From assembly GCA_010015675.1 (NCBI GenBank), contig ML977001.1, positions 3,320-67,319 of the forward strand: DNA of 64,000 bases, in the 5' to 3' direction. Position numbers and translations under genes: made by a program. Within the stretch, counting starts at the first letter, position 1, and each line of letters begins with the position of its first letter. The notes beneath the pieces were generated by a model that saw only the letters and a list, made by a program, of their open reading frames with translations, was not told the origin of the DNA and made no database searches. The DNA is from Byssothecium circinans. Its lineage: Eukaryota > Ascomycota > Dothideomycetes > Pleosporales > Massarinaceae. Shown one piece after another: positions 1-64,000 of the stretch.

Positions 1-288
1 CCTGCCCAATCGCCCAATCTTAACCCACAAGAGGGCTGCTGGAATATCCTCAAACAGCGTACAAAGCGTCGTCTTTGGCGTCCAAAGACTCGCCCAAGTG
101 AGCTCTCTGAGGGCGAACAACCTGAGGAAGCCTAGGATGGTACACTCAAGCACCTCAAAAGGATACTCACACAAGAATGGGATAAGATTACTCTGCAGGA
201 GATTTGTACGTTTATCGCGGAGATGCCAGCGCGCTGTAACGAAGTAATCGCAGCTGGTGGAGAACGTATTCGATTGGACGTTTGGTAA
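1..288 (+). pseudogene. Tc1/mariner transposase, C-terminal remnant
   Basis: Frame 1 reads a peptide starting PAQSPNLNPQEGCWNILKQR, which matches the last part of the DDE_3 domain of Tc1/mariner transposases (the SPDLNPIEN.W..LK motif around the third catalytic acidic residue). The frame is broken by an in-frame TAG at 133-135 and then continues in the same frame to TAA at 286-288. The 5' part lies outside the window, so whether the rest of the element exists cannot be seen. No inverted repeat could be assigned. This is a dead copy. Confidence 0.75.
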
Positions 289-1147
289 CTGATTTTGTGT
301 ATACAACACTAGAAAAACAACTCTGTATACGATTTACGCCTCTCTTAATAGCCTTAACTTTAAGAACCATCGATTTCTAGCCTAAAACCCTCGAAAATAC
401 CCTCGTTGTATAGGGATTTGTATGGGTGCGGGGTATCTTAGTGGTTCGCTTACCTCAGCGCGCACGAATTATTGCGACACCTAGTGACGCTGACAGCTAT
501 GCTTACGTGGCTGTAATGAAAGAAGGCGTAGCAAATTTGCCACGACAAACTATTAGATGGCCGACCCGCTCCTGCCACACCCTTGTGAGGTGGCGAATCT
601 ACAAGAGGTGAGCTGGTCGATAGGGAAGCAGAATGTGATCGCAAGGCAGCGGGGCATACGTCGGCCCGAAGACTTTGCACAGCCACAGGCAGGACAGCCA
701 CAAACCTATTTTGCGGCTGGCGGCCGCCCTCCGTTAGATTACGTTACGATTATGTGGCACTTCTGTGCTAGCTAGAATAGGTAATTGTCCCAATCAGAGG
801 TACCAACTCAGATGGCGGCCCTGTATGAATTGAGCGCGCCTTACAGCCTTACGGCTAATTATCACTCCTTACTTTTACTATTAGACTTGCAGGCCTGTAT
901 AAGGGTATTTTATCAGTCGCGATAGCAGTATTGGCGTAGTAGTGGCCTATATTAGGCGAGGGTCGCTTTCGCTATAAAGACAAGCTCTCTACAATTTAGG
1001 CGGGCGGGCGCCCATGCAAACGTATTTTTTGTATTGGTATAGTGACGAGGGCTTAGAAGTTGTCTGAGCACATTATAAAATAGGAGTATCGCAAAAATTA
1101 CGGCGCGCGCAAGCTTACTGTTGCTGCGAAGTCAAAGTACCGATGAA
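289..1147. other. no gene seen (transposon-rich spacer)
   Basis: The stretch between two transposase relics has only short open frames without recognisable protein similarity. It is probably flanking or degraded transposon sequence, but I could not assign it to a family. Confidence 0.5.
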
Positions 1148-1182
1148 TTGTTCCGTTACGGTGGTTGTTCCGTTACGGGTGG
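1148..1182. repeat. 17-bp tandem duplication at the relic's 5' edge
   Basis: The unit TTGTTCCGTTACGGTGG is present twice in tandem (1148-1164 and 1165 onward, the second copy with one extra G). It marks the point where the pogo-like coding similarity begins, so it may be part of the truncation junction. Confidence 0.6.
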
Positions 1183-1995
1183 ATGGACGTTATTACGCTT
1201 TGTATGCCTGCGCACTCATCACACATCCTTCAGCCGCTTGATGTGGTGTTATTCTCGCCGCTCAAGCGCAAGTACTCTAAGACTATTCGGAACTTGGCGC
1301 GCCAACACGTCTTTCACGTTAACAAGGAAGCGTTCCTACCAGCCTTTAAAGACGCGTTTTCAAGCGTATTTACGGTTCAGAACTGTCGAAAGGCCTTTGA
1401 GGCAACAGGGCTAGTCCCTCTGAACGCGCAGGTGGTGCTTAATCGCCTTAATGTGCGTATACGCACCCCGCCAGGACCCCCACCACTAGAGACGCCGTGG
1501 CAATCAAGAACACCGAGTAATACACGCGAATTTGGCTTACAGTCAAAGCTAGTACGTAATTCTATTACTTGGTCACCACGGACGGCTCAGGGTGGGCTTT
1601 CGCAGCTCGTCAAAGGCGCTGAGTTGATGCTGCATGGTAGCGCGCTGATGAAGGCGCGCATTGAAGAGCTTGAACAGCAACTTGCAGTAGTAACCAAGCG
1701 AAAAACACGCAAGCGCAAGTATCTTTAGAAGGGCGGCACTATGGAGTATGGTCCTACAGCAGACCAGAACGGTTCTGAACCGTCAGGAACTGTTCAGAAC
1801 CGTAAGAGGGCGAGGGTGGAGGGTGAACGTGAAGTGCGACAACCAGGTGTTCGCCACTGCGGCAACTGCGGTAAGGCTGGGCATAACGCGAGAACGTGTC
1901 AAGCAGATGAAGAGGGTTCTTCTGAGTCGGAGGCTAGTACTCAGTTTATCATGTCAAGTAGTGATGCGGACGATAATGGCGATGAAGTTGAGTGA
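1165..1995 (+). pseudogene. pogo/Fot1-like transposase relic with CCHC zinc knuckle
   Basis: The frame contains PAHSSHILQPLDVVLFSPLK, the motif with the third catalytic Asp of DDE_1 (pogo/Fot1) transposases, followed by a coiled-coil-like segment (about 1640-1710) and a CCHC zinc knuckle (CGNCGKAGHNARTC, about 1858-1899). Such knuckles are known at the C-terminus of several fungal pogo-type transposases. A TAG at 1726-1728 separates the two parts, which are in the same frame, so this is one reading frame with one nonsense codon. The DNA-binding domain and the first two catalytic Asp residues are missing, so the copy is 5' truncated. Its sequence differs clearly from the complete element just downstream. 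Confidence 0.75.
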
Positions 1996-2015
1996 GTTGG
2001 TGTTGCCAAGGAATC

Positions 2016-2049
2016 GTGGGCGGTTCGGTGGTGTGGGCGGTTCGGTGGT
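2016..2049. repeat. 17-bp tandem duplication downstream of the relic
   Basis: GTGGGCGGTTCGGTGGT occurs twice head to tail (2016-2032, 2033-2049). It lies just after the relic's stop codon and may be the remains of that element's terminal repeat. Confidence 0.6.
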
Positions 2050-2095
2050 GCTTTACGTTACCGGCAATACATCACCCGTCTGCCAAATCTGTATA

Positions 2096-2165
2096 AGCTA
2101 GCCTATATAGATTCCGGCCACCAGGGGTTTCCGGCCACATCGCCAAATCGGCCACCCCTCAGAAA
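2096..2165 (+). repeat. terminal inverted repeat, left, pogo copy A
   Basis: These 70 bp match the reverse complement of 3812-3881 with one mismatch. The inner part contains CCAAATCGGCCACCCCTCAG, which is also shared with copy B. Confidence 0.92.
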
Positions 2166-2198
2166 ATCACGCGTTTTCTCTCCACGCAACGCATCAAA

Positions 2199-3785
2199 AT
2201 GGATAACCGCGAAATCGCAATTCAATCAGCTATTAACGATCTTAATGCTGGCATTTACAAAAGCCAGAGAGCAGCTGCAAAGGCCTACGGGATCCCTCGA
2301 ACAACGTTGCAGGATCGATTACACGGTGCAACCAACGCGCGAACCAGCCATCAATGGATGCAGAAATTGACCCCCCTACAAGAGGATTTCCTTGTGGATT
2401 GGATCCTCGAAGAGGACGCTCGCGCCTGCCCTCCCTCCCACGCGCGCGTACGAGAAATGGCAAATCGAATCCTGCGGTCGAATGGCATAAACGAGCCAGG
2501 AGGCAAAATATGGCTATCCTCCTTCCTTAAGCGCAACCCACGCGTCGCCTCTGTTGTGGGTAGGAAGATAGAGGCTGCGAGAGCTGAGGGAGCAACTCCA
2601 CAGCAGATCTGCGCGTTTCTTGAGCTCTTTGAGAGGCTGCGTGTAGACCTGGGTATACTAGCTGAGGATACATGGAATATGGACGAGACTGGCAAGGCCC
2701 TAGGCGTATGTGCAAACACCAGAGTACTCGCGAGTAGTCGAAAAAGGAAGGCTTACTATCAGTCTCCAGAGAATCGCGAGTGGGCGTCGATAATCGAGTG
2801 CGTTTCTGCAACAGGGAGAAAGCTGCGGCCAGGGATCATTTTCAAAGGCAAATACTTGCAGAGCACCTGGTTTCCATCAACTATACCTGACTGGCTATAC
2901 GCAACGTCAGAGAATGGCTGGACATCTAACGCGATTGGCGTTGAGTGGCTGCAACGCGTATTTCTGCCAGAAACTGCGCCCGCAGAGGATCGCTGGAGGA
3001 TGCTGATTTTGGATGGCCACGGCAGCCATGTGGACCTGGATTTCCTGTGGATCTGCAAGCAGAATAAAGTCAGGTTACTGTTTCTCCCTGCTCACTCATC
3101 TCACGTTCTGCAGCCCCTGGATCTCTCTGTTTTCTCAGTAGTGAAACGATTCTATCGCCAGCAGATCCAGGAGTTATCACACCTAGATGATGCCGCGCCA
3201 GTCAAAAAGGAACGTTTTATTATTGCCTACAACGCTGCCAGAGAGGCTGCGATTACTGAGAGAGTAATCCGCGCAGGATGGGCTACTGCAGGCATCTGCC
3301 CGTTGAATATTGCGCGCGTTGTCAACTCATCTCAAGTTGCTCAAAGGCCTGTTACCCCCCCTCGCCAGGATCAGGCTCATCTCGCTGAGAGCTCTCTCTC
3401 TACTCCCCATGGCCCTCGGGATCTGTTTATAGCTCGAAGGGCGCTCCACAGCGCTGAGAAATTAAGCCGCAGCGCTCACCAACTGTTTGAGAAAGCTGGC
3501 AAGGCAATTGCAGAGGCAAATACGCGAGCAGCAGAGGCTGAATCAAGGGCTCAGCAATTGCAGGCGCAACTTGAGGCCCTTAGGCCTCAACAGCCACGAA
3601 AGAGGGTTCGCATAGACCCAAATCAACGCTTTGCAGATATAGATACAATCATGATTGCAGTGCAGGCATCTGCGCTTCTACAGGAAGAAAACGATAACAA
3701 TTCTAAAGAAAAGGAAGCAGAAAAAGCTGCAGCTGAAATAGCAGCAAAAACTCTGCAATCTATGTGTACAGAGTGGCAATTGTAA
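2199..3785 (+). CDS. pogo/Fot1-type DDE transposase, intact
   Basis: The 528-residue protein catalyses cut-and-paste transposition. Order of parts: an N-terminal psq-type helix-turn-helix (about residues 5-50, with QRAAAKAYGIPRTTLQDRL), a CENP-B/Tc5-type DNA-binding domain (about 60-130), then the DDE_1 catalytic domain. Visible catalytic Asp motifs are NMDETG, ILDGHGSHVD and LQPLDLSVF. A helical, Ala/Glu-rich tail (about 420-500) looks like a coiled coil. The start at 2199 lies 103 bp inside the left end and is conserved in copy B. There is no stop, frameshift or intron. The nearby relic at 1165 belongs to a different subfamily, since it ends in a zinc knuckle that this protein lacks. Confidence 0.93.
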   Translation: MDNREIAIQSAINDLNAGIYKSQRAAAKAYGIPRTTLQDRLHGATNARTSHQWMQKLTPLQEDFLVDWILEEDARACPPSHARVREMANRILRSNGINEPGGKIWLSSFLKRNPRVASVVGRKIEAARAEGATPQQICAFLELFERLRVDLGILAEDTWNMDETGKALGVCANTRVLASSRKRKAYYQSPENREWASIIECVSATGRKLRPGIIFKGKYLQSTWFPSTIPDWLYATSENGWTSNAIGVEWLQRVFLPETAPAEDRWRMLILDGHGSHVDLDFLWICKQNKVRLLFLPAHSSHVLQPLDLSVFSVVKRFYRQQIQELSHLDDAAPVKKERFIIAYNAAREAAITERVIRAGWATAGICPLNIARVVNSSQVAQRPVTPPRQDQAHLAESSLSTPHGPRDLFIARRALHSAEKLSRSAHQLFEKAGKAIAEANTRAAEAESRAQQLQAQLEALRPQQPRKRVRIDPNQRFADIDTIMIAVQASALLQEENDNNSKEKEAEKAAAEIAAKTLQSMCTEWQL

Positions 3786-3811
3786 CTAGGCTGGCGCAAT
3801 TATTGCGTTGA

Positions 3812-3881
3812 TTTCTGAGGGGTGGCCGATTTGGCGATGTGGCCGGAAACCCCTGGCGGCCGGAATCTATATAGGCTAGCT
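3812..3881 (-). repeat. terminal inverted repeat, right, pogo copy A
   Basis: Partner of the repeat at 2096-2165, with one mismatch over 70 bp, followed by the TA target site. Confidence 0.92.
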
Positions 3882-3883
3882 TA

Positions 3884-5522
3884 CAGCTAGATGAAAACCA
3901 GGGTGCGAGCTTGGCCTGCAGTAGTCTCACCACGCTCCCTATTGCTTAGTGGGGTGCTCCTTAACTCTTCCCCATTGTATGTAGGTGGTGGGACTACCGC
4001 GTACTAGACGGGCCTCGGCACTCTAGATGCGGAGAACTAACACGGTGACACTCTACCCTACCACGGCATGACTGAAGCCTGAGACCCTGAGACCCAACGC
4101 AGGGCGTGCACGAGTGACGAGCGGAGTCCGCTAGGCGGCGCGGTCTGGTTGGAGTTGGAAGCCAGGGCGGATCAGGCAAGCACTGGTATTAGGCCTGCCT
4201 GATGGGGTTTGTGGATAGTACGGTAGTAGCAGGGCGATGAATAGGTTCTGGGATATCGTGGGGAGGATAATGATTGTATAGCTAAACCTTACTTCCGACA
4301 GTAGTGGTGAGGTTTTGCTCTGCGAGGGATGGATAGATGAATGGAGGAGGGATGGGTCTTTCTATGTAACAAGGCGAGGGTGGGATGGATGGGGGACAGT
4401 TGGTTAGGTTTCAAGTCCGTTACGTACGCGCCGCTGGCCTTTACGCACGATGCGGTTTTCCAGGCACATGTCTCGTAATTTGCATGTCCGTACGGCGAAC
4501 GTCTATGACGTTGCGGGTAAGAAATTAGTCTCACGGGAGGCTGAACCTTCCTTTTACGAGAAATATTTAGGGTTTGATTACAGAATTAATGCGAAAAGGG
4601 TCGAGAGTAGGGCTTACGGAAGGTGTAATTCCTCGCTTGCACCAAGTAAAGTAGCAGACACATTCAACATCGCACGAGGTCTGAGGTGTCCAATGATCTA
4701 CACATTCTGAAACAACGATAGCCGGTCCCCGAACCAAGCAAAACGCAAAATCCAGGGCCCGTCTGCCCTTCTTTGGCGCCCCGCCCTGCCGTGCGCACTC
4801 AGACACCCTCTCAAAATAAGATGTGATGCCGCGTGCACTTGCCCACCTGTGCTCTTTTCCCCTTCATTCTCCTCGGTCGGATCGTGACTGGGCTTGCTAC
4901 GCCCACGCCCCGCCCGCCTGATCCAAAAAAGCTTCGTGCGAGGCCCGGGTCCGAGTAGCTTGCTCCTTGAATTTACACCTCCGAAAGGATTCTGATTCGA
5001 TTCGGTTCGGTTCTGCTTCATTTCTACCCGGATGGGCCCAGCGCTCTTCTCTTCTCCTTCTTCTGCTCTGCTTCTGCTCCCTTTGGCTCCTTGATGGAGC
5101 TTGTGGACATTTGTGTGTTCCTGACTGTATCTTCGGGTATTTCTGTGCTTGAAGAGTGTGGTTGAAACTCGACTTCCTATTCTCCGGCTTTGAAGCCAAT
5201 CTCAAACGCTTCACGCACGAGATCGTTCCGGTTGCGCCACTCTTGTACTTGGGGCCTTCGCTCATGGGACATTTTTGAGGCACCCATTCCACACTCTCTT
5301 TCTTACAGTCTTGCTGGACCGGCTTTCTTTTCTTACTTTCCTTGAGCGAGCGACATACCGATTCGACATCGACATTTCTTGAGCAGAGCATACCTGCAGG
5401 GACAGGTAGACATTCCCAGTGCCTTTTCAACGACTAAGACATCCCTCGAAAGAGCAACGTAGCCTTTCGATTCACCCTATATTCGAGTAAGAGGAAGAAA
5501 AAGCGAACACACCATCCACGAT
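3884..5522. other. no gene seen
   Basis: This 1.6-kb stretch between the transposon and the next gene contains only short, unconserved open frames. The last few hundred bases are pyrimidine-rich (about 5040-5100) and probably hold the promoter and 5' leader of the gene at 5523. Confidence 0.5.
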
Positions 5523-7462
5523 ATGCTCAACCAAGCAACACAGAAAATCAACAAGATGCACGCACGGCGGAATCCAAACCTCGTCGTGAGCTCGAGCGCC
5601 TCGTATACGCAACTCAGCCCCGCGGACCGGTCTATGACGTCGGCCACCTTCCTTTCTCCCACCGTAGCTTCCCGCCGCGGTCTCCTCTCGCCCTCGCCGC
5701 CACCATCCCCAAATCTCCCCTCGCTGATTCCCCGCCATGGGAAGAGGCCTCCCTTGGTGAAGGCCCATACACGGCTCGTAAAACGGCTGTTGATAGGATG
5801 CTGCGGTGTTGCGATTTTGGGATGGTTGGTTGTCAGACAGATATATGCGAATCAGTCACAGGTGGACTTTCAGGAACAGGGTGGAGAGTGGGAGATGGTG
5901 GGTGGAAGTAAATTGCCCGAAGAACCTTCAGCACTAGTGTTGCAGGATACACAGGGCAAGACTAAATGGACCGTGTCAATCCCTTCATCGTACGATTTCC
6001 CCCTTACACCGCATCAGTACCGCGACATATGCCAGCAAGCTATGGAAGTGTCTTCAGTTGTGCGTCAAGATGTACAGGGTGGTGGTGTCGGCAGGCGCAT
6101 GCTTGGCTATAACCAGAAAGATCAGTATTATATCGACGTCGCGGAGGCGGAGGCGCAGAAGTTCCTTCCGCCTTCGAAGAATACGGGTCGGCCGAAAGGG
6201 TTTGTGGATGATGTGGCTATGGCGAGTAAGGCGAATGCTATGGGCTTGAAAGTGTGTGAGAGGAGTTTGACGTATGTCATGGAGACGGCGGATGCAGGGT
6301 TCGGGAATACGATGATGAGGCTTTGGATGAGCTATGGGTTGGCGGTAGCGGAGAATCGGACTTTCTTCGTCGATGACTCGAGATGGTATGCCCCTTTTCA
6401 CACTCACATAGGATTCCACATCCTAATAACCACCACAGGCTCTACGGAAAATACTCTTCCTACTTCACCCCTCCCCCAACAGCCAACTGTCTCCCACCGC
6501 CAAAATCCCACATGGTACCCTGCCCCCACACAGCCGCCCACATCGTCGTCTCCGGCGCCACGGTGCACTCGACCTTCGGCCATCAATTCACCGAAGAATG
6601 GGAAGACGCCCGCAAAGCGAACCCGCTCCGACAACACAAAATCTTCGCCCTCCTACGCACGGGCTACGAAGCCCTCTTCAAGCTCAAACCCGACGACGCA
6701 ACCTACGCCCTCGACCGCGCACACACGCTCTACGCCCCCATCATCAAAGACGGCGGCATAAGCATCGGCATCCACGTGCGCCGCGGCGACAAGCACCCCT
6801 ACGAATTCCAGTACCAGAAAGACTACATACCGCTGCAGCGCTACATGGACATGGCGCGCACGCTGTACATCGAACGCATCGAAGAAGCCGACGGCAAACC
6901 CAAGAAGAAGAACAAGAACAAGAACAAAAAGAAGCGCACCCCCATCTTCGCCGAAACATCCCCCCTAGCAGCCCGCCACACGCCCTCGAAACTCGTCCTC
7001 GCCTCCGACGACCCCGTCGTCTACGACCAGGGCGAACTCGGCCCCAACTCGGTCCGCGCCCAAGACCGCATCATGCTCGCCACCAAAGCGGCGCTCGAGG
7101 CCGCGCGCCAGGGCCAGGGCTCGCAGAAGAAGAACCCCTGGATCGACGAGATCACGGGCTGGGAGGGCGGCTTCTACCGCGACGTCTTCTTCTCGCTCGG
7201 TCAGCCGGTCGGGAACGCAGACGATGTGGCAAAACTCGATAACGCGAATATCCCCGAGGATGCGATGCGGTTGAGGGAATTGGTGGGGCGCGCGTATTTG
7301 CTGGATCTGGCGGTGCTGAGTAAGGCGGATACGGTGGTTTGTACGGTTAGTGCGATTGCGTGTCGGTTGTTGGCCGTCATGATGGGCTGGGAGAGTGCGA
7401 TTTTGGAGAATAATTGGGTGAATATCGATGGGGAGTTTGACTGGAGGGGGGTGGTTTGGTGA
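5523..7462 (+). CDS. GT23/FUT8-like type II membrane glycosyltransferase
   Basis: Model: join(5523..6385, 6439..7462), 628 residues; the 53-bp intron has GTATGC, CTAATAAC branch-like and ACAG signals and splits a Trp codon. Residues 1-85 are a Ser/Pro-rich cytosolic tail, 88-107 one membrane helix, and the rest lumenal, the layout of Golgi glycosyltransferases. HVRRGDK at 400-406 corresponds to the GDP-fucose-binding motif of alpha-1,6-fucosyltransferases. Further FUT8-like parts are GFGNTMMRLWMSYG before the intron and LSKADTVVCTVSAIACRLL near the C-terminus. A Lys/Asn-rich insert (about 438-455) interrupts the catalytic region. The family call rests on motifs; donor and acceptor are unknown, and classical core fucosylation is not established in ascomycetes, so the role may differ from FUT8. 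Confidence 0.75.
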
Positions 7463-8051
7463 GGAAGGGGAGTTTGGAGATCGGAGTTTGGGGGCGGATG
7501 GGTGGGGGGATTTTGGGGTGGAGGGGAGGTTGGATTCTGAGATACCCACGAGTTGTTCAACTCGGTTTCGTTCGCTTACTGGAGGTTAGGGGGTGGGGGC
7601 TGTGTTTGTCGTTTGTATCGAGGGGCGTATTTGCATGGAGGGCGTGTTTAAGGTATCGGTTTTCGTATGTTGAGTGGGGGACGTGTCTGAAGAAAGAAGA
7701 GCAAAGCAACGCAGAAGAAGAAGTGGGGACTACAAGCCATGACGCTGCAAGCCAGCCTCTGATGGAACCTAGGATCATCCAATTAGCCGAGGGAAACATA
7801 GTCATATGGTAGCAACAAGAAATCTACTTGTGAATTCAAATAAGATAGGAAGCATGTCGCCTTGGTGTACCAAAGAGGTTCGAACACACTCCGTCGTGCC
7901 TGGATGAGCTAGAGACATTGACTATAGTCAAAGCGCTTAACATATTATTCTAGTGCTTGAACACAAACTCATCACACCTACATCTACATCATCCTCGCCA
8001 AAGCCCCTCATCCTCCTCCATCTCCCCAGATCCCCCCATCCACCACCCTCC
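7463..8051. other. intergenic, no gene seen
   Basis: The region between the 3' ends of two convergent genes has no supported coding frame. It presumably holds both terminators and 3' UTRs. Confidence 0.5.
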
Positions 8052-9684
8052 CTACCCCTCAAACACCTTCCCGGTACTAACATTAACCCTACTCCACCCC
8101 CTCCCCCCTATCAGCGCCCCCACAAACACCCACGGCCAATAAACATGATACAACACCAAAAACGGCACGGGATCCCTCACCATAAATGTGCCATCCCTCC
8201 ACCTCCAGCTGGCAACATGTTCGCCGAACGCGAGCCAGCTGTTGAGGACCTCCTCCACGCTGGTCAGACCCCAGAGCGCGTCGAGGAGAGGGAGGACGAG
8301 CAGGGTGACGAGGTCGTGGCCGAGGTAGTAGGTTTTGGGCGTTGGGGGGCGGGGCGATATAATTTAGGATGACATTGAAGGGGAAGGGGAAGGGGGATCG
8401 AAGATGGATAGATATGCGGAAGCCAGTTCCGGAGTCGAGGAGAAGAGAGATACAGCAGTGTGAGCGCGCGGATTACACTCGATAGGGAAAAATCTCCACC
8501 TCCGCCTCATTCATCTCCCCACGCATCCCCCCAGGAACTAAAAAATCAAAAGACAAAGGCCCCGAAAACCCCATCCCCCCATCCCTCGCCACTTTCTCGG
8601 TAAACCGCAACATAGCCCTCGCCAGCGCACTCTCCGCCGGCAGCGCGCGGTAATGCATCAAGAGCTCCTTACTCGGACACGCGACGAAGGCCTTGACACG
8701 GCCGCGGATCACGAGCGCATGGGTACAGTACTCGGCTCCCTGGATGAAGCGCTGGAGTTGGAAGGCGTCGGCGGGAGTGATGGCGAGGTTTTTAATGTAG
8801 TTTTTCGTTTCTTGCGGGGTGTGGAGGGGGAGGTGTGTCATCATTGCGTTGCGGGCGCGGTCGTTCACGGCTATGGGTTTGAGGATGTAGGTCTTTTTCT
8901 TTTTCTCTTTCCTTTTCTCCTCTTTCTCTGTGGCCTCGGTGTCGGCGTACGCGTGTCCCTTCTTACCCTCACGCTCTGCTTGCTTCGCATGTCCATTTCG
9001 TTCAGCAGCAGGTAAAAGGATGGAAAGAACTTCCTCTGCACTCCTGCACCGATGACTCTCCGGCACCGCAAGTCCCAGCTCGCGAATATACTCGATAAAT
9101 TTATCCTTCTCGTGCAATTTCTCCACTACATCCTGTCGGAACTGCACCGCTTGGAACTCGTCGCCCATAGCTTCCTCAGCTAACCTAACGACGGTGCCGT
9201 CTTCGACAGCGGCAACGACGCTGGAACAACTAATCCACAGATCCACCCCTTCTTTCTTGATAGTTTCCAGCAAGGAGCCGATGTACGGTTCCGCATCATT
9301 TCCATCGGGTGGGGCCAGTTTGCGGAACGCGGAGAGCGAGTTTGAAAAGCGACCTGGAGAGAGCGTGGAGGTGTCGGCACCGATGATGCGGTGCGGTGTG
9401 TGGTGGGAGAGGAGGCGGGCGATCGTGAGGCCTTTGCTCATGGAGACGCCGGTCACGAGGATGGTTTTGAGAGGGCGGTTGAAGCCATTGGGGTGTTGGG
9501 GTTGGAGGGGACGGGGTGGTGGGTTGAGTTTGGTGTGGAGGAGGCTGAGGAGAACGAGGGTGGTTGATATTGGAAGGGTTATTATGCTGAACAGGATAAG
9601 GAGGACGTTTTTAGGCACGTGATTGTAGTAGAATGGTTGTCTCGTGTTGCGGGTTGGAGGAGCTTCAGCGTCTGGGTCTGTCAT
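8052..9684 (-). pseudogene. membrane-anchored ATP-grasp ligase, mycosporine (MysC-type), disrupted
   Basis: An open frame from ATG at 9684 gives 403 residues: a membrane helix (about 26-48), a Rossmann-like start (TILVTGVSMSKGLTIARLL) and an ATP-grasp core. It ends abruptly at 8473. The family's catalytic motif, IECNPRAHTAVSLF, follows at once but in another frame: one extra base in the T5C3 run at about 8486-8493 explains it. In that second frame a TAA at 8364-8366 interrupts again, yet the same frame then encodes a plausible hydrophobic C-terminus to 8052. No GT-AG intron removes either lesion. In mycosporine synthesis an ATP-grasp enzyme joins an amino acid to 4-deoxygadusol; that role here is inferred from the neighbours. 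If translated, the product lacks the metal/ATP-binding end. A homopolymer sequencing error remains possible for the frameshift alone. Confidence 0.7.
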
Positions 9685-10185
9685 GGTGGATAACGTGACG
9701 ACGCGATTCGTAGCGTGTAGTGGAGTGACGGGTCAAGGATCACGGCTGATTGACATGAGGAAGGGCAGAGTTGGCTAGGCAGCTAGGGAATAGAAAGAGT
9801 GGGAAGCTGGCAGGTACCTAGATCTTTGGTTGCACTGCGGTTCCTGTTGCCTTTGTGAAATACGCATTAATGAAAGCGGGTTCGTGATTTAGTCTATACG
9901 TCATTATTAGCGCTTGGCCGTTGAGTGTGTCCCACAAATTGGGATAGGCTGGATATTGAGTGGTTGGAGTGGATTTTCGTGAGGTTTGCTTGTGTAGCTT
10001 TTGTTAAGGTCGAATGGTTGACGGATGTTTTGTTGGTCACATACGTATATCTTCCGTGGTCAAGTGATGTTGTTTTGAATTCCGCGTCACTCGACTGAAA
10101 AACGAGCATAACTGAGGATGAGAATGAAGTGGATGGAGATTCGGAGAGTCCTCAATTGCCTTTTACATCTCTGTACCACGGCCAT
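9685..10185. other. intergenic, promoter region of the ATP-grasp gene
   Basis: About 500 bp between two genes on the minus strand. It should carry the ATP-grasp promoter and the methyltransferase terminator. No specific site was recognised. Confidence 0.5.
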
Positions 10186-11338
10186 CTATTCCTCTACGCC
10201 AACACACCTCGTGATCTCAACGCCATCCTACAACTCGTCAGCAAACACTCCTACACAACGCCACCTCCAATAGATCTTCAACTCACCGGTACACCCGTAG
10301 GTTCAAAGCTGTTCACCAACTTACTCTCATACACCAAATTCGGATTCCCCAAACTCTGACTAAACTTCTCCTCCTTATACCGATTAGCATACTGCTTCAC
10401 ATTCCTCTCCGCGATCCCATCAACATTACCCCCCTTCTTCCCCTTTTTGACATTCTCTCTCTTTTGCTGCACCGTACTCCTCACATACTCCAAATACGGC
10501 GGATTACCGGGCTTGATCACATTATCGGCCGCGAGCACGGATCCAGGCGTAACGAGTTCAAGTTCTTCGCAGAGCTTGAGATCGGTTGTGTAGGCAGGCT
10601 TGTAGTGGTCTAGGAACATGAGGTCGATGTGCTTGAGTGCGCCTGTAGATTGAAGTCGGGCGATGGATTCGTCACTGGATCCTACAATGACTTTGACGAC
10701 GCCGGAGAGCCCAGCGAGGTCAACGAGCGACATAATTACGGCGGCGAATTCGGGGTTGCGCTCGAGACTGAAGTACCGCTGGCCACCTGCCGCGCGAACT
10801 GCGTCGCCGAAGAGGATGCAGGAGTATCCTACGTAACCGCCGAGTTCGACCTGATAAAATTGTTAAATATGGCTTCTGGAGGATTCAGAAGGTTATCTAC
10901 CATCGTTTTGGGCTTCACTCCAGAGATCAAGTCGGTGACAATACGTCCCTTGTCCTCACCCACATTCATCAGATACTTCTTCGTCCGCCCAAACTCATCA
11001 ATAGCAGCCAAAACATCCTTTGGCGAGCCGCGAATCTTGTCGAGGTTGGGATGCGAGTATACAAAGTGTAGAAGCTCAATCTCACGTCCATCATCGAAGA
11101 ACGTTTCTTCTTGCGGCGCATACGCCTTCGCCTCGTCGAAGCTGTCCATGTTGTCCAAGAAATTGAGCTCTTTCGAAGAGAGCTCGGGGTAGCTACGCGT
11201 ATGATTTCGTCTGGGGGAGCTGCTGGAGCTTGACGCGTAACAATTAGCGCGATACAGCCAAAGAAATGACGAAAAGCAGTTGTCACGACACTTCTCCCCG
11301 CCGTGCCGTGTATCCCACGCGCACAGTCTAATCGTCAT
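10186..11338 (-). CDS. COMT-like O-methyltransferase, mycosporine cluster (MysB-type)
   Basis: Model: complement(join(10186..10227, 10287..10850, 10901..11338)), 347 residues. Introns of 50 and 59 bp have good sites (the second starts GTGAGT), and the last 42-nt exon restores the family ending DGVEITRC after FEPTGVP. The SAM-binding loop is VELGGYVGYS (147-156). Catechol-O-methyltransferase-type metal ligands are visible as Asp227 (FLDHYK), Asp255 and Asn256 (AADN), with Lys230 as the likely catalytic base. Known mycosporine enzymes of this class methylate demethyl-4-deoxygadusol to 4-deoxygadusol; that substrate is inferred from the adjacent synthase and ATP-grasp genes. The start is uncertain: Met64 (11149), just before the conserved SFDEAKAYAPQEETFF, is the main alternative. 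No lesion seen, unlike both neighbours. Confidence 0.8.
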
Positions 11339-12043
11339 TCTTTAGGCGAATGGATTAGAAAGTCATTTCATGATTCCTCTTCCAAGCTTTGGCGTTGAAC
11401 AAGGCCCGTATGGAGTGCTTTGAAACACTATGTCATGGCCATGTGGGGGACAACGCTGGTTTTGGTGTGCAATTCGGTGGTACAAGAAATCCACACGGAA
11501 TCGCATGTGGGTCTACTCATTCGTCGTTGGGGAGTGTATGAGAAGTCTTGACGTGAAGGCCGGCAATGGCTGTCGTCGACGACTTCATCTCCACATTTCC
11601 AATGCTAAAAGTCGGGTGCCCGAACCGACCCGGGTGACACAAGGAGATCGTACCTCATCACTAACCTTGTAAGGAATGAATCTACAACGATTCCAGATCG
11701 CAAGAACTCTATCCGCCCGGGACGGGAGCTAAGATCTTGCAGCACGTCACTTGAAAGGATGTGTCTAGATGGTCGTCGAACGAGGGGTTTCTATGGAGCT
11801 CAGTCCATGAAACATTACAGGAATAGGATTGGGAAGGCGTACCAAAGCTACGTTCGCGAATGTATCCCGCACCAGTTACACAGCATTTGTTTCTTCAATA
11901 CCAGAACAGAAACCCGGCAAAGTGATGAAGGAGTGATGGATACGGAACGCTTACGGGCTCTGGTGTCGTAGTCTCGCCCTAGCACTCTTAGCGCAGGCAG
12001 ACTAAACCTATCCCGTTGCCGACGAAAACCTTCGTCGCTATTA
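11339..12043. other. intergenic, no gene seen
   Basis: The upstream region of the methyltransferase, up to the TA target site of pogo copy B (12042-12043). Only short unconserved frames are present. Confidence 0.5.
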
Positions 12044-12113
12044 AGCTAGCCGTAATAGCTTTCGGCCACCTAGACCTTTCGGCCACAACACCAAATCGGC
12101 CACCCCTCAGAAA
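12044..12113 (+). repeat. terminal inverted repeat, pogo copy B (low-coordinate end)
   Basis: The 70 bp match the reverse complement of 13760-13829. The repeat begins AGCTAGCCGTAATAGC and ends CACCCCTCAGAAA. Confidence 0.9.
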
Positions 12114-12139
12114 TCAACGTAATAATTCAGCCAGCCTAG

Positions 12140-13726
12140 TTACAATTGCCACTCAATACACATAGATTGCAGAGTTTTTGCTGCCACTTCTGCTACCAGT
12201 TTTTCTGCCTCTTTTTCTTTATTAGGACTTTTGTTTTATTGCTCCATAAGGGCAGAAGCCTGCTTAGCTATCATGATTTAATCTATGCTGGCAAAGCGTT
12301 GATTTGGGTCTATACGAACCCTTTTCCGTGGTTATTGAGGCTTAAGGGCCTCAAGTTAGCTTTAGAGTCTTTTATTCTCTGCTTTTAGCGCTACTGAGCG
12401 TGTATTTGCTACTGCAATTGCCTTGCCAGCTTTCTCAAACAGTTGGTGAACCTTACGGCTTAATTTCTCAGCGCTGTGGAGCTGCCTTTGAGCTATAAAC
12501 AGATCCCAAGGGCCGCGAGGGGTAGAGAGATGGCTCTCAGCGAGATAAGCTTAATCCTGGCGAGGGGGCGTAACAGGCCTTTAAGCAACTTGAGATGAGT
12601 TGACTACGCGCTTAATATTTAATGGGTAGATGCCTGCAGTGGCCCACCCACTATAAATCACTCTCTCAGTAATCGCAGCCTCTCTGGCAGCGTTGTAGGC
12701 AGTAATAAATCATTCCTTTTTAACTAGGGCGGCATTATCTAGGTAGGATAACTCCTAGATCTGCTGGCGATAGAATCGTTTTACTAATAAGAAAACTGAG
12801 AGATCCAGGGGCTGCAAAACGTGTGAGGAGTGCGCAGGGAGAAATAGAAGCCTAACCTTATTCTGCTTGCAGATCTATAGGAAATCTAGGTCCACATGGC
12901 TGCCGTAACCATCTAAGATTAGCATCCGCCAGCAATCCTCTGAGGGTGCAGTTTCTGGCAGAAATACGCGTTGCAGCTACTTAGCGCCAATCGCATTAGA
13001 TGTCCAGCCATTCTCTGAAGTTGCGTATAGCCAGTCAGGTATAGTTAATAGAAACCAGGTGCTCTACAGGTTTTTACCTTTAAAAATAATCCCTGGCCGC
13101 AGCTTTCTCCCTGTTGCAGAAACGCACTCGATTATTAACGCCCACTCGCGATTCTCTGGAGACTGATAGTAAGCCTTCGTCTTCTAACTACTAGCGAGTA
13201 CTCTAGTGTTTGCACATACGCCTAGGGCCTTGCCAGTCTCGTCCATATTCCACGTATCCTCATTGCGTATATTCAGCTTAACGCGGACCTGCTCATAGAG
13301 CTCAAGAAACTCGCGTATTGCCTCCTGAGTTGCTCCCTCAGCTCTCGCAGCCTCAATCTTCCTACCCACAACAGAGGCAACGCGTGGGTTGCGTTTGATG
13401 AAGAAGGATATCTATAGTTTGCTCACTAGCTTATTATCGCCATTCAATCGCAGGATTTGATTCGCCATTTCTCGTGCGCGAGCGTGGGAGGGAGGGCAGG
13501 CGCGTGCGTCCTCTTCGAGAATCCAATTTGCAAGAAATTCCTCTTGTAAGGGGGTTAATCGCTGCAGGTGTTGAAGGCTACGGCGCATATTGGTACCGCC
13601 CTGCAATCGGTGCTGTAACGTAGTTCGAGGGATTGCGTAGGCCTTTGCAGCCGCTCTCTGGCTTTTATAAATGCCAGCATTGAGATCACTAATAGCTGAT
13701 TGAATTGCGATTTCACGGTTATCCAT
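12140..13726 (-). pseudogene. pogo/Fot1 transposase, inactivated by point mutations
   Basis: The frame is collinear with the intact transposase of copy A: ATG lies 103 bp inside the element and the stop at the equivalent place. The first 104 codons read well (helix-turn-helix QRAAAKAYAIPRTTLQHRL). A TAG then replaces the Trp of the conserved IWLSSFLKRN segment (13412-13414). The frame resumes with VGRKIEAARAEGATQEAIRE and keeps the first catalytic motif NMDETG. It stops again at 13184-13186. The remaining part is AT-enriched and full of stops, though the last residues (LQSMC, EWQL) are still recognisable. TGG to TAG is the change expected of repeat-induced point mutation, but related copies would have to be aligned to prove RIP. 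Confidence 0.9.
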
Positions 13727-13759
13727 TTTAATGCGTTGCGTGGAGAGAAAACGCGTGAT

Positions 13760-13829
13760 TTTCTGAGGGGTGGCCGATTTGGTGTTGTGGCCGAAAGGTC
13801 TAGGTGGCCGAAAGCTATTACGGCTAGCT
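13760..13829 (-). repeat. terminal inverted repeat, pogo copy B (high-coordinate end)
   Basis: Partner of 12044-12113, followed by the TA target site at 13830-13831. Confidence 0.9.
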
Positions 13830-13831
13830 TA

Positions 13832-14265
13832 CCGGCCCTTTTTTTACTCCCAAGATGCGAATTCGGCACTATTCGCATCCAACAAATCCAGAATGCCATG
13901 GAATCGCAAGAGGTCCGAGCACGCAATTCGGCACCTCCAGATTGTCTGTCCGCTTGTAAAAGTCATTTCATCATGCTGTTACCTTGAGGGCTTAGTGTTT
14001 GCATGTACCGCACGTGAAGTCATCCGATGGGCGTGGAGTGATGGGCAAAGCGGCTACGTATGGTTGACGTTATTGATACGTGTTTCCTGGCGTTGCAGTG
14101 TGCTAATCTAATGTAGGGTGTACTATGGAAGCGGAAATGAGTGCAGAAGCATATAAGAGGGGATTCGTTATATAATCTCTTAGGTGTCCCCAGGTTTTGG
14201 TTCACGCAGGACCTTCCAACTATCCCCATTCAATTGCATAGCTTTTTGTTTACCAACTCTTCACC
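13832..14265. other. intergenic, presumed synthase promoter
   Basis: These 434 bp lie between the end of pogo copy B and the synthase ATG. The transposon therefore sits close upstream of that gene. No regulatory motif was recognised. Confidence 0.5.
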
Positions 14266-15834
14266 ATGTCTGAAATGAAGGCTACCGTCATTGAGACCAA
14301 GAACGGTTTCCACGTCGAGGGATACGAGAAGATCGAATACGATTTTACGTTCCTGGATGGAGTTTTCAACACTGAGAACACACAGCTCGCCAAGTGCTAC
14401 GAGCGCTGGGGTCGCTGTCTCGCTGTCATGGACCTGAACATCTTCAACATCTACGGTAGCCAGATGCAGAAGTACTTCGACCACCATGGTTTGGAATTGA
14501 GAATTCACAAGACCATGATTGGCGAGAAAGCTAAGTCGATGGAAACGCTGTTGGGCATCGTGGACTCCATGACCGACTTTGGTATCATTCGAAAGGAACC
14601 TGTTTTGGTCGTTGTATGTTGATGTTGTAGTCGCTGTCATTTCCTCGCTAACACCTGTTAGGGAGGAGGCCTCGTTACCGACGTTGCTGGGTAAAGCTTT
14701 GCCCACCGGTCCATCGCTGAAGAGCAATTCTAAGGCACTCTAGCCTCTTGCTCTTTAAGAACGTTATGTTAACTTTGTGGTCCAGATTTGCCTGCGCGGC
14801 CTACCGAAGAAACACTAACTTCATACGTATTCCCACGACCGTCATCGGCTTGATTGATGCCAGTGTCAGCATTAAAGTCGCCGTAAACTACGGCAACTAC
14901 AAGAACCGTCTTGGAGCCTACCATGCGCCCATGCACACCTTTTTGGACTTTCAGTTCCTGAGAACACTCCCTGAAGGCCAGGTTCGCAATGGCTTCGCTG
15001 AGTTGATCAAGATCTCAAGCTGTGCTCATCTTCCCACATTTGATTCGCTTGACAAGTTCTGTGAGAAGTTGATCTCGACAAGCTTCGGTCGCTCCAATGA
15101 CACTACTAGCGATGCTCGCCAGGCTGCGGATGAGATAAATCGCGCCGGTATCTTTGAGATGTTGAAGCTGGAGACGCCAAATTTGCACGAAATTGGTCTT
15201 GACCGAGTGATTGCCTATGGCCACACCTAGAGCCCACTTCACGAGTATGTCAATGCAATGTAACTGATTACTTCCGCTTACCATAGAATAGCTCTCTCCC
15301 AAGGTGCCGCTCCGCCACGGCGATGCCATTTCCATCGATATGGCATACTCAGCAACCCTCGCGAACCAGCGCGGACTCCTTAGTAACGAAGAGCACCACC
15401 GAATTCTGAACCTGTTCTCGCGCGCAGGTCTGTCCATGGACCACGAGCTCTTCGACGAAAACATGCTCGACAAGGCCACCAAGGCCATTCTCAAGACCCG
15501 CGATTGCAAGCTACGAGCTGCTGTCCCGAACCCGCTCGGTAGCTGTGTCTTCTTGAACGACGTGTCGGCAGAGGAGATGAACGCCGCTCTACGACGGCAC
15601 AAGGAAGTCATGAAACAGTACCCGCGCAACGGCGAGGGTATTGACGCTTTCGTTGATGCAAGTGATACTGGCTACACTGTCAACGATGTACCTGTTGAGC
15701 AGGCCGCTTTGAACGGAAAGATGGCGAATGGCGAGACGAACGGACACACCAACGGCCACATGGGGTGCAATGGCATCCTAAATCCTCTGCAGCAAGGACT
15801 GGCCAACGGCTATTCCAACGGTTACAAGAACTGA
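14266..15834 (+). pseudogene. DHQ-synthase-like demethyl-4-deoxygadusol synthase (MysA-type), disrupted
   Basis: Exons are 14266..14613, 14662..14690, 14786 onward (introns 48 and 95 bp) and a last part ending 15834. Sugar-phosphate-cyclase hallmarks are the NAD-binding GGGLVTDVAG (spliced), [20 protein letters not shown], and LRHGDAISIDMAYSATLA after the third intron. The enzyme class converts sedoheptulose 7-phosphate to demethyl-4-deoxygadusol, the first mycosporine step. Two lesions are visible. A TAG at 15228-15230 replaces the Trp expected after VIAYGHT. Also, the third intron (about 15245-15291) cannot be spliced in frame: GA|GTATGT at the donor needs a G that has no usable AG before it. 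The stop removes the downstream His ligands and the C-terminal domain. The Asn/Gly-rich tail (about 15705-15831) is unusual but in frame. Confidence 0.8.
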
Positions 15835-16714
15835 ACGTCTGATCGATTGCGGAGGAAAAAGATGAAAAGCGAACGTCGTTGAACGTGACAGCAGAAAAAG
15901 TTTCCGGGTTGGCTGCCTCGACACCCACGCCATGGATTTTAGATAGCATTTTACTTCAATACAAAGAGAAGAGGATTCTCACATATTCACGCTGGCGTCA
16001 TCACAAATCTTACCTTGCCAGCGCTTCTGCGTAGTACTCTGCGTAGTGCTACTCATCGTGATGTCCTCCAAAAAATCGACACCGCCGCCCCCTTGCCATC
16101 AATTAAGACGACCCACGGAACAGCAGCTTCCTAATGGAGTTTTGCTCTCCGGAGCCACGCCACCGAAGTGACTGGCAACCAAAAGCAAAGGTTGTGCGTA
16201 ATGGTCGTGGCTGGCTCCGTGATACTTTTTGATAAAGAAGGAAAAGCGGGAGGGCGAGGGTTCGGCGAAGATTTTATGCTGCTGTGTGCCAAGGTGCTAG
16301 ACTGGAAACGGTTACCATACCCTGGTACCAGGCGCTAGGCACGAACTTTGAACTTGGTGTCGATGGCAATGTGGCTCTTCGAATGTAATGCTATTGGATT
16401 ATTGTATAAGGTGATAGTTTGCTTTGAGCCGCACGCTAGCCTCCCAATATTGATATAGACACACAGGATGCAAATCAAGTCATAGTCAGCTTCTCAAGAG
16501 CCTGCATGTCCGTAGGAAGCTTCGGAAGCAATTGCATTTCATAACCAAGCTCTCTGACGCTGTATATCAAATATGAAAGTATTGTGACACATGAATATTC
16601 TAGTATCAAACACACTTTCCGTATCCCCATCCAAGCCGGTCCGGTCTATTGGCACTATATCACTCCGGGGACAGTCCCACCACAACTCCCCCTCATGTCC
16701 AAAATGCTAGCCGT
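15835..16714. other. intergenic, no gene seen
   Basis: Convergent region between the synthase relic and the MPC1 gene. No supported coding frame. Confidence 0.5.
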
Positions 16715-17380
16715 CTATTTCGTCACCGACTTAGCAGCATCCTCCACCTTTGTCGCCGACTCGCCAGCGGCCTCCTTAGCCTTCAGCGCAAGCTCCCGTC
16801 CACCCCAATTCCAGTACCCCAAATATCGGTATCCTTGTACACACTGGGACGTGAAGTTGATAGCGTGGCAGCCGAAGAGGAGGTAGTTCGCAGGTGTGAC
16901 GGCCATGGCGTAGCGCATGAAGGTAGCGGAGTAGAGACCTAGGGCACCGGTCATGCGGCCAGAGATGCTGTGTAGTTGTTAGCGGGGCTGTAGCGGAACG
17001 GCGCGCGTTGTTCCAGGTGGAATCGGAATTTTTCGAGGATGCATGGGACGTAGTAGGTCATAGAGCGCTGAATAGAAGGCTGTAACGTACATCTCAGGGT
17101 CTTTGCTCATGTCCGCAATTGCCGCAAGCGGGATACCAAAGTTACTCGCCGGACCCCAGAAGTCTATGTCGCATTAGCCCCATGCTCTCAAATATTCTAT
17201 TGCAGATTGTTCGCATGCTTCTGGGGGTGGAGAACGCCCTCCGGAGCAGCTATCTCTCGAGGCCGTTCATCGGAGCAGATGCGCAACCAACCGCTGGAGC
17301 TACTTACGGGTCGAGCAGAAGTAATCGAGGTACTTGTTGGACCGTATTTTGGCATTGAGAGCCTTGACTGCGGTGGCCAT
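16715..17380 (-). CDS. MPC1: mitochondrial pyruvate carrier subunit 1
   Basis: Model: complement(join(16715..16967, 17091..17163, 17308..17380)), 132 residues, the normal size for MPC1. The protein forms, with an MPC2/3 partner, the inner-membrane pyruvate importer. Conserved MPC parts are STHFWGPASNFGIPLAAIAD (crossing the first junction), SGRMTGALGLYSATFMRYA, and the segment with NYLLFGCHAINFTSQCVQGY. The three hydrophobic stretches fit the membrane helices of the family. Introns are 144 bp (GTAAGT...ATAG) and 123 bp (GTACGT...ACAG). The Ala/Lys-rich C-terminal tail is typical of fungal MPC1. The partner subunit is not in the window. Confidence 0.92.
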
Positions 17381-18021
17381 GGTGACCCGAACTGGAAAAT
17401 GGAGTGGAGAGTGACGGTGGGTGGTTGAGTTGAAGCTCTGGTGTTGGAGGTGTTCGCCAAGAAAGATGAGAGACGTCTCGCTCGGACCCGAAAAGCTGCC
17501 GTCAATCAAATACGCGTGGATTATGAAATCCGACAGCTTGAACGTTTGTAGCATTTTACAAGCGCATGAAGAACGAGGTGCAGATCCTTATCATCATATC
17601 ATCCCTTAGGTCCTCAAGGGGAAAGTGAATGTTGCATTAATCTCGTTGCAGACATTGTGTTTCAATGCATAAGTGGGAGCGGAATTTAGAGAAGATGATA
17701 ATAGTCACACATGATCAGAGAAGAGAACTGAAGCCGGTCCTCGGCTGTGGTATCATTCGTTTCTTCGTTTTACACGATCTGAATCCGTTCTCGCCGCCAA
17801 TTGCTTTCGCCAAAATTTTCACCACTTTCCCTACGACCACGTTGAAGAATTGAGACGCCAAAGACTCCAGTAGATGGTAGGCCATCGGATGTAGAAATGG
17901 TGCTCGTAGACGTTTTATACCCCGTAACCTTCGTGTCGAGGGTCGGGTATTCGTGTGAAGCGCAGGTCGGTGGGTAACTACGAAGTCATGCGTTCGGCAT
18001 AGGTAGTCTCTACTGCGCAAT
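17381..18021. other. intergenic, no gene seen
   Basis: Between the MPC1 start and the SmB stop. It should hold the MPC1 promoter and the SmB 3' end. No distinct feature was recognised. Confidence 0.5.
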
Positions 18022-18901
18022 CTATCGTCCAAAACCTGGAGGGCCACCACGTCCACCTGGAGGCGGGAACCCTGGTGGACCTGCGAAACCTGGGGGACCG
18101 CCAAAACCTCCCGGTGGGCCGCCCGGGGGAAACCCTGCTGCAATATTGTCAGTAAAAATTCTCTCCATGATTTTGCTTATAACTCACGAGGTCCTCCTGG
18201 GGGTGCTCCTCGTCCAGGGAATCCTGGTGGGCCTCCGAAGCCCGGGGGGCCGCCAAATCCTCCTGGGGGACCGAAAGCTGCTCCAGGGCCGGCAACTCCA
18301 GGAGCGGGACCTGTCAGACCAACAGGCAAGCCGCGCCCCGCAGGCTTCGAGATACCTGGGCCAGAGGCCAGTGTTGCTGCTGTAGAAGGTCCACCGGTTG
18401 CTGCTCCAAGTCGCGCAGCGGGGTCAGCAGGAGGCGGGCCGTCAACAGACAAGGAGATGACATGTGCACCACGAATGATGGTCAGCCCGATCGCGCGTCG
18501 TTCTTCGGTCTCGGTGATCTGCTGGGTTGCGCCAGGTGCAGCCTTTCCCTTTCGTCGCGTGCGGCGGAACTCTTCTGTGTCGGCGAGGACGAGGTTCATG
18601 TGCTATCATATTATTAGTAGGCTTTTGTGCAATTGAAAGTGAGATACCGTACCTTGTCGAACGCAAGCATCTGTCCGGCCATTTGCCTGCCATCTTGAAG
18701 AGTGACTTTCATGCGATAGTTAATCTACAATGTGTAAGTGCTGAGTCGCGTCCGCTGAGATGGAGAGCACTCACCAGATTTTGCTAAACACCAACCGTCA
18801 GTCAGTCAGTTCTATGCGATTTCTTCTCTCAGATCAAGGTCTCGAGTGCAACAGGCAGCACAACTTACCATCTTCCCCTGCCGATTCGCGGCGGACGACA
18901 T
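18022..18901 (-). CDS. smb1: small nuclear ribonucleoprotein SmB/B'
   Basis: Model: complement(join(18022..18137, 18188..18602, 18653..18724, 18775..18783, 18869..18901)), 214 residues. SmB is one of the seven Sm core proteins of spliceosomal snRNPs. The Sm1 motif spans INYRMKVTLQDGRQMAGQML with FDKHMNLVLAD following; Sm2 is the segment with IGLTIIRGAHVISLSVDGPP. The rest is a Gly/Pro-rich tail with repeats of the GGPPGFGGPPGF type, as in other SmB proteins. Exon 2 is only 9 nt (Gln-Asn-Leu). It is needed to join GKM to INYRMK and has clean flanks (TTTAG before, GTGAGT after). The terminal exon restores the family's PPGF ending. Confidence 0.92.
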
Positions 18902-19165
18902 GCTGAAGGTGATGCGTCCGAGGACGACTTGGAATCAGAATAAAATTGGCGTAGAGTCGGAAGTACAGCCCCTCGTTGACAGTGGTGGGGTGTATAGATG
19001 GAGCTGTTCGTCGATGTGAAAAGAGCGGCGTAAATTCGGGCTAGCGTTTAGCGAGACTTGGCAAAGCACATGCACCACACCGAACACTGATCCATTTTGA
19101 CTTTCGCGACCACCAACTCTACCTCTACCCCATCACCACCACCCTACTGACCCACAGCACTCGCA

Positions 19166-19847
19166 ATGGTACGCAATTCTCTACAATCTCGGTCGTAATG
19201 CAAGGCTGATTATTTTTACAGGCCGATTCCAAAGCTTCCAACCCCATGCGGGAGCTTCGCATCCAGAAGCTAGTCCTCAACATCTCCGTTGGCGAGTCTG
19301 GTGATCGTTTGACCCGAGCGGCCAAGGTGCTCGAGCAGCTGAGCGGTCAGACTCCTGTCTACAGCAAGGCCCGCTACACCGTCCGAACCTTCGGTATCAG
19401 GAGGAACGAAAAGTATGGTATCCATCGCGGGGAAGGCTCAGAACACTGTGTTAACGGGATATGTCAGGATTGCCGTCCACGTCACCATCCGCGGTCCCAA
19501 GGCCGAGGAGATTCTGGAGCGCGGTCTCAAGGTCAAGGAGTACGAGCTCCGCAAGCGCAACTTCAGCGAGTCGGGCAACTTCGGTTTCGGTATCAGCGAG
19601 CACATCGACTTGGGCATCAAGTACGACCCTAGCATCGGGTACGTGGAATCACAGCGATGGCATGTTCGAGACGTGGCTAACAAAATATAGTATCTACGGC
19701 ATGGACTTCTACGTCTGCATGACCCGTCCCGGCGAGCGCGTTGCCAAGCGTAGGCGATGCCAGACCAAGATCGGCGCCTCCCACCGTGTCAACCAAGCCG
19801 AGACGATCAAGTGGTACAAGAACCGGTTCGAGGGTATTGTCCGATAG
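19166..19847 (+). CDS. RPL11: 60S ribosomal protein L11 (uL5)
   Basis: Model: join(19166..19168, 19222..19412, 19468..19638, 19691..19847), 173 residues, matching eukaryotic uL5 (about 174). The protein binds 5S rRNA in the large subunit central protuberance. Recognisable segments are [53 protein letters not shown] and [19 protein letters not shown]. The first exon is the ATG alone, followed by a 53-bp intron, a structure often found in fungal ribosomal protein genes. The other introns are 55 and 52 bp. It is divergent from SmB with a 264-bp shared promoter region (18902-19165). Confidence 0.95.
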
Positions 19848-21135
19848 ACGTGGACGGCGCCGGGTGATGAGGGAAAGATAATTCAGATCAGTACGACTTT
19901 CAGCATATTCGGTCTCGGATGGAGTCCTGGTGTGTAATTAGCAAAAAGCAAGCGACATGACTTGCGGCCTATCAATGGAGCTTGCCTTGCCTAGAGCGAG
20001 TGCTTCGATCACAATACGATGGAGGCTTCACTTGGGTGACTGCCGATTCAACCATTGGTGATCTTTCACAGTCTCTGTGACTCTTGATGTCCGTATGTGC
20101 GTGCTTGGTGTACTGACGAGAGCCGTTAGCTTGCCTCACCATATTCCCGTAGGAATGCTCAGACTTATCGTCGCCCTGCCATTGCTGATGTCTCTTGACT
20201 TCCGGCTTTGTCCGGAGTAATTGTCCCAGTTCCATGAGTTGTCGTAAGCCCACTTCCGGTTACGAGAGCTTTCTATACTACCTTCCCGGACAAGAGACTC
20301 AATGCTGTCATAGGCTCTAGGCGTACATTGCCGAGCGCAATATAAATGCCATGCCAAAGATATACAAGTTCAAGCTCTAAAAGAGCCGTCTGCCATGGTT
20401 CAGGTAACGGACTTGTTCCTGCTCCTTTATCTCCCCAATGTTATCAATCTCGCCTGACGAAACCATGTGCCTCTCTGTCTATCATACATGTTGTGATTTT
20501 CATACGCAGACTGCTAGATCCACAAGATGCAGCATCTAGTCTATCAAAAGAAAAAGAACATGGCGCTCAAACAACCCAACCCGAAATCCTAACGCCTTCG
20601 CACTCGGGCGCAAAAACACAAAAGTCCAGCGTAAACCATACTATGTATGTACACGTAGAAACCAAACCATCCCAGTGATACTTGCACCACATGTCCTACA
20701 CAACCCTTACCTCGCCATAGGACTCCCTCACGCACTGACTCACTGAAACATACCAAAATACCACACCCCTCCCCACACGCAAAAGCCCGTACGACAAGAC
20801 GGGGGACGTTTTCCACCATCGACTTCCTAATCCAGCACTCGATCGATAGCTGCAAAGGACATACTTACCTACATTACCTACCTGCGTAGAGTAGAGTAGA
20901 GGAGTGAGTGGTGAAAGTGGTTCAGCTCTCACACCGCTGGTCACGCCATCGTCGCACACACCTACCCTACCCAGTACACGTACCTCGAGATCGTGCGGTA
21001 CGGGGTACCGAGTTGGGTTGGGTTGAAGTATCATCGCTCTATGCGGCCATTTGGTTTGCTATGCTATGCTATGCTATGCTGCATTCGACATTCGACATTC
21101 TTTATACTTAATACGGCTGCTCTGCTCTGCTCGGC
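19848..21135. other. intergenic, no gene seen; pentanucleotide repeat at the end
   Basis: No supported coding frame. The right end carries four copies of ATGCT (21061-21080) and a short CATTCGA repeat just before the assembly gap, so low complexity probably caused the gap. Confidence 0.55.
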
Positions 21136-21690
21136 NNNNNNNNNNNNNNNNNNNNNNNNNNNNNNNNNNNNNNNNNNNNNNNNNNNNNNNNNNNNNNNNN
21201 NNNNNNNNNNNNNNNNNNNNNNNNNNNNNNNNNNNNNNNNNNNNNNNNNNNNNNNNNNNNNNNNNNNNNNNNNNNNNNNNNNNNNNNNNNNNNNNNNNNN
21301 NNNNNNNNNNNNNNNNNNNNNNNNNNNNNNNNNNNNNNNNNNNNNNNNNNNNNNNNNNNNNNNNNNNNNNNNNNNNNNNNNNNNNNNNNNNNNNNNNNNN
21401 NNNNNNNNNNNNNNNNNNNNNNNNNNNNNNNNNNNNNNNNNNNNNNNNNNNNNNNNNNNNNNNNNNNNNNNNNNNNNNNNNNNNNNNNNNNNNNNNNNNN
21501 NNNNNNNNNNNNNNNNNNNNNNNNNNNNNNNNNNNNNNNNNNNNNNNNNNNNNNNNNNNNNNNNNNNNNNNNNNNNNNNNNNNNNNNNNNNNNNNNNNNN
21601 NNNNNNNNNNNNNNNNNNNNNNNNNNNNNNNNNNNNNNNNNNNNNNNNNNNNNNNNNNNNNNNNNNNNNNNNNNNNNNNNNNNNNNNNNN
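21136..21690. other. assembly gap (555 N)
   Basis: The bases are all N. The open frames that appear to cross it are artefacts. Confidence 1.
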
Positions 21691-21785
21691 AATGAGATGA
21701 GATGACGGGATGGTGGGATGATGGAATAAATGTGACGAGTCGTGCATGTAGTTTGCGTGGCGCATGTTCTGTGCGTGGAGGCAAT

Positions 21786-21813
<28 letters not shown>
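21786..21813. repeat. homopolymer of 28 G
   Basis: An uninterrupted run of G 96 bp after the gap. Its true length is likely uncertain because such runs are poorly sequenced. Confidence 0.95.
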
Positions 21814-21816
<3 letters not shown>

Positions 21817-22650
21817 CCGGTAGTCTGGTGGAGTGTAGGCTGGGGTATGGCGAGACGCTGTGGCGTAGGGCCCGTTTGGTTGCGTTTCGCTGGGTTGGGT
21901 TGGGATTGGTGGCGGAGAATGTGGGTGGTGGGATTCTGTGTATGTGTGTTTGTATGTATGTATTGTGGTTTTGAGGAAAAGGAAGACGTAGCTCTCGGAT
22001 AATGATGATGCGTGGGCGTTATGTGGGAGAATCTTTGCTGTGCATGATACAGGAACCCAGACGTACTGTAGTACATGGCATGGCATTGCATTGCATGATA
22101 ATTGAGAACAACCCGATCGCTGAAAGGGGAACGTGTAGTGTATCACGAAGCGCGAGCTATCATCAAAGCACGAAAATTGCTGGGACGAGGGAGGCACGAA
22201 AATGTAAATATCCACAATAGTATTTTTTGGGTATTCAGTTCAGTTCGCTTTGCGAGCAATTGATTATTCGGTACAAAGACTTCCTTCCCGCTATGGGAAG
22301 AAAAACTTTCCTTTCGAGCTGAGGTATCCCCAACAATGTAGATAGAACCCTGTTTCCATCCATCCATCCATCCACTCCATAGAAAAAAAGAGGGAAAATA
22401 GATCAGCGATCGACGACCTGAGGGGGAATAAGACGAGACGAGACGACAATGAAACAAGAAAACACGGCCGAAGCCAAAGACGAGAGGCGAAAAAGCCCAC
22501 GTCATTGGAAAAATGTACAAAACGCCATACCGGAAACCAAAGACGAACAAACGCGACCTTGATCCCAGATAGATGTTCAGAGAAGAGAAACTCCGACGAA
22601 CGCAACCATGCTATGCACAACGATACACAGACACACACGCAAGGAGGGGT
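21814..22650. other. intergenic, no gene seen
   Basis: The 3' side of the membrane-protein gene. It contains a short (CATC)n tract near 22355-22375 and no convincing coding frame. Confidence 0.5.
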
Positions 22651-24262
22651 TTATCTCTGGTGCGTCGTAACATTCGTTCCGAAATCGAAGCCTTGTGCCG
22701 TCGGTGTAGCTTGAGGCGGATACGACGGGCTGGCCATGGGCTGGTAGGCTCCTGGAATGGGTACCGAGGCGTACGTTTGTTCACCTGGGGCGGCGGCAAC
22801 GTGCTCTTGTTTCCGTTCTTCTCTGAAACCGGGCGATGAGGGTGGCAGAGGCGGGCTTACGGTTCCGGTTCGTGCGGGCGCTTCGAAGCCTCCTTGCTCG
22901 ACCTTGGGCGTCGCGCCTTGGATCCTGATTGGCGGTGCTTTCAGTGAGAAGGGCTGCGGTTGGGTGATCTCGCGGGCGAACTGGATTGGTTCGGCTTCGC
23001 CATTTTCGGCGGCCGAGTGCGGGTCGACGTGCGCGGGGTGGCCTGGTGGTGGGCGCCAGCCGCCAGAGCGAGGAGACATGGGACCGAAGCCGGGGGTGTT
23101 GGGTGCAGATTGAGAGCGCAGTTGGGCGAGGTAGAGGTCGGAGCGGGCCTTGTCGCGGACGGCCATGGACTTTCGGAGCTTGCGCTTCGACCAGAAGCGG
23201 TAGAAAACGATGGCGTAGATGACGATGCAGAGGGTCTCGATGACCACTTCGATGATGCAACAGACAAGCGCCCAGTTCTGTTGATCTCGTTAGACATGTC
23301 ACTTTAAGGAGAGGGAAATGGCAGTGCTTACCTGGAGACGGCAGACGAGAGCATAAGACACATCGTCCTCGAACAAGTGTCGCCGCTTGTTGTCTACACA
23401 TGACCATCCCCACATGTCTTTTCCGTTTCCTTGGGCTTTACTCTGGTTAAAGACGGCGGCGCCAATGGCCCACATGATGATGCTGAAGATGAAGAATCCA
23501 ACGGCGAAGACGGTGTAGTATGCGGCAACCTTCTCTGCTCTGTGATGGCCACCTCTTGAGTATGCGATGAGAACACCGACAGACATGGCCAGTGAGATAC
23601 AGGCGATGCAGAGAAGCAGAACTTGAGGCCAGATTTTCGTGTTTGCCGCCCATGCTGGGAGGCCGTTCCTCGGTGCCAAGTTCTTTGTTGCGTTGAAGAT
23701 GGCGAAGGCGGTTGCGAGCATGGAGAGAACAATCAGACTGCAAGCGAAGTTGATTCCACGGAGGAAGATCTTTGCTATCCTGACCCGGACTTTGACTTTC
23801 TGCTGGCTGTTAGTGTTCTGTGCTATACAAGTTCGGGGTGCAACATACAATATCTTTCTGTTGCTCCTTCTCAGTCATCTCTTCCCTCTTCTCCAACACC
23901 TGCTCTTCCCTGAAGGTCGGACTGAGGATCATGGTTTCCGTCGTCCGTGGTGGGGCGCCAGGTGACTTTAGTGCGCTCCTGAGGGGAGTCTTTGGCGTAG
24001 GGGGCGGAAGGTATTTTCGGTCGGTTTCTTCCATTTCGACGGCAGAGACGTAGCCGAAGCCGACGTCTGAGATTTGAGCTTGCGGCTTGTAGTGGTTCGT
24101 TGGATAGGAGAGGGGAGACCGCGGCGGATCGATTGGCGAGTACACTGAAGTAGCTTCGGCGAAGCGTGCTATGCGTGGAGTCTTTACAGACGGTGCGAGC
24201 GATTCTTCGGATGTGCGTTTCTCAACGGTAACTGTGACAGACTTCTTATCGTTGGTGGCCAT
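22651..24262 (-). CDS. fungal four-helix membrane protein (MARVEL-like topology)
   Basis: Model: complement(join(22651..23277, 23332..23799, 23849..24262)), 502 residues, introns 54 and 49 bp with good splice sites. Residues 1-138 are a charged, Ser/Pro-rich cytosolic part. Four membrane helices follow at about 153-174, 196-218, 231-254 and 295-318. A conserved-looking loop between helices 3 and 4 has two Cys (WGWSCVDNKRR and ALVCRLQ). The C-terminal 180 residues are Pro-rich and disordered. The number and spacing of helices recall MARVEL-domain proteins of the plasma membrane, but I did not see a diagnostic motif. I do not recognise a specific function. Confidence 0.8.
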
Positions 24263-26726
24263 TCTAGGACTTGTTCCAAATCACACGACGGGTGTATGAC
24301 GTGAGATGACCATGGACTGCGCGAAGGGAAGAAGGCGAGTGCGATGAGAGATGGGTACGTCTAAGGGTAGGAGAGCAACTTGGATCCAGCCCAGGCACAA
24401 GGAGATGTGTATATGGTGAAGAGACGGGAAAGAGGACGACGAAGACACGAAAGTATTACAATAAGAGACCTGCTGGCAGGAAAAGAGGAAGCAAGGACAG
24501 AGGGCGAAGCGCTGGCCTTTTGTCTCGGGCGCTTCGAGGGCAGTAGGTATTGAAGAGGGCACGGGTGATGGTGGGGAGGGACGGGAAGGAGGGCTGGCGG
24601 GTACTTACACAAGGTCTAAATGTATGGCGCCAAAGTAGGCGGCGGTACCACTGCAGGTCCGCGTCTGATAGGTGCAGTGGGGAGACGAACTGGTCGCGAT
24701 GGGCGCGCCGAGGAGGGAGGAGAGTGGACCAGAAATAGACGCCCGGATGAAATGCAGCAGACGATTAGAAAAGTGTGGGCTTCCAGACCGGCGCACACAG
24801 CTACAGGGCAGACGGTCTTGGTGGTGAGAAAGCTGACGGGTTGCTGATTCTAGTCTGGAGCGGGATCTGTGGACCTGACAGCGCAGTGCCGTGCGGTATG
24901 TGAGTCGTCGTGTCGCCCTCCAGACGGCCGTTGGGCTGCCCGATTGCGGTTGCGTCTGTCGTGTGCCTCTGCGGGCGGCGAGGTGGAGGGAGGGTTCGGA
25001 TGGAAGCCATGTCGAATGTCTGGCTGGCTCTACAGATGGCGTGCCAGTAGGAAGAAGCAGATGCGCCGAGCGCTGTAGGCTGTCTACAGGGCCAGGGAGT
25101 TGTCGAGATGGACCAATTGGCCGCCGACGTTTCGCGCCCTCAGAGAACGCCCAAGGCGATTGTGCGGTGTGACTGGTTGCGACGGCCCAGGTCGCATAAA
25201 CGAGTGAGAAACAAGCTTGGACGGCGCCTCGCGGGGAACGATACAGGCCAATCGCCCCGAGGTTCGAAAGATTCGAACAGACGCTGATGCTGCTGGCGTC
25301 CGTGGGAAGAGACAAGAGACAAGAGACATGGCCTCGAGGTCGAGTCTCTCCGTCTCCATCGCATGAGACATAAAGCTCCCCAGTCCGCGCAATCGCCACA
25401 TCGCCATCTCCATCGCCATCACCACCAGCACCGTCAGCACCATCTCGTAGATTAATTGTCCAAGGCATAAATTCAACCGTCAGCGCCAGAGGCACATCGC
25501 ATCGCATTCAGACCCCTGTCGACGCATCAACGCAGCTAAATCACCCTTTCAGGGTCGTTTAGCGGTGCGAAGATGCACCTCTTGCCTCTTCCATGCCATT
25601 TGATAGCGGTTGCGGGACGCTAGACCCTTTGCATCTAAGCTTCGACCCCAAAAATAGGCGTGCGTGAGCGCCGAACAGGAGCCATCTTACGATGCATGAG
25701 ATGGTGGCTTCTCTAGACTCTCACTGCAGCTTCTACGACGGCCACCTTTGCGCCCACCTCTCATCATCTGGCGTGGGCGACATCATCGAGTGGGATAGCA
25801 GACGATAGGATTGCGGGTGGCAGCATCGCCGCAGTGAGAAGGGAAGGGCCCGTCCCTTCCGAGGCGGCCGGCGTTGGGCATGACAGGAACTTGAGTGCGC
25901 CGAACTGTGTCACATCGTCTGCGTAAACACCGGTGTTGTACTCTACACACGGCAGCGAATGCGGGGGCCACATGCATCACGTACTCACTCGGTCGGGGAC
26001 ATTTCCCTTTCTTGCCACCCAAAGCAGCCTCGCCATCTCACCTCGTGCGCCAGTTCAACGTCCCCCTCTCTCCCTTACCAGCATCGTTACCAGAATACCC
26101 TTTCACGGGTACTGCCTCTGTACATCCGTTGTTTATTTTTATCCCAACCCCTTCTCCCACCATCCACACACCGCGCACCAGACCCCGGACCATCCGTTCC
26201 CCGTCCCCATCCCCTTCCTCCACCGTCAACGTGCTCGCTGCGTGCTCACTGCATGCATATCGCAACTGTTTCGAAACATTTTAAGCCCGTTTCGGCCTTG
26301 GCTTCCCTTCTCGATGTCTTCCCTGTCGTCTATATATTGGATTCGCCTTACTTCTTATGTACTGTAGACTCGAAAGCGAAGAGCCTGGTTGCCTCGTTAG
26401 CTGAGGAAAGACACACTACGTTAGCGGGTGAGATGGAGGTATTTTGGGGCATTAACATTACTATTCTGAATGGCTAGAGCTTACTCTGTGCAGATGATGC
26501 CCTCGCTTTCGCTTCGAGTACAAGAATACCGACACAGAAACAGACATAGATCCAGATACAGATCCAGAAACAGAAACAGGACGTACATGTATGTACAGGA
26601 CATGAAATGCAGGTACAAAAATACAAAAGTAATACTAAAACAACACTTCGCAAAAAAAGTTTTGGAAAAAATAGAAACACAACCCCCCAAGCGCAAACCC
26701 CACACGCCTCTCTCTTTTCCCTCCCT
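24263..26726. other. long intergenic region, no gene seen
   Basis: About 2.5 kb. Several overlapping open frames occur on both strands in the GC-rich part (the longest, 24605-25507 on the minus strand), but their composition is arbitrary and they overlap each other, so I read none as a gene. The part next to 24262 should hold that gene's promoter and leader. Confidence 0.45.
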
Positions 26727-29360
26727 CTAGTGCCCATACTCCCTCAACACCTCATTATAAGGCTGATAGAACTTCGTATCCCTAACCTGACTCCCCCTCC
26801 TATCCAGACTCCTGCCCCTTCTCCCCTCCGAAAACAGCGGCTTAGGTACCAACTCCCCCTCCCACCTCTCCCTACTCCTCGCCGGCGCCGACGGCGCCCT
26901 CCGGTACCCCTCCCTCGCAGCATGGGACTCGTGGTATGGACTTAGCGGCGGGTACACTGTATTCCCCTTCCTCGTTGCCGTCGCTGTCGGCTGCGCAGCA
27001 CCAGGAGTGGTAGAAGCGAAATCGATACCTTGACAAGCAAAAGAAGCGTCAGAACCATTTCTCTTCCTAGACGTCGTCCAGGCACCAAGGCCCGGGGGTT
27101 TTTCTTTTCCGTTTTCCTTGCCTTTACCTTCTTTTTCCTTCTCCTTTTCCTTTTCCGTGGTGAAGATTTCCTGCCAGAAGGAGGATGAGGAGTGGGAGGG
27201 CTTGTGGGAGGGCTTACTTTTAGTAGGTGCGAGGCCTGGACGCTGTTTCGAGGCTATGGCTTCTGTCGCGAGCGCTGGTGGCGGCGGTGGCGGGGGAGGA
27301 GGAGGAGGAGGAGGAGGGAGATATGTAGGTGGTGGTGTAGGAGCGCGGAGGTTTCTCTTACTGATATTTGGTGTTTGACTCCTACCCCTCCGTCCCCGCT
27401 CATACCCCGATACTACACTGGTCGTGCTCGCCATGGACACATGCGCCGGACGGCCGCCACCGATGATGGGCTGCGGTCTCGAGATGTGGAGTTTCAGCGC
27501 GTTCTGCTTGGAGGAAGAAGACGTGTTAGCGAATGGTCTGGCAGGTTGTTGGGAAACTTGATGGTCAGTGTCCTCCACAGCGCAGAGTCTATGCAGAAAA
27601 CGAGAGAACCCGTTTTTCCCTTGCTTTTGCTTCTTACCGACCGTGGTGTGCTGTTCGGCAGAAAAAGGGGCAGCATAGGAAATTCCAAGACCTACGGGTG
27701 CTGGTACCACAGGAGATGGCGGAACAGGCGGAGGAGGTAAACCCCTCTTCACCGCATTCCTCCTATATATATCCTCCTCGCGCTCTCGCTGATCCACAAC
27801 ATCGACTCCACGACTCGCCATCGTCCCCCCGATGCCCAACCCCAAGGCAGAAGAACCCTTTCTCGAGCCGGGACTCGGGGGCACAGGCGGCGGTGGAAGA
27901 CCGCGTTTCCCCTTCCCCGAGTTTCTAACTTGTCTGCGAGATCGCGGCGCTGGATCAATGTGCGGGACGCGTCGGTATGGCTTGGCCCTGTCAATGAAGA
28001 CTTCTTGCGCGTCGTGGGTTACGCTGGTGGAGGCGCCGACTTCGATGGTGAAGCCGGATTGGGGGGTGCCACTCACCGCTGTGCTTCCACTTGTTCCTAC
28101 GCGGGAGTTCTTTGACGCGGTCGAGGAGTTAGTTGACGAGGAGCCGCGCTGTGGGATATGCTTCGAGGGATGTTTGAACCCCATACCTGGAGGAGGGCGA
28201 GGAATAGCTAGGGGAGAGGGCGAGTGTGAGCGTGAGCGTGAACCTGTGCACTCACTCCCATCAGTCATCGAACGAAGCGGCGACGAAGACGTCGTCCGCA
28301 TCGGCCAAACCGTAGACGCATTACTATCTTCCCGTCCCCTTATGACAGTCTCGTAGATATCGTGAAGCTGCACTTCCTGCGCCTGCACCCGCTTGAGCGC
28401 TTTATTCTGCTTGCGCAGGCTCTGGATCCCGAGCCAAAGTTTCTGGCCTTCACCCTTGGGACCTGCGGTGTAAATATCCTTAGCACTGCGGTAAATGGCA
28501 GCGAGGGGGGGCGTACTTTTCCATGCCACGGCGTGGGTGTCCACGCTACTGGACGTACAATGTGTCGTGGAAGAGCGGTCCTTTTCACTCTTGGTCTCCT
28601 CTATTTTGTCACTGGAGCGAGGGGAGGGAGGTCCTGGACTTCTCGCCGTCTCGAAGCTCGGAAATGCAGTCATCGGGGACTCTCTCTGCCTCTGCTGTTC
28701 GCTTTCTCGGGCGTAGGTTCGGGAGAGACTCTCATTGGAATCCCTAATAAATGCCCATCCGATGTCAACGGGCGGCTTCTCACTAGGGGCGAGCTCCGGT
28801 CTGTCCAGGCTGATCGGCGACACTGGATTATCCATCCCAGCCAGCAAGCCCTCGGAAAGCGGCGACACTTTCGCCGTCTGGGGTAAGATGAATGGCGTTT
28901 TTGGGAGCGAATATGTTCTCCGCTCTGGCTGGGGCCAGTTGGCTGGATTCATGTAGAAGCTCTGACGGGGCCCGTCATCTTCTGTGTCGGTTGAGTATAT
29001 GGACTCTGATTCGTAGAGTGAGGGTGTGCTGGATGGTCGACTATACAGATCAGCATTATCAGGAAGGTAAGGATTGGATTGCTTCAGGGTTTGTACTGGC
29101 TCCGTGATGCGCGAAGACGATGCTTTGTTGAAATTGGATCTGTTATCGACGGCGGCCCTTTTGCTACCTCGCATGTTGTCATCCATCGGGCCAGGGCCGC
29201 GGAGAAAAGATTTGGTGATGACTGGAGGCGGAATCCTGGGATTGGTCATCGTTTCAGTGTGGTCTGTAGATCGAATTACCTTGTTCTTACAGTGTTGAGG
29301 AATCGGCGAGCGGTGTTTTCGGAAACGGATACTACGGTGGAGATGCAGAGAAGAAAGCAC
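26727..29360 (-). CDS. large disordered proline/serine-rich protein, function unknown
   Basis: One long frame gives up to 877 residues. Met38 (29249), at MTNPRIPPPVI, is an equally good or better start, because the upstream 37 codons are low in similarity to the rest. The protein is almost wholly low complexity. It has two copies of GLPPPPVPPSP (about residues 488 and 540), a run of 14 or so prolines (about 690), a Lys/Glu-rich block (KEKEKEKEGKGKENGKEK) and a short ordered-looking segment WLGIQSLRKQNKALKRVQAQEV that may form a coiled coil. Proline-rich motifs suggest SH3/WW or profilin contacts, which is inference only. The stretch 27504-27637 has donor-like GTAAGA and CTAAC/CAG acceptor-like signals, so the exon structure there is unsure. 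No family recognised. Confidence 0.65.
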   Translation of the reverse strand: MLSSLHLHRSIRFRKHRSPIPQHCKNKVIRSTDHTETMTNPRIPPPVITKSFLRGPGPMDDNMRGSKRAAVDNRSNFNKASSSRITEPVQTLKQSNPYLPDNADLYSRPSSTPSLYESESIYSTDTEDDGPRQSFYMNPANWPQPERRTYSLPKTPFILPQTAKVSPLSEGLLAGMDNPVSPISLDRPELAPSEKPPVDIGWAFIRDSNESLSRTYARESEQQRQRESPMTAFPSFETARSPGPPSPRSSDKIEETKSEKDRSSTTHCTSSSVDTHAVAWKSTPPLAAIYRSAKDIYTAGPKGEGQKLWLGIQSLRKQNKALKRVQAQEVQLHDIYETVIRGREDSNASTVWPMRTTSSSPLRSMTDGSECTGSRSRSHSPSPLAIPRPPPGMGFKHPSKHIPQRGSSSTNSSTASKNSRVGTSGSTAVSGTPQSGFTIEVGASTSVTHDAQEVFIDRAKPYRRVPHIDPAPRSRRQVRNSGKGKRGLPPPPVPPSPGSRKGSSALGLGIGGTMASRGVDVVDQREREEDIYRRNAVKRGLPPPPVPPSPVVPAPVGLGISYAAPFSAEQHTTVGKKQKQGKNGFSRFLHRLCAVEDTDHQVSQQPARPFANTSSSSKQNALKLHISRPQPIIGGGRPAHVSMASTTSVVSGYERGRRGRSQTPNISKRNLRAPTPPPTYLPPPPPPPPPPPPPPALATEAIASKQRPGLAPTKSKPSHKPSHSSSSFWQEIFTTEKEKEKEKEGKGKENGKEKPPGLGAWTTSRKRNGSDASFACQGIDFASTTPGAAQPTATATRKGNTVYPPLSPYHESHAAREGYRRAPSAPARSRERWEGELVPKPLFSEGRRGRSLDRRGSQVRDTKFYQPYNEVLREYGH

Positions 29361-30693
29361 GTACGCAGAATATGCAGCTGGTTCTTCTTTTGCATATCAC
29401 GGCGGTGCTTGCGCCTATTACGTGTGTAGCTTAAGGCGGTACAAGCTCTGGGGTTGGTACCGCGAAATATTATGACTCCGATACCACGTGAGGGTGTGCT
29501 GTGATCTCTGGTGGTAGCAACGGCGAACAAGTGTGCGGCGCTGATGAGGATTTCGAAACGCTATGCTATGCTGTAGTAATCAATCAGTCAATAAGATAGT
29601 GTGTATGTGATATGAAGTGGGCAGCTGAACTGCAAGGGAAGGGTGCCGAGTAGTTTTATTATCTCATGGTGGCCATCCGAGCGGCTACTAAATTAGCCAT
29701 CAAAGAAAGTCCAAGGCGAAATCAGGGCAGAAGACAATGGTGAAGCGTGCGGTAGAACAAAGCTCGCTTTGTCCAATTGTTCGGACGCGTGAACGAATCG
29801 CAACTGCACAATGCTTCAATAGGCTGAGATACACTGCACTGTGGCAATGAGAAAGATTTTGATGTAGGGTTGCAATCGCAGTCTGCCTCAAAAGTGCGAG
29901 CGTGATGTGTTGGTACGTGATGGAGTGGAAATTTGGAGCACTGTCGAGGGGCAGGACGTGGTCCTACCTTTGGTCGTACAATACCAAGTTGAAATGTGAC
30001 CGTGAGCCACGTGAGACTTGTACCACGGATCTTCGACCTCGAGAGTGATTCGGCCTATTGTCCAAGGTAGTGGAGGTGATATGTGTGAAGACCCAAGTTC
30101 CATCAAGCTCGTCGAGGCTTTTAACAAGGGATTGTGGCACGGAGCACTCTATCTGAGATGCTCGTTAGCTCGATGCCTACATGTAACAACAGGGCAAGAC
30201 TCACTCATGGTAAGGTAGCGCCGGTTGCTTCTGTATAACCTACCCAGGTGCCTGTTCTGGGGGAGCGGAGCCAAAAGGGACATATCCGTGAGTGCTCAAG
30301 CTCCTACGCAAAGCTCGGCCGGAGCTTTGGCAAGATACTGTAGCACATAGCCCTTGAATCGCTTCGTTGCAAGACTCAGCCCCCATGATCGGTTGGCAAG
30401 CTCGACTAGATTAAATTGCCATCATTAATGGGTCTAGTTGGATGTTAATTGGTCGATGTTTTTGCCCAAACATCTAACGAACACTCCAGGTGTTACTGAT
30501 GCCTGGGTTATACAGCCTGTCACACGTACGTAATGAACAGCGAACAGGGCAGGCAATTTGTACAGGGTCCTTGACCTCATAACGCGTATATTCATGACGG
30601 AGGTCGTTACTCTACAAATTTTTGGAGTGGAGATAGATGCCGTGCATCTTCCGTATTACCCATGCTGATGTGTTTCAGCGCCCTCTGCCCACT
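29361..30693. other. intergenic, no gene seen
   Basis: About 1.3 kb between the 5' end of the disordered-protein gene and the 3' end of enolase. No supported coding frame. Confidence 0.5.
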
Positions 30694-33265
<2,572 letters not shown>

Positions 33266-34056
33266 ATGTAAGAACTGCGGCCCGGCTTGCTTCAAGTATC
33301 AACTATTGACTATGTATGTAGGGAGGTACTGCTAGGAATTACGGGCAAGGACTTTACCCTCATCGCCGCGTCGAAAGCCGCCATGCGAGGCGCCACCATC
33401 CTCAAAGCCTCCGACGACAAGACCCGGGAGCTCAACCCGCACACACTGATGGCATTCTCCGGGGAGGCGGGTGATACAGGTAACCCTCACCACTAAGACC
33501 CAAGTAGAGGATAATCTATCGTCGGATAAGGCGGCTAACATGCCCTAGTACAATTCGCCGAATACATTCAAGCGAACGTACAGCTGTACTCGATGCGCAA
33601 CGGCATGGAGCTCTCACCGTCCGCGACCGCCAACTTCGTCCGAGGAGAACTCGCCCGCGCGCTGAGATCACGGAGGCCCTACACTGTGAACCTGCTGCTG
33701 GGAGGGTATGACAACATTGCGGATAAGCCGACGTTATACTGGATCGACTACCTGGCGAGTTTGGCGCCGGTACCGTACGCCGCACATGGCTACGCTCAGT
33801 ACGTTCACCATACATTGTTATCACTATTGTAGATCTTACACTGACGGAACTCAGGTACTATTGCCTCTCCCTCCTAGACAAGCACCACCACCCCGACATC
33901 AACTACGAGCAGGGCCTCAAGATCCTACGCATGTGCACGCAGGAGCTGAAGCGTCGTCTACCCATCGATTTCAAGGGCGTCATGGTCAAGGTGATAACGA
34001 AGGATGGCATAAAGGACGTCGAGTATGAGGATGATGTCAAGGTGGCTATACCGTGA
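33266..34056 (+). CDS. PRE1: 20S proteasome subunit beta-4 (Pre1/PSMB2)
   Basis: Model: join(33266..33267, 33322..33479, 33549..33798, 33855..34056), 203 residues. It is a non-catalytic beta-ring subunit: the family lacks the N-terminal Thr nucleophile, and here the protein starts directly with [12 protein letters not shown], as PSMB2 proteins do. Conserved parts are [40 protein letters not shown] and [12 protein letters not shown]. The first intron (54 bp) splits the start codon after AT; G comes from exon 2. The other introns are 69 and 56 bp, and all junctions rebuild conserved residues. Another proteasome factor, ECM29, lies at 59.9 kb. Confidence 0.93.
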
Positions 34057-35418
34057 GCAATGGAACTGACGCACGCTGGCATGAATGGATGGTATAGCAC
34101 ATCGGAGTTTTGGTAGCGCCACTGTCATGAGTGTACAACATCATCTACGCACGTGCCAATCAAAGGGACATGCCTGCCGGGCAGATAGATTGGGCTGGAT
34201 ATGCATAGACCCGATTCATGATCTTGGGACCACCTCTACTGCTTCGTGTCTGTCATTCCTTCTTTCAGATGTTGCCTCAGACTCAGCATCAAATCCCATC
34301 CCTCCAAAAATGCTGTCCACAGCCACCTTTGAAGCTCCAGACGATCAGATCACTGGCATCCCTCATCTTTTTCTCTAGGCCTTCTTCTGACAACCTAGCT
34401 CCTCACCTACATTGTCCATCCGCTCACTAGCTCCCGTTCAAATACTACCCTCCCTTCCTCCCCCATACCGTCTATCAACTCCATCTACAATCAAGAACCC
34501 CACGCCCAACACGGCTACACTCGCTTGCCCACCAAACACATCTGAATCCTTCCTTCTATCTCGCTCTTCTAAGCAGCTGCTCAAGTACCGCCACAACAAC
34601 ACCATCAACCATTCAACGTAAGCATGTAACTAAATCTGCACATTCCGCGCTAGCAACTCACCCTCATAAGGAGCGGGGCGAAGCCGCTTCCGTCCAGGCA
34701 CAAAATCCCATGATCGACATAATGCAAGACACGCTATACGTTAGTACCCCCCGACATCTCCCCAGGGGAACGTAGCAGCAGAGCACGATTCCAAGCATTT
34801 TCTTTTGCCCCAGGTGCCAGGTGGGCCGCGGACGCGCGGGATCTCCGGTCATCCATGATGACGGATTTGGATCGATCCGGTGAAGTGGAAGGACGCAGGT
34901 ACATCCGCGTGCGGGAAGAGCTTCGAAGATGTCGAACGATTGGATCTATACATACGTGGTACCGGCGAGAGGCAGGCCTTGGTACTGGTATTAAGTGTGT
35001 CCGGAGACACGCTTTAGGGGATGTCGTCGTGCTCACGGCCGCGCTTGCTTGGGACTTGGGGTGAGAAAGCCAAGGGAGGCGTTTTGCAGCGTATGTCGGT
35101 TTGGGGATGGGGATGACTGTTGGATCTTCTCGGTGGAGCATGCTTTGGGTGGATTATTGATTGGATGGTAAAGGAGGTATTGATAGCATGTGTCGTTTCT
35201 AGTATTTGACCACAAGATTATACAGCACTGCTGGAACTCGACCTCGAACTCGAACTCGGCGGTGCTCTCAACTATACATGTAAAAAGACACGATGAGGAG
35301 ATGGCTCATCAAGGCATCGACGATCTTCAAATCCAAAATAAAACAGACCGTAGTAGCTTCCCACTACATCAAGCAGTCCTTTATACCCACCACCCACCCA
35401 ACAACCCGCCTCACCACC
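34057..35418. other. intergenic, no gene seen
   Basis: Convergent 3' ends of the proteasome gene and PEX1 flank this 1.4-kb region. Only short frames without conserved features. Confidence 0.5.
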
Positions 35419-38400
35419 TTACATCAAACTTGACCGCCCCCCAATCTCCGTTCCCCCCTGCCCACTAGGCATCTCCCCATTCCTCCCCACCACAAACTCC
35501 CTATAAATACCCTCCAACCGTCGTCTCTCCTGACGACTAATACTACTCCGTGTGCTCGCCATACTACTCTCAATATGCTTCCACTCGATCCGTGGTTCCG
35601 ATCTCTCTGTCGCTTCTCCCTTGCCTTTTTCGCCGTCATCGTTGTAGTCTTTACTACCCGGTCGCTGCTGTTGCTGTTGCTGGATTTGCTTTTGTTTGCG
35701 GCGGAGGGTTTGTAGAGCAGCGATTTTCTGAGCGATGAGGGTGCGCTCGGTGAGTTGGGACGAGGGGAGCGGTTTGGAGGTATCGGAGGGCGTGGGAGTG
35801 GGGTCGCCGAAACGGAAGTGTGTGAAAGATGGGATGCGGGGCTCTTTGCCTGAGGAAGAGGAGGTGGTTGTGTAGTTGGAAGAAGAGGGAGTCTTTGCGT
35901 TGCCGTTCCTGGAAGGGTCGCCGAGTTCAGTGTCGCCTAGGGCGTCATGGATGGCTTCGAGTTGCGCGTTGTAGACGACGGCTTGTAAGTCGGCGCCAGA
36001 GTGACCTTCGGTGCGTTGAGCTATCTCGCGCAAGTTCTCACCTTCAGCGTCGGGATTAAGAATAGAGGGCGCAAGGCGTAGTTTGCGCGTCACGGCGTTA
36101 AGGATGTCGATGCGTTCCTCTAGAGCGGGCATGTCGCAGAGAAGACTCTTGTCTAGTCGACCTGGACGAAGGAGCGCAGGGTCGATGAGGTCGGGACGTG
36201 ATGTTGCGGCAAGTACGTACACACCACTCAAGCCTTCAGCGCCATCCATCTGGGTGAGCAGCTGGTTGACGACACGATCAGTGACGCCTGTGGAATCATG
36301 ACCACGTTTAGGGGCTATGGAGTCGAATTCGTCGAAGAAGAGTACGCAGGGTCTTGCGGCTTCGGCGCGCTCAAAGAGGTCGCGAACAGACTTTTCTGAT
36401 GCACCGATATACTTGTTCAAGATTTCAGGGCCTTTGACGGAGATAAAGTTCAGGCCACATTCACCTGCCACGGCAGAGGCGAGGAGTGTTTTGCCACATC
36501 CAGGATAGCCGTAGAGGAGTAAACCAGATCGTAATCGGAGAGGACATTGCGCGAAGATGGGTGCATATGTTGTAGGGTACTGTAGCGTTTCTAGGAGGAT
36601 CTGTCGGGTTTCCAAAAGACCACCTATTGAATCCCATTTAGTGGTCGATGATTGAAGAGTCACATTGCGTAAGGAAGCTGGTGTGAAGCCGGTTAGCGCG
36701 GCGCTATAATCCTCTCGGGTCAGTGATACTGTTGTCGAATTAGAGTCTTCGGTAACGGAGCGGATAAGAGCTTCGTTGCGTGCTCGTGATGTGAGGAGAA
36801 CCAAGTCGCCTGGCATATAACCATCTGTTTGACCGGCAAGGTCTAGAAAGTCGATGGCAGGATCAAGAATGAAGCCGTCCTCTTCTGACGTTTCGTCGTA
36901 TTGTATGCTTCCCCCACTTGGCTGGCTTCGATGGGCAGTGCTTGGGCGGCTCTCAGAAGGTGATGATGGGAAAGCGTGTCCGTTTGGTTTCTGAAGTTGA
37001 GGTGGTTGGGGTTTTGCGTCTTGGTTAGCAAGCATCTCAAGCACCTTTCGCCTGCCATCCTTATTTGGTGCCTTCAAGCTGACTATCTCTCGAACGATGT
37101 GGCCGCCAACGATAACGTTGTTCAGTGACTCCTTAGCCTGTGCTGTAGCAAGTAAAACAACGCCGGAGTCAATTGAGCAATACTGACGAACAATAGAGAT
37201 AATGCTCTCGCTCACATGGCGGCTTCGTCCGTTTTCGTTACCAACTTGCAGCTCCGTTTCAACGGGGCAGAGCTTGTCAAGGTCGTCCAATATGACAACA
37301 GCGTTGCCTCCAGATCTCGCACCCCAAGCTGCAGATGCAAATATTCTGTTCAGAGTCTCCTTGATTGTGGATACTCTAGTTTCATCGGTGACCAGTTTTC
37401 TACAGGGAAAGTAGGTGGTGTTGAAGAGAAATTCGGTGCGAAGCTGATGAGCCAGGAGCTGAGCACAGTTCGATTTGCCAGCACCCAAACCACCGGTCAA
37501 CAACACCGAAGAGTTATGTGTGAGGTGTGATTGCAGCTGGTCGATCAGAGCATCGATGCCCACTAGCTTTAGAGCTGTGCTTGGGAGAGGCTCGCCTTGT
37601 TGCCAACCTCTTTCCCAGCCTGATGGCTTCGATATCTCAACCCCTAGTTCCACGGGAGGTTTCCTCTCAGAAAACAAGACCCAAGACACCCTTGATGTTG
37701 GCTGTGGAGGGTCAAACTTCACCAAGCCACCTTGCCACTCCATAGTAGGATCTTCTAATGGAGGTAAGATCATTCCATCGGTCACAGGTCCGTTTAATAG
37801 GCCATGTTGCTTGCCATATGCCGTCTTAATTTTCTGTACTGCTTCTTCTTGATCTTGTTTCGACTCGCCGCCAAACTTTAGTGATCCGTTTGCCTGGGCG
37901 GAAGTAGCAGAGAAAGGAAAGATCTTGATGGTCTTCACAACCGGATCCTTGGAGTCTTTGCCTCCTGAAGGTTTGATAGACGAAGGCTTCGGAGTCTGAT
38001 TCGGGGCAGCCTCAATCCGAACCAGCCCTCCCACAAACCCTTCGTGGCCCAGCACTTTGCTCAAATCCCTGGACAGAGCAACGTGCCGGCTGTCGGGCGC
38101 ATCTTCCCAGGTTCCGACCTTCGCAACGACCTTGGCAGCAGGCTTCTCTTGTTCTTGTTCTTTCGACATGTCCACAGGCTCTTGTAATCCGGCAGGCTTG
38201 ACCACAGCTACGGAGACCCAGGTGACCCCCCTTAGAGCTTTTGTAAGCAGTATATCCTTATCCACCCATATCTTCAAGCCTTCGGCATCGGCATCTTCCT
38301 CGTCAAACCATTCTTGAGCTACCCTTCGATCGACTCCGCGAAGGAACACAGCTCCGCGGCCAGCCCGCTCATCTCGGCCACTGCGGCGTCTGACAGTGCT

Positions 38401-39210
38401 GGCCGCGCTCTTGCCGCTCTTTCTCGATGCCCCACCGACGCTGCGGCTTTCACGAGCCGAGCCGCGTTCTGACTTCTGCCGCGTCTTTGGCGCGACAATG
38501 ACTTCTGCATCGGGCGAGATCTTGACGAAGGATGTCTCTGCGGGAGGAGTAGGAGTGACCGAGGTCACAATGATGTTCGCGGTGGTGGTCGGCGACAGGT
38601 GGAGGGTCAAGGGGTGGGAAGACTGGGCTTGTGGGTTCGGTAGCGCGCGTATCTGAGAGAGAAAGTTCAGCTCGAGGAATTGAGCGTGCAGTTCTATCAT
38701 CTCCCAGTCCACCGGAGTCAATGGCTCGATGTTGATAGTATGCGCCTGAGGGGGGTCCAGATGCAATACGATGCCGACCTTCTGCCCCTCATTGAGCCCA
38801 ATCAGTCGCGCAAAGGTTGTATCGACCTCCACCGCCTGTATGTCTTGTTCCCGTGCAGCAGGCCCGCCTCTTGTGCCGCTCAATCCCTCACGGCTGACCA
38901 CGGGTGCAGGCCTACGCTTGCTCTGCATGCCCGTCCATCCCAGGAACACCGACTTCTGCGGAGAGGCATTCTTTGTTTCGGAGACGCCGGGCGGCGGAGG
39001 CTGGCGGTAGGACAGTTCGACGACGACATTCTGGGCGACCTGCGCGGGGTTCAGCTAGAACAATAGAAACATGATGCCGCCTCATACAGTATTCGCATTC
39101 ACAAGAACCGAGACGAGTGACGTGGGGAGGTTGACGAGGCAGTTCTTGAGAGACTGCTGCAAGGCGACCTCAGCCTGGACGAGCTGGCCAGTAGGCTTCT
39201 TTGGCGGCAT
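35419..39210 (-). CDS. PEX1: peroxisomal AAA ATPase peroxin-1
   Basis: Model: complement(join(35419..39054, 39088..39210)), 1,252 residues. PEX1 with PEX6 extracts the receptor PEX5 from the peroxisome membrane. The N-terminal domain (about 1-190) contains VNLPTSLVSVLVN; next is a basic, disordered linker. AAA domain D1 has LLTGGLGAGKS (Walker A, about 558-568) and VVILDDLDKL. D2 has LLYGYPGCGKT (about 885-895), VLFFDEFDSIAPKRG (about 944-958) and LAATSRPDLIDPALLRPGR with the arginine finger region. D1 has DD instead of DE in Walker B, as expected for the weaker PEX1 D1. The intron is only 33 bp (GTATGA...CTAG); it must be removed because it begins with an in-frame TGA. A polyglutamine stretch lies near the C-terminus. 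Confidence 0.95.
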
Positions 39211-39395
39211 GGTGCTAGAGTAGGATGTGGATGTGGATGTGTGAATACAGAGTACAGCAGCTCCATCGCTCTTCCCCGAAATGCGACTGAGCTCTGCGCT
39301 GCCGAGGTTGAGCGATTCCGACCTGGATTGGGAGCGGCCAGAATGTGAGTCGCCCACAGCCAATCATGAAGCGCTGCCCCTCCCTGTCCCTGTCG

Positions 39396-39417
39396 ACGCG
39401 ACACGCGAAAGAACGCG
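39396..39417. promoter_or_regulatory. cluster of MBF/SCB-like sites upstream of MCM7
   Basis: Three ACGCG cores lie within 22 bp (ACGCGA at 39396, ACGCGAAA at 39403, AACGCG at 39412), about 125-145 bp before the MCM7 ATG. MBF (Mbp1/Swi6) sites of the ACGCGT/ACGCGA type drive G1/S genes, including MCM genes, in yeasts. Use here is inferred. The region is shared with the divergent PEX1. Confidence 0.4.
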
Positions 39418-39540
39418 CCTGCCAGCCCCATCCCATCGTTGACCGTTGACCCATTGCGCCCATCCCCCTCCATACCCATTTCTCTGCAGACCACCGACCG
39501 CCGCGCCGACTCTCACGCTTCCTACAGACCCTGAGCCGCA

Positions 39541-42182
39541 ATGGCGCTTTTCAATGAGAAGGCGCCGGTCAATTATGAGGAGCAAGAAGGTGGGTTCATC
39601 TGGCGCAAGAGAATGTCTGGCCACAGCTAACCCGCGTCACCCTAGCTGCCTTTGTGGACTTCCTCCAAAACTTCAAGTCGTCTTCTACCGAGGCTGCCGA
39701 GCAGCTGGAAAGCTTGAACCTCAATGGCGAAGGCAACAACGATGAGTACGACATGCTGGACGACGCAGACGATCCAGCGCCGGCCGGGATGCAGAGGCGC
39801 AACCAGTCAAAGGTCAAATACATGCAGATGCTGCACGACGTGGCGGATCGGATACAGACAAATGTCATAATCGATCTGAACGACCTAGATGCGGTGAGTG
39901 GGAAGGACGAAGAGGTGGGGAATATGCAGCTGATGCGCGACAGTGGGAAAAAGCAACCCTGGACGATGACCAGCAGTTCAAGCTGGTGGAGTCGATTGAA
40001 CGGAACGCCAACCACTACATTGAGATATTTTCGCGCGCAGTGGACAAGGTCCTGCCTCCACCTTCACAAGAGCCTACGTATGATTGTGCCTTCTCCATCT
40101 GAGCAACGACTTCTCTAACAATTGCAGCTTCAAGGATGACGTTCTGGATATCATCATGACACAGCGTTCGAAGCGCAATGAGAGGCATGAAGAGTTGCAC
40201 GGAGGCGAGGAGGGCGGCCAACCCCCGCCAGAAGTCATCTTCCCGCCTGCCTTGACCCGGCGATACGCTCTCAACTTCAAGCCCAGAGTCCCGTCCGGCT
40301 CTAGCAATCAACGAAGCATGAAGGCGTTGGCTGTACGACACGTTCGAGGAGAGCACCTTGGCCACCTTATCACTGTCCGTGGAATTGCGACTCGGGTATC
40401 TGACGTCAAGCCTGCCGTGCAGGTCAACGCGTACACTTGCGAACGTTGTGGATGCGACATTTTCCAGCCCATCACCACCAAGCAGTTCACCCCCTTGGAG
40501 GAATGCCCGTCATCAGACTGCAAGACGAACAATACCAAAGGTCAGCTCTTCCTGTCAACGCGAGCTTCAAAGTTCCTTCCATTCCAGGAGGTCAAGATCC
40601 AGGAAATGTCCGATCAGGTGCCCGTTGGTCATATACCCAGACAACTCACAATCCACTGTCACGGCTCTCTAGTACGACAAATAAACCCCGGCGACGTCAT
40701 CGATTGTGCTGGTATCTTCCTTCCGACGCCCTACACTGGCTTCAAGGCGATTCGCGCCGGTCTGCTGACGGATACGTACCTGGAGGCACAATATGTGTTC
40801 CAACACAAGAAAGCCTACGATGACATCGTACTTGCCCAACCTACTCTCAAGAGGATGAACGAGCTCGAGAGGTCCGGCCAGCTGTACGAATATCTTTCGC
40901 GATCCATCGCACCGGAAATCTTCGGTCACGTCGATGTTAAGAAAGCGTTACTTTTGCAGCTCATTGGCGGTGTAACCAAAGAGGTTGGTGATGGTATGCG
41001 TATCCGTGGAGACATTAACATTTGCTTGATGGGTGATCCCGGTGTTGCTAAATCCCAACTCTTGAAGTACATCACCAAGGTAGCGCCCCGTGGTGTCTAC
41101 ACTACTGGTCGTGGAAGCAGTGGTGTTGGTCTCACTGCTGCTGTTATGCGGGACCCAGTCACCGATGAGATGGTCCTTGAGGGCGGTGCTCTTGTCTTGG
41201 CTGACAATGGTATGTGCTGTATTGACGAGTTCGACAAGATGGACGACGGCGACCGAACGGCGATCCACGAAGTTATGGAGCAGCAGACTATCTCGATTTC
41301 CAAAGCCGGTATCACCACGACCTTGAACGCCCGTACTTCGATTCTTGCCGCTGCTAATCCCCTGTACGGTCGCTACAACCCTCGCATTTCCCCGGTCGAG
41401 AACATCAACCTTCCTGCTGCACTCCTGTCTCGTTTCGACGTCCTTTTCCTTATTCTTGATACCCCTTCGCGAGACTCAGATGAAGAGCTTGCTCGCCACG
41501 TGACCCACGTACACATGCACAACGCCCACCCTGAGGCCCCTGGAGGGATTGTCTTCGGCCCCGCCGAAGTACGACAGTGGGTTGCTCGCGCGCGTTCTTT
41601 CCGACCGACGGTGCCCAAAGACGTTTCGGACTACATGGTCGGCGCTTACGTACGCATGCGGCAGCAGCAGAAGCGTGAGGAAGGCTCGAAGAAGCAGTTC
41701 ACACACACTTCGTCCCGCACACTGCTTGGTGTCCTGCGTCTCTCACAGGCTCTGGCCCGTCTACGCTTCGCTGATCGGGTCATTACTGAGGATATTGATG
41801 AGGCCTTGAGGCTGACGGAGGTTAGCAAAGCTTCATTGTACGCTGAAGACAATCGCAGGGACGACCACACTCCCAGCAGCAAGATCTACCATCTAATCAA
41901 GACGATGGAAGCGAGTGGAGCTGCTGCCGTTGGTGACGGAACCCGGGGCGAACTGGATCTTCGCAGAGTCAGGGAGCGGGTGCTGGCGAAAGGTTTCACT
42001 GCGGATCAGTTTGAGCAAGCGATTGATGAATATTCTCTTCTCGATGTAAGTTTGCATTGCTCGATAAGCACGAAAGGTGATACGCTAACAGGGTTGAACA
42101 GGTATGGCAAACGACTGGAGAGGGCACCCGATTAGTTTTCATTGAGGCTGGTGATGAGGATATGGATGACGAAGATTTCTAG
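39541..42182 (+). CDS. MCM7: DNA replication licensing factor MCM7
   Basis: Model: join(39541..39589, 39646..39893, 39944..40077, 40128..42045, 42102..42182), 809 residues, the usual fungal MCM7 length. It is a subunit of the MCM2-7 replicative helicase. The N-terminal [19 protein letters not shown] matches MCM7 rather than other MCMs. A C4-type zinc finger runs from about 247 (CERCGC) to 276 (CPSSDCK). The AAA core has GDPGVAKSQ (Walker A, about 445), [10 protein letters not shown] (Walker B, about 507) and LLSRFD (arginine finger, about 577). The C-terminal winged-helix part and the acidic end DEDMDDEDF are complete after the last intron. Introns are 56, 50, 50 and 56 bp. It is divergent from PEX1 with 330 bp between start codons. 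Confidence 0.97.
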
Positions 42183-42788
42183 AGTACAAGCTCTTATTGT
42201 CGGTTGCGATTCTTAATGGTTCATGAGCGTGAGCGCGTTCAGGCGTAGTATTTTGTCCGCATTTCCCACGATTGGTTCTGGCGTACAGCCCGGGTCAGAA
42301 CTTTGGCTACGCAATATAGAGCTCCAACTATGAAAAGTGGTGTCTGTGTTGGATAGGCTTGCTCACTTAAATACTGTCAGACTTGAAGAACGGGTAACCC
42401 TTTATGGAGTCTTCTGTCCGTTTGTTTGGCTGATGCGTACGGTTTGCAAACATGCAATAGGTGTAACAGGCGCCAAGCCTTCACAGCATGCAGATAAATT
42501 CTATGTAGTAAGAGTGAAGAACTTTTAGATTCGACTATCATGACATTGTCTGTTATATAAAAGTTCGGTACCGAAGCCCCAGACCAAGTCATAGTCAGGC
42601 GCACCTTCCCCAACAAGCTTACGCCCAACATCCCGCACCTCGCGTCCCAATTTGGTCGATAAGCCCCAGCTCTCATATCCAACACCCCCGGCCTTCCTCA
42701 CGACACGTTTCCATCGCTCACTGTCTGAGTCCCTCGATCTTGTCGCTACACCCACATCTTCCGTTACGCACAAGAAGCCGTCGCAAAA
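42183..42788. other. intergenic, no gene seen
   Basis: About 600 bp between MCM7 and SHR3, both on the plus strand. It should hold the MCM7 terminator and the SHR3 promoter. Confidence 0.5.
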
Positions 42789-43465
42789 ATGGCTGCAGGC
42801 ACTTTCGCAACCTTTCTCATCATCGGGCGTCAGTATCTTCCCCACTCCCGTCTCAGACCTACTCCCGACGCGTCGAAAGAAAACGGAGCGAGTACATATA
42901 CTGACAATTATACGCAGCTGTGTGTTTCTTCCTCGGCATCCTCTTCTCTTCGTTCCCCTATGACTACAATGTCCTCTGGTCGTACCCTGAAGACCCGTAC
43001 CTCTACTTCCAAATCCTGGAGGACCACATCAAATTCCTGCACGCCTCGCCTCCCATAATATCGCGCATCCTGCACATCGTCATCGGCACCGGCCTCCTCG
43101 GTTTCCTCACCAAGCTCTACAAAGCCTCTGAGTCCAACATGCTGTTCGACGGCGCGTCGCTCGTTCTCTATATGGCTGGCATCACTGTCTACCTCACCAA
43201 CCTCGTCAAGGGCATGAGGGTTGTGACCGCGGGTGTGTATGGTAACGTTGATCCGGCGGAAGATAAGGATGCTGGGGATTACATCAATAGGGAAGATACG
43301 TTGAGGGTCTATGCGGCGAGTGATACAATCTTGGCGCTTGTGCTTGTCGGTGTCCTAGTATTGCAGGCTGGACAGTGGTATGCGTTGAACAAGGAGGAAG
43401 CCGAGCTTAAGCAGATGGAGAAAGAGGCTGAAGATAAGAAGAAGCAGGGCAAGAAGAAGCTGTAG
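42789..43465 (+). CDS. SHR3: SHR3-family ER chaperone for amino acid permeases
   Basis: Model: join(42789..42828, 42918..43465), 195 residues. SHR3 (Psh3 in fission yeast) is an ER membrane protein needed for folding and ER exit of amino acid permeases. Four hydrophobic segments are visible: residues about 6-29 (spanning the junction IIGPVCFFLGILFSSFPYDY), about 60-75, about 85-102 and about 140-160. The C-terminus is a Lys/Glu-rich cytosolic tail ending KKKQGKKKL. The first exon is 40 nt. The donor GTCAGT is non-standard at position 3 but gives the conserved Gly-Pro; the 89-bp intron ends ACGCAG. Confidence 0.88.
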
Positions 43466-44147
43466 GTTGGCAATCTTGGGGCTGGCGGTTGGGTTTGAAT
43501 CTTGCGTTGGTTTTGACGGATGCGGATTGGTAGGCTTTCCTTTCTTGTAATATGTGCCCAGTCGTCTTATTTAGGTGGAGAGGCGGCTTGTGAATTGGGT
43601 TGTATATGTGCCATGTGAGCGCTGGTCCAGTCATCCAACGCTTTCCATAGTGTGGGTGTGGAAGTGTTGCAAGCCTTTTGCACTCGTACTCTAGGTATCA
43701 AAGACATTTCGGTTATGCGGAACGTCTCTAAACGAGTAATATCAAAAGAGCTATGGGCTGGTTGGTTGCAACACTTGATCCCCGTTATCTTGGTTACCTT
43801 CATTTCCAAATGCCAGGTCGAATGGCGAGTGAAAGGGGATCTCCTGTGCCTGCCTTGCCTTTGGGTTTGTCTTCGTCCCCATCGCTGGCCACCTTGGCAA
43901 CACTTTAGTCTGTATTTCGCGCCTGCCTCGTTCCTCGACTCCCCACCTCCTCTACACCCTCAGCGTAGCATCCGCGTACGCCGACTCCTTCCCGCCAGTC
44001 ACGCCTCTGCTCAGTCGACAAGATTCCTGCAGTGCATTTCGCAGCACTTTATACACAAGAAAGACTACGTATACTTGTGTTTTGGTGTTTTGCGTGCCTT
44101 TTTAGATCCTACTCTATCCCATCCCTTTGAAACCTAACCATCTAGAC
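43466..44147. other. intergenic, no gene seen
   Basis: About 680 bp between SHR3 and the next plus-strand gene. No supported coding frame. Confidence 0.5.
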
Positions 44148-45732
44148 ATGATGGTTCCCAGGCCTGGAATGGTTGGAGATGTGTTGGCCACAATTTCCAA
44201 TCATTTGGTTGAAGCCGCTGAGAGGCGGAACCGAGCTTCGCAGAATGAGTCTTCCAAGGAGCGTTTGAACCGGAACACAAGCCGCGCGGTGACGCCTCAA
44301 CCCTTTGCACCGCCGTCGACCGTTACATCGAGCTTACACCTTCCGTCGCCGCTCTTCGAGCCTCCTACACCACCAAAGTCGAATACTAGCGGCACGAGCA
44401 GCATGATGGCCGGACCCCCTTCAGCCAGTCCCCTTTCCCGTAGCCCCGTTGCATTGATGACACTCGATGAGTTGCGAAAGCAAGAGCCCGCACATGCGCG
44501 CTTCCTCGTCGGTCAAATGCGAGATCTAGAGGAATATGTGGAGGATGGTGAGTTCGGAAGTCCTGCTATGTTTGCGTCTTGACGCTTCTGACCTAGATAC
44601 AGTCAAGACTTCGCCGTCGATGCGCCGCGATGAAGACTTGATGAGCGAAGAGACCAAGGCTCAGCTGGTCGCGCTCAGAGTCATCAAGGGTATCCAACCC
44701 GCAGTAGAGGCCGATGAAGCCGAACTATTGTTGGCGGACCTCTACTTGGACGAGATGAGTGGCACCTTGCCAGGCGCGCCCGTCACTTCTGCGTCAGAGA
44801 AAGACGACTCAAAGCCTCTGCTAGTGGAGTCTGAGACCAAGGACGCCACGCTGTCAGACCAGCCGGTCTATCAGCATACCGAGGATAACAGTCTAGGGAC
44901 ACTTCGCACGGGTTTCGAGGCTATATGCTCGCCCTCACCGCTGACTTCAGAATCCGAGCTCCTTCATGATCGCACACAGACACAACCACCCCCGCGCGTC
45001 GAGCTCCCTGTCCTCCCTCATTCACTCCAGTCAGAAACTGTTCAGCACCAAGCGATGGACCTATCCCGAGAATTGCTCCCACGTGCAATCGCGCTCCGGC
45101 TTGAGCAGGCTGCGATCCAATGGGACAAAGTGCAAGGCTGGACTGAATACCTGTTCAGTGACGGGCCGAACGGACACGTCGCTCAGCGGGAAGAGGACAT
45201 ATTCATGCAGAATGCGTTTGCGCAACTCGAGGAGCTAAAGCAGAAAAATCTAGAAGATGAGGCCATTCAGCTCGCTACGGAAGAGCAGGCCTGCCTGCCG
45301 CGCCGCCTAGTCGTTACCAATATCGCTGCAGATGCAGACGAGGAGGAACTGGAGGAACTCTTTAAAGACTTCAAGTGGGAGATGTAAGTGCCTCCTCTCG
45401 CGACCTTTACCTTCTTTGCAGATCGCCTGATAACGAACCCATCTAAAGTTGCCGCATTACAATCCTCGACGAGCGCGACCCTGTCAAGAGGACGCAGACT
45501 GCCTACATCGACATGGATAGAAGGGAAGCTGCCCGTTTTGCTTCATTTATATTTGGCTTCATCTACGGTCTTCGTGTTGACATTCGCCTGGCCGTGGAGA
45601 ATACTGGGTAAAAACCTTCTTCTATCCTGTCTGTAGTGGTTATGCTGATCAAATCTAAGTGAGGCCAAGATATGGCGCCTTCGTGACGGGGCCAAAACGC
45701 ACTACTTCACGGAGGAGGATTTTGACACTTGA
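44148..45732 (+). CDS. RRM-domain protein, function unknown
   Basis: Model: join(44148..44547, 44597..45383, 45449..45607, 45660..45732), 472 residues; introns 49, 65 and 52 bp. Residues 1-105 are Ser/Thr/Pro-rich. A short helical segment, LDELRKQEPAHARFLVGQMR, follows, then about 190 disordered residues. The C-terminal 100 residues look like one RNA-recognition motif: RRLVVTNIAADADEEELEEL (beta1-alpha1), ITILDERDPVKRTQTAYIDM (beta2-beta3), then a helix and LRVDIRLAVENTG. The usual RNP1 aromatic pattern is weak (TAYIDM), so it may bind protein rather than RNA. The last two introns lie inside the RRM and are needed to join it. The start is the first of two adjacent ATG codons. Confidence 0.75.
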
Positions 45733-46376
45733 GAGTATTGGATAAAGTGTCTATGACCGCGTATGAACATCCAGGTTTCGGACCAGGATGACATTGGAGC
45801 AACCAGCTTCCAGCAGTTTGGAGGACAAAGGTACCTCGGTATTGGCGGGCTCACATGGTCTCATTTAGAGATGGAGACGGGGGCATCGAGACATGTGCAG
45901 GCAGGTTTTTCGTCTATGGGGAGGTAATTTGACTAGAAAGTACATGGTGTGACCTGAAATCGAGAAGTTTTGACATCTAGTGGCAATAATAATGAACCTA
46001 TGTGAGCTGCTACAGCTGATTGGTGAAACGACATCTAGTGGGCTTGTGCACCCCCACGTTTGATCGTAACAAACATCAACGACATCTGATCATTGCCATT
46101 CTTCTCTATCCACCTGTAAGCCACATAACGATCAAGAAGCAATCCGCAGCCTCCCGCTTAGTAGTTAATATCACCAGCGAGGCCTCGGCTTGTCGCGCTG
46201 TCATTCTTCGGTTATCGGAGCTCACCGTATCACTCCCGTCTCCACGGATTCGCCCGTTCCCCACTTTAGCATCCACGACGCTGGCAATCATCAAATGGGC
46301 CTCGTTGATGCGAACTGTTTCCTTCTCTTTAAGGACTGTGGATAGAATGCTTGGAGGAAGTACTTGCTATCCAAAG
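45733..46376. other. intergenic, no gene seen
   Basis: About 640 bp before the molybdenum-cofactor sulfurase gene. No gene recognised. Confidence 0.5.
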
Positions 46377-48922
46377 ATGGATGGAGACGACCGCTTTAGC
46401 TATGACAAAGCCATTGAAGAGCTTCGCCTCCGGGAATACCCTATGCTTCAAGGTGGGCTGTCTCAAAGAAAATAGTACCGGTGTATTGACATATGGAAGG
46501 AACTACTTACCTTGACCATGCTGGTACCACGCTGTACGCCAAATCGCTCATCGAACGCTTCTCCGCCGATATGATATCGAGCTTATACGGCAACCCGCAT
46601 TCCGCCTCCAGCTCGTCCCAACTCACTACGCGCCGCATAGATGATATAAGATTGAGACTATTGGACATGTTCGACGCGGACCCGGCTGAGTTCGAAGTAG
46701 TGTTCGTGGCCAACGCGACTGCTGGCATTAAGCTTGTGATGGAGGCGTTCCGCGACCAAGAGGAAGGGTTCTGGTATGGCTACCACCGGGATGCGCATAC
46801 AAGCTTGATTGGAGTGCGGGAATCTGCTGCGGAGCATCGCTGCTTTACAACAGACGCGGAGGTTGACACATGGATTGAGGAGCAGGGAAATGATGTTACA
46901 AGGCCAGCACTCTTCGCGTACCCGGCACAGTCCAACATGAACGGGCGCCGTCTACCCCTGGAGTGGCCATGCCGCATACGTACGCATAAGCAGGGCTCAG
47001 TGTACACGCTACTCGATGCGGCTGCGTATGTGTCGACTTCGCCATCAAGCTTCAGTGATCCGGATACCGCACCCGATTTTACCGTCCTGAGTCTGTACAA
47101 AATTTTCGGCTTCCCCGACTTGGGAGCTTTGATCGTGCGGCAAGCATCCGGTGCTATTTTTGATAAGCGCCGTTACTTTGGAGGGGGGACGGTGGAGTCT
47201 GTTGTGTGCCTCAGAGAGCAATGGCATGCGAAAAAAGAGACGCTGCATGAGAGGTTAGAGGATGGCACCCTGCCGATTCACAGTATTATAGCTCTCGATG
47301 CCGCAATGAGCGTCCATCAAGAGCTGTACGGATCAATGGAGAATGTATCGAAGCATACCACTTTCCTCATATCGAAGTTGTACCGAGAACTGTCATCGCT
47401 GTCGCACAGGAATGGCACTCATGTGTGCCACATCTACAAAGATCCCACCTCAACGTACGGCGAGTGGACTACGCAAGGACCAGTCATTGCGTTCAACCTA
47501 CAAAACCAACATGGCGGCTGGATCAGTAATGCAGAGGTAGAGAAACTTGCCGCTATTAGGAACTTTCAACTACGCACCGGTGGGCTTTGCAATCCAGGCG
47601 GCGTGGCATCGTCTCTGGATTTGGCGCCGTGGGAGATGAGGGCGAACTTCTCAGCAGGCCAACGCTGCGGAAATGACAACGATATAATTCGCGCGAAACC
47701 AACTGGCATAATCCGAGTCAGTCTCGGATCTATGAGTACTCTGAGCGACGTGACTTCATTCGTCGAATTCGTACGGGAATTCTTCGTCCAGGAGACGCTA
47801 CCAGCAATACCATCGCCAATTACACTTACGCAAGTCGAGCCACCAACTTCAAGCCGCTTACACGTGGAGAGCCTGTCTGTTTATCCTATCAAGAGCTGCG
47901 GGGCGTTCGGCGTGCCGCCCGGAAAAGCATGGGAAGTGCGGCGCGAAGGACTTGCCTGGGACCGGGAATGGTGTTTGGTCCATCAGGGCACAGGAGCAGC
48001 ATTAAGCCAGAAGCGCTATCCAGAAATGGCCCTCATTCGTCCAAGTATAGATTTCGAGAAGGGCGTGTTGAGCGTACGGCTAACTGGTCGCCTTGGGGAG
48101 ACCGCTTCTACGAACGAGATCACTGTACCTTTGTCTGCCGACCCGCGGTTGTTTTCTGATGAAAGTGTTTTCAAGGGAACAAATGCCAAAGTCTGTGGCG
48201 ACGTTATCAAAGCAAAAACATACAGATCACGTCAGATATCAGCCTTCTTCACCCAAGCCCTTGGTGTGGCTTGTCACTTGGCCCGTTTCCCAGCTGTCGG
48301 TAACGGGAGCGGTCCACTGGCTTATCCCCGACATTCGAAGCCCCATCTTCAGAAGAAACAGATGGCTGACAACCTGCACGTACCCGGCGCTTTCCCAGAT
48401 TCGAGAGCGGCAATGCCAGGGACAGCAGTTTCGAGACCCATACTCTTATCAAATGAGAGTCCGATTCTTACTATTTCGAGATCAAGCCTAAACCGTTTGA
48501 ACGAGCTAATTAAAGCGGATGGCGGCAAGGCGGCGCAAGCAGAGGTGTTCAGAGCCAACATTGTGGTTGGGGAGAGTCTACACTACCCGCCGGGGGCAGA
48601 GCAACCATATGCGGAAGACGACTGGCGCTATCTCCAGATTGGTCAACAATACTTTGAGATGCTGGGACGGTGCCGCCGATGTCAAATGGTATGCGTGGAT
48701 CAGCAGACTGCAGAGCGGGACCAGGAACCTTTCGTCACGCTCTCCAAAACAAGACGGTTCGATGGTCGTGTGTACTTTGGCGAGCATGCCTGCCATCTGC
48801 CCATGGAGGACTCTGCATCACCGTTGGTGCAGAATCCTACCATCACTGTTGGAGACCCTGTCCGAGCATTCACTGCAGATGAAGTACACCATGACAATAG
48901 ACTCAACGCTCTGGTCACTTAA
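46377..48922 (+). CDS. hxB: molybdenum cofactor sulfurase (HxB/MOCOS type)
   Basis: Model: join(46377..46452, 46500..48922), 832 residues, the full family length. The enzyme adds the terminal sulfur to the Mo cofactor of xanthine dehydrogenase and aldehyde-oxidase-type enzymes. The N-terminal NifS-like aminotransferase domain begins TTYLDHAGTTLYAKSLI; the pyridoxal-phosphate Lys is Lys226 in SLYKIFGFPDLG, and Cys389 in RTGGLCNPGG is the likely persulfide residue. The C-terminal MOSC domains run from about 478 (VESLSVYPIKSCGAFGVPPG) to the end, with CRRCQMVCVDQ near 730. The 47-bp intron rebuilds MLQGTTYLDHAG. An in-frame ATG at 46347 would add ten residues. Confidence 0.95.
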
Positions 48923-50290
48923 CGGCATCTACGAGTCCGGTCTCAGTTATTCATCTATGTTTACCAAAGGTCTATACATAGCACTATCCGAATATGCGGG
49001 GCAGTACCGCCGTACCTCTAGCCCACGGTGAGAAATTCTCCGCATGTGGCGTCAAGTTGGGCGCGATACCATCCAGCAATTGGCCCGCTTTGACCGGCGG
49101 CTCGACAGGTGTAGCAGTCGAAATTGCGGCATGGACACGTTGTGCGGGCAACGCCTCATATCCATCAAGTATCGTGAGTCTGCACTGGAATATGAAGGGT
49201 CAGGTGTTAGCGCTTTCATCTCGGGTTTCGGCATGGCGCTTTCGGTTCGAGATGGACCTGTGAAGCTGATTTAAACAGCGTTTCTTCGCACAGCCATGGT
49301 TCGAACAGGGGCCAAGCGCTGGTGTGGTGAGGCGCGCGCCCACGAGACAGACCAGAGAATGGGAGAGATGGCCTGCGACGGGCTGTCCGTCGATGGCCAG
49401 GCGGCGTGGAAGTATCAGGCTGGAAGCGCGCGACTGGTCAACAGAATACACAGCGCCTGCAAGCAAGATAAATGGCGGCCCGTTCCCACGAGGTCAGATG
49501 TCCTGATTGCTTGTACAGCGGCGCCCATCTATTTCCAGATACGCTTCTTCAATCCGAGCAGCACTCGTTCACTGCCCTGTCCCTCTCTTCTCACGTTTCA
49601 TCTCATCCTCATCCGCCTGTCTCAGCACCTCCTCCGCCATCCCAGATAGACAGTCTGACCGGGCGGCCACGTTTGCCTGCTCCGAGTCTCTGCGCCTGCT
49701 TGGCTCGCTTTTGGCTCTGCTCCCGGCGAACGACGCACGACGCACGTATCAAACAACCGACAGGCCCAGCGGCGAATCAGGACGGGCTACAGGAGACTGA
49801 ACAGGAAGGGCTGCAAGGACGGCAAACAAATCACACCTGCTGTTTCATTGTCTACTGGCCAATTGCACTGGCCTGGTGTTGAAGCTGTTCGTGGGCGCTC
49901 AGACCACCCTTCCCTGTCCCGGCGCTTCGAGGGCGCCCTCTGATTTGCCACGCGCTCAGTGCGGCGGCTGTTTTGCATCACAGCGCGGACACTCAGCAGT
50001 GCAGGTGGGCCATCAGCAGGCCCCGCTCGATATCTGTCTACGCGCCCGCCTTTTTATTATTAGCAGCCGAGCTTGCACTGCGACCCCCAAAGCAACCACC
50101 GCCAACAGACCCGCGTCGGCCTAGTCTCACTACCCTCACACAATAAACACGCACCCACCCCGGCCTGAAGTACCTTTCCTCTCTGCCTGCCTTGCTCTCG
50201 ATTCCCTCAACCACTTCTCTGTGGCAGCAGGCACAGCGCAGTCACGCTCGCTCGCTCGCTCACTGCATCGACTAGTCCTTCGTTCACCGT
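48923..50290. other. long intergenic region, no gene seen
   Basis: About 1.4 kb. Overlapping open frames exist on both strands but none has a conserved segment. The last several hundred bases are C/T-rich and probably form the promoter and a long 5' leader of the gene at 50291. Confidence 0.5.
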
Positions 50291-51061
50291 ATGGCACACG
50301 TCGACACCATGGCCACCACCGAGTCCAAGCCGGCACTGTCGGCCCTCAAGACGCCTCTCTCTGCCAGCTACCCGTCTGAGCTGCGGTCACCAATGGTCCA
50401 CTCGGCTTCAACGCCAACCTTCACAGCCATCAAGAAGGAAGACTCGCTCAAGACGCCCATCACCCCGCCGACAGCCTACCTCGACTTCCTCAAGAGCATG
50501 TCGCCGGTGATGATGAGTCCCATGTCTGCTGGACCCAGTCCCACCTTTGTCTTCCAGGGCAATCGACCCACTTCCAATCCTTCAGTAACGTCTGCAAGCT
50601 CCACCGGTTCCTTCACATCAACATCTGGACCTGCAAAGACTGCTGCGTCAACACCAGCCTCGTCGCGGGCAAGTAGCTATTCAAACTGCGACACCGTCAA
50701 GCAAGAGCCTCCCAAGACAGCTCCTCTGACCAAGGCTTCGGTGGTCACCATTCCTCCACCGTCGCCCTTTACGCGGCCACAGTCGGCGCGTACACCCCGC
50801 CTCTACATCCCGCAGTCGCCCTACTCTCCAGCCACAGTACGATCTCCTGCCAGCGCAAATTCAACGAACTCACCATACTCTGCAGTATCGCCGAAAACGT
50901 GGGACCTCGACAACAAGAAAACGGGCCGAACCAGGCGCGTAAGCGTGCGTGAGGTCGTTACGCGTACTGTGACCTACAGCAGCACACCCGTGGACACCAA
51001 GGCGCCCAACTTCCCACAAATCGACCCCGCACCCCGCGGCAAGAGGAGAAAACTCGAATAA
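50291..51061 (+). CDS. Ser/Pro/Thr-rich small protein, function unknown
   Basis: The intronless frame gives 256 residues. Met7 (ATGGCC context, 50309) has the stronger start context and may be the true start. The protein is rich in Ser, Thr and Pro throughout. It contains an ordered-looking segment TPPTAYLDFLKSMSPVMMSP (about residues 57-76) and a basic C-terminal region with RRVSVREVVTRTVTYSS and the tail RGKRRKLE, which looks like a nuclear localisation signal. SP/TP sites are numerous, so phosphorylation by proline-directed kinases is plausible. The composition and codon pattern support a real gene. I do not recognise a family. Confidence 0.7.
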   Translation: MAHVDTMATTESKPALSALKTPLSASYPSELRSPMVHSASTPTFTAIKKEDSLKTPITPPTAYLDFLKSMSPVMMSPMSAGPSPTFVFQGNRPTSNPSVTSASSTGSFTSTSGPAKTAASTPASSRASSYSNCDTVKQEPPKTAPLTKASVVTIPPPSPFTRPQSARTPRLYIPQSPYSPATVRSPASANSTNSPYSAVSPKTWDLDNKKTGRTRRVSVREVVTRTVTYSSTPVDTKAPNFPQIDPAPRGKRRKLE

Positions 51062-53653
51062 AGGGAAATGTGGCGTGTGTTGTGTGCTACGCACATGGCA
51101 CACTAGCTGGCGCTCGCTCGAGTCTATCTCGCTCCCGGCGGTTATGCAAAGCGAAACCGCTGGTCCTGGTCCAATTTTTTCTGGTACCACGTTACGATGA
51201 CGACTTCTGATTCGATACCTTGTTCGTACTTTGAGCGCGTATTGTTTCTTTGGCACACAATTCGAATCCGAGACTTACGACCTATAATATCGTTTGGACA
51301 TACCATTCTCCTGTCCGGATCCACCTTTACGAAGTACTGCCTTTGGCTTGCCCGACTGATCAATAATACCTCGGGTCCCGGCGACTCGATCGCACCACTC
51401 ATTTGACTGAACCACCACACTCACCACACTACACTCATTGGCTTCGCTTCACTGTATCCAGGACGCGGATAGGCAGCTAGCATCTCTGCTGGCTTCACAC
51501 AACCTCCATTCCTGGCACTACTGCTTCTTTTCCTATGTTTTCAAGTCCGCATATTTTAGAGGAACGAGATCATGTTCTCTCACGAATACCATTTCTAGTG
51601 CGGAAAACTCGGATGTTTACTTTTGGTTTGGAACACCATTTTCTACGCGGATACCTACCTTTATGGATGCGCCGGCGCTGTAAGGGATATTACTGGGGGC
51701 GGTGTTAAACACGGCATGCGCATCACTGGGAATGCTTTGGAGCGGGGAGTATTGGAGTGCATGCATGTATGTATGTCTGGCGGCAAAAGAAAGAGCACTG
51801 CGGAGCTCTCGCATCTGTCGCGCTCACTCGTGTGAGATGAGATGGCGAGGCGGGCCTGTTGGATAGTAGATTTTCGAATGCGAGCGCTGTGGACATCGTG
51901 ACGAGGGTTCACGATGACCGTCAATGAGATTATCAATAGATATCCCATACTTTGTTCAACCTCTACGTTTCTCACACTCCGAACGTTTCGTATAATTATG
52001 AACGTGAATTTTAAACCGGCTTCTAGAAAATTATGCATCCCCTGGCGCATAACACCAAGCTTATTTGTATGTCTTTCGCATTGACCCAGAGATCTCACAG
52101 ACTGGTTGTGGCGCTGAACACATCCCCGTTGCTAAGACATGGAGGGACGGTGTTATTGCTCGTGCTTCATGGGCCTTTGAGGCAAATGGTACGTAACGGG
52201 ATTATTGGAACAGCGGCAAGACGGTTATAGTATGCACGATCTACCGGATGCCACGCGTTGTTGGCATCTATTATTGATGTTGGGATTTGATATCATGTTT
52301 CAATACTTTCGAGTTTCGGCACGATTCGATACACGATCCACTTCCGCTTCCCTTTCTGATCACCGTCTCGGGATCCTTGACACATGGGACCATCGAACAC
52401 CAAGCCCATCTGCCTATTCATCCATCCATCCATCCATCTACAGTAAAAAACCACCCTCGCCATCCCATCCCCATCCCCTGACCTCTCATCAAACGCCACA
52501 ACATCCTCCAAAAGTCCAAACCCGCAAATCAACCCCACCGAGACCGGTCAGAACTAGGCCGCCCATGCCGCAGCCCTCGCCCGCCACAGCGCCATCATCC
52601 ATCCCAAGACTCTGTAACCTTCCCGCCTACGTGCGGCGAATCAGCGCGCAGAAGCGGCGTGGGACAGGGGTTGGGGCTGAATGGGGGATTCGCGGGGCGG
52701 AGCCCAAACCTATGGTTAAGCGCCCGGGTCGTTGGGATGGACTCCGATGGAGGTGAGATGTCGCCCTGGGAGGGACGGGGCGAGGATTAACAGAGAGGAT
52801 AGAGGAGAGGTCTGTTGTCTTGTGGCGGGGTTTCGTGCGAGATGTGATGGTGGCTTCTTCCTCTTGAAGGAAAGGATGTAGATTCCACTGCTTGCTGTTG
52901 CAGGGCGCCCGAACCGCGCCCACGAGCCTTTCCGGAAAACGACAAGTGTTTTAGGAAGGAAAGCCACTCCTACTATCTACTCTAGGCTTTTTGCGGAAGG
53001 CCGGCATATTGTAACTCTATATATGTACGTGCCATGTGCAAGATGCTTTTGTTCCATCACGTGCATGACGAGTCAGAGGCCGATAAATCCTCCTGTCCTA
53101 TCAACTTTCTTAGCGCTCGTTCCTCGATTTCGCAGATGCGCAGACCCCCAGGCCCCCAGACACCGGGCGCCTATTACCGACACGGACACTGCGCTGATAT
53201 TGTATTGTATAGCAGGGGTGTTGGTGGTTAAGTACAGGTACACGTCGTTAGCGCGGGAGGTGTGTGGTAGGGGTTGTAGAGGTACTCGGGTGTGGGCAGG
53301 TGGGTAATTGTGTGCGATTGTGCTGAAGGGAACCCGTTTTTCTGCTGAGTGTTTGAGTTGCATGGGTTTGTAGAAAACGGATGGAGCAGGTAGGGAGTGT
53401 GGTAGGTGTATTGGAGAAAAATGCATCATACCTATACGTGCTACGTCCTCTCTCGCAATGGCGATCCTCCGCCTATTTTCCCGAGAAGCTTGACCACGAA
53501 TCAGGAAGACTATTGGAACTGCCTACTGCACTCAGTCTATGAGCAATGTTAAAAGCGGAGATGAAGATCGTACTTCTTTTTCCAAATAGCACCTCACCTC
53601 CTCCAAACGTCGTCCTGATACCGGTAGATAATCTCGCACTGCCCTGAGATTCC
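51062..53653. other. long gene-poor region, no gene seen
   Basis: About 2.6 kb without a convincing coding frame. A (CATC)n tract lies at about 52413-52437. A GTTCGAATCC-like string near 51259-51267 is not part of a tRNA fold. Confidence 0.5.
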
Positions 53654-53748
53654 CACGGGGGTGGCCAGATGAAGTTCCGTCACGTGAACATTGCTTAAAT
53701 TGGTTAGCGCAACTTCACGTGACGGAACTTAATCTGGCACGCCCTGTG
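53654..53748. repeat. fold-back (MITE-like) inverted repeat
   Basis: The arms 53665-53688 and 53714-53737 pair over 24 bp with one mismatch, around a 25-nt loop; the core is GTTCCGTCACGTGAA. Weaker pairing continues outward (CACGGGGGTGG against CACAGGGCGTG), giving about 35-bp imperfect terminal repeats starting CAC(G/A)GGG. No clear target duplication was seen. It may be a small non-autonomous DNA transposon; each arm also contains CACGTG. Confidence 0.7.
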
Positions 53749-54405
53749 GCAGAGCAGTGCGTAGAATTTCGGCACGAGTCATGAACTACAAGGTAATAAT
53801 ACTGGGAAGTCCCCAGTATATTGATATGCAAGATTGTATATCTGCACACCGCTGGTTACACAGAGTCTAACCTTCAATCGCGATCACAGAACGGAACGTA
53901 ATCTTGCAGCTAGGCAGTGCGATGAGGAGGCTGGATGTTGCTGGTTCTATTATCTTTCGACGTTATGTCAACGCGTTTAACGGTTGTTGGGAGGGCCAAT
54001 CGATCTGCCAAGATGGTGTGAAGGCAATGGAATGAACCCGATTGCTGCAGGGGAGCCATGTGCGGAGGTGCCGAGAGGTGGTTGATCTTTGGGTGATCGC
54101 TCGGCTGTGATACGGTGACTGTTGACATGTGTTTTGGAGGCTGGTCCTGGGTGCGATGGGGTGTAGATGGGAGATGGGGACGTGATGGGCTCTCTGTATT
54201 CGAGGACAATTATCCAGGAAGTGATGGTCCAAAGTGAGCTATTGACAGGTCTCGGATATTGCTGGCCAAGTGAAAAGTATTGGAAAGTGTTTGAACTTTG
54301 TGTAAAGATCGTGGTTTTGTTCTGCTGCGGGCCTGCGGTATTCGATGGGGTGACACCGAAACCGAGAGCGAACCCGGCTCACTTACCAGCTGTTCTCCAA
54401 TTCTT
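53749..54405. other. intergenic, no gene seen
   Basis: Between the fold-back repeat and the 3' end of an orphan reading frame. No supported coding frame. Confidence 0.5.
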
Positions 54406-55375
54406 CTAGCTTGGGTAGTTGTAACACTTTATTTCTGACTTGCTACTCCATACTCTTGCAAACATTTCAACCTTCCCAAAATCGTGTCCAGAATAATCTC
54501 TCCACTTTTGCTCTTTGTTCCACACCTTTTGTCCTTCAATCTCCTCTTTCACAATCTCACCAATACCAAAAACGTATAGATTAACGTGAAAATGCTTACT
54601 ATTGTTCTTAAACATCCCTTCTCGTTTCTCTGAAGCCACGTTTTTGCCTTTCTCTCGCCACTTCTGCCTTTTCTTATCCAAGACGTGATGAGCGATTCCA
54701 ATTTGCCGTTGTTTTTGCCAGGTTCTTAAGATAAATCTTCGATAAAAGAACTGTGATGGAGTGCAGTTGCATCTCAGCCCTTTCCAACCGATGCTGCCAT
54801 CTTCAGTGTTGTTAACAGCTACTGAGGCGTTACATTCTTCCTCGGCTTCTATGTCTCGTGATGTGACTATGTGGCTTCCTTGATCAAGCCATCGTCCACG
54901 GTATCTGTTCTCGTTTGGGCTACTTTACATAAGTGGCGGAGCTAGTTGTTGCACTCTATGAGGTTCTGAAATTACGGATTGTTTGCTCGATATCGCTTGC
55001 TCGGCGACCTTCACCGGCATCAAGCTGCGTACTGCGGCATCTCCTTCTACGGATACTGAGTCCTCCGTGAATTTGGCTTGGAGTGGCGATACGCGTGGAG
55101 TCCCTTTGCACGACTGACACTTACAATTGGGAAGAGCTTTGATGGGCTGGAAATGTTGCGGAAGTTGTGCATAAAGTCTAGTGGTGGAGTGCGGGGCGTG
55201 TAAGAGATCACTATGGTGTGTAGTGATGGGAACATTCTCGCAGGGATCATTCGTAGTTGAATGTTGCTGAGTACGATGATGATCCCAGACCGAGATAAAG
55301 CATAGTTAAGTTGAGATAGTGCCAATGGTACGTTGACATATCTCTTACCATGTATTCATCTGTGTTACTTACCAT
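54406..55375 (-). pseudogene. orphan gene or pseudogene, one in-frame stop
   Basis: On the minus strand one frame is open from 55305 to 54406 (300 codons) apart from a single TAA at 54925-54927. This is far longer than chance allows in DNA of this composition. A plausible start is ATG at 55375-55373, followed by a GTAAGT...CTCAG intron (55267-55372), with exon 2 starting CAACAT. Without readthrough the product is about 114 residues. Visible parts are PNCKCQSCKGTPRVSPLQAK before the stop and RGRWLDQGSHIVTSRDIEAE, RCNCTPSQFFYRRFILRTWQ and a Lys-rich segment after it. Removing a 24-nt GTAAAG...ACAG piece would bypass the stop, but that is too short for a normal intron. No domain recognised. It could be a recently inactivated lineage-specific gene. 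Confidence 0.45.
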
Positions 55376-55889
55376 TGGAATGACGACACTACCAAAACCA
55401 AAGTTTTATTCGTGCTTGGACCTTTTCAACAAGGTTCTTTTCACAGACACAACGCCGGCATCTGCTATTTCCCTGTTCACATCTCAGCCCCTTGGTCGCC
55501 AAACAAAAACTACACTACGAAGCCTCCCTTACATCTATCAACTAAACATCACCAACCTCGCCATACAATCGCCTATATCACCGCATACATACCTGCCAAG
55601 CAGTGCTACCATGTAGCTGGTAATATTATACTCAACAATGGACGTGAGCCACCAACGCCACAGACCGTTCCAACTCCATGGCTTTGAAGTGCCGTTTCGG
55701 GCAATGAGCTTTTGTTTATAGCAACATAAAATAGGCGAGAATCCTCTTCTCCAAATAAAAGGGAGTAAAGGAGGCTATGATATCTTTTCCTCGAAAAAAT
55801 ATTCCACCATCCTTTTGCTCGCCCCCTATTATGAGTTTCTCAAACTGCAGAAACATAAGATTTTACCACTGAACGACCGACCACCCAAG
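55376..55889. other. divergent intergenic region
   Basis: About 510 bp between the putative orphan gene and the acetyltransferase ATG. AT-richer than the neighbours; no coding frame supported. Confidence 0.5.
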
Positions 55890-57034
55890 ATGTCAACAAT
55901 ATTCCGCGATCCACATACCTCCCAACCCTACTCCGTCCAATTCTCCGACCCCGACCCCCACCGCCCCCGAGCTCTCCACAAAAACTGCACTCTCGCTCCT
56001 CCCCCACACGCTCGATCCCCTCCAACAAAAAACTGCTACACCTTCAGCCCCAGAGGTGTGCCATCCACCGGCACTCCATCCACCAGTCCGTCCCCAAGCC
56101 CCAGTCCCAACACCTCCGTCGACGCAGCAGACTACTTCGACTCAAACAATTCAGACTACAGCACACCCCAGACTTCGCCAGCAACGAGCCGAAACCTGCA
56201 AACCAGCCCCGATACCCCCGAGAAGAAGCCACACTCAACATCACCGCCCTCACCCACCATCCAACTCCAACCTTTCACCTCACCCGACGCACCCGCCCTA
56301 GCCTCGCTCTTCGACCGCTGTTTCGCAACCGACGAACTGCGTCTCGCTCAACACCTACCGCAGAACATCAGCCCTAAAGACCCCTTCGAAGAACGCCGCT
56401 GGCGCATCGGGCGGTTCAATAAAGCGCTCCAAGTCACTGGGAATCGGCTCGTTAAGGCTGTAGATACGAGTATTAAAGGAGGAGGGAAGATCGTAGGCGC
56501 TGCTGGGTTTTTCGGACCGGGTGGGTATCAATGGGGTGTTGACCCGCCCGGTGGTCGAAGTGTGCAGGTAGATTTGAGTGAGACGCTGCCGAGGCATTGG
56601 AATTCAAACGTGAAAGCTAGGACGGATAAAGTGTTCGAGGAGATGAGGGAGAGCGTGCTACATGGCGATTATGGTGTCTGGGGTATATCTCCCTTCCTCG
56701 CTTCCTCGCTTCTTCCCTTCCTCCCTCCCTAACCATACGTCCACCATACGAAATATAACTAACGACTCTTCCCATAGAACTCGCGCAGATTTTCGTCGAC
56801 CCCGACTACCAACGCCAAGGCATCGGCAACACGCTGATGCAATGGGGTCTGCGACAAGCGGATCGAGACGGGTACCCGATGTATGTGGAAAGTACAGGCA
56901 GTGCGAAGGCGTTTTATGAGCGGCTGGGTTTTGTGACGAGAGCGGAGGCTTGTTTCGAGGGGGTTGTGGGTGCGGATGGCGAGGTTTATAGGATGTATTT
57001 TATGGTGAGGGAGGGGGGTGCATGGGGGGAGTGA
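55890..57034 (+). CDS. GNAT-family N-acetyltransferase with disordered N-terminus
   Basis: Model: join(55890..56682, 56778..57034), 349 residues; a 95-bp intron (GTATAT...CATAG, with TATAACTAAC branch-like sequence) joins GVWG to ELAQIFVDPDY. Residues 1-150 are Ser/Thr/Pro-rich and probably disordered. The acetyltransferase fold follows: PFTSPDAPALASLFDRCF is the typical start of fungal GNAT proteins, and motif A, VDPDYQRQGIG (about 271-281), binds acetyl-CoA. ESTGSAKAFYERLGF (about 305-319) is motif B. The substrate is unknown; small molecules are more usual than histones for this subgroup. The ATG at 55890 is chosen because the open frame upstream has no ATG. Confidence 0.85.
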
Positions 57035-57617
57035 GGGAGGCATGCGGGGATGAGGAGTGGTGTTCCTTTGGGGGCGTTGGGGTTTGTGAACGGGGAGTGG
57101 GATTTGATTTCAGCAGATTGCGGAATGCTCGTCCGAACTTTTAGATATAATGTTAGGAGATCCCACCAAGTTCGTTGTCCATTAAGAGCGTCAATGTTAC
57201 TGCTCCATCTGAGCTGGGCGTGCCGTTAAGTGAGAGCTTGCTTCAGAAGAGGACTAGTCACGGAATGATCACGAGTGCTGAAGAGAATGTACTGGATTAT
57301 ACAGAGCTTGGATGCCATTAATGCTGGGGGGTATGTTGTGAAAGGCGACTATCAGTAGCCATAAACAAAATCTAAGCGAGATCTACATATGTACCCACTT
57401 GCTATTACCGTGATCCGCTGCGTGGCACCAATGCCCCATTCCACCATCCACATCTGGACTTCGTGAACGATGATGCGCCCCACGCCGAAAATGCCACTCT
57501 CCATGACCGCAAGCAACCACCTGAGATCGTTTGAATTGGCATGAATATACTATGTATAATCCTGCCAGGGAATTCACACGAGGCTTGTCCTCCATCCCGC
57601 CATCTCCATCCTACTCA
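57035..57617. other. convergent intergenic region, no gene seen
   Basis: About 580 bp between two converging genes, presumably two 3' UTRs. Confidence 0.5.
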
Positions 57618-59165
57618 CTACTCAATGAATTCGACCATCACACTGGCGTTTTTTAGCCCAGCTTCCTCGATGGTGGAATCTAGCAAATCCATAAGATTCT
57701 TTCCCGTGAACACGAGGTCGAACGTGTAGCCCTCTTTCCCTTCCCAAGGGTGACTAGACTTGATCCACTCGTAGATCCTACGGACAGAATCGGACAATGC
57801 GAAGCGGCGAACGATAGGTCGGCCGGGACCACCGCGGAACTGGATGCGCGTGGTTGTGGTAGGATCGGTAGCTGGCTCAGTGTGTGGATTGTCGGATGCG
57901 ATGAGATCAAATGGCGATGTGCCATTAGATGAAGGCTCGGCAACCGCTTCATCAGCTTTACCCTTGCCCTTGTCGGACCCCTCACCCTTGGTGAGCGCGT
58001 CCGGATCTTCGACCTTCAGGCCTTGATTGTTATCGAGGCTATTCTGAAGTGCCATAGCCATCTGTTCGTCCTCGGTCATGGCACCCGGATCCATTTTCTT
58101 CTTCTCAGACTTGCGCATCGCAACAGGGTTCTTTGCTGCAGCGTTCAGGCTGTATCGGTCGAGGAATTCGTGGAGCTGAGCGTGGAACTCTACAGGCTCA
58201 GGGAGAGGAGGTCCAGACCAGACCTTGACCTGCTCTCCTGTCCGCGGGTCGACGATGGCAATGTGTGGGTAGGCGTCGGGGCTGTCGCGGGCGTGGAAGT
58301 AGTAGTTCATGTACTCTTGTCCGCGAGGGTCATCCTTGGCGTACTGCATGAAGATGAAGTTCTCTCGCACAGTGGCCTTGATATCGTTGTTCTTCCAGAT
58401 GTCCCTATTGAGACGCTGGCAATCGAAGATGGCGGGGTCTTGGATGTTGACAATGATCCACTTCTCTTGCTCCTTGCCCTCATCACGGGCGCGCTCCCAC
58501 GACTGCTGGAACATGATCTCGAAAGGCGGTCGGAACAGCTCCGCAAGCATGTTCATCTTGTTTGATTGTTCGGAGGCACCCCCTGTTGCTGTTGCAAGCT
58601 CGCGTCGTCGCGCACTTGAGTCTCCCGAGTTGTCCCAAACCGAGGTCTGGGCTGTCCGCTGGTTGAAGATGCCAGGCCTCGTTCCTGGGGCACGCCTCCG
58701 AGCAAGTTGTTCCTGCACCATGGCATTGATGGCATCTGGATCCTCGGGGCCCCAGTCTGCGTCTGGCCCGACCAGAGTCTCTGTCCGTCGGTCTATGGGA
58801 GCTCGTACTTCGTCCTGACCTTGGCCGCCACTGCCGCCTCCAGAGCCGTACATTTCTTCTTGTAGGCGACGGGCCATGGCCTCATCATCTTCTGTGTTCG
58901 GCTGGAAGGCAGGTGGGGAGTTCGACGTCACGTCGTCGCCAAAGTCCATGTCATCGTCCGAGTCGATTTGTATGGGATCGCGTGCGGCCGGGGTACTCGT
59001 GGCGGGTGGTTGAGATGCAGACGAGCCTCCGACATCGAGGTTCGGGCTGTCAAAGAAGAGCTGTATCGCCTGCTCGAGATTATTGTCAGTGAGCTGGAGG
59101 TATTGGGCAGCCTTGGTGGGCTCGCACGACGTGATTGCGCAGAAGTTGGAGATGGCTTCGTCCAT
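57618..59165 (-). CDS. UBA-UAS-UBX protein (UBXN7/Ubx5 family)
   Basis: The intronless frame from ATG at 59165 gives 515 residues. An in-frame extension to 59444 exists but MDEAISNFCAITSCEPTKAA is the conserved family start. Order of domains: UBA (about 4-45, with AAQYLQLTDNNLEQAIQLFF), a linker, UAS thioredoxin-like domain (about 205-345, with WIIVNIQDPAIFDCQRLNRD), a UIM-like helix (EDEQMAMALQNSL, about 383) and a C-terminal UBX (about 430-515, with IQFRGGPGRPIVRRFALSDS). This is the architecture of human UBXN7 and yeast Ubx5, adaptors that link Cdc48/p97 to ubiquitinated substrates and cullin ligases. Confidence 0.93.
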   Translation of the reverse strand: MDEAISNFCAITSCEPTKAAQYLQLTDNNLEQAIQLFFDSPNLDVGGSSASQPPATSTPAARDPIQIDSDDDMDFGDDVTSNSPPAFQPNTEDDEAMARRLQEEMYGSGGGSGGQGQDEVRAPIDRRTETLVGPDADWGPEDPDAINAMVQEQLARRRAPGTRPGIFNQRTAQTSVWDNSGDSSARRRELATATGGASEQSNKMNMLAELFRPPFEIMFQQSWERARDEGKEQEKWIIVNIQDPAIFDCQRLNRDIWKNNDIKATVRENFIFMQYAKDDPRGQEYMNYYFHARDSPDAYPHIAIVDPRTGEQVKVWSGPPLPEPVEFHAQLHEFLDRYSLNAAAKNPVAMRKSEKKKMDPGAMTEDEQMAMALQNSLDNNQGLKVEDPDALTKGEGSDKGKGKADEAVAEPSSNGTSPFDLIASDNPHTEPATDPTTTTRIQFRGGPGRPIVRRFALSDSVRRIYEWIKSSHPWEGKEGYTFDLVFTGKNLMDLLDSTIEEAGLKNASVMVEFIE

Positions 59166-59948
59166 GGCTGCTGTGGTGTTGGGAAGATATCTGTGTGCGG
59201 TGGAAGGTCTGTGGTGTTGTGCGTTGGGAAGTTGGCGCGAGAGCCCAGCGGTGGGGTATTTTCTACCACGACGCGTGAGGCAGAGGCGCGTTTGGCGGGT
59301 GCAGTCGCCCCCGACGGCGTGGAGTGTCTTCCGGTAAGGCCAAAGGCGTTTGAGCTGGCGAGAGGTCCCTTCTTGGTGACGGTGACGGTGGCACGAAAAG
59401 ATTACTGCAGTTTTGGCGGCGAGGTGGGCGGAACTTGTTCGCAAATGCTGATTGTGTTGGTGAATGACAGTGAATATACGGCCGAGAGCGCTACTCTAGC
59501 TGTTGACCAGGTAATAGGCAGCGGTGGTGGGTAAGAGGCGCTGCGAGACGGAAGGCAATAGTTATTGCGTGTTTGGGTGAAGGTTACGAGATACAGGCAC
59601 AGGCACAGGCAGAATGACTGCGTCACTCCTGCCCCGTGCGCAAACGTTGTTCCGACGCCGACCGGACGAGCCGTGGAGCCTCACCCGCTCAGACTGCTCT
59701 AGGACCCCTGCACGCAAATGGTGTGGTGAAAGTGAGCACTGAGCAGGCCATGTGGCGAGCGGAGGCAGAAGACATCTGACGAAGCCTGATTCTGATTGTT
59801 CAGCAAATCCCAGCGTCATCAGTGTTCTGCCTGTGGACTCCGACCAACGCACCGCGCAGTCGGAGCTGCCTGTGGCGTACGTTTGTTCATTACCGTGGGC
59901 TCCGCGCCTGTAACATCTCCTCTGCAGCACTCACTCTACAGATTCGCC
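59166..59948. other. divergent promoter region
   Basis: About 780 bp between the UBX gene and ECM29. The sequence is GC-rich, and open frames here are shadows or unconserved. It serves both genes. Confidence 0.5.
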
Positions 59949-62900
59949 ATGGCCGGCCAAACACCAGAAGCGAAAGAACTAGCCCTGGTCGGCAAGGTGG
60001 AGATGCGGATAGCTCTCGCCGACTCCGACAAAAAGCTGGAAGACCTGCTCAAGCTCTATCTCGCCCCTCTACTTCTCAAACTCGGCTCTGAGCATAGACC
60101 CGTGAGAGACAAGGTACGATGCATCTCACGCTGTTTGCCATCTCTCATTATGTCGTTGTGTTGAGCACCGCTGATGGCGGACTTCTCCTAGGTCATTTCA
60201 ATCTGCCAACACATCAACACTCGCCTAAAGCCACAGTACGCATCATGTAACGCAGCAATCGATTGCCATCTAACGCGCTTCCAGGGAGATCAAACTACCA
60301 GTCGCGGCTCTATTGAAGCAGTTCAAAGAGAATGCCAATGTACCCCTCATCCGTCATTTCGACATATTATACGTCCAGCAAGGCATCTCAAGGCTCCCGC
60401 TTACTGACCGGCTCGAACTTTTACCTATTCTCATTCGAGGCATCTCGTCTGACTATGAAAAGTCACCACAGCATGCATCTCAGCTGTTTCATCTGATTTT
60501 GCGGCTTTTGACCCACTTCAAGTTGCCTTTAAGGGGTAGCAAAGAAGACGACGAGTTGAGGTCCACACTTGGCATAGATGACAATGACGCCTCGTTTCTA
60601 TCCAATTGGTTCGGAAAACTGATCCTCCTCACTTTAGTCCGCCAAAGCAGTGTTGAGACAGGCTCATCAACGAGATGTCCAGGCCTCTCAGCAGAGGAGT
60701 ACAAATTTCTTACTCTTCAGGGAAAGCCTGAGGCCTGGGATCCCAGTGCGGATGCTGGCTTGAATTTAACTGAAGCAAAAGCGCTTGTCACCCGCTTTCT
60801 TGCCAGTGGCATGTTTACAGACGCCGAGAAGTTCTTGCCTGCGCTCTTTGCATCGGCGGATACAAACTCGCGAATATCTGAAGTTGGTGAAGATACCTTC
60901 AAGCGTGTCACTAGCTCAAAAGACATGGAGAATACCGACATGGTACAAACGCTACTACAGCTATACTTTGGATCCACGGCACCAGATGGCCCTCTAGCAG
61001 TCAAGATACCTCTCCGGATCAGAATTCTCGGGGTATTATCCAAATCAGTAACCTGCACCACGTATCCGAAAGAAATTGCAAGAATTGTCGAGGAGGGTCT
61101 GCTGTCTCCTGAGTTGAATCCCACAAGCAAGACTACAGCAGGTAGAGAAGCTTCCAAATTTCGATCCGCCATCTTCGCCCTAGTCAATTTTGTGGCCCGG
61201 AGAGGTTCGGCTGAGCATCTTTCAACTATCGCTGAAGGCCTCGTGGGCAATCTCAGAGCATTCCTTCAAGATCAAGGATGGCCTACGCCCGATCGAGACC
61301 AGGATATGGAGCTTCGTGGCTATGGCTACGAAACTATCGGACTGTTAGCCAAAGCTGCACCGGGAAAGATTCTGCTGGAGCCTAATTTGGACCTGCTTGG
61401 GTGGCTCTTCCGCTCATTACGAGAAGACGCGTCGGGGAAAGACGTTGCAGTTAGTATAGAAGAGGCGCTCTCTTCTGTGCTTAGTGTATTTGCAAAGCCG
61501 TTCGACGAATCGATACGACGAAAGTTCAGACAGCTACTCCTCCAATACTCGGCTTCAATTTCACCCTCCACAAACGGCCCTGACAAGCTAGTCCGTAGCA
61601 CACGGTATGTTGCAACTCGATTCGCTAATAGGTGTTTGTCTTACCACGATGTGCTGGCTCGGTGGATAGATATCCTATCCGTGAGTGGAGGAGCAGGTGA
61701 GAGGCATGAGGTTGTCGAAGAAGGAAGGAAGGGTCTCGACCCATACTGGTTCAGCATGTCAAATTCAATGCCCGGACCTGACAGCGATCAAAACGACCTC
61801 TCCTTTCCGGACTTTGATGAACTGGTCGATTTCCTATTCGTTCGGCCAGACGAAGATGATGACGAAGACATGGATCTAGATGGCGACGATGCTGTCGAGC
61901 GAGCTCGAAGACTGCAACAGCGCTTTCCCGAAACGCTCGATACAGTCATCACGTTCACCTCCGAGGTTGCAATGCACTCGGCACTAGTAGACAAGAACAT
62001 CCGTGAGAAGCTCACAGAAGATTGGGGACGGAAATTGGAGACCTTAATATCTACGGATCTCCGGGCTCGCCAAGCTTTCCGATCATATGCTATCAGCACG
62101 TCTCACACACTTTCTCTTGCCACTGTTTTGAGAGCGAGCTTTGACAGGGTCACGCGAGATGAGCTGAGCGATATTGGTGACATTGGTAGTAACTTTGTTC
62201 GTCTCCTGTCGCTCTGCCCTGACAGCATCTGGACGAAGGCAGCATTGCTACAAGAGCTACGCGCTCTGGAGCCATCGATCCTCTCCAACAATGCTAGCCG
62301 ACGTCTGGCTGCTGCACATTCTTTTGGTCTACTGGCTTCGCATCTAGGCTGCAATCCAGAGCTCGTCAAGAAGTCCTCAACATTGTTGTTCGACAAAATT
62401 AAAACATGGAAGACCGCCGTGGGTGCTGACATCAACGCAATCAGCGGCGCCATCACCGCTTTGGGTTACTCCTTTAGCCGATTACACTGGAGAAAGCCTA
62501 TCACTGCAGCTGATGGTCACCCCGTGCTCCAGCTTGTAGAGATTGTCCTCGAAATCCTGCGAGAGTCCAAAGATGCCACACTAAAGTCTGCGGTCTTCGC
62601 GTGCATCGACCAATTCAGCCTTTTTCACGTCATAACACCTGGAATCATCGCAAAATTCTCTAAATTCCAGGAAGTTGTCCAGCATATCTACGACTCTGCC
62701 AAATCAGGCACCACCAACGCTATTCTTGCTCTAGGTCACTTGTCAATGATTATTGAAGAGAAGAACGAGCCCGAGTTGAGCGATTACGAATTCGTTTTCG
62801 AAAAGCTGTATGAGCTCCACGAGGTACGACAGTCGGAAGTGCAGTTCTCTGTTGGGGAAGCATTGAGCTGCTTTGCTTGCGGCTGGGAATCGAAGGCACT

Positions 62901-64000
62901 GACAACAGAGCTCGATATCGAGCATCCTGACCAACAGCACGACCCATGGGACGCAGCTCCACTTACACCCTCAGGGCCAAAGCGTGAGACAACATTGACT
63001 ACAGTCCTTGAGAAGACGCTGAAAGGATGCCGCCAGACCAAGCCTTCATTGAAGAAGGCATCTGTCATCTGGTTACTGTGTCTTCTTCAGTACTGCGGGC
63101 AGAAGCCAGAGATTCAGCAGTATCTACCGCAATGTCAAACTGCTTTTAAGCTTTGTCTCTCCGATAGAGACGAGGTTGTGCAAGAAGCCGCTTCTCGTGG
63201 TCTTGGTCTCGTTTATGAGAAGGGGGATCGCCAGCTCAAGGACGATCTCGTACGCGACCTTGTAGGCTCTTTCTCCGATAACAAGTCGAAGATGTCCGGT
63301 ACTGTCACGGAAGACACCGAATTGTTTGAGCCTGGCGCCTTGCCGACTGGGGATGGGTCGGTCACGACATACAAGGATATCCTTAGTCTAGCCTCTGAAG
63401 TCGGGGATTCTAGTCTTGTGTATCGGTTCATGTCACTTGCATCGAACAACTCCATCTGGTCAAGTAGAGCGGCATTTGGACGTTTTGGTCTGAGCAACAT
63501 TTTCTCGGACTCTAGTGTTGACGGGTACCTTGCTGAGAATCCGAAGCTGTATCCGAAACTATTCCGCTATAGGTATGTATGTTGAACCTACTGTGCTTCT
63601 GGTACTGACTATGGTATAGATTTGACCCCAACACGAACGTCCAGCGATCCATGAACGATATTTGGAACGCATTGGTCAAAAACTCATCAGCTACCATCGA
63701 CAAACACTTCGACGCCATAATGGATGATCTGTTAGTGAGCATTCTTACAAAGGAATGGCGCGTTCGTCAGGCTTCCTGTGCAGCCATTGCCGACCTTGTG
63801 CAAGGGCGCAACATCGATAAGGTATATTCCACCCTCTCGGCTTATAACCTTCACTAACATTGGCAGTACGAGAAATACCTCGGCGATATATGGGACAAAT
63901 GCTTCAAGGTGCTAGACGATATCAAGGAATCCGTCCGAACGGCTGCAGCTTCACTTGCCCGAGTTCTCACTGGCATCCTGACACGCTCGCTCGAAGCAGG
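59949..64000 (+). CDS. ECM29: proteasome-associated protein ECM29, 5' part (cut by window end)
   Basis: Model so far: join(59949..60113, 60192..60235, 60285..63572, 63620..63821, 63867..>64000). About 1,280 residues are visible of a family usually near 1,800-1,900, so the C-terminal third lies beyond the window. ECM29 tethers the 20S core to the 19S particle and checks faulty proteasomes. Start MAGQTPEAKELALVGKVEMR and the segment LLKLYLAPLLLKLGSEHRPV are typical. The body consists of helical HEAT-type repeats (for example ALGHLSMIIEEKNEPELSDY). An acidic patch, PDEDDDEDMDLDGDD, lies near residue 580. Introns are 78, 49, 47 and 45 bp; all junctions keep the frame. Confidence 0.92.

Follow-up and report, generated by a model that had tools for sequence, protein, structure and literature searches.

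The results showed that a 703,815-bp contig of Byssothecium circinans (Pleosporales, Massarinaceae) carries the fungal mycosporine three-gene set, MysA, MysB and MysC, within the window (the whole 64,000-nucleotide stretch of DNA that was analysed). The set does not have three intact frames: MysA and MysC are broken, and the locus is a pseudogenised member of its kind. We conclude that it is very probably the mycosporine cluster of this species (DDGS, OMT and ATP-grasp), recently inactivated, and that B. circinans has probably lost its mycosporine sunscreen recently. In the established pathway (PMC10057719), sedoheptulose 7-phosphate is cyclised by DDGS, and methylation of the product by OMT yields 4-deoxygadusol; a mycosporine is formed once the ATP-grasp enzyme has attached an amino acid or amino alcohol to it. 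Since MysA contains a premature stop and MysC a frameshift, the first and last of these steps are predicted to be dead. The preliminary description had placed the three genes together at 8052..15834, with lesions in the first and last genes, an intact methyltransferase and a pogo element between methyltransferase and synthase; frame, splice and homologue comparison bore out the placement and the lesions, and the terminal inverted repeats and TA duplication bore out the element.

Table 1. Features of the mycosporine locus (positions in the window)
Feature	Position	Strand	Details
MysC/ATPG, ATP-grasp ligase, pseudogene	8052..9684	-	frameshift ~8487, TAA 8364-8366, WRWR duplication
MysC in-frame TAA	8364..8366	-	variable column: T 40, E 22, D 11 and others among 119 compared
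MysC frameshift at T5 run (~8487)	8483..8490	-	directly before PIECNPRAH; invariant IEC/SNP motif downstream
MysB/OMT, COMT-like O-methyltransferase, intact, 284 aa	10186..11149	-	exons 11149-10901, 10850-10287, 10227-10186
Intergenic region of the divergent MysB and MysA, presumably a promoter region common to both	11150..14265	.	enlarged by pogo insertion
Pogo-type DNA transposon	12044..13829	-	TIRs perfect over 70 bp; flanking TA at 12042-12043 and 13830-13831
MysA/DDGS, desmethyl-4-deoxygadusol synthase, pseudogene	14266..15834	+	exons 14266-14613, 14662-14690, 14786 onward
MysA in-frame TAG at invariant tryptophan	15228..15230	+	GHTWSPLHE motif; homologue comparison
MysA third intron region	15245..15291	+	canonical donor GTATGTC; CATAG and AATAG acceptors both break the frame

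Gene set and pathway assignment

The best protein matches of MysA were fungal DDGS-type proteins. We compared an intact MysA relative (P0002) with the PDB, and it matched 5tpr with 510.8 bits (E 2.4e-152) and 4p53 with 231.5 bits, against at most 108.6 bits for 3-dehydroquinate synthases. The entry 5tpr, which we take to be the Anabaena DDGS, is named 3-dehydroquinate synthase in the PDB. The predicted MysA product is thus a sugar phosphate cyclase closer to DDGS than to 3-dehydroquinate synthase. MysB contains the Pfam families PF01596 and PF13578, matches a 284-aa database model with 100% identity over 99% of the query, and shares as much as 83% identity with proteins of other Pleosporales among the matches listed. 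For MysC, no Pfam family was reported and the PDB search gave no relative below E 0.9; its homologues include models named ATP-grasp by some sources, and one of them (P0122) matched NCBIfam PRK06849 under the family cut-off. The homologue matches numbered 3,268 for MysA, 1,937 for MysB and 1,145 for MysC in total. The conservation counts below are based on the best 119 homologues listed, with the species' own model left out and metagenomic models included.

The assignment to the MysABC pathway proposed earlier holds, backed by the PDB matches together with a gene set and divergent layout like those of the Phaffia rhodozyma MYC cluster. According to the available text on that cluster (PMC10057719), DDGS, OMT and ATPG lie in identical order, DDGS is transcribed divergently from OMT and ATPG as in Byssothecium, and the intergenic region (IGR1), to which we compare the MysA/MysB intergenic region, is thought to hold both promoters. 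The DDGS motif quoted there, with RVIA.GHTWSP, is in accord with that of MysA. The Phaffia cluster lies 14 kb from a contig end (PMC10057719), which we count as a further likeness; a telomere pattern was seen at the ends of other Byssothecium contigs, and the cluster's contig was absent among the matches listed. In the sequence analysed, this contig reads N over its first 3,319 bases, the exact stretch ahead of the window. The two clusters differ in the transposon, which in Byssothecium separates DDGS and OMT. No published description of the Byssothecium locus was found among the titles and abstract openings listed, with subscription journals largely outside this scope.

We also compared the best 80 of 195 prokaryotic MysA loci (L044-L123), 79 of which had cyanobacterial titles. 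The MysA relatives in cyanobacterial mysABC showed a median identity of 55% to Byssothecium, and MysC relatives (median 31%) were found near MysA, in the fetched stretch, at 72 of the 80 loci. The O-methyltransferase was weakly related, being detected at 19/80 loci with a median identity of 23%.

Lesions in MysA and MysC and the age of the loss

Not every frame break is a lesion. The explanation that all breaks are introns holds for breaks one and two of MysA, which are normal GT-AG introns, and for both in MysB, which is open across its three exons; it is false for the rest. At the column of the MysA TAG, tryptophan was present in 119/119 homologues (best listed) and in all 80 prokaryotic loci, and the predicted DDGS product ends after residue 273 of about 459, a truncation that would remove the first pathway step. 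Downstream, splicing from the donor at 15245 to either of the nearby acceptors puts the last exon out of frame. We then tried donors from 15100 to 15259 with acceptors up to 15339 and introns of at least 41 bases. Only 2 of the 26 GT-AG pairs left the frame open, and both removed the conserved VIAYGHTWSPLHE block, so canonical splicing of intron 3 is predicted to be impossible without loss of either the frame or this block. MysA also has an aspartate where 119/119 homologues (best listed) have histidine; in the prokaryotic loci this column held histidine in 77/80 and glutamine in 1, with no pattern match in 2. Because the tail of the MysA protein also holds GHT, retention of GHT was given no weight in judging the splice pairs.

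In MysC, the frameshift precedes the invariant IEC/SNP motif and would remove the last pathway step. The TAA lies at a variable column, and an in-frame 6-bp duplication (8190-8207) yields WRWR. An origin of this TAA from CAA by RIP was unsupported, glutamine occurring at the column in 1 of the 119 homologues (best listed). The genome search, in which the best candidates were scored, found no second MysA, MysB or MysC that would stand in for the broken genes; the sole other DHQ_synthase match was a 1610-codon frame on another contig (C40), whose length suggests the pentafunctional AROM gene.

The models deposited for Byssothecium DDGS and ATP-grasp bypass the lesions by false introns. A survey of mycosporine genes would therefore score both as present, which shows that public gene models are able to conceal pseudogenes.

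The loss looks recent, because the relative-rate tests gave no acceleration: in 52 comparisons no window gene was significantly faster, and P < 0.05 was reached in 2 of the 52, at low power; in each of these two, the MysB of the window was the slower one. Rate acceleration of the kind expected from old decay was set aside on the same low-power tests. Departures at strongly conserved sites were 4/241 in MysA (rank 6 of 120), 5/149 in MysC (rank 7 of 120) and 0/117 in MysB (rank 62 of 120). The raised values of MysA and MysC are a weak sign, since some other listed homologues depart more. This mild excess and the absence of acceleration agree with the recent loss proposed in the preliminary description. 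The deposited MysA model of Massarina eburnea is intact at the TAG position, and the stop would therefore postdate the split from that species. No MysB or MysC of M. eburnea stood among the 120 matches listed for each of these genes.

The same description had the loss "caught midway". The intact MysB fits this, but weakly, as four lesions placed by gene length would spare MysB with a probability of 0.37.

The pogo element and RIP

The pogo element is 1,786 bp long, with a TA target duplication, and is seated between MysA and MysB. A helix-turn-helix (HTH) was detected in it, its transposase frame is interrupted by many stops, and across the full 562 residues it is 80% identical to an HTH and DDE_1 frame at 2097-3782. 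Its landing between the divergent genes would probably also disturb the MysA and MysB promoters.

When compared with an open-frame copy (L004), 47 of the 53 differences in the element were C>T or G>A, and 37 of the 53 were in CpA/TpG context. Judged by these letters, the element carries a RIP signature, and most pogo copies compared were RIP-affected. At the thresholds used here, only one of the RIP indices was passed on the element itself, so its RIP spectrum is visible solely in the direct comparison with L004. Eight 1-kb windows cover the cluster (8001-16000); none of them passed both indices, and some windows elsewhere did. The MysA-side flank of the element passed neither index (0.71; 1.33), and the MysB-side flank passed one of the two narrowly (0.75; 1.01).

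The MysA stop belongs to the CpA-to-TpA class of changes that RIP makes, a class that takes in 15% of the weighted routes towards a stop, and RIP leakage may therefore have caused this single lesion. RIP leaking 1.4 kb from the element may in this way have written a nonsense codon into the sole DDGS gene and started the loss of the pathway, a tentative reading that we hold to be rather improbable. It is weakened by the four conserved-site changes in MysA, which do not look like RIP: a single C>T or G>A change starting from the relatives' residue would produce none of their codons. The arrangement resembles RIP leakage in Leptosphaeria maculans, as far as described in the available text of PMC2973834, in that a RIP-affected repeat adjoins a single-copy gene in which a nonsense codon has arisen by CpA-to-TpA change; unlike that case, Byssothecium has one RIP-type lesion only, and it lies 1.4 kb from the element. 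If the reading is true, genome defence, rather than drift alone, set off the loss of a metabolic pathway, and showing RIP leakage as the cause would link repeat defence to the loss of secondary metabolism.

Alternative explanations and related losses

An assembly or sequencing error would leave the cluster functional, and the data offer this some room, since two of the four lesions are of single-base indel type, one of them in the T5 run, and a 555-base N run lies elsewhere in the window. Against this, the remaining two are not indels but stop codons, and one of them falls on a codon that is invariant elsewhere. MysB lies intact between the broken genes, and the aspartate at the histidine column of MysA is a further change. 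Long frames elsewhere in the window, those of PEX1, MCM7, molybdenum cofactor sulfurase, a UBX-protein and ECM29, stay open for 625-1211 codons, counted only from stop to stop, which argues against error, although these controls lie 20-48 kb off and none adjoins the cluster. Genome-wide, 19/19 scored ABC_tran matches (133 candidates) were without an internal stop. We therefore regard error as unlikely. Less likely still is that the pathway was lost and MysB was retained under selection for another methylation. Its lack of lesions and of departures at strongly conserved sites, and its lower rate in both comparisons with P < 0.05, would suit such selection, but the intactness of MysB needs no special cause given the chance of being spared calculated above.

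The most remote explanation is that MysA is conditional, its UAG being edited to UGG by A-to-I mRNA editing in sexual development like those of PUK1 and AMD1 in Fusarium; we consider it extremely improbable. To our knowledge, such stop editing is known from Sordariomycetes and Pyronema, not from Dothideomycetes. The RNA fold around the stop was ordinary (z 0.30), and the out-of-frame MysA intron 3 and the MysC frameshift and TAA would all remain after editing. The UAG does lie exactly at the relatives' tryptophan, the AMD1 UAG was likewise hidden by a false annotated intron (PMC5496914), as in the deposited MysA model, and mycosporines are tied to fungal sporulation (PMC8656575).

Recent inactivation, our preferred reading, would add to cluster losses that are already of a known kind. 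Some Phaffia strains are without the cluster and make no mycosporines, and the non-producing strain CBS 6938 is missing ~26.3 kb (PMC10057719), whereas in Byssothecium, sampled here as one genome, the cluster is present and two of its genes have small lesions. The pathway, whose part in fungi (UV screen, spore physiology) is a matter of continuing study, seems here to have been lost naturally and recently, and a species broken at its first and last steps is a ready comparison for its sister species. Among Pleosporales, Periconia, Paraphaeosphaeria and Parastagonospora have orthologous MysABC proteins, like Byssothecium. Other Pleosporales gene models, compared as models and not as DNA, span the motifs that are broken in Byssothecium. 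In Boeremia exigua and Pleosporales sp. CAS-2024a, the C, B and A genes are numbered consecutively.

Identity and layout of the gene cluster

The window lies in a 48.4-Mb assembly of Byssothecium circinans (Massarinaceae, Pleosporales). The preliminary description proposed a mycosporine gene set, which was borne out by a PDB match to 5tpr, a DDGS motif, a Phaffia-like layout and fungal homologues. The window MysA was 89% identical to an intact relative from Massarina eburnea, the closest among the matches listed. Against PDB, the Massarina protein scored 511 bits with 5tpr, 231 bits with 4p53 and at most 109 bits with 3-dehydroquinate synthases. This protein also contained the DDGS-versus-DHQS diagnostic stretch used in PMC10057719. 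According to the same paper, the Phaffia rhodozyma cluster has the gene order and orientation found here, with DDGS divergent from OMT and ATPG, and its pathway was proven via deletion mutants and yeast expression. We consider it highly probable that the locus is a mycosporine cluster of fungal type that was recently pseudogenised.

Coordinates of the window features
Feature	Position	Strand	Remarks
MysA/DDGS	14266-15834	+	PF01761 and PF24621 on exons
MysB/OMT	10186-11149	-	COMT-like O-methyltransferase
MysC/ATPG	8052-9684	-	matches fungal proteins named ATP-grasp by some sources
pogo element	12044-13829		between MysA and MysB
DDE_1 fragment	1147-1725	+	from another element
pogo copy L012	2097-3782	+	uninterrupted 562-codon HTH+DDE_1 transposase frame

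A prokaryotic genome scan with the Massarina MysA yielded 195 relatives. Among the best 80 loci, which were retained, the fetched stretch held a MysC relative in 72 and a MysB relative in 19. At an actinobacterial locus (L048, Rhodococcoides trifolii), relatives of all three proteins were detectable side by side, and its MysA was 58% identical to the fungal one. Ten of the best 120 of 1,145 MysC matches were O-methyltransferase/ATP-grasp fusion models of 741-827 aa (P0130, P0134, P0142, P0162, P0173, P0177, P0192, P0195, P0201 and P0215), either genuine gene fusions or genes merged in annotation. M. eburnea was absent from the best 120 of 1,937 MysB and of 1,145 MysC matches, where many remoter Pleosporales were present; its MysB and MysC genes may have been lost, or unusual models may have been caught by the length filter.

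Reading frames of the three genes

Introns 1 and 2 of MysA were ordinary GT-AG introns. An in-frame TAG (15228-15230) occupied a column that was tryptophan in 119/119 homologues compared (best 119 of 3,268 matches) and in 80/80 prokaryotic loci (best 80 of 195). At intron 3, splicing from the canonical donor GTATGTC to either of the acceptors close by shifted the last exon out of frame; only two of 26 GT-AG pairs tested gave an open frame, both deleting the conserved GHTWSP block. One of these splicings is the deposited MysA model P0001, with 13 residues missing at the block. The motif histidine, present in all 119 homologues (best 119 of 3,268), is by analogy with 3-dehydroquinate synthase presumably a zinc ligand, and because it is lost, a P0001-type product is expected to be dead as well. 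Residue 290 was aspartate, where the same 119 homologues had histidine; among the 80 prokaryotic loci, 77 had histidine, one glutamine, and two were unmatched by the pattern.

In MysC, a frameshift in a T5 run (~8487) lay immediately ahead of PIECNPRAH, and I, E, N and P of this IEC/SNP motif were each found in 119/119 homologues (best 119 of 1,145). A TAA (8364-8366) fell within a variable stretch. A genome search using an intact MysC relative recovered both lesions. The deposited MysC model P0121 (399 aa, start also truncated) bypasses both by means of introns, at the cost of the SFDFL and GHD segments. Owing to the false introns of P0001 and P0121, annotation-based surveys would score the pathway as present.

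MysB had two ordinary GT-AG introns, was identical to its own 284-aa model (P0241) across 99% of the query and departed at 0/117 strongly conserved sites. The earlier claims of lesions in the first and last genes and of an intact methyltransferase thus both held. The intactness of MysB needs no explanation, because four lesions placed by gene length would miss it with probability 0.37. Genome searches found no second copies of the cluster genes among the best candidates scored.

Assembly or sequencing errors are a very improbable source of the MysA and MysC lesions. Two lesions are stop codons, which an indel error would not create directly, and genome-wide ABC_tran matches showed internal stops in 0/19 scored (133 candidates). 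Five window frames 20-48 kb from the cluster were open, measured stop to stop only: PEX1 (1211 codons), ECM29 (1103), molybdenum cofactor sulfurase (810), MCM7 (683) and a UBX-domain protein (625). Judged from sequence, MysA and MysC would be inactive and the pathway would be lost. A 555-base N run (21136-21690), either an assembly gap or withheld sequence, is followed by a 28-base poly-G (21786-21813) and explains why GC seems to fall at 21-22 kb.

The pogo element and RIP

The pogo insertion described earlier was found between methyltransferase and synthase. It measured 1,786 bp, with perfect 70-bp TIRs and TA flanking each end; its distance to the MysB start was ~0.9 kb and to the MysA start 0.43 kb. 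The corresponding Phaffia DDGS/OMT region is thought to carry both promoters (PMC10057719), and promoter function may have been disturbed here. The genome held at least 74 matching stretches, TIR pieces included (40/194 candidates scored). The cluster transposase had many stops; three of 30 fetched copies (L004, L012 and L013) kept the 562-codon frame. Of the 53 substitutions that set the element apart from L004 (97% identity), C>T or G>A changes made up 47 and those in CpA/TpG context 37, a RIP signature. Copies L010, L011 and L030 showed strong RIP-type indices (TA/AT 1.65-1.89; (CA+TG)/(AC+GT) 0.50-0.78), and therefore RIP was active in this genome in the past.

Read on the opposite strand, the MysA stop is a CpA-to-TpA change; it lies 1,399 bp away from the element. 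PMC2973834 proposes RIP leakage in Leptosphaeria maculans and reports it at least 930 bp from a repeat border in Neurospora. Such changes make up 15% of weighted one-step routes to stop in MysA, so one RIP-type stop is weak evidence. The MysA-side flank passed 0/2 RIP indices and the MysB-side flank 1/2, narrowly. The conserved-site changes at MysA residues 3, 213, 290 and 351 have codons unreachable by single C>T/G>A steps. We regard leakage as an unlikely origin of the stop.

Age of the loss

In Tajima-type relative-rate comparisons (n=52; MysA 13, MysB 21, MysC 18), no window gene was significantly faster; two gave p<0.05, both with window MysB slower. Departures at sites at least 97% conserved were in mild excess in MysA (4/241, 6th of 120) and MysC (5/149, 7th of 120), and MysB ranked 62nd of 120. 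Because rates were not accelerated and this excess was mild, the loss appears young compared with the divergence from Massarina, which has an intact MysA model, in agreement with the preliminary description. Loss of a mycosporine cluster is already a known kind of event, as some Phaffia strains are described in PMC10057719 as lacking the whole cluster. Unlike those strains, Byssothecium keeps the cluster, with small lesions, and its shared intergenic region carries a transposon affected by RIP.
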